Shown: piece by piece, positions 1 through 44,016 of the stretch | Layout: each line of letters starts with the position of its first letter | Position numbering within the stretch: the first letter of the stretch is position 1 | Source: Sulfurovum sp. enrichment culture clone C5 | GTDB lineage: Bacteria; Campylobacterota; Campylobacteria; Campylobacterales; Sulfurovaceae | Reading direction: 5' to 3' | NCBI GenBank assembly: GCA_001493195.1 | Contig: FAXN01000084.1 | Location: 1-44,016, forward strand | DNA: 44,016 nt | Position numbers and translations under genes: made by a program | The notes under the pieces: generated by a model | Database searches by the model: none | What the model saw: only the letters and a program-made list of their open reading frames with translations | Told to the model about the DNA's origin: nothing

Positions 1-927
1 AAAGGAAGTGGTGCATCATTTCCATTTAGCGTATATCAAGGTTGGATAAAATCTTATAATCAAGCAACAGGTATAAAAGTTGACTATATTAAAAAAGGTA
101 GTTCAGCAGGTGTTAAAGATATAAAAGCAAAAAGTGTTGATTTTGCAGGAACTGATGAAGCTTTGACAAAAGGTGAACTTGCAAGTTCTAATTTAGTTCA
201 GATCCCAAGTGTAATAGGTGCTATCACAATGAGTTATAATATTCCAGGTGTAAAAGGCTTGAAACTCTCTCGTGAAGCTATTGCCGCAATTGCTCTTGGC
301 AAAGTAAATTTTTGGGACGATGCGATTATTGCATCTGCAAATCCAGGGGTAAAACTTCCACATCAAAAAGTAACTTTTGTTCATAGAGCAGATGGAAGCG
401 GTACAACATTTAACTTTACTTATCATCTTAGTATGATATCTCCTGAATGGAGATCTTCTTTTGGTGCTGATAAATCTATAAACTGGCCTGGTAAACAACA
501 CATTGGCGGCAAAACAAATACAGGCGTTGCAGCACTTATCAAACAAACACCATATTCAATTGGTTATGTTGACTTTGCTGATGCAAGAAGTAATGGATTA
601 TCAATGGCTTCTGTACAAAATGCAAAAGGTCAATTTATAGCTCCAAGTGTAGCAGCATTTAAAGCAGCGGCATCAGGCGCAAACTTTAATCCTGCAAAAG
701 ATTTTTATGCTGTTATCACAAATCCAAAAGGTGTAGGAGCATATCCAATGGTTGCAGCGACTTATATATTGATACCAAAAGATGCTGCGAAAAGTAAAGA
801 AGTTGCAAAATTCTTTAGATGGTCTATCGACAAAGGTGATGGAGTTGCAGCTAATTTAGGATTTGTTCCATTAACTCCTGATGTTGCAGCAAAAATAAAT
901 AGCTACCTTAACTCAAAAGGTTTATAA
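1..927 (+). CDS. pstS: Phosphate ABC transporter substrate-binding protein PstS (5' partial)
   Basis: Periplasmic phosphate-binding protein that delivers phosphate to the PstCAB permease. The reading frame is open from base 1, and the first visible residues KGSGASFPF match the start of mature PstS proteins, so only the signal peptide and a few residues lie outside the window. Further family marks are DYIKKGSSAGVKD and FAGTDEAL near the start and HRADGSGTTFNFT in the middle, which carry phosphate-contacting Ser/Thr/Asp/Arg residues in known PstS structures. About 308 residues are visible. It heads the order pstS-pstC-pstA-pstB-phoU and is separated from pstC by two inverted repeats that may set its expression apart from the membrane subunits. 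The promoter lies outside the window. Confidence 0.96.
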   Translation, partial: KGSGASFPFSVYQGWIKSYNQATGIKVDYIKKGSSAGVKDIKAKSVDFAGTDEALTKGELASSNLVQIPSVIGAITMSYNIPGVKGLKLSREAIAAIALGKVNFWDDAIIASANPGVKLPHQKVTFVHRADGSGTTFNFTYHLSMISPEWRSSFGADKSINWPGKQHIGGKTNTGVAALIKQTPYSIGYVDFADARSNGLSMASVQNAKGQFIAPSVAAFKAAASGANFNPAKDFYAVITNPKGVGAYPMVAATYILIPKDAAKSKEVAKFFRWSIDKGDGVAANLGFVPLTPDVAAKINSYLNSKGL

Positions 928-934
928 TATTTAT

Positions 935-958
935 TGACTTGCCAAATTTGGCAAGTCA
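935..958 (+). promoter_or_regulatory. 24-bp perfect palindrome in the pstS-pstC gap
   Basis: TGACTTGCCAAA followed directly by its reverse complement, 7 nt after the pstS stop codon. No T-run follows. It could be a 3'-end stabilising hairpin for pstS mRNA or an attenuator. Confidence 0.6.
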
Positions 959-959
959 T

Positions 960-1004
960 ATAGATTTTCATAAAGTGTGTTTAGACACATTTTTCAAAAT
1001 CTAT
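960..1004 (+). promoter_or_regulatory. Long two-part hairpin between pstS and pstC
   Basis: Outer arms of 9 bp (960-968 with 996-1004) enclose, across a small internal loop, an inner stem (972-980 with 985-993, including one G-U pair) with a 4-nt loop. It ends 20 nt before the pstC ATG. Read through the inner stem alone, the run of T after ACACA resembles a weak intrinsic terminator. I infer partial termination or mRNA processing that makes pstS transcript more abundant than pstCAB. Confidence 0.6.
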
Positions 1005-1024
1005 TATTTTTCGGGAAAAACCTG

Positions 1025-1990
1025 ATGGAAAAATTTTTTAAAAATATATCTTTAGCAAGTGCTCTTGTGGTATTTGTTTTGCTTGTTGGTATATTTGTTA
1101 GTCTTTATAACAATTCAAAACCCGCAATTGATGAATACGGATTTAACTTTATAACTGATTCATCTTGGGGCGTTGAGATGCCAGTTCAAGACGATGCACA
1201 AAAAGCTACAACACAACTTTCTGAAAAAGAAAACAATGAGTTTATAGCTGATGATGAAGTGCCTGATTTTGTTAAAAAGCATGATACACAGGAGGAATCT
1301 TTAACTAAAATTGTATATGGCGGACTTGTACCGATTGTTGGCACAATTTTTTCTACACTCATTGCTATGGTATTTGCGATGCCGATAGCTATGGGGATAG
1401 CAATCTATTTAGCCGAAATTGCTCCTAAAAATATTGTTGCTCCAGTTGGTATAGCTATAGAGCTTTTAGCAGCAATTCCAAGCATAATATTTGGTATGTG
1501 GGGAATGTTCTATTTTGCACCAATTGTTCAAAATATTTTTGGAGGTTATCAAGTGTCTCTTTTGACAGCTGGACTTGTGCTGGGCATTATGATACTTCCT
1601 TTTATGGCTGCCATCACAAGAGATAGTATGAAAACAACCCCTGACGTTTTAAAAGAATCAGCCTATGCTATGGGGGCAACAAAGTTTGAAGTTATCAAAG
1701 ATGTTATTTTTCCTTATTCTAAAGCAGGGATAATAGGATCTATTATACTAGCACTTGGTAGGGCACTAGGAGAGACTATGGCGGTTGCTTTTTTGATAGG
1801 CTCAGTGTTTGAATTGCCTAAAAATATAACAGATCCAACTATATCTATTACAGTGGCAATGGCAAATAATTTTGGAGAAGCATCGGGACTTACTCTTAAT
1901 GCACTATTTTATCTCTCATTGATCCTTTTTGTTATTAGTTTTGGGATTATCTCATTGGCTAAATTTTACTTCCTGAGAAAGGTTCACTAA
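1025..1990 (+). CDS. pstC: Phosphate ABC transporter permease PstC
   Basis: Inner-membrane permease subunit, 321 aa, pairing with PstA to form the phosphate channel. After a first membrane segment there is a hydrophilic, acidic periplasmic stretch of about 60 residues, then five or more hydrophobic segments. The cytoplasmic EAA loop that docks on the ATPase is visible as AYAMGATKFEVIKDVIFPYS followed by ALGRALGETMAV. A GTG at 977 in the same frame would add 16 residues, but it sits inside the intergenic hairpin; the ATG at 1025 gives a normal PstC N-terminus (MEKFFKNIS) and is preferred, although its ribosome binding site is weak. The stop codon overlaps the pstA start by one base, so the two are translationally coupled. 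Confidence 0.94.
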   Translation: MEKFFKNISLASALVVFVLLVGIFVSLYNNSKPAIDEYGFNFITDSSWGVEMPVQDDAQKATTQLSEKENNEFIADDEVPDFVKKHDTQEESLTKIVYGGLVPIVGTIFSTLIAMVFAMPIAMGIAIYLAEIAPKNIVAPVGIAIELLAAIPSIIFGMWGMFYFAPIVQNIFGGYQVSLLTAGLVLGIMILPFMAAITRDSMKTTPDVLKESAYAMGATKFEVIKDVIFPYSKAGIIGSIILALGRALGETMAVAFLIGSVFELPKNITDPTISITVAMANNFGEASGLTLNALFYLSLILFVISFGIISLAKFYFLRKVH

Positions 1991-2799
1991 TGAGACTTTA
2001 TATAAACAAAACAATACTTTTTTTATCAACATTTTCTGCAATGATTGGTTTGGCATTTTTAGGATGGATACTTATTACCCTTATAGCCAAAGGCATAACC
2101 TCAGTTCATTTTTCATTGTTTTTGAATGATTTGGTTGACGGAGGTTTACGAAATTTAATAATAGGACAATTTATGATGGCAGGCATTGCTTCCATGGTTG
2201 CAATACCAGTTGGGATGCTTGCAGGTATTTATCTCCAAGAGTATGGCAAAGGGAAACATGTAAGGGTGATACGAGATTTAAGTGATGTTATGATGAGTGC
2301 CCCTTCTATTGTTATAGGAGCTTTCGTCTATGCTATTGTTGTCATCCCAACAGGCACAACGAGTGGATTTGCGGGCAGCATATCTTTGGCTATCATGATG
2401 GTACCAATTATTATAAATACTACTGATAATATGCTCTCTCTTGTTCCAAAAGAGCTTAGAGAAGCTGGTATGGCTTTGGGGGCGAGTAAATACAGAGTTA
2501 TACTTGATATTATTATCAAGGCGGCAAAGGTAGGTATAGTAACGGGATTACTGTTGTCGTTTGCTAGAATCATAGGAGAAACAGCACCTTTGCTTTTTAC
2601 TAGTGAAACAAGTAATTATTTTACTTTGGATTTAAGCCAATCATTTCCGTCTTTGACTGTAAGTATATATGATTTGGCCAATGACCCTCAAGAATCAAGT
2701 CGTGATCTTGCGTGGGCTGCTTCTTTTGTTTTAACAGTTTTAGTTTTAGCAATTAATCTGACTGGCAGATTTTTATCAAATAAGAAAAAAGGAAAATAA
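1990..2799 (+). CDS. pstA: Phosphate ABC transporter permease PstA
   Basis: Second permease subunit of the phosphate importer, 269 aa, with about six hydrophobic segments. The ATPase-docking EAA loop is seen as [19 protein letters not shown] followed by [12 protein letters not shown], as expected for PstA. Its ATG shares one base with the pstC stop (TAATG), and pstB begins 2 nt after its own stop behind an AAGGAAAA ribosome binding site. The length and both junctions fit a standard pst operon. Confidence 0.95.
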
Positions 2800-2800
2800 C

Positions 2801-3586
2801 ATGTCGATTGTTATGAAAATCGAAGATTTTAGCTTTGCTTATGCAAATACTACAAGTAAAGCTTTGAGAAATATAAATATGGATATCAAAAAAAACCATA
2901 TAACGGCACTTATAGGTCCAAGCGGTTGCGGAAAATCAACACTTTTAAGATCTCTTAATAGAATTCACGACCTATACCTTGGCAATAATTATGAAGGTAA
3001 TCTTTTATTGCTTAATGAAGAAAATGGCGAGATGGAAAATATATTGAATATTAAAAAAGAGAATGAATTTATCAACCTTAGACAAAAAGTAGGTATGATT
3101 TTTCAAAAACCTACACCATTTCCAATGAGTATATTTGATAATGTTGCATACGGTCTAAAAATAGCAGGTATTAAAAACAGAACAGAGCTTGAAGGAAGAG
3201 TAGAAGAAGCACTAAAAGGTAGTGTACTTTTTGATGAAGTAAAAGACAGATTAAAAGATAGTGCTATGGGCCTTAGTGGTGGGCAACAGCAAAGGTTGTG
3301 TATAGCCAGAGCCGTTGCTCTAAAACCTAAAGTCTTGTTGTTCGATGAACCTACAAGTGCTCTAGATCCAATATCAACATCAGCAATTGAAGAACTTATT
3401 TTTGAACTTAAAAAAGATATTAGTATAGCTATAGTAACTCACAATATGCAACAAGCAAGTCGGATAAGTGACTATACGGCCTTTATGTATCTTGGTGACT
3501 TGATAGAGTTTGGGGAGACTGAACAGATATTTATAAATCCAAAAATAAAACAGACAGAAGATTATATCACAGGGAGGTTTGGTTGA
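2801..3586 (+). CDS. pstB: Phosphate ABC transporter ATPase PstB
   Basis: Cytoplasmic ATPase of the phosphate importer, 261 aa, the usual PstB length. Walker A is GPSGCGKST, the Q-loop segment is [13 protein letters not shown], the ABC signature is [14 protein letters not shown] and Walker B is [12 protein letters not shown], followed by the H-loop IVTHNM. The phrase [10 protein letters not shown] is typical of PstB rather than other ABC ATPases. The C-terminus EDYITGRFG is also PstB-like. phoU starts one base after the stop codon, with its ribosome binding site inside the 3' end of pstB. Confidence 0.97.
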
Positions 3587-3587
3587 T

Positions 3588-4247
3588 ATGCTTACAAAAT
3601 TCGAAAATAAATTAAATGAAATAAACGAGGCAATGATATCTTTGGGAGAAAAAATAGTATCAGCAAATAAAGTGATACTTGAAGCTCTCAAAAGTAAAGA
3701 TTATTCAAACTTTAATGATGCAAAAGTTAGTTTAGCTGGCATTAGAGAAGAGGCACATACAATAGATATGAATATAGTTTCTACTTTGGCTCTTTTTGCA
3801 CCAGAGGCGAGAGATCTTAAAAATATGGTTTCATACTTAAAGATAACAAATGAATACATTAGAGCATCATCAAATACTAGAAGTTTTTTAAAAAATTTTC
3901 CAATTAAAACTGATGGAGAGTTGCGTCTAGAAAAACTTATGCCAAATATCATACTTTTACAGACATCTTGCGTTCAAGCACTAAAATTTGCAATAAGTAT
4001 GATAAAAGAGCAAGACGATAATATAGCAAAAGATTTATGTGTAAAAGTTAATATAGAAGAGGCAAAAGCCGATGATATATATTCTATTATAGAAAAAGAC
4101 CTGTTTGTAGAGATGCTAAATGCAAAAGAGCTTTCTCAAGAATATTTTCAAACACTTTCTCTTGTTAGGAAGTTAGAAAAGATAACCGATAGAGCAACAA
4201 GTATAGCGAATTTGCAATATAATGGATGCAATGAAAGCAATTGGTAG
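3588..4247 (+). CDS. phoU: Phosphate signalling protein PhoU
   Basis: PhoU-family regulator linking the Pst transporter to the Pho two-component system, 219 aa, all helical. Two repeats of the three-helix PhoU bundle are visible, with the characteristic acidic metal-binding segments EEAHTIDMNI in the first half and EEAKADDIYSIIEKD in the second, and TDRATSIA near the end. A TTG at 3579 extends the frame by three residues, but the ATG at 3588 has a good AGGGAGG ribosome binding site at the right distance and is chosen. The next gene, a response regulator, starts 9 nt downstream. Confidence 0.93.
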   Translation: MLTKFENKLNEINEAMISLGEKIVSANKVILEALKSKDYSNFNDAKVSLAGIREEAHTIDMNIVSTLALFAPEARDLKNMVSYLKITNEYIRASSNTRSFLKNFPIKTDGELRLEKLMPNIILLQTSCVQALKFAISMIKEQDDNIAKDLCVKVNIEEAKADDIYSIIEKDLFVEMLNAKELSQEYFQTLSLVRKLEKITDRATSIANLQYNGCNESNW

Positions 4248-4256
4248 GAGTATATC

Positions 4257-4958
4257 ATGCAAACATTGGTAAATAAATCACTCGCTAAAGAGATAGAGAT
4301 AGTTATAATAGAGGACGAAGTTGATATATTAGAACTTGTAGAATATGTGCTTTCTAATGAAGGTTATAAAGTTGCTGGATTTTTAAATACAGAACATGTT
4401 GTGCAATTCATAGATGAAGAAAATCCATCAATGCTAATAGTAGATAGAAATTTACCTGGCATTGAAGGCAGTAAATTTGTAGAAAATCTAAGAGATCAGG
4501 GATATACAATACCAGTAATATTCCTAACTGCAAAAGATGGCGAGAATGACATCATTGATGGGTTTGATAGAGGCGGAGATGACTATATGACAAAACCATT
4601 TAAACCAAAAGAACTTATAGCTAGAGTAAAATCACTCTTAAAAAGATCTGGCATCACCCAAGATAAATATTTAAAGTACAGAGATTTATATATCGATTGT
4701 CAAAAGCATGAACTTATTGTAGATAGTAAAAATATTGACTTGACAAATTTGGAGTATAAACTACTTACCACATTTATTCAAAATTCACATCAAGTTTTAT
4801 CAAGAGATTTTTTAAAAGATGCAATCTGGGAAGATGATGGAAGCTTTAACGATAAAACAATTAATGTTGCTTTAAATCGCCTAAAGAAAAAAATTGATCC
4901 ATTGGGAGATAGAAACTATTTTGTACCAGTATGGGGGATAGGATACAAGTTAGCTTAG
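4257..4958 (+). CDS. OmpR/PhoB-family response regulator (Pho type), copy 1
   Basis: DNA-binding response regulator, 233 aa. The receiver domain (about residues 14-130) has the acidic pocket IIEDE, phospho-acceptor Asp63 in IVDRNLPG, the switch Thr in FLTAKDG and the invariant Lys in MTKPFKPKEL. The C-terminal winged helix (about 140-233) ends with the typical VWGIGYKLA. Being last in pstSCAB-phoU makes it the likely phosphate regulator (PhoB/PhosR role), but no histidine kinase gene lies in the window. A TAGGAG ribosome binding site precedes the ATG. It is clearly paralogous to the regulator at 6852-7535. Confidence 0.93.
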   Translation: MQTLVNKSLAKEIEIVIIEDEVDILELVEYVLSNEGYKVAGFLNTEHVVQFIDEENPSMLIVDRNLPGIEGSKFVENLRDQGYTIPVIFLTAKDGENDIIDGFDRGGDDYMTKPFKPKELIARVKSLLKRSGITQDKYLKYRDLYIDCQKHELIVDSKNIDLTNLEYKLLTTFIQNSHQVLSRDFLKDAIWEDDGSFNDKTINVALNRLKKKIDPLGDRNYFVPVWGIGYKLA

Positions 4959-4986
4959 AATCAGTATAGCTTTTGATTATTATTTT

Positions 4987-5003
4987 ATTTACTATTAGTA
5001 AAT
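4987..5003. promoter_or_regulatory. 17-bp inverted repeat upstream of the olsF-like gene
   Basis: ATTTACTA and its complement TAGTAAAT around one central T, in the 122-bp gap between the response regulator and the acyltransferase gene, about 78 bp before its ATG. It could be a regulator binding site. It is too AT-rich to be a convincing terminator. Confidence 0.35.
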
Positions 5004-5080
5004 CTTGTTATGATAAACTTTTGATGTAATCAATATGTTACTACTTTGATATAGAATTATCATTATCCCAAGGAGAAATT

Positions 5081-6790
5081 ATGCAATCAACTGAAAAGTT
5101 TATGCTTCACCATTATCCAAAACTTTCTAAACTTCCAAAGCAAATTAAATCTAAATTATTTAGAACTCTAGAAGGGCTATTTCACGAAAAAGAGATAAAT
5201 AGTTTCTTAGAAAAAAATGCCCATAAAGATGTATTTGGATTTATTGAAGCGGTATTAGAATATTTCAACATAAGTAGCGGAGTTAAAAAACAAGAACTTG
5301 AAAGAATACCATCATTTGGAAAAGTATTAATCATAGCAAATCATCCGCTAGGTGCCTTGGATTCATTGGCTCTTATAGATGTTGTTAAAAATGTAAGAAA
5401 AGACATTAAAGTAGTTGCAAACTCTTTTTTATCTCAATTTGAAAATCTGTCAGATATTCTCATATCGGTTGATAATATAAAAAATAAAACAGATAAAAAA
5501 GCTATTATGGAGATATATGAAGCACTCAATAAACAGCAAGCGGTTATTATATTCCCTTCAGGAGAAGTTAGTAGAGCAAAACTAAATGGCATAAAAGACA
5601 CAAAATGGAGAAGTGGATTTTTAAAAATAGCCAAAAAGACGCAGGCTCCAATTTTGCCAATATACATAAAAGCTAAGAATTCTAAAATGTTTTATATGTT
5701 ATCTTGGATAAATAAATCTGTTGCAACGGCAACATTGCCTCATGAAATGTTTAAATCATTTGAAAAAAATATAGATTTTAAGATAGGCAATCCAATAGCA
5801 TTTGAAACATACAATATAAAAGGACTTGATATTGATAAAAATGTTAAACTTCTAAAAAAACATTTTTATAAAATTGCAAAAGGGAAAAAAGAGATTTTTG
5901 AAACACAAAGTCCTATAGCTTATGCAGAACAAAGACAAGACATAAAGCATGCCATTAAAAATGCTACTTTGCTTGGAAAAACATTTGACAATAAACAGAT
6001 TTTGCTTTATGATACAAAAAAAGAAGATAGTATCTTAAAAGAGATAGGACGATTAAGAGAGATTAGTTTTCGTTTTGTTGGAGAAGGTAGTGGCAGACGA
6101 AGAGATATCGACGAATTTGATAGATACTACAAGCATATTATAGTCTGGGATGATGAAGAACTTGAGATAGCTGGTGCTTATAGAATAGGTGTTGGATCTG
6201 AAATATTAAAAGAAAAAGGTTTTGATGGATTTTATACATCAAAACTCTTTAAATTTTCTCCAGAATTTAAAGATATAGCCAATGAAGGGATTGAGCTTGG
6301 GCGTAGTTTTGTTCAGCCAAAGTATTGGAATAGTAGAGCTTTGGATTATCTGTGGCAAGGCATAGGAGCATTTTTAAAATCAAACCAAGACATTAAGTAT
6401 CTTTTTGGGGCGGTTAGCATAAGTGACACTTTTAATGATATTGCAAAAGCTATGATGATAGATTTTTACTTAAACTATTTTGGTGCAAAATCTCAAATTG
6501 TTATACACAAGTACCCTTACACACCATTAGCCGAACACAAAGAAATATGTAAAAAAATTTTTGTTTATAATGACTATAAAAAAGATTTACAGACTTTAAA
6601 AGAGGAATTATCTGTTTTTAATTTAACTATACCAACTTTATATAAGCAGTATAGTGAATTGTGCGAAGATGGTGGTGTGAAGTTTTATGATTTTGGTGTT
6701 GATGTTGATTTTGGAAGCTGTATAGATGGGTTTATCGTTGCTGATATCACACTCATTAAAGATAGCAAAAGAAAAAGATACCTAGAGTAG
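5081..6790 (+). CDS. olsF: OlsF-like bifunctional acyltransferase (ornithine lipid synthesis)
   Basis: A 569-aa fusion. The N-terminal half is a PlsC-type O-acyltransferase: NHPLGALD at residues 87-94 stands in for the NHx4D catalytic motif, FPSGEVSR at 158-165 is the second block, and KWRSGFLKIAKKTQAPILPI follows. The C-terminal half is a GNAT domain of the OlsB type: RRRDIDEFDRYYKHIIVWDD, then AGAYRIGVG, then ELGRSFVQPKYWNSRALDYL. That domain order and length match OlsF, in which the C-terminal part N-acylates ornithine and the N-terminal part adds the second acyl chain. Ornithine lipids replace phospholipids under phosphate limitation, which fits the position between two PhoB-like regulators after pst-phoU. 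Start by AAGGAG. The substrate amino acid is inferred; it could acylate another amino acid. Confidence 0.78.
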   Translation: MQSTEKFMLHHYPKLSKLPKQIKSKLFRTLEGLFHEKEINSFLEKNAHKDVFGFIEAVLEYFNISSGVKKQELERIPSFGKVLIIANHPLGALDSLALIDVVKNVRKDIKVVANSFLSQFENLSDILISVDNIKNKTDKKAIMEIYEALNKQQAVIIFPSGEVSRAKLNGIKDTKWRSGFLKIAKKTQAPILPIYIKAKNSKMFYMLSWINKSVATATLPHEMFKSFEKNIDFKIGNPIAFETYNIKGLDIDKNVKLLKKHFYKIAKGKKEIFETQSPIAYAEQRQDIKHAIKNATLLGKTFDNKQILLYDTKKEDSILKEIGRLREISFRFVGEGSGRRRDIDEFDRYYKHIIVWDDEELEIAGAYRIGVGSEILKEKGFDGFYTSKLFKFSPEFKDIANEGIELGRSFVQPKYWNSRALDYLWQGIGAFLKSNQDIKYLFGAVSISDTFNDIAKAMMIDFYLNYFGAKSQIVIHKYPYTPLAEHKEICKKIFVYNDYKKDLQTLKEELSVFNLTIPTLYKQYSELCEDGGVKFYDFGVDVDFGSCIDGFIVADITLIKDSKRKRYLE

Positions 6791-6840
6791 AAAGTTACCA
6801 TAATCATTGTGTAAATTTTACATTAATATATATTGTATGT

Positions 6841-6846
6841 TATAAT
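6841..6846 (+). promoter_or_regulatory. -10 box of the second response regulator (possible leaderless start)
   Basis: TATAAT, ending 5 nt before the ATG at 6852. No Shine-Dalgarno is present, so transcription may begin at or next to the start codon. Confidence 0.55.
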
Positions 6847-6851
6847 CTTTT

Positions 6852-7535
6852 ATGCAAAAAGAAAATATTGAAATCGTAGTTATAGAAGATGAAGCTGACT
6901 TGTTGGAATTGCTTGAGTATCATCTCAAAAAAGAGGGATATCAAGTTTCAGGTTTTTTATCGGCAGAACATGTAGAACAATTCCTAGAAGAAGAAAATCC
7001 ATCTATTATGATTGTGGATAGAAACTTACCAAATATAGAAGGAAGCCAATTTGTAAAAAACTTACGACAAAAAGGCTATGATATACCGATTATATTTTTG
7101 AGTGCAAAAGATAGTGATGAGGATATAGAAGAAGGCTTTGAGATTGGTGGAGATGACTATATAACAAAACCATTCAATCCAAAAGAGTTGCTTTTGAGGA
7201 TTAACGCGCTACTGAAAAGAAGTGGATTATTGAATACTAGAGAAAAATACAAATATAAAAGTATTACTTTAGATTGTGCGAGCAGAAGCGTTCTCGTAGA
7301 TACAAAAGATGTGTCTTTGACAAATTTAGAGTTTGAAATACTTTTGTATTTTATGAAAAATATATCTAAAGTTATAGATAGAGATACACTTTATGATCTT
7401 TTTTGGAATGATAAAAAATCGGAACCAAATTATAATGCAATAAATGTAGCTATCACTAGGCTTAAAAAGAAGATAGATAATGATTCTAGCAGTTATATAA
7501 AGTCAGTGTGGGGAAGTGGCTATAAATTTGAATAG
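6852..7535 (+). CDS. OmpR/PhoB-family response regulator, copy 2
   Basis: DNA-binding response regulator, 227 aa. The receiver domain has VIEDE, phospho-acceptor Asp56 in IVDRNLPN, FLSAKDS and ITKPFNPKELL; the winged helix ends in VWGSGYKFE. It aligns without large gaps to the regulator at 4257-4958, and shared phrases such as EENPS, VDRNLP and IEGS show they are paralogues. It is flanked by olsF and ppk2, so it probably acts in phosphate or polyphosphate control. It lacks a ribosome binding site, and TATAAT lies 5 nt before the ATG. No partner kinase is encoded nearby. Confidence 0.92.
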   Translation: MQKENIEIVVIEDEADLLELLEYHLKKEGYQVSGFLSAEHVEQFLEEENPSIMIVDRNLPNIEGSQFVKNLRQKGYDIPIIFLSAKDSDEDIEEGFEIGGDDYITKPFNPKELLLRINALLKRSGLLNTREKYKYKSITLDCASRSVLVDTKDVSLTNLEFEILLYFMKNISKVIDRDTLYDLFWNDKKSEPNYNAINVAITRLKKKIDNDSSSYIKSVWGSGYKFE

Positions 7536-7567
7536 CCAATAAAATGTATTTCACATGGTAAAATAGA

Positions 7568-7573
7568 TATAAT
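7568..7573 (+). promoter_or_regulatory. Probable -10 box for ppk2
   Basis: TATAAT 36 bp before the GTG start of ppk2, which would give a leader of about 30 nt containing the GGAG ribosome binding site at 7600-7603. Confidence 0.45.
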
Positions 7574-7609
7574 AATCCTAATTTAATAATTATATATTTG
7601 GAGATATAA

Positions 7610-8461
7610 GTGGAGTTTGAAGATTTTTTACAACAATTTAATGCAGATAATATTTTTAAACAAAAAGTATTTAAAAAATTTTCATCTGCACTTCAAGAAG
7701 ATTCGTTAGAACCATATCAAGTTGAACTTATCAAGTTGCAAAACTATCTTGATAAACAAAACAAAAAGATGATTGTCTTAGTAGAAGGTCGAGATGCCTC
7801 TGGAAAAGGTGGTGCTATTAGAAGAATAACAAGATATATGAATGAAAAACATTATCGTATTGTTGCACTTGGGAAACCATCTGATGTTCAAAGAACACAA
7901 TGGTATTTTCAGAGATATGTTGAGCAGTTTCCTCATGGTGGAGAGATAGTTCTTTTTGATAGAAGTTGGTACAATAGAGCCATGGTGGAGCCTATTTTTG
8001 GATTTTGCACAAAAGAAGAATATGAAACATTTATAAAAAGTGTTCCAATTTTTGAAGTAGATTTGATAAATCATGGATTCTTTTTTGTAAAAATATATTT
8101 TTCTGTTACAAAAGATATGCAAAACTTTAGATTTCAAGAGAGAGAAACAAATCCTCTTAAGCAATGGAAGCTAAGCGAGATAGATTTGCAAATGCAAGAG
8201 AGATGGGATGATTTTACTCTTATGAAATATGAGATGTTGAAACGCACACACACTAGAAAAACACCTTGGACTGTTATAAGAAGTGATGATAAATTTAAAG
8301 CTAGGCTAAATGCCATAAAAACGATACTAAACCATGTTCCTTATGAAGATAAAAATATGGATTTAGATTTCACAGTAGATCCATTGATTGTACATGATGG
8401 ACGTAGAGAGATAGAGATTATGGAAATGGATTTAGCTAAACAAGGTAAATTTGTTGGGTAA
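7610..8461 (+). CDS. ppk2: Polyphosphate kinase 2 (PPK2 family)
   Basis: Cytoplasmic kinase transferring phosphate between polyphosphate and nucleotides, usually running towards NTP formation. At 283 aa it has the size of a one-domain PPK2. Walker A is EGRDASGKGGAIRRI (GRDASGKGG at residues 60-68), Walker B is FDRSWYNRAMVEP (Asp117), and the lid region has RFQERETNPLKQWKLSEIDL. It starts with GTG, 6 nt after GGAG. Canonical enzymes have RAGVE where this one has RAMVE. The nucleotide preference (ADP or GDP) cannot be read from the sequence. Its place after the Pho genes suggests use of stored polyphosphate during phosphate stress. Confidence 0.93.
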   Translation: MEFEDFLQQFNADNIFKQKVFKKFSSALQEDSLEPYQVELIKLQNYLDKQNKKMIVLVEGRDASGKGGAIRRITRYMNEKHYRIVALGKPSDVQRTQWYFQRYVEQFPHGGEIVLFDRSWYNRAMVEPIFGFCTKEEYETFIKSVPIFEVDLINHGFFFVKIYFSVTKDMQNFRFQERETNPLKQWKLSEIDLQMQERWDDFTLMKYEMLKRTHTRKTPWTVIRSDDKFKARLNAIKTILNHVPYEDKNMDLDFTVDPLIVHDGRREIEIMEMDLAKQGKFVG

Positions 8462-8464
8462 AAT

Positions 8465-8494
8465 CCACCATTTAAAAAAAATGGTGGCAATTTT
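8465..8494 (+). terminator. Intrinsic terminator after ppk2
   Basis: Perfect 9-bp stem CCACCATTT/AAATGGTGG (8465-8473 with 8479-8487), A-rich 5-nt loop, then a short T stretch at 8491-8494. It starts 4 nt after the ppk2 stop. Confidence 0.75.
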
Positions 8495-8591
8495 AAAGAA
8501 GGAGTAAAAGAATTGCAAAATAAATCTTGCAACAATAGAATTTTACTTCAAAAAGATTAATAGTTGTAAAACAAAAAGGGCAAAATAATTA

Positions 8592-9143
8592 ATGCAAAAT
8601 AAACAACAGCTTTGCGGGATAGACGAGGCAGGTCGTGGACCTCTTGCAGGCCCCTTGGTAATGGCAGGAGTTGTTTTAATTGAGCCAGTAAAAGATTTGG
8701 CAGATTCTAAAAAATTATCATCAAAAAAAAGAGAAAAACTTTTTGAAGAAATAATTCAAGCTTCAAAATATCATATAGTTACCATAAATTCAGAGCAAAT
8801 TGATGATATGGGGATATCGGCTTGTTTGTCATATGGGCTTAAGAATATAATCGAAAACTTAAGAGAATTTGATTATCTTTTTGATGGGAATTGTACTTTT
8901 GGCGTAGAAAACATAAAAACAATGATAAAGGCCGATGATAAAGTTCATGAAGTAAGTGCAGCTAGTATATTGGCAAAAGTTACTAGAGATAGGATAATGC
9001 AAGATTATGATACATTATATCCTGAGTATGGATTTAAATCACACAAAGGATATGGTACAAAGTCTCATATAGAAGCTATTTTAAAATTTGGCAGATGCGA
9101 TATTCATAGGTATACATATCGCATTAAAAATATTGACTATTGA
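8592..9143 (+). CDS. rnhB: Ribonuclease HII
   Basis: Removes ribonucleotides from RNA-DNA hybrids. At 183 aa it is a compact RNase HII. The signature GIDEAGRGPLAGPLV is at residues 9-23 with catalytic Asp11 and Glu12; a further active-site Asp is in DYLFDGN, and the block KVHEVSAASILAKVTRD is also conserved. An AAGGG ribosome binding site precedes the ATG. It converges on the minus-strand CZB gene with a 10-bp gap. Confidence 0.95.
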   Translation: MQNKQQLCGIDEAGRGPLAGPLVMAGVVLIEPVKDLADSKKLSSKKREKLFEEIIQASKYHIVTINSEQIDDMGISACLSYGLKNIIENLREFDYLFDGNCTFGVENIKTMIKADDKVHEVSAASILAKVTRDRIMQDYDTLYPEYGFKSHKGYGTKSHIEAILKFGRCDIHRYTYRIKNIDY

Positions 9144-9153
9144 GGTATTAAAA

Positions 9154-9618
9154 TTAAATTGTATCTAGCGAGTCCTGTGATGTTAAATGTATTTTTTTTT
9201 GCAATGAACCAAGTTTATTTACCAAACTAGCTGATATTTTTTCTAAATTTTTATAGTAATCATTTGCTAATCTAATATCATTTTCATTAAGATGTTTTTT
9301 CTTTGTTCCAAAAATATTTCCAAAAAAACCTTTTTTTTGTTCACCAAAGTAAATTTTAAAAATTTCAAGATATACATTGTGAAGTTGTGTGTGTAATATT
9401 TCTATCTCAGTAATTGAGTCGCTTAAGGAGTTGTCTATACTACAAAGTTTTTGACATTCACTATAAAGCCATTTTCCAAAATTACATTGTGTAAAGTCAA
9501 CAGGAATAGCATTTTTATCAAATTCGAAACCAAATATTAGCATATGAGCTCTTTGAACCCATCGCAGATGAGCAGCTTTTGCTTGATTTAAATGTTCTAT
9601 TATATCTGTTTTAGTCAT
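9154..9618 (-). CDS. Stand-alone CZB (chemoreceptor zinc-binding) domain protein, copy 1
   Basis: A small soluble 154-aa protein made almost entirely of a CZB domain. The zinc-ligand pattern is complete: His17 in AAHLRWV, Cys45 in QCNFGKWLY, His76 and His80 in LHTQLHNVY. CZB domains bind Zn(II) tightly and sense oxidants such as HOCl or zinc at the ends of chemoreceptors and diguanylate cyclases; here no effector domain is attached. A basic, Phe/Lys-rich link (KKGFFGNIFGTKKKH) leads to a C-terminal helix. The ribosome binding site is AAGGGGG. A paralogue with the same residue numbering lies directly upstream at 9776-10231. Confidence 0.85.
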   Translation of the reverse strand: MTKTDIIEHLNQAKAAHLRWVQRAHMLIFGFEFDKNAIPVDFTQCNFGKWLYSECQKLCSIDNSLSDSITEIEILHTQLHNVYLEIFKIYFGEQKKGFFGNIFGTKKKHLNENDIRLANDYYKNLEKISASLVNKLGSLQKKIHLTSQDSLDTI

Positions 9619-9646
9619 TTTTGCCCCCTTATATTTTTCAAGGCAA

Positions 9647-9652
9647 ATTATA
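9647..9652 (-). promoter_or_regulatory. -10 box of CZB copy 1
   Basis: On the minus strand this reads TATAAT, preceded by AAAAGC, 28 nt before the ATG. It suggests that CZB copy 1 has its own promoter. Confidence 0.5.
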
Positions 9653-9775
9653 GCTTTTATTGATTTAAATAAATATTAATTTAATATTTAAAGATTATTT
9701 TTTTTATTATATATTTATAAGAAAATATTATATATAATATTAGAATATTGTATAGTCTGTGATTAAGATTTATAA

Positions 9776-10231
9776 TTATTTATGAAATCGCCTTGCATTA
9801 TGTAATTTTTTTTGTAGATAACTAAGTTTTATTACCAAATATTCAGATGTGTTTTCTAAATTTCTATAATGTTCATTTGCTATTTTGACTTCATCTTCAT
9901 TTAAACTTTTCTTCTTTTTTTTAAATAATTTTTTGAAAAACCTTTTTTTATCTTCCTCAAAATAAATTTTATAAATTTCAAAATATGAATTATGAAGTTG
10001 TAGATGAAGTCTCTCTATATCAGCAACAATATCTTTTGCAGAATCGCTTATGAGACAAAGTTCTTGACACTCGTTATAAAGCCATTTGCCAAAGATGCAT
10101 TGAGTAGAATCAATGGGGATGGAATCTTTTTCAAATTCAAAACCAAACATTAACATATAGGCTCTTTGAACCCATTGTAAATGAGCGGCTTTAGCTTGAT
10201 TCAATTGTGACATTGTATCAGCTTTTATCAT
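9776..10231 (-). CDS. Stand-alone CZB (chemoreceptor zinc-binding) domain protein, copy 2
   Basis: A 151-aa paralogue of the neighbouring CZB protein. The ligands fall at identical positions: His17 (AAHLQWV), Cys45 (QCIFGKWLY), His76 and His80 (LHLQLHNSY). Two further shared cysteines, 55 and 59, also occur in both copies. The link is even more basic here (KKRFFKKLFKKKKKS). The Shine-Dalgarno position is taken by a run of eight G on the coding strand, which makes expression potentially switchable by slipped-strand errors. The likely role is zinc- or oxidant-dependent binding to a partner such as a chemoreceptor or cyclase; no partner is encoded nearby. Confidence 0.85.
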   Translation of the reverse strand: MIKADTMSQLNQAKAAHLQWVQRAYMLMFGFEFEKDSIPIDSTQCIFGKWLYNECQELCLISDSAKDIVADIERLHLQLHNSYFEIYKIYFEEDKKRFFKKLFKKKKKSLNEDEVKIANEHYRNLENTSEYLVIKLSYLQKKLHNARRFHK

Positions 10232-10237
10232 TTGTTA

Positions 10238-10245
10238 CCCCCCCC
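10238..10245 (-). repeat. G8 homopolymer in the CZB copy 2 ribosome binding site
   Basis: Eight consecutive G on the coding (minus) strand, ending 6 nt before the ATG, exactly where a Shine-Dalgarno sequence should be. Poly-G tracts of this length are common phase-variation sites in Campylobacterota. Confidence 0.8.
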
Positions 10246-10263
10246 AATTTTTATATATTTAAA

Positions 10264-10269
10264 ATTATA
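10264..10269 (-). promoter_or_regulatory. -10 box of CZB copy 2
   Basis: Minus-strand TATAAT 32 nt upstream of the ATG, with a second TATAAT at 10273-10278. A transcript from here would have a short leader carrying the G8 tract. Confidence 0.45.
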
Positions 10270-10313
10270 ACTATTATAAATTTAAAAACTAGTTTAATAT
10301 TTAAAATAAACTA

Positions 10314-11390
10314 TTATTTACTATACACCTTCTTTAAATTTTCTATTTTACTACTCATATTTAAAAGCACCATATCTGCTAATACTATTGCCATCATGGC
10401 TTCACAAACTACACTCCCACGAATAGCAACACAAGGGTCATGTCTTCCTTTTAAGTTGCATGATACCTCATTTCCTTGTGTGTCAATAGTTTTTTGCTCT
10501 TGAAAAATAGATGGAGTTGGTTTGAAATATGTTTTTACAACTATTGTATCGCCATTGCTAATACCACCAAGAATTCCACCACTATGATTTGAGCTAAAAC
10601 CATTTTTTGTTATTTGGTCATTATTTTGTGAACCTTTTGATTTGGAAGATGTTATGCCATCTCCTATTTCTACAGCTTTGACTGCATTTATCCCCATCAT
10701 AGCTTCGGCTATTGTTCCATCTAACTTATAATACAACGGCTCTCCTAGACCAACTGGGACACCACTGGCTCTTATTATAACAGTTCCCCCAATTGAATCA
10801 TGAGAATTTTTTGCTTCCATGATTAGTTCTTCTTGAGATGCCTCTACATTTTTATCTAAAGCATACAATTTACTTTTTTTGGCATATTCAAAATCGTAAG
10901 AAGATGCTTCTATCTCTCCGATAGAGCTTACTCCTGCTTCAACTTTGATATCAAGAACTTCAAGCATAAGCTTTGCAATTGCTCCTGCTGCTACACGAGT
11001 AGCTGTTTCTCTAGCTGATGAGCGTCCACCACCACGGTAGTCCCTCAAGCCATATTTATTAAAATATGTAAAGTCCGCATGGGATGGGCGAAAAAGATTT
11101 TTAACATTTTCATAGTCGCCACTTTTTTGGTTTGTATTATATATAACCATCGCAATAGGAGTTCCAGTGCTTACCCCATCAAAGACCCCACTTAAAATCT
11201 CTACTTTATCGTCTTCTTTTCTGCTTGTTTCAAGTGTACTTTTACCTGGTTTTCTACGATTTAATTCACTTTGAATAAATTCAACATCTATCTTTAGACC
11301 TGCTGGTACACCATCAACCACACACCCAATACCAACTCCATGTGATTCTCCAAATGTAGTCATGGTAAATTTTTTTCCAAAAGTATTCAT
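10314..11390 (-). CDS. aroC: Chorismate synthase
   Basis: Converts 5-enolpyruvylshikimate 3-phosphate to chorismate, the last common step of aromatic synthesis, with reduced flavin. 358 aa. N-terminal family signature [19 protein letters not shown], the central [19 protein letters not shown] and the C-terminal segment [14 protein letters not shown] are all present. The start ATG overlaps the rnc stop by four bases (ATGA), so it is translationally coupled to rnc and is the last gene of the lapB-like to aroC operon. Confidence 0.97.
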
Positions 11391-12070
11391 TTTATATCCT
11401 CGTCTGATAAAATACCAAGTGCAATTTGTGCTGCTTTTTGTTGAGCCTCTTTTTTACTTTTTCCACTTGCTGATGCAAGATTTTTACCATCAAGTAAAAC
11501 TTCTATCTCAAATTCTTTTTTATGATCAGGTCCAGTTGCACCTATCATTTCATACGCAGGAGTTACTCCATATTTTGCTTGTGTGAATTCTTGTAAAGCA
11601 GTTTTATAATCTTTAGATAGTGTTTGTAAATCTATTATAGGATAACATTTTTCTAACATTGCAATAGCAATACTCTTAGCCCCATCTAGTCCAGCTTCAA
11701 GATAAATAGATCCTATGACAGCCTCAAAAGCATTGGAAAGCAAGGATAGCTTAGTTCTACCCTCATTATTTTCCTCTGCTAGTGATATATAAATATATTT
11801 ACCCAAGTTTAACTCTGTTGCTAAAAGTGCAAAACCATTTTCATTTACGAGCGATGCTCTTATTTTTGATAATGTTCCTTCATCTGAAGTTGGAAACTTT
11901 TTATATAAATATTCTCCAACAATCAAATCAAGAACCGCATCTCCTAAAAATTCAAGCCGCTCATTATTGTAAGGCTTTTTAAAACTTTTATGTGTTAAAG
12001 CCTCAATAATCAATTGCTTATTTTTAAAACTATAACCAAGCTTTGATTCTAGCTCAAAGTATTCATCCAT
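11387..12070 (-). CDS. rnc: Ribonuclease III
   Basis: Double-strand-specific endoribonuclease for rRNA and mRNA processing. 227 aa. The N-terminal catalytic domain has EALTHKS and the signature [15 protein letters not shown] with the active-site Glu and Asp; a second acidic cluster is [20 protein letters not shown]. The C-terminal double-stranded RNA-binding domain spans about residues 155-225 and ends in [18 protein letters not shown]. An AAGGAG site precedes the ATG. It overlaps aroC by 4 bp. Confidence 0.97.
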
Positions 12071-12079
12071 TAATTCTCC

Positions 12080-12673
12080 TTATTTTTCAAATTTAATTAT
12101 ACCGTTTTGACTTTTACTGCCTGCTTGATAGTATTTTTTGATGCTTGTGCCATACTCATCTTTATAGTCAGTACCATTTTTATATAAAGCAATCGCACTC
12201 TTAACTCCTCCTAGATGAGCACTCATGAGTAATGCTTTTGCTTTTTTTGGATTTGACAAATCAACCCCTGCGTTTTGTAATCTCGTAACATTTTTTCGGA
12301 GTAGTCTATCCATTGCCATATCTTGAAGTTCATCACTCTCTAAAAATGCTTGTTTACCACCAGCTATAAGCCAATTTCTATCTTCACCTAAAAATTTTTT
12401 TAGGCTATAGCCATCTTTCCACATTACTTTTGCTGCTCTTGTTTCAGTTTTGACCGTATATGTCAAAGCCCTATAGTTTTCAAGTTTAACAAAATCTGCT
12501 TCTACTAAACTCATTGCCCCAAGTTGATATTTACCTAAAAATCCTCTTGAATTTACAGCATATTTTTTATTGCCACTTTCCATTTGTGCCAATGTTTGTT
12601 TTACATCATCAAAAACAGATTCGTTTGCATTGGCAAAAAATATACTCATTATTAAAATAAAAATATACCTCAT
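12080..12673 (-). CDS. Exported lysozyme-like / transglycosylase-like protein
   Basis: A 197-aa protein with a clear signal peptide (hydrophobic residues 3-16, probable cleavage after FANA). The segment LAQMESGNKKYAVNSRGFLG followed by KYQLGAMSL resembles the ES-G...N..G..G.YQ pattern of lysozyme-like goose/SLT transglycosylase folds, with Glu32 as candidate catalytic acid. The rest does not match a family I can name. It sits next to rlpA, another cell-wall protein, which supports a peptidoglycan role. An AGGAA ribosome binding site precedes the ATG. The function is inferred from this short motif and the context. Confidence 0.5.
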   Translation of the reverse strand: MRYIFILIMSIFFANANESVFDDVKQTLAQMESGNKKYAVNSRGFLGKYQLGAMSLVEADFVKLENYRALTYTVKTETRAAKVMWKDGYSLKKFLGEDRNWLIAGGKQAFLESDELQDMAMDRLLRKNVTRLQNAGVDLSNPKKAKALLMSAHLGGVKSAIALYKNGTDYKDEYGTSIKKYYQAGSKSQNGIIKFEK

Positions 12674-12682
12674 TTTGTATTC

Positions 12683-13066
12683 CTAATCTAAAATTTCAAT
12701 TTCTGCAGTAAATATACCCTTGTTTATCACGCCAAGTTCTTGAGCAGCTGCACTTGATATATCTAGAACCCTAGATTTTACAAAGGGACCTCTATCGTTT
12801 ACTGTAACAATAGTACTTTTGCCACTTTTTGTATTTGTAATTTTTAACTTTGTCCCAAAAGGCAATGTTTTATGTGCTGCTGTAAATTTATTACTATCAA
12901 ATTTTTCCCCACTTGCAGTTTTTTTACCATTGAATTTTGCCCCATACCAACTACATTGCCCAGTTATACATTTTGTTGTTTCTTTATCATTTTCATTATT
13001 GTCTGATTTGGCATTTAAAGTGATTGTAAAAAGAGTAATCACTAAAAGTTTTAATATAATCCCCAT
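12683..13066 (-). CDS. rlpA: RlpA-like septal ring lytic transglycosylase
   Basis: A small exported RlpA protein consisting of a double-psi beta-barrel. Visible blocks are GQCSWYGAKFNGKKTASGEK, FTAAHKTLPFGTKLKITN, TVNDRGPFV and RVLDISSAAAQELGV; the catalytic Asp of NDRGP and the His of AAHKTLP are present. The N-terminal hydrophobic stretch ILKLLVITLFTITLNA is a signal peptide without a lipobox cysteine. An ATG at 13072 lies directly against the AAGGA site, so the second ATG at 13066, with 5-nt spacing, is preferred (127 aa). It lacks the SPOR domain of longer RlpA proteins. Confidence 0.85.
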   Translation of the reverse strand: MGIILKLLVITLFTITLNAKSDNNENDKETTKCITGQCSWYGAKFNGKKTASGEKFDSNKFTAAHKTLPFGTKLKITNTKSGKSTIVTVNDRGPFVKSRVLDISSAAAQELGVINKGIFTAEIEILD

Positions 13067-13078
13067 ATTCATCCTTGT

Positions 13079-13516
13079 CTATACTTTGAATTTTATAGCT
13101 TCTTCTTTTGCTATTTTATCACAAATTTCGTTTTCTACGTGTCCTGCATGACCTTTTATCCAAGTTCCTTTTACAATATGTGGTTTAGAAACTTCTATAT
13201 ATTCTTGCCAAAGATCTATATTTTTTACTTTTGCAAAGTTTTTGGATATCCATCCACTTAACCATTCATTGATAGCTTTAACCACATAACTACTATCAGA
13301 TATTACCTCTACGCAACAAGGCTCTTTTAAGAGTTTTAATCCCTCTATAACAGCTTTAAGTTCCATTCGATTATTTGTAGTATGGGCTTCTCCACCACTA
13401 TAGTTTCTTGTTGTCCCATTGTATGATAGTATGCCACCATATCCACCTGGTCCTGGATTGCCTAAGCTTGAGCCATCACAGTAGAGAGTTATCGCTTTTT
13501 TGCATTGTTTTTCCAA
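13079..13516 (-). CDS. rnhA: Ribonuclease HI
   Basis: Degrades the RNA strand of RNA-DNA hybrids. About 145 aa. The catalytic set is visible: Asp in LYCDGSSLGNPGPGG, Glu in NNRMELKAVIEGL, Asp in VISDSSYVV, and the C-terminal GHAGHVENEICDKIA with the conserved His and Asp. The ATG at 13522 touches its GGAGG with no spacer, whereas the TTG two codons later (13516) is spaced 6 nt and is the more likely start. It overlaps the upstream TPR gene by about 40 bp. Confidence 0.93.
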   Translation of the reverse strand: MEKQCKKAITLYCDGSSLGNPGPGGYGGILSYNGTTRNYSGGEAHTTNNRMELKAVIEGLKLLKEPCCVEVISDSSYVVKAINEWLSGWISKNFAKVKNIDLWQEYIEVSKPHIVKGTWIKGHAGHVENEICDKIAKEEAIKFKV

Positions 13517-14507
13517 GTTCATCCTCCACTTTTATAGAATTAACAGCTTTGCAATTTGGACATCTTTTGAATGATGTTGGAAATGCAACTCTACAATCAC
13601 TGCATATATATGAAAAGACTAGTGTCGCTTTATCGTAACTGCTTTGTTTTGCAAGATTCAACATATTTAGGTTTAGTCTATTTGAAAATACAGGAATTTC
13701 ATCGCTATACCCCTTGATAAATAAAATCTCTTTTGCTATATCATCATTTTTTATTTTGTTAAAATCTATTTTTTCTTTATCTAAAAACCATAAAATATCT
13801 ATAATATCCACACTTTTATTATGGTCATAAATTTTCCAAGCTTGCGCAGGATCAAGTTTAAATAATTGATTTATAACTAGTCTGTATAAATTTGGATATT
13901 GTTTGTATAATTTGACTAAGACTTTGATTTTTTCATTTTTAGAGATTTGTTTATCATATATCAAGCTTTCAAATTCAAAAAATGATTTTAATTTCGTGAT
14001 ATCTTCGCCTAAAGTTTCAAGAGGCACAAGAGTCTCTTTGGCACTAGTAAAATTATGAGTCATTTCATAAACTACTCCAAGTGAATAAAGTACACTTTTG
14101 TTTCTAGGATGACGAGAAAGAATATCGAGATATATCGACTCCGCTCTTCCTAAAAAACCAGCATTGAGATATGTATTACCAAGATACTCCATGAGTTCAT
14201 ATTTTGGTAGTTCATCAGGTATATTTTTTATCAAAAATAGATATATACTAATGGCTCTATGATACTCTCCACTTTTTTCAAACGCTTTTGCCAAAAGAGA
14301 AAGAGGAGTAAGCATGTTTGATTCATATTTTAAGTTTTTTGTATCTAAGCTACACTCATTGCTTTCAAACTTTTCTAAAAAAAACAAAAGAGAATTATGC
14401 TCTTTTTGTTTTTTGTAAAATTCCCAAAAATATGCACTTAGTGCAACAAAAAATCCAATCAAAAAGATAATGAATATACTAAACAATGGATCAGTAAAAT
14501 TAGGCAA
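13476..14507 (-). CDS. lapB: LapB-like TPR protein with C-terminal zinc ribbon
   Basis: A membrane-anchored 343-aa protein: one N-terminal membrane segment (about residues 9-27), TPR-type helical repeats through the middle (YHRAISIYLFLIKNIP, AGFLGRAESIYLDIL, PRNKSVLYSLGVVYEM) and a C-terminal rubredoxin-like zinc ribbon, YICSDCRVAFPTSFKRCPNC. That architecture is that of LapB/YciM, which in E. coli controls lipopolysaccharide synthesis through FtsH and LpxC. The TTG at 14507 has no ribosome binding site; an in-frame ATT at 14522 lies 6 nt after AAGGA and may be the true start. It heads the minus-strand operon down to aroC. Confidence 0.72.
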   Translation of the reverse strand: MPNFTDPLFSIFIIFLIGFFVALSAYFWEFYKKQKEHNSLLFFLEKFESNECSLDTKNLKYESNMLTPLSLLAKAFEKSGEYHRAISIYLFLIKNIPDELPKYELMEYLGNTYLNAGFLGRAESIYLDILSRHPRNKSVLYSLGVVYEMTHNFTSAKETLVPLETLGEDITKLKSFFEFESLIYDKQISKNEKIKVLVKLYKQYPNLYRLVINQLFKLDPAQAWKIYDHNKSVDIIDILWFLDKEKIDFNKIKNDDIAKEILFIKGYSDEIPVFSNRLNLNMLNLAKQSSYDKATLVFSYICSDCRVAFPTSFKRCPNCKAVNSIKVEDELGKTMQKSDNSLL

Positions 14508-14566
14508 TATATCTTTTAAAATGTTATTTCCTTCATTTTGTTATTTGTAGATTATACCAAATTTGC

Positions 14567-14572
14567 TATAAT
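14567..14572 (+). promoter_or_regulatory. -10 box of dnaG (possible leaderless start)
   Basis: TATAAT in the context TTTGCTATAAT, ending 6 nt before the dnaG ATG, with no Shine-Dalgarno between. It lies in the 71-bp gap that dnaG shares with the divergent lapB-like gene. Confidence 0.6.
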
Positions 14573-14578
14573 GATGAG

Positions 14579-16237
14579 ATGATAGATACAGCTTCGATAG
14601 AAAACTTGAAAAATACCATAGACATTGTTGATGTTATAGGAAACTATATTGAGCTAAAAAAGAGCGGAGCAAATTATAAAGCATGCTGCCCTTTTCATGG
14701 AGAAAAAACAGCAAGTTTTGTTGTAAGCCCAAACAAGCAGATATATCACTGTTTTGGGTGTGGGGTAGGCGGAGATAGTATCAAGTTTGTAATGGAGTTA
14801 GAAAAACTAACATATCCTGAGGCTGTAGAAAAAATAGCATCAAATTTTAATTTTACATTGCATTATACAGAGGGTAAGGGTGATTTTAGTGAGGCAAAAA
14901 GAGCTTTAGAATCTTTAGAATTGTGGTATCAAAAAAATCTAACTTCTAGAAGTGAAGTTTTAAAATATCTTCAGGCAAGAGGAGTAAATCAAAATTCTAT
15001 AGAGCAGTTTGGTGTAGGTTTTGTAGGCGAGAGTAAAGATGTAATTAAATTTTTAGAATCCACACTTGTTCCATACAATGTCTCAGAAGAGATCGGAGTT
15101 TTAGCCAAAGGCGAAGGTGGAATTTATGCCAGATTAACTGAGCGTATAACATTTCCTATATATAATCAAAGTGGAGCTATTGTAGGTTTTGGTGGTAGAA
15201 CCATTTCTAATCATCCAGCAAAATATATAAACTCACCACAAACAAAACTGTTCAATAAATCCAAATTACTATACGGATACAATGTAGCTAAAGAGCATAT
15301 ATATGCAAATAAAAAGATTATCATAACAGAAGGTTACCTAGATGTTATTATGCTTCATCAAGGTGGTTTTAAAGAAGCAGTTGCAACACTTGGCACTGCT
15401 CTTACAAATGAACATTTGCCACTTCTTAGAAAAGGTGATCCTAAGATAATTCTTGCCTATGATGGAGATAAAGCTGGTGTTGCAGCCGCTCTTAAAGCTG
15501 CTACTATGCTTTCCCTTGCTGGATTTGATGGTGGAGTAGTGCTTTTCCCTGACAATGCAGATCCTGCTGATTTGATTGCCAAAAATCAAACTTCACTTCT
15601 TGTACAACTTTTTAGAGAGCAAAAACCATTAGTTGAATTTGTCATACAGAGTTTGGCAGCAAATTTCAATCTCTCAAATCCAAAAGAAAAAGAGAGTGCA
15701 TTTGATGCTATTAAAAGTTATATGAGCGGACTTAGTGATATTATCAGAGATTCATATACATCATATGCATCTTCGGTTATCGGCGTACCTATATCACTTT
15801 TTCAAAAAGGTCAAAAAAAGAATTTCGCAAATTCTGTTGGAATACAATCAAAAGAAGACACAGCAAAATTATGTTTTTTAAAATCATTATTGGAATATCC
15901 AGATATTGCCAATATGGTTGTAAAATATATCCACTCTTCTATGCTCGGTGAATATCAATCTCACTATGATGTAGTTTGTAATAATGACAAAGATCATGAG
16001 CTTTCTAGGATGCTAAGTTTGCGAGAAGATATCAAGATAATAGATAAAAATGAGATGCCAAAATCTATCAAAGATTTTTTACTCAACTTTTATGAAGATA
16101 TGTTAAAAAATATTACAAATGATAAAAATATATCAACAGGTTCAAAAATGGTTCAAATAAGAAAGTTAAAAATGGATATATTACCAAGATTAAAAAAAGG
16201 AGAACTTGTAGAGTATGAGGGCATTGGCATTATTTAG
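14579..16237 (+). CDS. dnaG: DNA primase DnaG
   Basis: Synthesises RNA primers for DNA replication. 552 aa, normal for the phylum. The N-terminal CHC2 zinc finger has Cys37, His40, Cys58 and Cys61 (CCPFHGEKTASFVVSP then HCFGCGVGGD). The primase core has VGFGGRTISNHPAKYINSP, and the TOPRIM metal-binding parts are ITEGYLDVIML and LAYDGDKAG. The start region has no ribosome binding site, but TATAAT sits 6 nt upstream. The 3' end overlaps the next gene by 23 bp, so they form an operon. Confidence 0.97.
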   Translation: MIDTASIENLKNTIDIVDVIGNYIELKKSGANYKACCPFHGEKTASFVVSPNKQIYHCFGCGVGGDSIKFVMELEKLTYPEAVEKIASNFNFTLHYTEGKGDFSEAKRALESLELWYQKNLTSRSEVLKYLQARGVNQNSIEQFGVGFVGESKDVIKFLESTLVPYNVSEEIGVLAKGEGGIYARLTERITFPIYNQSGAIVGFGGRTISNHPAKYINSPQTKLFNKSKLLYGYNVAKEHIYANKKIIITEGYLDVIMLHQGGFKEAVATLGTALTNEHLPLLRKGDPKIILAYDGDKAGVAAALKAATMLSLAGFDGGVVLFPDNADPADLIAKNQTSLLVQLFREQKPLVEFVIQSLAANFNLSNPKEKESAFDAIKSYMSGLSDIIRDSYTSYASSVIGVPISLFQKGQKKNFANSVGIQSKEDTAKLCFLKSLLEYPDIANMVVKYIHSSMLGEYQSHYDVVCNNDKDHELSRMLSLREDIKIIDKNEMPKSIKDFLLNFYEDMLKNITNDKNISTGSKMVQIRKLKMDILPRLKKGELVEYEGIGII

Positions 16238-17201
16238 TGGCGGGCTTGATAGTATGTTGGCTATCAAGACAATAGCCGATATGGGCATAGAGGTAACCGC
16301 TCTTTATATAAAAATAGGCTTCGGCGGTACAAAAGATATAAGTGATACATTAAACCAAAGAGCATTAAAAGCAGGTGCAGTTGGTTGTGAGATAATTGAT
16401 GTTAGAGATGAATATATACAAAAGATACTCTTTAACCCTATTTATGGGTATGGTAAAAATTTCAATCCATGTATAGATTGCCATGCGTTTATGTTTAGAG
16501 TTGCAAAGGAGTTATTGCCAAAATATGATGCTTCTTTTATAATCACAGGAGAAGTTTTAGGACAACGCCCAATGAGTCAGAGAAGTGATGCTCTTAGGCT
16601 TGTTGGTAAATTGGCAAATGATATAGATGAAAAACTTATCCTTCGCCCAATGTCTGCTAAACTAATGGAGCCTACAACTCCAGAACTTGCAGGATGGGTA
16701 AATAGAGAAAATCTTCTAGATATTTCAGGTCGAGGACGAGATAGGCAGCTAGCTCTTGTGAGAGAGTTTGAATGGGAAGATTATGAGAGCCCAGGCGGTG
16801 GATGTTTGCTCACAGATCCATACTATAGTCAAAAGATAAAAGAGCATATCGAATTTGACAAGTTTGATACAGACGATATAGAAGTTTTAAAATTTGGAAG
16901 ACACTTTAGGCTTCCAGATGGTGCAAAGTTAATTGTTGGTAGAGATGAAGAGGATAATAACTCATTGAAAAATATAAAAACTACTAAATTTATAGATTTT
17001 GAACTTCCACTCATCGGTCCATTTTCTTTGATAAGTAAAAATGCAAGCCAAAAAGACAAAGAGCTGGGTGCAAAGATAGCTTTAACGTATGCCAAAAGTG
17101 ATAATTGCAAGTATGATATAAGCATAGATAATCAAATTTTTAGCATATCTCCATTTGTATCTAGAGATGAGGTAAGAGAGTATTTTGCCGTACAGATTTA
17201 A
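16215..17201 (+). CDS. PP-loop ATPase of the tRNA-thiolation type (MnmA/ThiI-like)
   Basis: A 328-aa protein with an N-terminal ATP-pyrophosphatase motif SGGLDSMLA at residues 8-16, as in ThiI, MnmA and related tRNA sulfur-transfer enzymes. Other conserved-looking blocks are NPCIDCHAFMFRVA (two cysteines spaced CxxC), TGEVLGQRPMSQRSDALRLV, RPMSAKLMEPTTPEL and SPGGGCLLTDP. The last third may form a separate RNA-binding or accessory domain. It overlaps the dnaG stop by 23 bp. The exact substrate is unknown; tRNA thiolation is inferred from the fold and the cysteine pair. Confidence 0.6.
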   Translation: MRALALFSGGLDSMLAIKTIADMGIEVTALYIKIGFGGTKDISDTLNQRALKAGAVGCEIIDVRDEYIQKILFNPIYGYGKNFNPCIDCHAFMFRVAKELLPKYDASFIITGEVLGQRPMSQRSDALRLVGKLANDIDEKLILRPMSAKLMEPTTPELAGWVNRENLLDISGRGRDRQLALVREFEWEDYESPGGGCLLTDPYYSQKIKEHIEFDKFDTDDIEVLKFGRHFRLPDGAKLIVGRDEEDNNSLKNIKTTKFIDFELPLIGPFSLISKNASQKDKELGAKIALTYAKSDNCKYDISIDNQIFSISPFVSRDEVREYFAVQI

Positions 17202-17241
17202 GCATTTTTTATGCTTTGGTAATATAGAATTCTAAACTTTT

Positions 17242-17317
17242 GGGGTATTAGCTCAGCTGGGAGAGCGCTTCGCTGGCAGCGAAGAGGTCAGCGGTTCGAT
17301 CCCGCTATACTCCACCA
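17242..17317 (+). tRNA. tRNA-Ala (anticodon GGC)
   Basis: A 76-nt cloverleaf with genome-encoded CCA. The acceptor GGGGTAT pairs with ATACTCC (one G-U), the D-arm is GCTCAGCTGGGAGAGC, the anticodon loop is CTGGCAG with anticodon GGC, and the T-loop is GGTTCGATCC. It stands alone, not in an rRNA spacer. Confidence 0.97.
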
Positions 17318-17365
17318 GTAAAACTTCAATATATTATTACAACATAGTTACACTTCATTTACCTT

Positions 17366-17382
17366 CATTAAACTTTTTAATG
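17366..17382 (+). promoter_or_regulatory. Inverted repeat just upstream of the likely macA -10 box
   Basis: CATTAAA-CTT-TTTAATG, immediately followed by GATACACT, whose TACACT (17384-17389) is a plausible -10 box. This is a typical place for a repressor operator of an efflux operon. Confidence 0.35.
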
Positions 17383-17418
17383 ATACACTTCTAAAAACAA
17401 TACAATATGGATTAATTT

Positions 17419-18597
17419 ATGAAAAAATGGTTTTTAGAACTAAATAAATGGTTAAAATGGTCTATTTTAGTCATACTTATCGCTCTTAGCATATATCTAA
17501 TAAAAATTTTTATATTTCCATCACAAGAAGAGAGTTCATACATTACCTCTAAGCCAACAGTTATGAATTTGGAAAATACAGTTATGGCAACAGGGATAAC
17601 AAATGCTTATAAGCAAGTTAGTGTGGGTGCTCAAGTGTCAGGTCAAATTGAAGAGCTTAAAGTTGTTGTAGGGCAAAAGGTTAAAAAAGGAGATATATTA
17701 GCTGTAATTGATGCCCAAACACAACAAAACAGTTATCTCTCAGCTAAGGCTGAAATGGCAAGCAATCAAGCAGCTTTAGTTAAAGCTAAATTAGATTTTG
17801 ACAGACAATCTCAAATGCTACCTAGCGGCGCTACATCAAAAGCAGAATATGACAGTGCCAAAGCATCTTTGGCTTTAGCAAAAGCACAATTAGACCAATC
17901 AAAGTTACAAGTTGAGACTTCTAGGGTGTCATTGGGATATACAAAAGTTGTAGCACCAATAGATGGTGTTGTTATATCTATAGCAGTAGAGCAGGGGCAA
18001 ACAGTTAATGCTAACCAATCCACACCAACTATTTTAGTATTGGCACAAATTGACAAAATTATCATAAAATCTGAGATATCAGAAGCAGATGTACAAAAGT
18101 TAAAAGTAGGAATGGACGCTACATTTACTACACTAGGGAACAATAGTAAAGAGTATAAAACAAAAATAAGTTCCATAGACCCAGCACCTACAACAATTAC
18201 AAATGTTAGTAGCACAAATATAAATTCTACAGCAGATAGCGCTATCTACTATTACGCAACTATGGAAATGCCAAATAGTGATAGCCAGCTAAAAATTGGT
18301 ATGACAACGCAAATTCAAATAATTTCAAGTAGTATAAAAAATGCTTTGACTATACCAGCAGTTGCGTTGGGTGAAAAAAATAGTGATGGATTATATAGTG
18401 TTAAAGTTGTAGATGAAAATGGTGAAGTTAAAACTAAACATATAAAAATAGGATTGAACAATGGTATAAACGTAGAGGTAAAATCTGGTTTATCAAAAAA
18501 TGATAATGTGATCATAAGCGAGAAAAGCTCTACCCAAATTTCATCTAGTGCAAATACTAAAGTAGCAAATAGAAAAATGCCACCCGGTGGTATGTGA
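17419..18597 (+). CDS. macA: MacA-like periplasmic adaptor of an ABC efflux pump
   Basis: HlyD-family membrane-fusion protein, 392 aa, joining the MacB transporter to an outer-membrane channel. One N-terminal membrane anchor (about residues 14-32) is followed by a biotinyl-lipoyl half (VSVGAQVSGQIEELKVVVGQ), a coiled-coil hairpin rich in Ala/Lys/Gln (about 110-175), the returning lipoyl half VVAPIDGVVISIAVEQGQTV, then beta-barrel and membrane-proximal domains. The C-terminus is polar and disordered-looking. Its stop overlaps the macB start, and a TolC/OprM-type gene follows, giving a complete tripartite pump. Confidence 0.9.
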   Translation: MKKWFLELNKWLKWSILVILIALSIYLIKIFIFPSQEESSYITSKPTVMNLENTVMATGITNAYKQVSVGAQVSGQIEELKVVVGQKVKKGDILAVIDAQTQQNSYLSAKAEMASNQAALVKAKLDFDRQSQMLPSGATSKAEYDSAKASLALAKAQLDQSKLQVETSRVSLGYTKVVAPIDGVVISIAVEQGQTVNANQSTPTILVLAQIDKIIIKSEISEADVQKLKVGMDATFTTLGNNSKEYKTKISSIDPAPTTITNVSSTNINSTADSAIYYYATMEMPNSDSQLKIGMTTQIQIISSSIKNALTIPAVALGEKNSDGLYSVKVVDENGEVKTKHIKIGLNNGINVEVKSGLSKNDNVIISEKSSTQISSSANTKVANRKMPPGGM

Positions 18598-20543
18598 TGA
18601 GCGTTTTGCTTGAAGTAAAAAATCTCTATAAGCGATTTTTGCTTGGAGACAATGAAATAGAGATTTTAAAAAATATCAATTTAACTATAAACAGAGGCGA
18701 ATTTGTAGCCATTATAGGACAATCAGGTTCTGGCAAAACTACACTTATGAATATCTTGGGGTGTCTTGATACTCCAAGTAGTGGTGAGTATAGGATAGAT
18801 GGTAAATTGACTACTGATATGGATAGTGACAGTTTAGCTCGTCTTAGAAGAGAGCATTTTGGATTTATATTTCAGAGATATCATTTGCTAAATGATCTTG
18901 ATGCCTTATCAAATGTAGAGATACCAAGCATTTATGCAAATCATCCACAAAATGAACGAAGAGATAGAGCAAAAGAACTTTTAGAGAGACTCGGACTTGG
19001 AGAAAGACTTCACAATAGACCAAATCAACTCTCAGGTGGACAACAACAGAGAGTTAGTATCGCCAGAGCACTTATAAATGGTGGAGAGATTATATTTGCT
19101 GATGAGCCAACAGGAGCGCTTGATAGCAGTAGTGGTAAAGAAGTTATGAATATCATAAAGGAGCTTAACGCATTAGGGCATACAATTATACTTGTAACAC
19201 ATGAACCTACCATAGCAGCTATGGCAAGCAGAGTTATAGAGATAAAAGATGGTGAGATTGTTTCAGATAAAAACACTACAAATAATAGTACAGCAAAAAC
19301 ACTAGTTAAGCCAGTTTCTTCTGAAATAAACCCTATAAGTGCTATGATGGGAAGATTTAAAGAAGCTTTTAATATGGCGGTAAATGCTATGTTTCACCAT
19401 AAGCTTAGAACATTTTTGACAATGCTTGGAATTATTATAGGCATTGCATCTGTTGTTAGCGTGGTTGCATTAGGAGAAGGATCAAAACAAAAAATCCTTA
19501 AAGACATTAGCAATATGGGAACAAACACTATCAATATATATAGAGGATATGGTTTTGGCGATACAAGATCAGCAAAGGTACGAACACTTACGGTAGCCGA
19601 TATGCATGCACTTTCTGATTTGTCTTTTGTTGATAGTGTAACTCCTGTTGTAAATAACACGGCAACCGTTTCATTTGAAAATAAATCAGTCAGTGCACAA
19701 GTAAAAGGAGTAGGAGAGCAATTTTTTCAAGTAAAGGGAATTGAGCTTGATAGCGGAGCATTACTAGATCGTAGCATGATAGATGGATATACACAAGATG
19801 GAGTAATTGATCAAAATGCAAAAAAAGAACTTTTTGGAGAAAATTCAAATCCTATTGGCAAAATAATCGTTGTTGACAATATGCCTATTAGAGTTATAGG
19901 AGTTACAAAAAAACTTTCATCTATGATGGGAAGTGATGATAGCGTTAATATATGGATACCATACACTACCGTTATGGGTAAAATGTTAGGACAAAGTTAT
20001 TTGACTAGTTTTACCGTTAGATTAAAAGATGATGTAGATAGTACATCTTGTGAAGAAGCGATATCAAAAGTGCTTAAATCAAGACATGGGGTCGAAGATT
20101 TTACTATAACAAATTTAGATAGCATCAGACAAACCATAGAAAGTACAACGGGAACTATGAGACTACTCATTTCTATGATAGCAGCTATTTCACTTATAGT
20201 TGGAGGAATTGGTGTTATGAATATTATGCTTGTTTCTGTAACAGAGAGAACAAGTGAGATAGGAGTCAGGATGGCAGTGGGTGCAAGAGAGAGTGATATA
20301 ATGCAACAGTTTTTGATTGAATCTGTTTTGGTTTGTATAATTGGTGGAGTTTTAGGTATATCCTTAGCACTTGGGATAGGTCAGATTTTCGGGCAGATGA
20401 GCAGTATGTTTAGTATGATATTTTCTACAACTTCTATAGTCTTTGCATTTGCTTGCTCTACCGCCATAGGTGTTATATTTGGATTTGTTCCAGCAAAAAA
20501 TGCAGCCAAATTAAATCCTGTTGTAGCACTAAATAAGGAGTAG
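18597..20543 (+). CDS. macB: MacB-like ABC transporter (ATPase-permease fusion)
   Basis: A 648-aa fusion of an N-terminal ATPase and a FtsX-like membrane domain. The ATPase has Walker A GQSGSGKTT near residue 45, signature [15 protein letters not shown] and Walker B IIFADEPTGALD. The first membrane helix follows at about residue 275 (TFLTMLGIIIGIASVVSVVA), then a large periplasmic domain, then three C-terminal helices beginning with LLISMIAAISLIVGGIGVMN. MacB exports macrolides, peptides or virulence factors in other species; the substrate here is unknown. A GTG one codon earlier is possible; the ATG forming TGATG with the macA stop is preferred. Confidence 0.93.
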   Translation: MSVLLEVKNLYKRFLLGDNEIEILKNINLTINRGEFVAIIGQSGSGKTTLMNILGCLDTPSSGEYRIDGKLTTDMDSDSLARLRREHFGFIFQRYHLLNDLDALSNVEIPSIYANHPQNERRDRAKELLERLGLGERLHNRPNQLSGGQQQRVSIARALINGGEIIFADEPTGALDSSSGKEVMNIIKELNALGHTIILVTHEPTIAAMASRVIEIKDGEIVSDKNTTNNSTAKTLVKPVSSEINPISAMMGRFKEAFNMAVNAMFHHKLRTFLTMLGIIIGIASVVSVVALGEGSKQKILKDISNMGTNTINIYRGYGFGDTRSAKVRTLTVADMHALSDLSFVDSVTPVVNNTATVSFENKSVSAQVKGVGEQFFQVKGIELDSGALLDRSMIDGYTQDGVIDQNAKKELFGENSNPIGKIIVVDNMPIRVIGVTKKLSSMMGSDDSVNIWIPYTTVMGKMLGQSYLTSFTVRLKDDVDSTSCEEAISKVLKSRHGVEDFTITNLDSIRQTIESTTGTMRLLISMIAAISLIVGGIGVMNIMLVSVTERTSEIGVRMAVGARESDIMQQFLIESVLVCIIGGVLGISLALGIGQIFGQMSSMFSMIFSTTSIVFAFACSTAIGVIFGFVPAKNAAKLNPVVALNKE

Positions 20544-20546
20544 ATT

Positions 20547-20663
20547 ATGAATAGAGTGAGCAGAGAGCAGTTAGCAGTGAGCAGTGGCGTCATTCCTGCG
20601 AAGGCAGTGACAGGAATCCATATTTGGATCCCCGCGTCAAGCACGAGGATGACAAGATATTGA
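20547..20663 (+). other. 38-codon mini-ORF carried by a palindromic repeat
   Basis: An ATG at 20547, with an AAGGAG site at 20535-20540 overlapping the end of macB, opens a 38-residue frame including VIPAKAVTGIHIWIPASS. This peptide style (IPAKAGI...WIPA) is what common bacterial palindromic repeats encode when read through, so it is probably not a functional gene. It may still bridge translation from macB towards the next gene. Confidence 0.4.
20589..20653. repeat. Palindromic intergenic repeat (GTCATTCC...GGATGAC type)
   Basis: A 65-bp element bounded by GTCAT and ATGAC, with an inner inverted pair GGAATCCA/TGGATCCC around TATT. It is much richer in G+C than its surroundings. The pattern matches the widespread small palindromic repeats that encode IPAKAG-like peptides. 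It lies between macB and the outer-membrane factor gene, preceded by direct repeats of AGCAGT/GAGCAG at about 20558-20586. Confidence 0.7.
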
Positions 20664-20683
20664 AAGCGCGAGGATAAATAATC

Positions 20684-22015
20684 ATGTCAAAAAATATATT
20701 TAAAATACTCAAACCCACACTCACACTCATAACAGTAATCATATTCACAGGCTGTACATCTATGGCTACTCCAAAACCAAATATAGATGTAACAAATGAA
20801 TCAAAGTGGTGGAAGAGTTTCAAAGATGAAACTCTAAATCAACTCGAAGAACAAGCATTAAGAGATAACAATTCACTGCTAGCAAAACTATATGCTTATG
20901 AAAAAGCTAAACTAAATGTTGATTTAAGTCAAAATGCCTTATTGCCAAATTTTAGCGCAAGTTTAAATGGTGATGCATCTAGGGCTATTGACAAAAGTGA
21001 TACAACAACAAAAAGTTTTGGCTCAAGTTTAAGCATAAGTTACAAAGTAGATCTTTTTGGAAAGCTAAAAAATGCCAAAAATGCCAAAGAACTTGAAGCA
21101 AGTGCTACTGTGCAAGATTATCTAAGTGCAAGATTGATTTTATCTGCCGAACTCGCAAGACAATACTATCAGATAGCATATATAAATGAAAGCATAGCAC
21201 TAACAAAGCAAAATATACAACATCAAGCTAAAATTTTTGATATGACAAAAGTCAGATACACTGCAGGTGCTATATCAAAATTGGATTTACTCTCATCCGA
21301 ACAGTCGCTTATAAAACTTCAAACATCTCTTGATAGCCTTGAGTTTCAAAAACAAACAGCTATGACATCATTATCTATATTGTTGGGCATAGAGCCAAAT
21401 GGAATTTTTAAAGATTTGCCAACACATTTAGATACCAGTAAAATTCCATACATTGCTGACATTAGAGCAGAGAGCTTATCATATAGACCAGATATGATGG
21501 CAAATGAGTTGAGATTGAAAGAGGCATTAGTAGGTGTAGATACTGCCAAATCAAATTTTTACCCATCTTTTAGTCTCACAAGCTCTTTGGGAACTAGTTC
21601 AAATGAACTACTAAATATTTTACATAATCCAGTAGGCTCCATCGGACTAAATATACTTTTACCATTTATTAATTACAATGAAAATGCTATAAACTACAAA
21701 ATCTCCAAAGCAGATTATGAGATAGCAAAAGCAAATTTTAGAACAAGTTTATTTAATGCTATGAAAGAGATAAATGATGCACTAAATGCCAATGAAGTTT
21801 ATGTGCTTAAAGATAAAAAACTTAGTCGTTCTTTTGAAAGTTCAAAAGAGATACAAAATCTTTCATCTATTAGATATAAAGCTGGAGCTATTAGTATGAT
21901 TGATTTTATACAGATTGCACAAAATACCATAAATGCCCAACAAAGCTTTGTGGACAATAAGTATGATATGCTTACAGCTAGGATTGATTTGTTTGAAGCA
22001 ACTGGCGGAAAATAA
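20684..22015 (+). CDS. Outer-membrane efflux lipoprotein (TolC/OprM/NodT type)
   Basis: Outer-membrane channel of the preceding MacAB pump. 443 aa. A type II signal peptide ends in the lipobox IFTGC (Cys24), as in OprM/NodT lipoproteins rather than TolC. The two-fold helical repeat is visible: SLSISYKVDLFGKLKNAKNA in the first half, SYRPDMMANELRLKEALVG and SIGLNILLPFIN in the second, with RYTAGAISKLDLLSSEQSL and RYKAGAISMIDFIQIAQNTI as the paired hairpin motifs. A GAGGA site 8 nt before the ATG lies just past the repeat that separates it from macB. Confidence 0.92.
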   Translation: MSKNIFKILKPTLTLITVIIFTGCTSMATPKPNIDVTNESKWWKSFKDETLNQLEEQALRDNNSLLAKLYAYEKAKLNVDLSQNALLPNFSASLNGDASRAIDKSDTTTKSFGSSLSISYKVDLFGKLKNAKNAKELEASATVQDYLSARLILSAELARQYYQIAYINESIALTKQNIQHQAKIFDMTKVRYTAGAISKLDLLSSEQSLIKLQTSLDSLEFQKQTAMTSLSILLGIEPNGIFKDLPTHLDTSKIPYIADIRAESLSYRPDMMANELRLKEALVGVDTAKSNFYPSFSLTSSLGTSSNELLNILHNPVGSIGLNILLPFINYNENAINYKISKADYEIAKANFRTSLFNAMKEINDALNANEVYVLKDKKLSRSFESSKEIQNLSSIRYKAGAISMIDFIQIAQNTINAQQSFVDNKYDMLTARIDLFEATGGK

Positions 22016-22144
22016 GTGTGAGTTTGTGAACGATATTGTTTTAAATAATGCAAACACGAGGTACCGCACGAGCGAAGCGAACTCAGAGTGTTTGCGATTT
22101 TTGTGCTACTTTTTCTAAAAAAGTAGTAAAGTAAAAATATAAAA
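22016..22144. repeat. Dispersed intergenic repeat, copy A
   Basis: About 129 bp directly after the outer-membrane factor stop codon. It aligns end to end with the reverse complement of 30334-30465: shared start GTGTGAGTTTG, a core AACACGAGGTAC then CGAGCGAAGCGAACTCAGAG, a GCTACTTTTT hairpin and the end AAAAATATAAAA. The hairpin is degenerate in this copy. The remainder of the gap up to tRNA-Phe (22145-22228) is AT-rich and holds the tRNA promoter. Confidence 0.8.
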
Positions 22145-22205
22145 TTTATTGAATTCAAATACTTTCATCTCAACAAATTTTAATTTTAATTTAAGCATTA
22201 CGCGA

Positions 22206-22211
22206 TATAAT
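22206..22211 (+). promoter_or_regulatory. -10 box of tRNA-Phe
   Basis: TATAAT 17 bp before the mature tRNA 5' end, preceded by CGCGA. Confidence 0.5.
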
Positions 22212-22228
22212 TCTTTTCTCTTTTGAGT

Positions 22229-22304
22229 GGCTCGATAGCTCAGTCGGTAGAGCAGCAGACTGAAAATCTGCGTGTCGACGGTTCGATTCCGCCTCGAGCC
22301 ACCA
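22229..22304 (+). tRNA. tRNA-Phe (anticodon GAA)
   Basis: A 76-nt cloverleaf with encoded CCA. The acceptor GGCTCGA pairs with TCGAGCC, the D-arm is GCTCAGTCGGTAGAGC, the anticodon loop CTGAAAA has anticodon GAA, and the T-loop is GGTTCGATTCC. Confidence 0.97.
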
Positions 22305-22405
22305 TTTTTGAGACAAAACAATCTTTCTTATTTACTTCAAACCCCCTACAAACCATATACTTTAAGCCATCTGACGCTTTTTTTGTTTATTTTCCATTAA
22401 TTTTC

Positions 22406-22435
22406 TTGACATTTTTTAATGATGTGTGTTATACT
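22406..22435 (+). promoter_or_regulatory. Porin 1 promoter
   Basis: TTGACA at 22406-22411, 18-bp spacer, TATACT at 22430-22435. A consensus-like -35 box is unusual for this phylum, whose promoters often lack one, and suggests strong expression. Upstream CATTAATTTT is shared with the other three porin promoters. Confidence 0.8.
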
Positions 22436-22467
22436 TGTGGTCATTCAAAACAAAAAAGGAGTATAGA

Positions 22468-23682
22468 ATGAAAAAAACTTTATTACTATCAGTAGTAGCT
22501 TCAGGTCTACTATTTGCAGGCGGAGATATAGCTCCAGTTGAGCCAGCGGTGGTTACACCAGCTCCAGCTCCAGTAGTTGCTGACAGTGGTTGGAAATTTA
22601 CAGGTAAAGCAGTAGTAGCTTATGGTACAGCTGATGTTGGTGCAGGTGATTTATTTGATCAAGATAGTTCATGGGCTAATGCTGGTGTATCTTTGAAAGC
22701 TGAAAACACAGATGTTATCGGTGGTTTAGGTCTTGGTGTTAAACTTGTTGGTCTTGGAACACTTGGTCTTGAAGAAGATGTAGTTTCTGGCGTTTTCCAA
22801 ACAGCTGATGGCAACCTAAACGGTGGTGCTATAACTGAACTATATGCAACTTATGGCATAGGTAATACAAGTATCAAACTTGGTAGACAAGAGCTTCCAA
22901 AAGCACTTTCTCCATTGGCTTACTCTGAAGATACATTTGATTCACTATTTGCTAATACTTATGGTGCAGCACTTGTTGTAAACACAGATCTTCCTAACAC
23001 AGTTCTTGTTGGTGCATGGGTACAAACTGCAAACAGTGGCGCTAACCTAGGCGATTTCAACAAAATCAATGGTGGTAATGGTGTTTGGATGTTAACAGCT
23101 CAAAACAAATCAATCGATGGTTTGACATTGACAGGTTCATTGTATTATGGTCAAGATATTCTTGGTTCTACAGACAATCTTGTAGCTCTATGGGGTGATG
23201 CAGCATTCAATGTAGCTGGTCTTGATGCTGGACTTCAAGTTGGTTCTATAGATACTGGCGACAATACAGTAGCATTTGGTGCTAAAATCGGCGGTAAAGC
23301 AGATATAATCTCTTATGGTCTTGCTGCAACAGATGTTAATGATGAAGGTCTTGGTGTTTTAAATGTTGGACCAATATTGGCTGGTGGACCATCAACAGAC
23401 AATGCTCTATATACAACATTAGAAAACAATGTATTTTATAACAATTATGATTCTACAACATATATGGCAAAAATCGGTGCTGATGTACTTGGTGGTCATC
23501 TATGTCTAGCAGGCGCTTATTCTGATCTTGGCAATGCTTGGGGAATTAATGACTTCACAGAAGTAGATCTTGGTTATACAACAAAAGTTGGTGCAGTTGA
23601 CCTAACTGGTATGTATGTATATAGTGATAATGATACTACTGATTGGAATACACTAAAAGTTAAAGCAGTATATAACTTCTAA
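22468..23682 (+). CDS. Major outer-membrane porin, paralogue 1
   Basis: A 404-aa beta-barrel porin. The signal peptide MKKTLLLSVVASGLLFAGG is followed by a short Pro/Ala stretch (VEPAVVTPAPAPVV) and then alternating beta-strand sequence ending in the outer-membrane C-terminal Phe (VYNF). Shared family blocks are KLGRQELPKALSPLAYSED and MLTAQNKSIDGLTLTGS. It is the most divergent of the four tandem copies: it lacks the EDWNVFKNT segment and has an odd HLCLAGAYS where the others read NLG-AY. GGAG precedes the ATG in the leader; an in-frame upstream start would lie before the signal peptide and is rejected. Confidence 0.9.
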   Translation: MKKTLLLSVVASGLLFAGGDIAPVEPAVVTPAPAPVVADSGWKFTGKAVVAYGTADVGAGDLFDQDSSWANAGVSLKAENTDVIGGLGLGVKLVGLGTLGLEEDVVSGVFQTADGNLNGGAITELYATYGIGNTSIKLGRQELPKALSPLAYSEDTFDSLFANTYGAALVVNTDLPNTVLVGAWVQTANSGANLGDFNKINGGNGVWMLTAQNKSIDGLTLTGSLYYGQDILGSTDNLVALWGDAAFNVAGLDAGLQVGSIDTGDNTVAFGAKIGGKADIISYGLAATDVNDEGLGVLNVGPILAGGPSTDNALYTTLENNVFYNNYDSTTYMAKIGADVLGGHLCLAGAYSDLGNAWGINDFTEVDLGYTTKVGAVDLTGMYVYSDNDTTDWNTLKVKAVYNF

Positions 23683-23713
23683 GAATTTCTTTTCTTAGAG
23701 TTGCTTTATACTC

Positions 23714-23744
23714 AAGCTCAAGACTTCGGTCTTGGGCTTTTTTT
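23714..23744 (+). terminator. Porin 1 terminator
   Basis: An 11-bp stem AAGCTCAAGAC/GTCTTGGGCTT (one G-U pair) with a TTCG tetraloop and a run of seven T. It is shared almost unchanged with porins 3 and 4. Confidence 0.93.
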
Positions 23745-23806
23745 ATGTCAATTTTTCTCCCAAATCCCCTCTTTTTTATCATCCTATTTACTTTTCATTA
23801 ATTTTA

Positions 23807-23836
23807 TTGACATATATTTAAAATATGTGCTATACT
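23807..23836 (+). promoter_or_regulatory. Porin 2 promoter
   Basis: TTGACA at 23807-23812, 18-bp spacer, TATACT at 23831-23836. The leader downstream (CTAATCATATTC) is of the type shared with porin 4. Confidence 0.8.
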
Positions 23837-23866
23837 AATCATATTCAAATATATAAGGGGAAAGAA

Positions 23867-25069
23867 ATGAAAAAAACTTTATTGTTATCAGTAGTAGCTT
23901 CAGGTTTACTATTTGCAGGCGGAGATATAGCTCCAATTGAACCAGCGGTGGTTGCTCCAGTACCAGTAGCTGAAAGCGGTTGGAAATTTAGTGGTCAAGC
24001 GGTAGTTTACTATGAAACAAATGATGGATGGGGATTTAATGATGTTTTTGATCAAGATTCATCTGTGGCAAATGCTGGTATTCAATTAACAGCTACAAAT
24101 GATAACCTTGTTGGTGGAGTTGGATTTGGTGTTCAACTTAATGGTATTGGAACTCTTGGTCTTGAAGAAGACGTAGTTAGTGGTGTAATGCAAAGTGCAA
24201 ATGGTGACCTCAATGGTGGGTACATTTCACAACTTTATTTAACTTATGGCATTAATAATACTAGTTTCAAAGTAGGTCGTCAAGAACTTCCAAAAGCACT
24301 TTCTCCATTTGCTTTTTCGGAAGATTGGAATGTATTTAAAAATACATTCAATGCAGCACTCGTAGTAAATACAGATATACCAAATACTACACTTGTTGGA
24401 GCATGGGTAAGAGACGCTAATCATAATCATTATGGCACCAATATAGGTGATTTTGATAAGCTTAATGGCAATGATGGTATTTGGATGTTAACTGCTCAAA
24501 ATAAATCTATTGATAATTTAACATTGACTGGTTCGTTTTATTATGCCAATGACTATGCAAATATACTTTGGGCTGATGCTGGGTACAATGCGGGCATTGT
24601 CAATATAGCTCTTCAAGGCGGTGCCGTATGGTTTGACGCATCTGGAACAACTGATACCAAAGCATTTGGTGCTAAAGTTAGTAGTAAATTATTTGATAAG
24701 GTTAATGCATCTTTGGCATACTCTTATATAAATGATTCGAATGCTGGTATATTTAATGTAGGAGGCAATAGCTCTGTACTTTATACTGACATGCTTTCAG
24801 ATGAGCAGTATCCTTTTCAACGTCGCTACAATAACAAATTTGTAGTTAGAGCTGATGCTGATGTGCTTGGTGGAAATTTGGGCGCAGCATACAGCTATGA
24901 AGATGCAAAATATTCAACTAATGAAACAATAAAAGAATTCAATCTTTATTATTCAACAAAAATAGCCAATAATATGGACCTGTCTGCTACATATGGATAT
25001 TTGGAGCCTAATTCAATGTCTCCAGATACATTGAATACAATTCGTTTAATAGGCAGATATAATTTCTGA
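23867..25069 (+). CDS. Major outer-membrane porin, paralogue 2
   Basis: A 400-aa porin with the same signal peptide as copy 1 and a shorter proline stretch (IEPAVVAPVPVAES). Blocks VGRQELPKALSPFAFSEDWN, VFKNTFNAALVVNTDIPNT and MLTAQNKSIDNLTLTGSFYY are close to copy 3. It ends in GRYNF. The distal extracellular loops (for example SSVLYTDMLSDEQYPFQRRY) differ from the paralogues. An AAGGGG site precedes the ATG. Its terminator is unlike those of the other three genes. Confidence 0.9.
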   Translation: MKKTLLLSVVASGLLFAGGDIAPIEPAVVAPVPVAESGWKFSGQAVVYYETNDGWGFNDVFDQDSSVANAGIQLTATNDNLVGGVGFGVQLNGIGTLGLEEDVVSGVMQSANGDLNGGYISQLYLTYGINNTSFKVGRQELPKALSPFAFSEDWNVFKNTFNAALVVNTDIPNTTLVGAWVRDANHNHYGTNIGDFDKLNGNDGIWMLTAQNKSIDNLTLTGSFYYANDYANILWADAGYNAGIVNIALQGGAVWFDASGTTDTKAFGAKVSSKLFDKVNASLAYSYINDSNAGIFNVGGNSSVLYTDMLSDEQYPFQRRYNNKFVVRADADVLGGNLGAAYSYEDAKYSTNETIKEFNLYYSTKIANNMDLSATYGYLEPNSMSPDTLNTIRLIGRYNF

Positions 25070-25070
25070 T

Positions 25071-25094
25071 AAAAAGAGGCTTTTGCCTCTTTTT
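25071..25094 (+). terminator. Porin 2 terminator
   Basis: A perfect 10-bp stem AAAAAGAGGC/GCCTCTTTTT with TTTT loop, starting 2 nt after the stop codon. It is not related to the TTCG/TTTG hairpins behind porins 1, 3 and 4. Confidence 0.9.
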
Positions 25095-25153
25095 GTAAAA
25101 AATACTTTAAATCCTCTCTTTTTTATAATTTTATTTACTTTTCATTAATTTTA

Positions 25154-25183
25154 TTGACACACACCTAAAATATGTGCTATACT
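25154..25183 (+). promoter_or_regulatory. Porin 3 promoter
   Basis: TTGACA at 25154-25159, 18-bp spacer, TATACT at 25178-25183, followed by the TGTGGTCATTCAAAAC leader also found for porin 1. Confidence 0.8.
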
Positions 25184-25215
25184 TGTGGTCATTCAAAACA
25201 AAAAAGGAGTATAGA

Positions 25216-26448
25216 ATGAAAAAAACTTTATTACTATCAGTAGTAGCTTCAGGTCTACTATTTGCAGGCGGAGATATAGCTCCAGTTGAGCCAGCGGTGG
25301 TTACACCAGCTCCAGCACCAGCACCAGTTGTTGACAGTGGTTGGAAATTTAGCGGTCAAGCTGTAGTTTACTACCAAACTGATGATTCTTATATTACTTC
25401 AAGAGGCGTAACTTCTCCTCAAGATGATAGTCTTTTTAGTCAAGGTGCATCTGCTGCAAATGCAGGTCTTCAATTGACAGCTACTAATGATGACCTAATC
25501 GCAGGTATCGGTTTTGGTGCTCAAATCAATGGTCTCGGTACTCTTGGTTTAGATGAAGATGTAGTATCTGATGTTATGCAAACAGCAGGTTCAGAACTTA
25601 ATAGTGCATACATTTCACAACTTTACCTAACTTATGGCATTAATAATACAAGTTTCAAAGTTGGTAGACAAGAGCTTCCAAAAGCACTTTCACCATTTGC
25701 TTACTCTGAAGATTGGAATGTATTTAAAAATACATATAATGCAGCACTTGTTGTAAATACAGATATCCCAGACACTGTACTTGTTGGTGCATGGGTAAGA
25801 GATGCTAACTGGAATGGATTGCATGCAGATATGAGTGATTTTGGTAAGCTAAATGGCAATGATGGTGTTTGGATGTTAACAGCTCAAAACAAATCAATAG
25901 CTGATTTGACATTGACTGGTTCATTCTACTATGCTAATGATTTTGCAAATATCCTTTGGGTTGATGCACAGTATAATGCTGGTGTTGCAAACATAGGTCT
26001 TCAAGGTGGTGCTATAATGCCAGATGCTTCTGCTGCTGATGATACAACTGCATTTGGTGCAAAAGTAAGTGGTAAATTTGATATAGTTAATGCTTCTATA
26101 GCTTATACAACGGTAAATGATGGCTCTACACCTATCTTGAACTTTGGTGGATCAAGCTCAGTTCTTTATACTAATACTGTATCTAATGAAATGTTCCCAA
26201 TGATAACAACATGGGATGCTGATAAAGTATTGGTAAAAGCTGATGCAGATGTGCTTGGTGGCAACCTAGGTCTTGCTTATGGTCATACTGATAGTAGCGC
26301 AATCGATAATATCGATGAAATCGAACTTACTTACAAAACTAAGTTAGTAGATGCTATTGATCTTGAAGCTACATACGCTTATGTTGATGCTGATGCTTTT
26401 GCTGATGAAATCAATGGTTTCAGACTTGTAGGTAGATACAACTTCTAA
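25216..26448 (+). CDS. Major outer-membrane porin, paralogue 3
   Basis: A 410-aa porin. The first 70 or so coding bases and the leader are almost identical to those of copy 1, while from WKFSGQAVVYY onwards it follows copy 2. Proline stretch VEPAVVTPAPAPAPVV. It carries VGRQELPKALSPFAYSEDWN, VFKNTYNAALVVNTDIPDT and MLTAQNKSIADLTLTGSFYY, and ends in GRYNF. The mosaic of copy-1-like and copy-2-like parts suggests recombination between paralogues. GGAG precedes the ATG. Confidence 0.9.
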   Translation: MKKTLLLSVVASGLLFAGGDIAPVEPAVVTPAPAPAPVVDSGWKFSGQAVVYYQTDDSYITSRGVTSPQDDSLFSQGASAANAGLQLTATNDDLIAGIGFGAQINGLGTLGLDEDVVSDVMQTAGSELNSAYISQLYLTYGINNTSFKVGRQELPKALSPFAYSEDWNVFKNTYNAALVVNTDIPDTVLVGAWVRDANWNGLHADMSDFGKLNGNDGVWMLTAQNKSIADLTLTGSFYYANDFANILWVDAQYNAGVANIGLQGGAIMPDASAADDTTAFGAKVSGKFDIVNASIAYTTVNDGSTPILNFGGSSSVLYTNTVSNEMFPMITTWDADKVLVKADADVLGGNLGLAYGHTDSSAIDNIDEIELTYKTKLVDAIDLEATYAYVDADAFADEINGFRLVGRYNF

Positions 26449-26479
26449 GAATTTCTTTTCTTGGAGTTGCTTTATACTC

Positions 26480-26509
26480 AAGCCCAAGACTTTGGTCTTG
26501 GGCTTTTTT
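26480..26509 (+). terminator. Porin 3 terminator
   Basis: A perfect 11-bp stem AAGCCCAAGAC/GTCTTGGGCTT with TTTG loop and a T-run. It is homologous to the porin 1 and 4 terminators. Confidence 0.93.
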
Positions 26510-26571
26510 GTGTCAATTTTTCTCATAAATCCCCTCTTTTTTATCATTCTATTTACTTTTCATTAATTTTA

Positions 26572-26601
26572 TTGACATATATTTAAAATATGTGCTATAC
26601 T
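26572..26601 (+). promoter_or_regulatory. Porin 4 promoter
   Basis: TTGACA at 26572-26577, 18-bp spacer, TATACT at 26596-26601, with the CTAATCATATTC leader of porin 2. Confidence 0.8.
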
Positions 26602-26631
26602 AATCATATTCAAATATATAAGGAGTATGGG

Positions 26632-27882
26632 ATGAAAAAAACTTTATTGTTATCAGCAGTAGCTTCAGGTCTACTATTTGCAGGCGGAGATATAGCTCCA
26701 GTTGAACCATCAGTGGTTGCTCCAGTTGCACCAGTGGCTGAATCAGGTTGGAAATTTAGCGGTCAAGGTGTATTTTATTATCAAACTATGAAAGTGGATG
26801 ATGTTAATTTCTTTGACCAAGACGCAGCATCTGCAAATGCAGGCATACAGCTTAGAGCAGTAAATAAAGATTTAATTGCTGGTGTTGGTGTAGGTGTAGA
26901 ACTTTCTGGCATAGGAACGCTTGGATTGGATGAAGATGTAGTATCTTATCCGATGCAAAGTCTAGATAGTGGACTCAATGGCGGATGGGTTTCTCAATTA
27001 TATCTAACTTATGGATTTGGCAATACAGCTATCAAAGTTGGTCGTCAAGAACTTCCAAAATCACTCTCTCCATTTGCTTATTCTGAAGATTGGAATGTAT
27101 TTAAAAACACATTTGATGCTGCATTAATCGTAAATAATGATATTCCAAATACAACAGTAGCACTTGCGTATGTTAAAAATGCAAATTTAAATGGCACAGA
27201 ATCTTCTGATGATTGGTTTGGTGAGTATAGTGATTTTAATGGCATGAATGACTTCAATAGTGTTGCTGATGGGGCATATATGCTAACAGTTCAAAATAAA
27301 TCAATTGATAATACTACCCTTACAGGATCATTTTATGAAATCAAAGATTTGGGCAGAATTTTTTGGGCAGATGCATCGTATGATGCAAGTAGCTTCAATG
27401 TTGGACTTCAAGGTGGAGTATTTAATGCAGATGATGATGATGACTGGAAAGCATACGGTATAAAAGCAGGAACATCATTTGGCCCTGTAAATTTTATGGC
27501 CGCATATTCTGTACTTGACCCTAAAGACTGGGGATGGATGTATCAAGTAGGTGGCACTACATCACCACTTTATACTGATATGATAGCCGATGAGATACTA
27601 AGTGGATATTATTTGCGTTATCCAGATACTAGTGGAGAAAATGTAAAAAAATATAAAATCGCTGCAAATATGGATTTGTTTGGCGGGAATATATCTGCGG
27701 CTTATGGCGTAGCCAAAGGTGCAGATTATGAAGATGATGATCTCAAAGAATTTGATCTTAGTTATACAAAAAATATTGCAAATGACATAAGCCTAACTGC
27801 TACATATGCAAATATTTCTACAACAAGTAATTATGAAAATGGTTTTGACTTACTTCGTTTTGTTGCTAGATACAATTTCTAA
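26632..27882 (+). CDS. Major outer-membrane porin, paralogue 4
   Basis: A 416-aa porin, the longest of the four. Same signal peptide with one change (SAVASG), proline stretch VEPSVVAPVAPVAES, then VGRQELPKSLSPFAYSEDWN and VFKNTFDAALIVNNDIPNT. It differs from the others by a longer acidic loop (SSDDWFGEYSDFNGMNDF) and MLTVQNKSIDNTTLTGSFYE. It ends in ARYNF. The ribosome binding site is AAGGAG. Sequence divergence sits mainly in presumed surface loops, which would change pore selectivity or exposure to phage and immune-type pressures. Confidence 0.9.
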   Translation: MKKTLLLSAVASGLLFAGGDIAPVEPSVVAPVAPVAESGWKFSGQGVFYYQTMKVDDVNFFDQDAASANAGIQLRAVNKDLIAGVGVGVELSGIGTLGLDEDVVSYPMQSLDSGLNGGWVSQLYLTYGFGNTAIKVGRQELPKSLSPFAYSEDWNVFKNTFDAALIVNNDIPNTTVALAYVKNANLNGTESSDDWFGEYSDFNGMNDFNSVADGAYMLTVQNKSIDNTTLTGSFYEIKDLGRIFWADASYDASSFNVGLQGGVFNADDDDDWKAYGIKAGTSFGPVNFMAAYSVLDPKDWGWMYQVGGTTSPLYTDMIADEILSGYYLRYPDTSGENVKKYKIAANMDLFGGNISAAYGVAKGADYEDDDLKEFDLSYTKNIANDISLTATYANISTTSNYENGFDLLRFVARYNF

Positions 27883-27913
27883 GATTTTCTTTTCTTAGGG
27901 GTGCTTTATACTC

Positions 27914-27944
27914 AAGCTCAAGACTTCGGTCTTGGGCTTTTTTT
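27914..27944 (+). terminator. Porin 4 terminator
   Basis: Stem AAGCTCAAGAC/GTCTTGGGCTT with TTCG loop and T-run, identical in sequence to the porin 1 terminator. Confidence 0.93.
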
Positions 27945-27977
27945 ATGTCAATTTTCTTCTTATTAAACCTATTTTGC

Positions 27978-27983
27978 TATAAT
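27978..27983 (+). promoter_or_regulatory. -10 box of pssA (possible leaderless start)
   Basis: TATAAT in the context TTTTGCTATAAT, ending 5 nt before the ATG, with no Shine-Dalgarno in between. Confidence 0.6.
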
Positions 27984-27988
27984 TTCTT

Positions 27989-28540
27989 ATGAGATTTTTT
28001 GAACCAGATTATCATTTTAATGTAGCCAATATAGTTACATTTTTAAATATCACTTGCGGAGTGTTTGCTATATATCTAGTCACGCAACACAATTTTTTGC
28101 TTGCAGCTATAGTTGCTTGGATTGCTGGAGCTTTAGACATAATAGATGGTAAAGTAGCACGCCATTATGGATTATCAACAGAATTTGGTATCCAACTAGA
28201 TAGCTTTGCTGACTTTTTGTCATTTGTAGTTATGCCATCATTTTTTATGTTTTATGCAGTTAGTTCAACAGATGATATATCAAAGTTTATCTTAGGTATT
28301 GTACTCATTTGGTATATCATAAGTGGATTGAGACGGCTTGTGACATTCAATCTTAAAAGCGATGCAGGCGAAGTAGCAAAACACTTTGAAGGTGTTCCTA
28401 CGCCTCTTGGGGCTATACTTCTTTGGATTCTTTGGCTTTTATATATAAATGGAGTTGTAACAAGTGTATATATTGTAATATGTTTCGTATTACTTATAGC
28501 GTATTTGTTAAACTCTAAAGTTAAAATACCACATTTGTAG
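27989..28540 (+). CDS. pssA: CDP-diacylglycerol-serine O-phosphatidyltransferase
   Basis: Makes phosphatidylserine, the precursor of phosphatidylethanolamine, in the inner membrane. 183 aa, short for the family, with several hydrophobic segments. The CDP-alcohol phosphatidyltransferase motif is intact: DGKVARHYG, then GIQLDSFADF, giving the DGxxAR...G...D...D pattern. The start has no ribosome binding site but a TATAAT box 5 nt upstream. mqnP follows after 6 nt, so both are probably co-transcribed. Confidence 0.92.
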   Translation: MRFFEPDYHFNVANIVTFLNITCGVFAIYLVTQHNFLLAAIVAWIAGALDIIDGKVARHYGLSTEFGIQLDSFADFLSFVVMPSFFMFYAVSSTDDISKFILGIVLIWYIISGLRRLVTFNLKSDAGEVAKHFEGVPTPLGAILLWILWLLYINGVVTSVYIVICFVLLIAYLLNSKVKIPHL

Positions 28541-28546
28541 TAAATA

Positions 28547-29410
28547 ATGACAAACAAGATAAAAAAGACAATATCTGATTTTTCTGAACTAGTAATGTTT
28601 CAACATTCGATTTTTTCTTTACCATTTATTTTTATAGCTATGATAACAAGTGCAAATGGCTGGTTTGGATTTAAACTTTTATTGCTTGGAGTTTTTGCAG
28701 CGGTGAGTGCTAGAAATTTTGCCATGGGAGTGAACAGATATTTAGATAGAGATATAGATGCCATCAACCCAAGAACCAGCAAAAGACCATCAGTTGATGG
28801 CAGGATAGGTGGTCTAGGAATGGTTGCTTTTATAATCATAAATGCATTAACTTTTATAGGCGTTGCTTTTTTGACAAATCCTTTGGCATTTAAACTCTCT
28901 GTTCCTATACTTTTGATTATCGGAAGTTATACTCTATTTAAGAGATTTAGTTCGCTTGCTCATATAGTTTTAGGCATTAGTTTGGGACTTGCACCAATAG
29001 CTGGCGTAGTTGCCGTAGAAGGCTCTATAACTTTATGGTCTATTTACCTTGCTATCGGAGTAATGTTTTGGGTCGCTGGTTTTGATTTACTCTATTCTTT
29101 GCAAGATATTGAGTTTGATAAAACACAAGGACTTCACTCTATACCATCTCGCTTTGGCGTTAAAAATACATTATTAATATCCAAGATATTTCATGCATTG
29201 ACTATCATTTTTTGGATTCTTTTTATACACGAAAGCTTACTTTTGGGCTATATTGCGTATATAGGGGTGTTTATAAGTACTGTTCTTTTGGCTTATGAGC
29301 ATTATCTAGTTGGAAAAGATTTTGAAAAAATAGATAGAGCATTTTTTACAGTCAATGGGTATCTTGGGTTTATATTTTTGACTTTTATTATTTTTGATAT
29401 AGTTGTCTGA
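28547..29410 (+). CDS. mqnP: UbiA-family prenyltransferase MqnP (menaquinone, futalosine pathway)
   Basis: An integral-membrane prenyltransferase of 287 aa. The two aspartate-rich Mg-prenyl-diphosphate motifs are visible: NRYLDRDIDAINPRT and DLLYSLQDIEFDKTQG, followed by HSIPSRFG. Campylobacterota lack UbiA/MenA-type ubiquinone synthesis and use the futalosine menaquinone route, where the UbiA homologue is MqnP. The membrane is its site of action, next to pssA. The assignment within the UbiA family rests on taxonomy, so 4-hydroxybenzoate specificity is not excluded. Confidence 0.85.
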   Translation: MTNKIKKTISDFSELVMFQHSIFSLPFIFIAMITSANGWFGFKLLLLGVFAAVSARNFAMGVNRYLDRDIDAINPRTSKRPSVDGRIGGLGMVAFIIINALTFIGVAFLTNPLAFKLSVPILLIIGSYTLFKRFSSLAHIVLGISLGLAPIAGVVAVEGSITLWSIYLAIGVMFWVAGFDLLYSLQDIEFDKTQGLHSIPSRFGVKNTLLISKIFHALTIIFWILFIHESLLLGYIAYIGVFISTVLLAYEHYLVGKDFEKIDRAFFTVNGYLGFIFLTFIIFDIVV

Positions 29411-29432
29411 GTGCGTGTGAGTGAGTGCGTGA

Positions 29433-29532
29433 GTCATTGCGATGAGTTTACGACGAAGCATGTAATCTCGCAGGACTTTGTCCGAGGACAATCCATAAAG
29501 ACAATAGACTGCCACACTTCGTTCGCAGTGAC
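29433..29532. repeat. GTCATTGCGA-type palindromic intergenic repeat
   Basis: A 100-bp element with 10-bp terminal inverted repeats, GTCATTGCGA (29433-29442) and TCGCAGTGAC (29523-29532, one mismatch), and internal ACGACGAAGCATGTAATCTC and GGACAATCCAT. It is preceded by a GTGAGTG-rich stretch after the mqnP stop and followed by another GTCATTGCACGATGACA at 29534-29550. This is a small non-coding element type seen across many bacterial genomes. Confidence 0.75.
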
Positions 29533-29572
29533 GGTCATTGCACGATGACATATAATCAACTTGAGAGGTAAT

Positions 29573-30286
29573 ATGAAAAATGTAGCACTTAATATTGATG
29601 AATCATGGGATATAGATATTTCGCTGATAAGCCAATCTTACTTAGAATTTTTAGAAAAAAACACCAATTACATACCAAAAAAAGAAAATATTTTTAATGC
29701 TTTTAAAACTCTCAAAAAAAACGATGTCAAATATGTTTTATTTGGACAAGATCCATATCCAAGAGAACTGAGTGCAACAGGATATGCTTTTATAGATGGA
29801 AATGTAAAAGATATTTTCTCTTCCACTGGTACTTTAAATCGTGAGGTTAATCGTGCAACGAGTCTGAGAAATTTTATCAAAATGGCACTTGTTGCTAGAG
29901 GCGATTTAAACAAAGATGATCTTTCTCCGCAGGCTATAAGCTCTTTAGATAAAAGTAATTTTATAAATGATATATGGCAACTAAAATATAATTTTGAAAA
30001 AAATGGTGTTTTGCTTTTAAATACTGCTCTTGTATTTACAGATAAAAAGAGTTGTGTATTTCACGCAAAAGAGTGGGAAGCATTTATACTAGGTACGATA
30101 GATAAGCTTGATAGTCAAAAAGTAAAACTTATACTTTTTGGTTCGTTTGCCCAAAATCTTTATGAAAAAAATAAGAGTTTGCAAAAATTTGATGCTTTTG
30201 CTTGCGAGCATCCTTATAATATATCATTTATAACCAATGAAGATGTTATAGAGTTTTTCAGGCCTATGGATTTGTTGTTAGCGTGA
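29573..30286 (+). CDS. ung: Uracil-DNA glycosylase family protein (divergent)
   Basis: A 237-aa base-excision repair glycosylase. The family 1 water-activating motif reads GQDPYPRELSATGYAF, with the catalytic Asp and the Tyr that excludes thymine, but a Pro where Ung has His. The middle motif is GVLLLNTALVFTD. The C-terminal motif that normally reads HPSP is here CEHPYN. These changes mark a diverged subgroup rather than classical Ung. A TTG at 29561 lies upstream, but the ATG at 29573 has GAGAGG at suitable spacing. It converges on proC across a repeat-derived hairpin. Confidence 0.75.
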   Translation: MKNVALNIDESWDIDISLISQSYLEFLEKNTNYIPKKENIFNAFKTLKKNDVKYVLFGQDPYPRELSATGYAFIDGNVKDIFSSTGTLNREVNRATSLRNFIKMALVARGDLNKDDLSPQAISSLDKSNFINDIWQLKYNFEKNGVLLLNTALVFTDKKSCVFHAKEWEAFILGTIDKLDSQKVKLILFGSFAQNLYEKNKSLQKFDAFACEHPYNISFITNEDVIEFFRPMDLLLA

Positions 30287-30333
30287 GTGTGTGGGTGTCG
30301 GTATCATTTTAGACTTGATTAAAAATACATAAG

Positions 30334-30465
30334 TTTTATATTTTTGCGCTACTTTTTTATAAAAGTAGCGCAAAAATCGCGAACACTCTGAGTTCGCTTC
30401 GCTCGAGCAGTACCTCGTGTTTGTATTATTTAATATGCGTTTACACGGCACACCCAAACTCACAC
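30334..30465. repeat. Dispersed intergenic repeat, copy B (inverted relative to copy A)
   Basis: About 132 bp whose reverse complement aligns over its full length with 22016-22144, sharing the block AACACGAGGTAC, CGAGCGAAGCGAACTCAGAG and the flanking GTGTGAGTTTG. Together with the GTGAGTGTGTGGGTGTCGG just after the ung stop it fills nearly the whole gap between ung and proC, and it may form one larger palindrome (about 30282-30466). Confidence 0.8.
30341..30376. terminator. Bidirectional hairpin terminator between ung and proC
   Basis: A perfect 16-bp stem, TTTTTGCGCTACTTTT with AAAAGTAGCGCAAAAA, and a TTAT loop. A GC-rich centre flanked by T and A runs makes it a terminator in both directions, serving the convergent genes. 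It is part of repeat copy B. Confidence 0.8.
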
Positions 30466-30470
30466 TTTTT

Positions 30471-31223
30471 TTATTTCTGCGTAACCGCAAAAGCAGCTTC
30501 TATAGCTTTTATAAAAGCATCCCTAACACCATACTCTTCTAGAGTGGAATATCCAGCAGCAGTTGTTCCAGCAGGGCTCATAACGCTATCTTTGATAAGT
30601 GCTGGATGACTTGAATTTAAAAGTGGTGCAAAACCTTTAAATAGGGAAGATACTAGTTTTATACTATCGTCTCTTTTAAGCCCTTGCTTTACTCCACCAT
30701 CCATCATCGCTTCTGCAACAAGTGCTAAAAATGCTGGTCCACTACCAGCAATTGCTGTTGCGACATCTAACTCTTTTTCGCTATCAACCCAAAAAACATC
30801 TCCAATAGAGTTAAATATATCCATACACTCTTTTTGAATTTTTTTATCTCCTGTGATAGTTGTAGTTGAAGAGTTTAATTTAGCACTAACATTTGGCATA
30901 GCTCTTACTATATGATTTGCTTCTATGGCTTTTGAAAGCTTCTCAATCGATGTACTTGCTAGTATGGAAATTAGAGAGTTTGCTTTTCCGTTTAACTTTG
31001 AAGCAACTTCTTCAAGTGCATACGGTTTGGTGCAAAGAATTATATTTTTATTTTCAATATTTGCATCATTTAAATCTATAATATCAATATTATTTTTTAG
31101 TTTATTTACTAAAACTGACGCCATATCTTTATTTCTAGCAATAATTTCTAATTCAAAATGACCTTCAAGCCCAAGAGCTAGAGCAGTAGCCATAGATCCA
31201 CTACCTATTAGTGAAAGTTTCAT
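30471..31223 (-). CDS. proC: Pyrroline-5-carboxylate reductase
   Basis: Last step of proline synthesis, NAD(P)H-dependent. 250 aa. N-terminal Rossmann motif GSGSMATALA at residues 7-16, VRAMPNVSA in the middle, and the C-terminal family signature around AIAGSGPAFLALVAEAMMDG and DSVMSPAGTTAAGYSTLEE. An AAGGAA site precedes the ATG. It is transcribed alone on the minus strand, ending against repeat copy B. Confidence 0.95.
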   Translation of the reverse strand: MKLSLIGSGSMATALALGLEGHFELEIIARNKDMASVLVNKLKNNIDIIDLNDANIENKNIILCTKPYALEEVASKLNGKANSLISILASTSIEKLSKAIEANHIVRAMPNVSAKLNSSTTTITGDKKIQKECMDIFNSIGDVFWVDSEKELDVATAIAGSGPAFLALVAEAMMDGGVKQGLKRDDSIKLVSSLFKGFAPLLNSSHPALIKDSVMSPAGTTAAGYSTLEEYGVRDAFIKAIEAAFAVTQK

Positions 31224-31340
31224 ACATTTTTCCTTGTAAAATCTAAGTTTAATTTACAATATTGTAACAAAAAACAATATTTTTTTACCTTTTTTGACTA
31301 GTTATTGGTTATAATAGCTTTTAAAATATGAGAGGTTATC

Positions 31341-31991
31341 ATGAAAAGATTTAAATTAGCATACATAGTTTTATTTCTAGCAGTTGTGGTTTTTACTGGT
31401 TGTTCTTCCAAAAGTGCGGGAGAAGTTTATGATAAAAGTGCTCAGTATTGGTATCAAAAAATAGGAGATAGCATAGGTAATGGCGATCTTGATAAGGCTG
31501 ATAATTATTTTATCTCTCTTAAAAGTGAACATCCGAAATCTCCACTTGTTGAAAGTGCAACCATGATAATTGCCCATGCTCATATGGATAAAGAAGAGTA
31601 CTTGTTGGCAAATTATTTTTTTGATGAGTATACAAAAAAATTTGGAGGCTTTGCAAATAGTGAGTATGTGGAGTTTATGAAGATAAAAGCATCTTTTTTA
31701 GGAATTCAGAGATACTATAGAGATCAAAAACTTATAATAGATACCATAGCAAATGCTCAAAGCTATATAGATGCACATCCAAATTCCCAATATGTACCAT
31801 TAGTACAAAGTATTCTAATAAGACTCAAGATGGGTCAATATCTATTGAATGAAAATGTTGCTTCTTTATATGATAGAACTGGTAAGAGTGAAGCAGCTAA
31901 AATATATAGACAAAAAAATAGTGTTTCACCTATAAACATAGAAGATATCGGTAAGTCAGATGAAAGCATGTTTGATTTTATTATAAATTAA
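31341..31991 (+). CDS. bamD: Outer-membrane assembly lipoprotein BamD
   Basis: Lipoprotein of the BAM complex that inserts beta-barrel proteins. 216 aa. Type II signal peptide with lipobox FTGC (Cys21), then TPR-like helices typical of BamD: YDKSAQYWYQKIGDSIGNGD, SEHPKSPLVESATMIIAHAH, DEYTKKFGGFANSEYVEFMK and YIDAHPNSQYVPLVQSIL. TATAAT at about 31310 and GAGAGG before the ATG mark a conventional start. Its position next to lon is conserved in the phylum. It would help assemble the porins encoded upstream. Confidence 0.9.
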   Translation: MKRFKLAYIVLFLAVVVFTGCSSKSAGEVYDKSAQYWYQKIGDSIGNGDLDKADNYFISLKSEHPKSPLVESATMIIAHAHMDKEEYLLANYFFDEYTKKFGGFANSEYVEFMKIKASFLGIQRYYRDQKLIIDTIANAQSYIDAHPNSQYVPLVQSILIRLKMGQYLLNENVASLYDRTGKSEAAKIYRQKNSVSPINIEDIGKSDESMFDFIIN

Positions 31992-32010
31992 AATATACAA
32001 ATAATTTATA

Positions 32011-32050
32011 GTTCTGAATTTGAGAGATTCTGAAATAAATTCAGAATAAC
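32011..32050. repeat. TTCTGAATTT-type palindromic repeat
   Basis: Outer arms GTTCTGAATTT (32011-32021) and AATTCAGAATAAC (32038-32050) enclose GAGAGATTCTGAAAT. It resembles short TTCTGAAATAAATTCAG repeats found in many genomes. It is non-coding, between bamD and lon. Confidence 0.6.
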
Positions 32051-32072
32051 AAATAATATAAAAGCAAATTTA

Positions 32073-32087
32073 TTGACAAGTGTTCAA
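32073..32087 (+). promoter_or_regulatory. Imperfect palindrome in the lon upstream region
   Basis: TTGACA-AG-TGTTCAA, about 43 bp before the lon start, close to a second TTGACA at 32097-32102. It could be a -35 element or a repressor site for a stress-controlled lon; I could not fit a good -10 with confidence. Confidence 0.25.
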
Positions 32088-32129
32088 TATTTTATTTTGA
32101 CAATATAACTAAAAAATAGAGGAGTTGAT

Positions 32130-34532
32130 TTGCATTTAAGTGATTATGATTCATTCCCAACGGTTTTACCAATCGTAGTAGAAGATGAGATATTTTTATA
32201 TCCATTTATGATAAGTCCAATATTTTTAACTTCCCAAGGCGATATAGATGCCGCAACTTATGCTATAGAAAATCATTCACTTGTTTTGGTCGTAAGCTCT
32301 AAGGGCGAGCATGAAGGCAATAGAGGCAAAGATGACATATATGAGTATGGTGTTGTAGGCTCAATAATGAGAAAAGTTCAACTACCAGACGGAAGAGTAA
32401 AAGTTTTATTCCAAGGACTGACTAAGGGTAAAATAGTTGAGTTTATGGAAGGTGATTTTAATCGCGCAATGGTAAGTGTTGTAGAAAATTTACCATTTGA
32501 GCAGTTAAAAGTTGATGCACTTATGAATATATTAAGAGATAAATCAAAAGCCTTATCTGCTCTAAATAGTGGTTTTCCAGCAGACATCATAAGAGCAATA
32601 GAAGATAATAGTGAACCTTATAGAGTTTGTGATCTTGTTGCCTCTATGATCAAGTTAGACAAAGATATAGCATATAAATTATATATAGAAGATAATGTTG
32701 AGCATAAACTTATATCACTTATAGAGATTATTAATTCTCAAATAGAAGCAGCAAAAGTTCAAAAAGAGATAAGAAGCAAAGTTAATACCAAGATTGAACA
32801 GTCAAATAAAGAATATTTCTTAAAAGAGCAACTAAAACAAATACAAAAAGAACTTGGCGTTGATGTACAAAGAGAAGAAGAGATAGCTAATTTTAGAAAA
32901 AAAGCTGATGCCATAAAGCCATATATTTATGAAGATACATTTAAAGAGATAACAAAACAGATAGATAAACTTTCTCGTATGCATCCAGAAAGTGCTGATG
33001 CCAATACCATACAAAATTATTTAGAGGTTGTATTTGAAATACCTTTTGGTAAAGTTGCCAAAAAAAAGATAAATATAAAAGATGTTTCTGATGAATTAAA
33101 TAAAGATCACTATTCACTAGAAAAACCAAAAGATAGAATAGTAGAACATTTTGCAGTTAAGTCATTAGCAAGTCAAAGAAAAGTTGCGAGCAAAGAGACA
33201 AGTAGTGCGATTCTTTGTTTTGCAGGACCTCCAGGTGTTGGTAAGACATCGCTTGCTAATTCAATCGCAACAGCTCTTCATAGACCTCTTGTTAGAATTG
33301 CACTTGGTGGATTGGAAGATGTCAATGAGCTTAGAGGGCACAGAAGAACCTATGTGGGAGCAATGCCAGGTAGGATAACACAAGGTTTTATAGAAGCAAA
33401 AAAGATGGATCCAGTTGTTGTGCTTGATGAGATAGATAAAGTTGGCAGAACAGGCAGGGGTGACCCAACTGCTGTGTTGCTTGAAATTTTAGATCCAGAA
33501 CAAAATAGTAACTTCAGGGACTATTATCTAAATTTCAATATAGATTTAAGTAAAGCTATATTTATAGCAACAGCAAATGATGTAAGTAAAATACCAGGTC
33601 CGCTTAGAGACAGAATGGAATTTATAACACTTAGCAGCTATACCCCAAGAGAAAAGTTCGAGATAGCAAAAAGATATCTTATACCGCAAGAGCTAAAAAA
33701 ACATGCTCTAAAAAATAGTGAAGTAACTATCAATGAAAATGCATTGAAGGCTATTATTGAAGAATATACTCGAGAAGCAGGAGTGAGAAATCTAAGAAGA
33801 AAAATTGCTAGCATAATGAGAAAAAGTGCTAGGATATTATTGGAAAAACAAAACAAAAAAAGAGTTATTGTTACAATAAAAAATTTAGAACATTTTGTAG
33901 ATAAAAAAGTTTTTGAAATATCATCAGTTGATAGCAAGCCAAGAGTTGGTGTTGTTAATGGTTTAGCATGGACAGCAGTTGGTGGTGATGTATTGACTAT
34001 TGAAGCAATTAAAATCAAAGGAAAAGGATCTTTACAGCTCACGGGAAGCCTAGGCGACGTGATGAAAGAATCTGCTCATATAGCATTTAGTGTTGTTAAG
34101 ATATTGATTGATCAAAAAAGACTTAAAATCGATGCTGATAGCATACAAGCACCAAGCCAAGACAATAAAGAAGCTAGTGAAATATATAAAAGATATGACT
34201 TACATCTTCATGTACCAGAGGGTGCTACTCCAAAAGATGGACCAAGTGCAGGTATAGCAATGGTAACTGTAATATCATCTATATTAAGTGGAAGGGCCAT
34301 AGATAGCAAAGTTGCCATGACTGGTGAGGTTACCTTAACTGGACAGGTATTGCCTATTGGAGGGCTAAAAGAAAAGCTTATAGCGGCATATAAGGCTGGA
34401 GTTAAAAAAGCACTTATTCCAAAGAAAAATTTTGAAAGAGATTTGGATGAAATTCCTACAGAAGTAAAAAATAATATTGAAATAATACCAGTTGAAAATG
34501 TAGATGAAGTTATAAGTATAGCATTGGTTTAA
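32130..34532 (+). CDS. lon: ATP-dependent protease Lon
   Basis: Cytoplasmic AAA+ protease for damaged and regulatory proteins. 800 aa. An N-terminal substrate domain (about 1-210) is followed by a coiled-coil part, the ATPase with Walker A GPPGVGKT (366-373) and Walker B PVVVLDEIDKVG, and the protease domain with Ser706 in KDGPSAGIAM and Lys749 in GGLKEKLIAAYKAG, the Ser-Lys dyad. The start is TTG, 5 nt after GAGGAG. The stop codon lies in the left arm of a hairpin shared with the convergent receiver gene. Confidence 0.97.
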   Translation: MHLSDYDSFPTVLPIVVEDEIFLYPFMISPIFLTSQGDIDAATYAIENHSLVLVVSSKGEHEGNRGKDDIYEYGVVGSIMRKVQLPDGRVKVLFQGLTKGKIVEFMEGDFNRAMVSVVENLPFEQLKVDALMNILRDKSKALSALNSGFPADIIRAIEDNSEPYRVCDLVASMIKLDKDIAYKLYIEDNVEHKLISLIEIINSQIEAAKVQKEIRSKVNTKIEQSNKEYFLKEQLKQIQKELGVDVQREEEIANFRKKADAIKPYIYEDTFKEITKQIDKLSRMHPESADANTIQNYLEVVFEIPFGKVAKKKINIKDVSDELNKDHYSLEKPKDRIVEHFAVKSLASQRKVASKETSSAILCFAGPPGVGKTSLANSIATALHRPLVRIALGGLEDVNELRGHRRTYVGAMPGRITQGFIEAKKMDPVVVLDEIDKVGRTGRGDPTAVLLEILDPEQNSNFRDYYLNFNIDLSKAIFIATANDVSKIPGPLRDRMEFITLSSYTPREKFEIAKRYLIPQELKKHALKNSEVTINENALKAIIEEYTREAGVRNLRRKIASIMRKSARILLEKQNKKRVIVTIKNLEHFVDKKVFEISSVDSKPRVGVVNGLAWTAVGGDVLTIEAIKIKGKGSLQLTGSLGDVMKESAHIAFSVVKILIDQKRLKIDADSIQAPSQDNKEASEIYKRYDLHLHVPEGATPKDGPSAGIAMVTVISSILSGRAIDSKVAMTGEVTLTGQVLPIGGLKEKLIAAYKAGVKKALIPKKNFERDLDEIPTEVKNNIEIIPVENVDEVISIALV

Positions 34533-34552
34533 GCATAAAAGTTATGCTTAAA
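34528..34552. terminator. Hairpin shared by convergent lon and receiver gene
   Basis: TTTAAGCATAA-AAG-TTATGCTTAAA, a perfect 11-bp stem with a 3-nt loop. The lon stop (34530-34532) is in one arm and the receiver stop (34548-34550, minus strand) is in the other. It is AT-rich, so its strength as a terminator is uncertain. Confidence 0.6.
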
Positions 34553-34910
34553 ACCAACTTTCGATTAATCCGATAAGTTCAGTTTCTCTAATGGGTTTTG
34601 TTAAAAAAGCATTTGCACCTAAATTTAGAGTCTCTGTTTTTTTGCTATCATCTGTTGAAAGAATAGCTATTGGTATATGAGCGTGAGTTCTATCTTCTCT
34701 GATGGCTTTCAAAAACTCAATACCATTCATTACGGGCATTACAATATCAAGTAAGATTAAGTCAATAGATTGACCTTCTACTTTACTTAATGCATCCTGA
34801 CCATTTTCTGCTTCGATTACATTCGTTACTGATTCGCTTTTTTTAAGCATAGTTAGTAACAATTTTCGATTAATAAAATCATCATCCACTACTAAAACAT
34901 TAATTCCCAT
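34548..34910 (-). CDS. Single-domain response regulator (CheY-like receiver)
   Basis: A 120-aa stand-alone receiver. Acidic pocket VVDDD (residues 7-11), phospho-acceptor Asp55 in LILLDIVMPVMNG, switch Ser in AILSTDD and Lys in FLTKPIRETEL. No output domain. It lies 5 nt behind the hybrid kinase gene on the same strand and is the natural last acceptor of the phosphorelay encoded with the Hpt protein. It could bind the flagellar motor or another enzyme; the sequence does not say which. Confidence 0.92.
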   Translation of the reverse strand: MGINVLVVDDDFINRKLLLTMLKKSESVTNVIEAENGQDALSKVEGQSIDLILLDIVMPVMNGIEFLKAIREDRTHAHIPIAILSTDDSKKTETLNLGANAFLTKPIRETELIGLIESWF

Positions 34911-34915
34911 TTTTA

Positions 34916-37243
34916 TTAACCTTTTCTAACTTGAAGTTCTTCAACTATGTTGCGCGTGATTATATCAGATTTTTTATCTATTTTTGTTGATATTTTTTCT
35001 ATCCATTGCGACTCAGATACTATGATATCATATTTTGTATTTTGTATTTTTTCATAGATACTGTCAAGATTATTTGTTTCATCAACATCATATCCCATAT
35101 TTGAGGCAACTTTTGAAATGATTTTATTTTCTAAATCAAACTCTTTTGCAACTAATATTTTTTGATTTTCTTTTGGTTCAGCTTTGACTTCAGCTTTTGG
35201 TTCTGTTTTTATTTCAACTTTTGGTTCTGCTTTTGGTTCAGCTTTGACTTCAGCTTTGACTTCAGCTTTGACTTCAGCTTTGACTTCAGCTTTTGGTTCT
35301 GCTTCAGCTTTAACTTCAGCATTGCCCTCTTCATCTTGAAGTTTTACTTTATTGCTAATAAATTTATTCAAGATATAAAGCAATTCTGTTGCTTGAATAG
35401 GTTTTGTAATATACTCATCCATTCCTTCATTTAAGAATCTTTCTCTATCGCCTTTTAATGCATTAGCTGTCAATGCGATGATAGGTACATGTCTCAAATC
35501 CTCATCTTCTTCATAGTCCAATATTTCATGTGTTGATTCAACACCATCCATTACTGGCATTTGAATATCCATAAAAATCAAATCAAAATCTTGATGATTT
35601 CTTCTTTGCTCAAATGCTTCTAGACCATTATTTGCAACAACTACTTTTAGTCCATAATCTGATAGTACTTTCAAGATTAATTTTTGATTTATTGCATTAT
35701 CTTCCGCAACCAATACTTTAGCATCATATCTTGCTTTTAGATTTATAGCTTGAGATTTATCCTCTTTTACTTGTGTTCTATCTTTTGTAAGGATATCTTT
35801 TATTTTAGACAAAGTAACGGGTTTAAATACTATATTATTCATAGTTAGACCCATTTTTTGAAGTTCATCTCTGTTGGTTACTTTACTAAATACAACCAAT
35901 TTCTTTTTATCTAGATGATTAATCAAAGATGTAGAATTTGTTTCATTTAGTTTATCATAATCCACCAAGAAGAAGTCAGGTTTAAAGTTTTGTCTTACAC
36001 TGTCAAGTTCTGCATCCGTATCAAAATAATCCAATTTGGCATTGTAATATTTAAGATATCTATCCAAGTACTCTTCCAAAACAGATGGAGTTAGTTTGTT
36101 TTGGTGTAGTGCTACAGAGATATTGAGATTTTCATGTTTATCACCTTCTATATTTATCTCTTCTATTGGTAGAGTTAGATAAAAAATAGTACCCCTATCT
36201 TTTGCACTTTCAACTTCAAGTTTACCGCCCATAATTTGAGCATATTCTTTAGAAATAGTAAGACCAAGACCTGTTCCCCCAAATTTTCTAGTAACTGTAT
36301 TATCAGCTTGAGAAAATGCTTCAAATATTTTTTCAGCTTGTTCTTTTGTCATACCGACACCATTGTCTTGAATTTTAACAATAAGGGTTGATATGCCAAT
36401 AGTATCTGTTTCTAAATTTTGAACTTTATTTACCTCAACATTAATTTGACCATGTGGGTTTGTAAATTTAACCGCATTACTAAGAAGATTTATCAAAATC
36501 TCTTTAATTTTGGTTGGATCGCCTTTTAGTTTTTCACTAATAGTAGGATCAATAAAATAGTTGAGTTCTATATCTTTTTCAGAAGCACGAACTGCATATG
36601 TTTCCACTGTGCTGTCAAATTCTTCATGTGTATCAAAGATAATATGTTCAACATCAACTTTGTTACTTTCAATTTTTGACAAATCAAGTATGCTGTTGAT
36701 AATTTCAAGTAAGTTTTCTGAGCTTTTTGTAATAATTGATAAAAACTCTTTTTGCTCATCATTTAAATCTGTACTTTTAAGAAGTTCTGTAAAACCAACA
36801 ATACCATTTAGTGGTGTTCTTATCTCGTGTGACATATTTGCTAAGAAAAGAGATTTTGATTCATTTGCTTGAAGCGCTAACTCTTTATCTTGTTTTGAAT
36901 TTTCAATAAGTGTTTTAAGTTGGTGATATACATTACCTATATCAGTATGTGTGTCTAGAGATAATTTCTTTTTCTCTTCTTCTGTTAAGTTTTCAAAAGC
37001 ATCAAAAATGATTTTTTTGAGCTCCATATTGTTTTTAAGTTCTGCTTGATCTGTTTGGTAACCAAAAGTTAAAAGTATCAAACCAATAGTCAATAAAGAA
37101 CCAGATATTGCAAATAGTACCATTTGCTCTTGAGGGTTTGTGCCTTTGAAAATATAAGCATCATAGCCCATGTACCCAGCGAGTACCATCATTAACAAAA
37201 TTGGGAAAAGGCTTATTAACTGTAATCTACTATGAATATTCAT
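34916..37243 (-). CDS. Membrane hybrid histidine kinase with receiver domains
   Basis: A 775-aa sensor kinase. Two N-terminal membrane helices (about 9-27 and 42-60) with almost no periplasmic loop are followed by a HisKA domain with phospho-acceptor His139 in MSHEIRTPLNGIVGF. The ATPase domain has NLLSNAVKFTN, DNGVGM and FGGTGLGLTISKE. A degenerate receiver lacking a clear Asp comes next, then a complete receiver with LVAEDNAINQ, LIFMDIQMPVMDG and ITKPIQATEL. A Lys/Glu/Val/Ala-repeat linker leads to a final receiver-like domain (DYDIIVSES) with no obvious phospho-Asp. The minimal periplasmic part suggests cytoplasmic or membrane-redox sensing through the PAS partner. AAGGAG precedes the ATG. 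Confidence 0.92.
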   Translation of the reverse strand: MNIHSRLQLISLFPILLMMVLAGYMGYDAYIFKGTNPQEQMVLFAISGSLLTIGLILLTFGYQTDQAELKNNMELKKIIFDAFENLTEEEKKKLSLDTHTDIGNVYHQLKTLIENSKQDKELALQANESKSLFLANMSHEIRTPLNGIVGFTELLKSTDLNDEQKEFLSIITKSSENLLEIINSILDLSKIESNKVDVEHIIFDTHEEFDSTVETYAVRASEKDIELNYFIDPTISEKLKGDPTKIKEILINLLSNAVKFTNPHGQINVEVNKVQNLETDTIGISTLIVKIQDNGVGMTKEQAEKIFEAFSQADNTVTRKFGGTGLGLTISKEYAQIMGGKLEVESAKDRGTIFYLTLPIEEINIEGDKHENLNISVALHQNKLTPSVLEEYLDRYLKYYNAKLDYFDTDAELDSVRQNFKPDFFLVDYDKLNETNSTSLINHLDKKKLVVFSKVTNRDELQKMGLTMNNIVFKPVTLSKIKDILTKDRTQVKEDKSQAINLKARYDAKVLVAEDNAINQKLILKVLSDYGLKVVVANNGLEAFEQRRNHQDFDLIFMDIQMPVMDGVESTHEILDYEEDEDLRHVPIIALTANALKGDRERFLNEGMDEYITKPIQATELLYILNKFISNKVKLQDEEGNAEVKAEAEPKAEVKAEVKAEVKAEVKAEPKAEPKVEIKTEPKAEVKAEPKENQKILVAKEFDLENKIISKVASNMGYDVDETNNLDSIYEKIQNTKYDIIVSESQWIEKISTKIDKKSDIITRNIVEELQVRKG
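35241..35288. repeat. 4 x 12-bp tandem repeat inside the hybrid kinase gene
   Basis: Four perfect copies of GCTTTGACTTCA (plus strand) encode the Lys-Ala-Glu-Val periods of the linker before the last receiver-like domain. Imperfect copies continue on both sides from about 35173 to 35319. The 12-bp unit keeps the frame whatever the copy number. Confidence 0.9.
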
Positions 37244-37261
37244 AACTAACTCCTTGTGCTC

Positions 37262-38647
37262 TTATATATTTTTCATAATATTTTCGAGGTACAAAAATTG
37301 ACCCCAATATTTTTCTACCAAAGGCTTGACCTCTGATAAATCATCATTATTTTGCAAATCCAATAAAGAATTTGCCAAAGGCATTATATATAAGTTGCTC
37401 GCAACTCCTTTTAAAGAGTGAGCTAGCTTTTTAACTTTTTCTATATTACCTTCCTCGTATTTATCTATAATTTTATTTGTGTCAGCATTACACTGTTCAA
37501 TAAAATCTTTTATAAATTCTTTTACTATATCATTAGGCAAAGATAACTCTTTTGCTGATTCTTCTAGTATAAAATCAAAAGGTAGAGGTTTTACTTTCGA
37601 TAAATCAATTTTTGTTGTTTTGCCACCACTTGATTTAGATGGAGTTTCTTCTATTTTGTTACTAGGAGATGTATCTCCAAGAAAATCAATCTCTAGAGGT
37701 TCATTTATATCTATAGATGGGATAGCTTCTTGAGCAATATTTTTTGCTTCAACTATAGGTTCAGCACTTTCTATAATATCAATAGATTCAAGCTTGTCAT
37801 CAGAAGTTTCTGTTTTTAGTATCTGCTCAATTTGACTTTCTTCTTGAGGTGTGCTAGAAATTGGATTATTTTGTGCTTTTATATTTTCTATAACATTAAA
37901 GAAGTTTTCAAATGATTCTTTAGAGCTGTCCATACTCAATGAATTTACAAAAGTATCAATGTTGTTTGGCATATTAAGAGCAGTTGTTATGTGCTTTATA
38001 AAATTTATTGCGTTTTCTTTTGCTTTTTTATCACTACCTAGCAAATCTTTTTTGAATTCTTCTACTGAGGATGTATATTCATTTAAGAAGATGCTGTATT
38101 CTTTATCACTTAAATGCATGCTTTTGGCAATATTTGGAATATCTATGGTAACTTTTGGGTCAATAAAAGATTCCAACGAACCTTTTTCTTTAACTGTGCT
38201 AGGTTCTTCGGCATAAATACCCATATCTTTTAAATTTTCCAAATCAAAACCAGATTCGATGATTGATTCATTTTTTACAGGTTGAGTTGTTTTAACTTCA
38301 GCTGGCTGGTTGGCAACAATTTCTACTTTTGTGACAGTTTTTTTAGTATTGTTTTGCGATTGATTACTAAAATCAGGCGCTTTTATAAATTCACTTTTAA
38401 TATTTACACTCATCAATTGCACTAAAACACTTTTGCCAAATAACGTTGTAAGAGGCGTTGTTTTGATATCATAAGATTGTGCATTATTGTTTGTAGTTAA
38501 AGTTATCTTGTCATAGTCTAAAGATATTTTTACATCCTCAGATGTAATTTTTTTATACAAATCAACTAGGCTAGTTGTTCCAAGTAGATTTAAAAACTCC
38601 AAATCTGACGCCACGATATCATTTGATTGACTTAAAATACAGTACAT
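37262..38647 (-). CDS. Hpt-domain phosphotransfer protein with long acidic middle region
   Basis: A 461-aa soluble protein. The C-terminal Hpt domain has the phospho-acceptor His410 in KKLAHSLKGVASNLYIMPLA (HxxKG). Residues 1-85 form a small alpha/beta region that may be a degenerate PAS-like domain; I do not recognise it. Between them is a helical part (about 170-270) and a long, low-complexity acidic Ser/Ile/Glu-rich stretch. It lies 3 nt after the PAS gene and before the hybrid kinase, with AAAGGAG before the ATG. It probably relays phosphate between the kinase receiver and the stand-alone receiver. Confidence 0.85.
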   Translation of the reverse strand: MYCILSQSNDIVASDLEFLNLLGTTSLVDLYKKITSEDVKISLDYDKITLTTNNNAQSYDIKTTPLTTLFGKSVLVQLMSVNIKSEFIKAPDFSNQSQNNTKKTVTKVEIVANQPAEVKTTQPVKNESIIESGFDLENLKDMGIYAEEPSTVKEKGSLESFIDPKVTIDIPNIAKSMHLSDKEYSIFLNEYTSSVEEFKKDLLGSDKKAKENAINFIKHITTALNMPNNIDTFVNSLSMDSSKESFENFFNVIENIKAQNNPISSTPQEESQIEQILKTETSDDKLESIDIIESAEPIVEAKNIAQEAIPSIDINEPLEIDFLGDTSPSNKIEETPSKSSGGKTTKIDLSKVKPLPFDFILEESAKELSLPNDIVKEFIKDFIEQCNADTNKIIDKYEEGNIEKVKKLAHSLKGVASNLYIMPLANSLLDLQNNDDLSEVKPLVEKYWGQFLYLENIMKNI

Positions 38648-38650
38648 TTA

Positions 38651-39073
38651 TTAAACTCCTTTTGATTGTTCTTTTTCTAGCATTTCTTTGTAAACCGGTA
38701 TAACGGCTTCCACCTCTGTCGAAAATGCAGGACGTCTAGCAGCACTATAGCCTCTTACCTCATTATCTTCAATAATTGGGGTAATGTGACTATATACCCA
38801 ATAGTATTTACCATCTTTTCTCAGGTTTTTTACTATGCCAGACCACTCTTTCCCCGTTTGAAGTGTGTCCCACAAAGCTTTAAATGCAGCTTTGGGCATG
38901 TCAGGATGTCTTATGACGTTATGGTTCTGACCAATAAGTTCTTCTTTCGCATATCCTGCTATCTCGCAAAACTTTCTATTAGCATAGGTAATAATACCCT
39001 TTGTATCGGTAGAACTAACTATTAGACCTTCGTCAAATTTATATTCTTCATCTATCGGTGTTGGATGTTCCAT
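38651..39073 (-). CDS. Aer-like PAS domain protein
   Basis: A 140-aa soluble PAS protein. After MEHPTPIDEEYKFDEG come SSTDTKGIITYANRKFCEIA, GYAKEELIGQNHNVIRHPDM, then GKEWSGIVKNLRKDGKYYWV, which are the hallmarks of the FAD-type PAS of Aer/CetB energy-taxis sensors. No membrane or signalling domain is attached. A first ATG at 39079 is possible, but the second at 39073 fits the AAAGAG site and the usual Aer start. It leads the phosphorelay operon and is likely its redox or energy input; flavin binding is inferred. Confidence 0.85.
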   Translation of the reverse strand: MEHPTPIDEEYKFDEGLIVSSTDTKGIITYANRKFCEIAGYAKEELIGQNHNVIRHPDMPKAAFKALWDTLQTGKEWSGIVKNLRKDGKYYWVYSHITPIIEDNEVRGYSAARRPAFSTEVEAVIPVYKEMLEKEQSKGV

Positions 39074-39110
39074 AGCCATACTCTTTGTTTAAAATTTCTA
39101 ACATTAAAGA

Positions 39111-39116
39111 ATTATA
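39111..39116 (-). promoter_or_regulatory. -10 box of the PAS/phosphorelay operon
   Basis: Minus-strand TATAAT in TTTTGTTATAAT, about 38 nt before the PAS start codon, in the 77-bp gap behind uvrC. Confidence 0.5.
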
Positions 39117-39156
39117 ACAAAATAAATGAAAATTTACTATTATTTGAATAATTTTC

Positions 39157-40950
39157 TTAAAATTGATTTTTAAGAATTTTTGCAACATTAGTATTTGTTA
39201 CTTCTTTTATCTCTTCATAAGTTGCTTTATCTATAGCTTCAAATGTCCCAAGGTGGGCTAAAAGTTTTTTTATTGTTGCTTGGCCAATACCTTTTTTCTC
39301 TAAGATTTTACTTTGAATCATTATTTTGTTTTTCTTTTCTCTGTGGAAAGATATAGCAAATCTATGTGCTTCATCTCTAAGCTTTTGGATGAAATGTAAC
39401 CTCTCGTCGCTAGGCAGTAAATTAAATTTGTCATCAACAGTATATATAGTATCTTTTGCCGACCCTTTGGAGCGGTTGGCTTTTGCGTCGATTTTTTCTT
39501 TTGAGATTGCCATAATGTCTATATTTACAGCACTTTCTTTTAGTAACTCTTTTGCTAGATTGAGTTGTGCAATGCCACCATCTAGTATCCATAGGTTAGG
39601 GGGTGGAACTTCATTGAAGTTTTCAATTCTTCTTGTTATCAACTCTTTCATTTGTCCATATTCATCTTTGGCTTCTAAAATAAATCTTCTAAATTTACTT
39701 TTTTCCCATCGGTTTTCTTGCCAAGAGACCATTGCTCCTACTATTGCATCGCCTTGGTTGTGGGAGTTATCAAAAATTTCTATATTTACAGGCAACTCTT
39801 TTAGTTCAAAAAGAGATTGTATTTTTAATTCTATTTCATCTTTTTGTATTTTTGATTTTTGAGAAAGAAGCTCTTTAGCGTTGGTGATGGCTAAATCTAT
39901 AATATTTTGCTTGTATCCTATTTGTGGTTTTGTAATATTTATTTTTTTGCCTATAATGTTTGATATTAGTCTTGATATATTATCCATATCTTCAAAATCA
40001 TGGGCAACTAATAGTGTTGATGGAATGTCTGGTGTTGTTGGTTTATATAGGTTTAAAATAGCTCCAGTGTAAGCTTCGTTCAAATCCAAAGAGTCATCAA
40101 ATCTAAAAAAATCATAATCACTTGACACAACTTTGCCATTTCTGATAAAAAGTTTTACGATAATTCCTCTTGATGCCTCTGTCATTATTGCGATAGCATC
40201 ACAGTCTTGAAGTTTTGCAATATCGAGAGTTGAATAAATAGATAGAGATGCGATAGTATTGCAATCATCTCTAATCTTAGCAGCTTCTTCAAATCTCTCA
40301 TCGTTTGCTAGTAAAATCATCCTGTCTTGCATTTTAGATATCAGATTTTCTTTTTTTGTGATACTCTCTTTTGCAATATTTATGATTTGGTTATATTCAT
40401 TTTTTGTAATTTTACCTTCACACGGAGCTAGGCATTTGCCAATTTGATGAAAAAGGCAAGCTTTTTTCCCTTTTAGGCAACTTTTTTTCTGAACTAGAGG
40501 GTATATTTCATAAAGTGTGTCAAGGAGTATTTTCGCACCACTTGGGAATGGACCATAATACGTTATATCTTTTCCCTTGATGATTTTTCTAGTTATTTCA
40601 AATCTTGGAAAATCTTGTGATTCATCTATGCATATATATGGATATGTTTTATCATCTCTAAGTAGTATATTGTATTTTGGTTTTAATTGTTTGATAAGAG
40701 AATTTTCAAGAATAAGTGCATCTTCTTCACTTTTTACAACAATATATTCTAGAGTAGTTGCCTCTTTTAACATTTTTATAATTCTAGGGTTTAGCATAAA
40801 ATTAGGTGTAAATTCTGGTATAAATTTCCAGTAGCTTTTAACTCTATTTTTTAGATTTTTTGCTTTGCCAACATAAAGTATTTTACCTTCACTGTCAAAA
40901 TATTGATAAACTCCAGCACTCGATGGAAGTGTTTTTATGATTTGTTGCAT
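39157..40950 (-). CDS. uvrC: UvrABC excision nuclease subunit C
   Basis: Makes the two cuts in nucleotide excision repair. 597 aa. N-terminal GIY-YIG nuclease (AGVYQYFDSEGKILYVGKAK), a cysteine cluster KKSCLKGKKACLFHQIGKCLAPCEG, a UVR segment (MILLANDERFEEAAKIRDDC), the RNase H-like second nuclease (IEIFDNSHNQGDAIVGAMV and WILDGGIAQLNLA) and a C-terminal helix-hairpin-helix pair (KGIGQATIKKLLAHLG). The start overlaps the upstream gene by 16 bp, so they are co-transcribed. Confidence 0.97.
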   Translation of the reverse strand: MQQIIKTLPSSAGVYQYFDSEGKILYVGKAKNLKNRVKSYWKFIPEFTPNFMLNPRIIKMLKEATTLEYIVVKSEEDALILENSLIKQLKPKYNILLRDDKTYPYICIDESQDFPRFEITRKIIKGKDITYYGPFPSGAKILLDTLYEIYPLVQKKSCLKGKKACLFHQIGKCLAPCEGKITKNEYNQIINIAKESITKKENLISKMQDRMILLANDERFEEAAKIRDDCNTIASLSIYSTLDIAKLQDCDAIAIMTEASRGIIVKLFIRNGKVVSSDYDFFRFDDSLDLNEAYTGAILNLYKPTTPDIPSTLLVAHDFEDMDNISRLISNIIGKKINITKPQIGYKQNIIDLAITNAKELLSQKSKIQKDEIELKIQSLFELKELPVNIEIFDNSHNQGDAIVGAMVSWQENRWEKSKFRRFILEAKDEYGQMKELITRRIENFNEVPPPNLWILDGGIAQLNLAKELLKESAVNIDIMAISKEKIDAKANRSKGSAKDTIYTVDDKFNLLPSDERLHFIQKLRDEAHRFAISFHREKKNKIMIQSKILEKKGIGQATIKKLLAHLGTFEAIDKATYEEIKEVTNTNVAKILKNQF

Positions 40951-41387
40951 TTTATATTCTGCTTGATTTTTTCAAATATAGTTTTTAAATCTTCATCTAT
41001 TTCGTCTATTTCAAATTCTCCTTCAGATAACTCATCGTAATGAGGTATGGTTTCTTCTTGTTTTTGTGATTTTAAATCAGATGCATTGAAGTTGCTTATA
41101 AAAGTTGTAATATGTGTTATATTGGAAAAATTACAAGATGAGTCATACTTTGATATGTCTTTTAATAAACTTTTTAATAAATCTCTGTTATTATCAATTT
41201 CTATTTTAAATCCAGGATGAGATAATGCAATAAGCAAAGTGTCATTTTTGCATGTTACATAGTTTATGGCATTTTTAAATCTTGGGGGTAAAAGAGATAT
41301 AAATTTGCTATAACACGAAAATTTAAAAAAGGGGGCAAACTGATGTTGCCTTGTAAGTCCAAAAAAATAATTTCCAATTGTTTTCAT
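40935..41387 (-). CDS. DUF721/DciA-like small protein
   Basis: A 150-aa cytoplasmic protein. The centre, ISLLPPRFKNAINYVTCKND followed by TLLIALSHPGFKIEIDNN and LLKSLLKDI, recalls the DUF721 fold, to which the helicase-loading factor DciA belongs. The C-terminal third is acidic (EGEFEIDEIDEDLK). The match is by eye and weak. TATAAT lies 6 nt before the ATG, with no Shine-Dalgarno, so a leaderless start is possible. Its first 45 bp overlap the lptM-like gene on the other strand. It is upstream of and overlapping uvrC. Confidence 0.6.
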   Translation of the reverse strand: MKTIGNYFFGLTRQHQFAPFFKFSCYSKFISLLPPRFKNAINYVTCKNDTLLIALSHPGFKIEIDNNRDLLKSLLKDISKYDSSCNFSNITHITTFISNFNASDLKSQKQEETIPHYDELSEGEFEIDEIDEDLKTIFEKIKQNIKCNKS

Positions 41388-41495
41388 ACTATAATTATAA
41401 CATCAATTTGTGCATTTTTGATGATAGGGTGTGGTTATAAAACACCGCCAAAGTATAGCTCATATCAGAACTCAGAAGCAAAGCAGGAGAAATAA
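41343..41495 (+). CDS. lptM: Small LptM-like lipoprotein
   Basis: A short 50-aa frame ending one base before nadB. It starts with ATG 41343 behind AAGGGGG and encodes a basic N-terminus (KSKK), a hydrophobic stretch and a lipobox LMIGC (Cys30), then GYKTPPKYSSYQ. The GCGxKxP-type start of the mature part is that of LptM/YifL, a small lipoprotein that helps LptD maturation in E. coli. Orthology is inferred from this pattern. It overlaps the divergent DUF721-like gene by 45 bp, and its stop and the nadB start share TAAATG. Confidence 0.65.
   Translation: MLPCKSKKIISNCFHTIIITSICAFLMIGCGYKTPPKYSSYQNSEAKQEK
41394..41399 (-). promoter_or_regulatory. -10 box of the DUF721-like/uvrC operon
   Basis: Minus-strand TATAAT, ending 6 nt before the ATG at 41387. 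It lies within the coding region of the lptM-like gene on the plus strand. Confidence 0.5.
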
Positions 41496-42959
41496 ATGCC
41501 AAAGTATGATGTTATTATAATAGGAGCAGGAATAGCTGGACTTTATGCTGCTATGAATATACCAAAAAGTAAAAAAGTTTTAGTGCTTTGCAAAGATATA
41601 CCTTGGGAGTGCAATACATTTTATGCACAAGGTGGAATGGTAAGTGCGCTGAATAAAGATGATATAGCACTACATGTAGAAGATACCTTAAATGCTGGTG
41701 CTCATCATAATATCAAAAGAGTTGTAGAGATACTTTCTCAAACATCAATTGAAGTTACAGAAGATATTATCAAAAAAGGTATGCAATTTGATACTGATGA
41801 AAATGGAAAATTGCTTTATACAAAAGAGGCAGCCCATGGAGCTGCGAGGATAATACATGCTGGTGGCGATGCAACAGGAAGGTATCTTCATCATTTTATG
41901 ATGAATCAAAATCAGCATCATTTAGAGCAGAATATGCTTGTTTATGATTTGCTCATCGAAAATGGTAGATGCTATGGCATAAAAGCAATGTCAAGCTATA
42001 ACCCAGTTACTGTATATGCAGATAATGTGATAATCGCAAGTGGTGGGGTTGGATCATTGTATGAGTATAATACAAATTCAAGAACAGTAAGTGCTGACAT
42101 TCATGGTATTTGTGCCGAAAAAGGAATTGCACTAAAAGATATGGAATTTATGCAATTTCATCCAACTGTATTTGTAAAAACTCCATTTGCTAGAAAGTTG
42201 TTATTAACAGAAGCCCTAAGAGGCGAAGGTGCACATATAGTTGATGAAGATGGAAAGAGATTTTTGTTTGATTATGATGAGAGAGGTGAGCTTGCAAGTA
42301 GGGATATCGTTTCAAGAAGCATATTTGAGTATAAAAGAAAAACAGAGAAAGAAGTTTATTTGGATTGTTCTATGTTTCAACCAAAGTTATTTCATGCAAG
42401 ATTTCCAAATATAACACATACATTTTCATCTCTTGGATTTAATTTGCCGCATGATAGAGTTCCAATCTCTCCAGCATTTCACTATGCGAATGGCGGAATA
42501 GCATGCAATAGCTATGGAGTAGTGCCTGGTATAGAAGGGCTTTATGTCATAGGAGAAGCAGCAAGAACTGGAGTTCATGGGGCAAATAGACTGGCATCAA
42601 ACTCTCTTTTAGAAGGTGCTGTATTTGCAAAAAGAGCAGTTGAACATATGCTTGGACTCGATTCTCATATAGGAAAAATCCCAAAATTTGATAAAGATTA
42701 TGACAATATACTACATAAAGATAATGATAAAAAATATAAACGTAAACTTAGAAAAATTATGTGGGAAGAGGTGGGCATAGTTAGGACTACGCAAGGGCTT
42801 CATCACGCAAGAAATTTAATATATGATATGAAAAATAGAGAAATTGGAAGACTATTGCAACTTAGACTCAATACTGCTTCGGCTATCGTTGATGCGGCAC
42901 TTGCAAGAAAAGAGTCGCTTGGAACACATTATGTAGAAAATGATGATCAGGATATTTAA
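41496..42959 (+). CDS. nadB: L-aspartate oxidase
   Basis: First enzyme of de novo NAD synthesis, a flavoprotein oxidising aspartate to iminoaspartate. 487 aa. N-terminal FAD motif VIIIGAGIAGLYAA (residues 5-18), the segment CNTFYAQGGMVSA, an active-site region AAHGAARIIHAGGDATGR, ALRGEGAHIVDEDGKRF and the C-terminal VIGEAARTGVHGANRLASNS. These fit NadB rather than the larger fumarate reductase or succinate dehydrogenase subunits. A GGAG site within the lptM-like frame serves as ribosome binding site. No nadA or nadC follows in the window. Confidence 0.95.
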   Translation: MPKYDVIIIGAGIAGLYAAMNIPKSKKVLVLCKDIPWECNTFYAQGGMVSALNKDDIALHVEDTLNAGAHHNIKRVVEILSQTSIEVTEDIIKKGMQFDTDENGKLLYTKEAAHGAARIIHAGGDATGRYLHHFMMNQNQHHLEQNMLVYDLLIENGRCYGIKAMSSYNPVTVYADNVIIASGGVGSLYEYNTNSRTVSADIHGICAEKGIALKDMEFMQFHPTVFVKTPFARKLLLTEALRGEGAHIVDEDGKRFLFDYDERGELASRDIVSRSIFEYKRKTEKEVYLDCSMFQPKLFHARFPNITHTFSSLGFNLPHDRVPISPAFHYANGGIACNSYGVVPGIEGLYVIGEAARTGVHGANRLASNSLLEGAVFAKRAVEHMLGLDSHIGKIPKFDKDYDNILHKDNDKKYKRKLRKIMWEEVGIVRTTQGLHHARNLIYDMKNREIGRLLQLRLNTASAIVDAALARKESLGTHYVENDDQDI

Positions 42960-42984
42960 AAACAAACAAAAAGCGATATTTCTA

Positions 42985-43012
42985 TATAATTAAACATATA
43001 GTTATAACTATA
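42985..43012 (+). promoter_or_regulatory. guaA promoter with palindrome at the presumed start site
   Basis: TATAAT at 42985-42990, then a perfect 16-bp palindrome TATAGTTATAACTATA at 42997-43012, which would begin at about +1. It ends 20 nt before the guaA ATG and is well placed to be an operator. Confidence 0.45.
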
Positions 43013-43032
43013 AATAATAAATAGGAATATCA

Positions 43033-44016
43033 ATGAAAAATGTACCCATAGTGATACTAGATTTTGGATCACAATATACTCAATTAATTGCTAGAAAACT
43101 TAGAGAAAGTGGAGTGTATTGCGAAGTAGTTCCTTTTAGAGAAGACATAGAGTCTATAAAATCAAAAAAACCACAAGGTATAATTCTTTCAGGAGGACCA
43201 GCTAGTGTGTATTCTCCTGATGCATATAAACCTAGCGATGAGATATGGAATTTGGGATTGCCAATTTTAGGCATTTGCTATGGAATGCAACTTATTACTC
43301 AACATTTTGGCGGCGAAGTGGTCCCTGCCGATCATCATGAATATGGCAAAGCAAAGCTAAATACAATCAAATCGTCTCCTATATTTGATGGAATTGAAAA
43401 TGATTCTATAGTTTGGATGAGTCATGGGGATAAAGCTCTTAGTATCCCACAAGGTTTTGAGGCTATTGCGACAAGTGAAAATTCACCATTTGCAGCCATT
43501 TCAAATGAAAGTGCAAAAATATACGCATTTCAATTTCATCCAGAAGTACATCACTCCACGCAAGGTGTGAAGCTTTTGAAAAATTTTGCTAAGCATATAT
43601 GCGGATGTGAAAGTACATGGAATATGGGATCTTTTGCAAAAGAGAAAATTGCTGAGATAAGAAAACAAGTAGGAAATAAAAAAGTTCTTTGCGGAGTTAG
43701 TGGTGGCGTGGATAGCTCTGTTGTGGCTGCATTATTGCATGAAGCATTACCAAAAGAGCAGCTTGTTTGTGTATTTGTAGATCAAGGTTTGTTGCGTAAA
43801 GATGAAACAGCACAAGTACAAAATATGTTTAAAATGCTTGATATGAGTCTTATTACGATAGATGCAAGAGATGAGTTTATAGGCAAACTAAAAGGCGTGA
43901 GCAATCCTGAGAAGAAGAGAAAAATTATAGGCGAAACTTTTATAGATGTTTTTGATAAAGAAGCAAAAAAACATACCGATGTTTCGTTTTTAGCCCAAGG
44001 AACACTTTATACAGAT
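43033..44016 (+). CDS. guaA: GMP synthase (glutamine-hydrolysing), 3' partial
   Basis: Converts XMP to GMP. The first 328 residues are visible and the frame is open at the window edge; about 180 more are expected. The class I glutamine amidotransferase domain has [18 protein letters not shown], the nucleophile Cys in [11 protein letters not shown] and the His-Glu pair in [10 protein letters not shown]. The ATP-pyrophosphatase domain begins with [20 protein letters not shown] and continues with [11 protein letters not shown]. The ribosome binding site is AGGAA. Confidence 0.97.

Follow-up and report, generated by a model that had tools for sequence, protein, structure and literature searches.

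The four tandem porin genes of this Sulfurovum contig are best read as old, separately descended barrels standing in one array, with 5′ modules and spacers homogenised by gene conversion within the genome, an explanation that we hold to be likely. The 5′ ends of these genes are decoupled from the barrels that follow them, the shared tracts have definite limits, the pattern recurs elsewhere, and in one related genome a porin has been inserted at a new locus. The converted module would consist of the -10 box, a leader of about 30 nt, the signal peptide and a disordered GGDIAPVEP/Pro-Ala linker, and the spacer between terminator and promoter would likewise have been homogenised within the genome. 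Such a shared expression and export module may allow different barrels to be made from the same start, with pore and loops turning over while expression is kept.

Organization of the array and predicted fold of its porins

The window, by which we mean the whole 44,016-nucleotide stretch analysed, makes up a single contig of a draft assembly of 1.6 Mb (105 contigs, 92.9% complete), to which Sulfurovum MAGs are the nearest of the named relatives available for comparison. Four porin genes encoding 400–416 aa lie head to tail at 22468–27882, flanked by tRNA-Phe and pssA (Table 1). A macA-macB-tolC-like operon precedes the tRNA on the left and pssA- and ubiA-like genes follow on the right, these gene names being readings of the translations. 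Six full-length members of the porin family, each with a promoter and an open frame, are present in the source genome, along with two further, distant porins; a second porin-family pair lies on contig C41 (locus L009). In this draft genome the order of the array depends on correct resolution of the 75-bp and 139-bp repeats during assembly. Misassembly was considered, and by reasoning only one path through the 139-bp repeat is possible if reads span the 75-bp repeat. In an Rfam scan the tRNA was the single match to pass its gathering score. Weak, sub-threshold suhB matches just 3′ of P1 and P3 (window 23681–23752 and 26447–26518) are perhaps terminators only. Elsewhere in the window are a hybrid sensor kinase (34916–37243), in which a KAEVKAEPKAE repeat linker joins the receiver to the C-terminal domain, and two similar tandem proteins of ~150 aa (9154–10231) that by eye resemble CZB-type sensory domains.

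Table 1. Coordinates of the porin array and its neighbours in the window
Feature	Position	Strand	Basis
tRNA-Phe(GAA)	22229..22304	+	ARAGORN; synteny: beside a porin in many relatives
P1 promoter, TTGACA-18-TATACT	22406..22435	+	consensus scan
139-bp block: -10 box, class A leader, signal peptide and linker of P1; identical to 25178-25316	22430..22568	+	exact repeat search; permutation p=0.001
Porin P1, 404 aa, codon-adaptation z 8.6	22468..23682	+	translation
Terminator 1	23714..23739	+	
223-nt spacer and P2 5′ end, 94% to 26504-26726	23739..23961	+	sequence comparison
P2 promoter, TTGACA-18-TATACT, then class B leader	23807..23836	+	consensus scan
Porin P2, 400 aa, codon-adaptation z 1.3; barrel with C41-type-locus porins	23867..25069	+	translation; tree
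Terminator-like hairpin 2, AAAAAGAGGC-TTTT-GCCTCTTTTT, unlike the other three	25071..25094	+	read from sequence; flank comparison
P3 promoter, TTGACA-18-TATACT; upstream P2/P4-like, P1-like from -10 box on	25154..25183	+	consensus scan; permutation test
139-bp block: class A leader and 5′ module of P3; identical to 22430-22568	25178..25316	+	exact repeat search; permutation p=0.001
Porin P3, 410 aa, codon-adaptation z 6.3; barrel ortholog is the G008 pssA-adjacent porin	25216..26448	+	translation; tree; model
Terminator 3	26480..26505	+	
Spacer and P4 5′ end, 94% to 23739-23961	26504..26726	+	sequence comparison
P4 promoter, TTGACA-18-TATACT, then class B leader	26572..26601	+	consensus scan
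Porin P4, 416 aa, codon-adaptation z 2.2; barrel ortholog is a G008 porin at another locus	26632..27882	+	translation; tree
Terminator 4	27914..27939	+	
pssA-like gene, right neighbour kept in relatives	27989..28540	+	synteny; name by reading translation

A preliminary description of this DNA had assigned each gene its own promoter and had matched the leaders of P1 with P3 and of P2 with P4, and both statements hold. The four promoters are the region's four best matches to TTGACA-18-TATACT; the first and third leaders are identical within an exact repeat that starts at the -10 box and reaches roughly codon 34, and the second and fourth share a 75-bp exact repeat (23784–23858 = 26549–26623) within the 94% block. 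Homology among terminators 1, 3 and 4 but not 2, also part of that description, is borne out by the 3′ flanks (76–94% mutual identity vs 51–68% for flank 2): the three are strong hairpins of one kind and the P2 hairpin differs, being similar to the hairpin after the P3 ortholog of the nearest genome, G008. Hairpins of the GGC-TTTT-GCC type are common after porins in these genomes. The first 78 coding nucleotides are 94–100% identical across the four genes, compared with 55–70% for the barrels (DNA), and P3 does begin like P1 (100% over these 78 nt) and continue nearer to P2 (70% vs 64% nt in the barrel). All four signal peptides contain SGLLFAGG. In the source genome the GGDIAPVEP DNA motif is confined to five of the six porins, with PIE in P2.

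The fold is that of an OprD/Occ- or MOMP-like 18-strand barrel, as judged from modelling, and a channel is predicted. An AlphaFold model of P3 with 34 relatives (pLDDT 83.5, pTM 0.80) matched OccK8 (4frx; E 1.5e-16) and MOMP (5ldv; E 2.8e-14) with TM of about 0.65–0.7. Sequence searches were less informative: for the porins Pfam gave nothing above gathering score (sub-threshold Porin_4 and Alginate_exp, no Campylo_MOMP match), the NCBIfam Opr models NF033922 and NF033923 stayed below their cut-offs of 100 and 150 bits (best P3, 56.2 bits of 100), and a sequence search of solved structures yielded no match to the porins. In the model residues 1–38 are disordered and the first barrel strand starts at residue 43, so the conversion tract would end just before the barrel. 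The expectation that surface loops have diverged is supported in the long predicted loops 1, 7 and 13, where identity across the four porins falls to 0.32–0.45 with changes in length; several short or C-terminal turns are at 0.04–0.44, and loops 3 and 5 are the least divergent (0.71–0.83). The assignment of loops as outward-facing is a prediction.

Gene starts and barrels within and between genomes

Comparison with related genomes, one per species, indicates that the first 78 coding nucleotides are more alike within genomes than between them (87% vs 78%, permutation p=1e-4), whereas barrels are not (57% vs 57%, p=0.43). The same contrast is present at silent sites. Silent divergence in the array is 0.10 over codons 1–26 and 0.40 in the barrels; within genomes it is 0.20 at the start and 0.38 in the barrel, and between genomes of the genus 0.43 and 0.41. 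P1 and P3 have 0/25 silent differences over codons 1–26, against 0.29 in the barrel of the P3 ortholog pair, and P4 is closest to its G008 ortholog in the barrel (87%), less so at the start (79%) and least in the leader (42%).

An explanation that dispenses with conversion, and that we consider unlikely, is that selection on the nucleotides of leader and signal peptide, for translation start or export, keeps the starts alike. More distant Sulfurovum lend it some weight, as their first codons are silently conserved between genomes (0.20 vs 0.38 in the barrel). Within the genus, however, starts from different genomes are as diverged as barrels, which argues against any special silent constraint there; likeness is restricted to genes of the same genome, and the class B spacers and leaders have been copied too. 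In the more distant group (L061–L075) the first 45 coding nucleotides of porins are near-identical between genomes, silent sites included, and the barrels very different, a pattern that may reflect strong constraint or between-species exchange.

The proposal of gene conversion at the 5′ end is therefore upheld by the silent-codon contrast between start and barrel, and also by a GENECONV-like permutation test, which identified a P1–P3 run from -35 to +138 and a P2–P4 run from -75 to -9 (both p=0.001). Run on the four coding sequences by themselves, the test failed to detect the 5′ tract, since there is hardly any variation among their starts; detection depended on including upstream bases and sequences from other genomes. 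Conversion runs were found in G000, G006 (-6 to +169), G008 and G010, those of G010 being between loci on different contigs, and the tRNA-Phe-adjacent gene of G008 has STLIFAGG in its signal peptide, the same as in G006. A barrel-wide conversion of P3 by P1 was considered and dropped, there being no detectable exchange (23 vs 21 silent codons). The C41 porin pair (L009:5439–8107) has a conversion tract within the barrel, at about +586 to +698 (p=0.003).

Homogenisation of 5′ ends, as far as sequence comparison can tell, recurs elsewhere in the genus and also in a tandem family of unrelated outer-membrane proteins. Members of this OmpA-like small-barrel family (Pfam PF13505/PF01389) in G001, G002 and G009 share the GGDIAPVEP linker, and their silent differences are 0.18 within vs 0.39 between genomes at the start and 0.31 vs 0.40 in the barrel. 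The GGDIAPVEP and Pro-rich linker follows the signal peptide in both porins and OmpA-like barrels (L049:2713–6850, L050:3423–6324, L051:3992–7834; L085:7998–8564). No ComEC-type Competence domain was found in the draft source genome, which leaves a natural transformation route and outside donors unsupported.

Barrel descent, leader class and relocation

A tree of 35 barrels, with signal and linker removed, places the members of the array apart. P3 pairs with the pssA-adjacent porin of G008 (100% bootstrap; 88%), P4 pairs with a porin found elsewhere in G008 (100% bootstrap; 87%), and P2 groups with C41-type porins; P1 pairs with the pssA-adjacent porin of G010 (100% bootstrap), a union of two long branches to be read with care. 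AU tests on a genus-only barrel tree rejected P1+P3 (p=0.012), P2+P3 (p=8e-4), P2+P4 (p=4e-7) and a clade of all four array genes (p~2e-40). The barrel lineages of the array are thus, on the trees, older than the split from G008 and of separate descent, and a single branching order for 5′ ends and barrels is contradicted, as barrel trees and 5′ identities disagree.

These results bear most directly on the suggestion that a two-gene unit was duplicated (P1-P2 giving P3-P4) and then altered by local gene conversion. Spacers 1-2 and 3-4, terminators and leaders do alternate as such a duplication would predict. The barrels nevertheless reject both expected pairings, terminator 4 is of type 1 rather than type 2, and P3 and P4, each with its own G008 ortholog, parted from the others before the G008 split, so pair duplication cannot have made the array. 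It could survive only with later complete replacement of both barrels, and we regard it as very unlikely. Only the spacer, from terminator 1 or 3 to the start of gene 2 or 4, behaves in sequence like a duplicated unit. Under homogenisation of separately descended genes, P3 would have taken its class A leader from P1 once this lineage and that of G008 had separated.

The exact P1/P3 leader (TATACTTGTGGTCATTCAAAAC...AGGAGTATAGA) is present at the tRNA-Phe-adjacent gene of five relatives (G001, G002, G004, G007 and G009) and in G008 at a contig end beside tRNA-Phe. The five full-length genes that carry it have codon-adaptation z of 4.9–8.6 relative to background codon choice, as against -0.6 to 5.8 for thirteen other genes (Mann-Whitney p=0.0005, in a comparison that includes genes partly related to each other). 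Exceptions are the G010 pssA-adjacent gene, with z 5.8 and no P1/P3 leader, and two near-matching leaders with z about 1; the G008 ortholog of P3 has z 4.0. Since the class A leader recurs widely beside tRNA-Phe and accompanies the highest codon adaptation, it is probably P1 and P3 that are abundant, and P2 and P4 may be expressed at lower levels or conditionally. The leader common to P1 and the tRNA-Phe-position porins of relatives would then be a high-expression module. A bolder reading for Sulfurovum-type bacteria, possible if on balance doubtful, is that promoter/leader, signal peptide and GGDIAPVEP linker form an exchangeable cassette for expression and export, swapped from barrel to barrel by gene conversion at the fixed tRNA-Phe site so as to set the major porin, with the same linker and 5′ homogenisation in the unrelated OmpA-like family.

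Single porin genes do relocate, as a P4-type porin of G008 lies between ptsI-like and EIIC-like PTS genes (L041:6906–8450). These two genes are adjacent or overlapping, and the site empty, in the ten other genomes of the genus, the source genome included, and about 30 nt of the ptsI end can be read on both sides of the insert. The array of G008 is interrupted by contig breaks in the assembly. In G006 an AAA_14 ATPase gene (L042:8515–9708; DUF4143 match below cut-off) lies between the two tRNA-Phe-locus porins.

Different barrels occupy one conserved tRNA-Phe-side site in different genomes and loops are the most variable parts, both of which would be expected if barrels were actively switched within the population by phase or antigenic variation. 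Such a system is highly improbable here: each of the four genes has an intact frame and a promoter to itself, a family search of the source genome found no promoterless, silent or partial donor copies of porins, no invertible element or simple-repeat tract was noticed, and the P1 and P3 barrels have not detectably exchanged. The idea of a reservoir for outer-membrane variation consequently remains plausible as slow evolutionary turnover, but there is no sign of a switching mechanism at this locus.

Significance and comparison with known systems

The array may offer a clean case of regulation and export signal evolving, through gene conversion, apart from the protein that they drive, with a tract that would end at the linker ahead of the first barrel strand. 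It would also permit prediction, from sequence, of which paralogous porin is abundant, and the array porins are candidate main pores of environmentally common sulfur oxidisers. A warning follows for trees and orthology calls based on porin N-termini, and for draft assemblies of such loci, which will mislead.

The ingredients are ordinary and the arrangement unusually clear. Our literature search, incomplete in coverage, found no description of 5′-module gene conversion in Sulfurovum. Several OprD-like porins, of which two are highly expressed and bear consecutive locus tags, are described in a report on Sulfurovum indicum ST-419, which proposes a role in sulfur uptake (PMC10045233); on that description the genome resembles ours in having multiple OprD-like porins. 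The array porins share the 18-strand barrel with Pseudomonas OprD/Occ and Campylobacter jejuni MOMP, OccK8, other Occ proteins and MOMP being the best structural matches, but differ from them in having only 12–17% identity, an added disordered GGDIAPVEP/Pro-Ala linker, and a tandem arrangement with common 5′ modules.

The closest precedent is the concerted evolution of babA/babB and homA/homB in Helicobacter pylori, where the 3′ segment is concerted within strains and the 5′ part is not, for which gene conversion has been credited (PMC3960876). Both cases come from the same phylum and involve outer-membrane protein paralogs in which conversion would keep one segment more similar inside a genome than across genomes while the rest diverges. 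The polarity is reversed in the porin array: concerted evolution affects the 5′ end, promoter, leader and signal peptide included, whereas the barrels diverge, and on the 3′ side just a short terminator region is shared. The array further differs from bab and hom in lying in cis, in tandem, in a free-living sulfur oxidiser.
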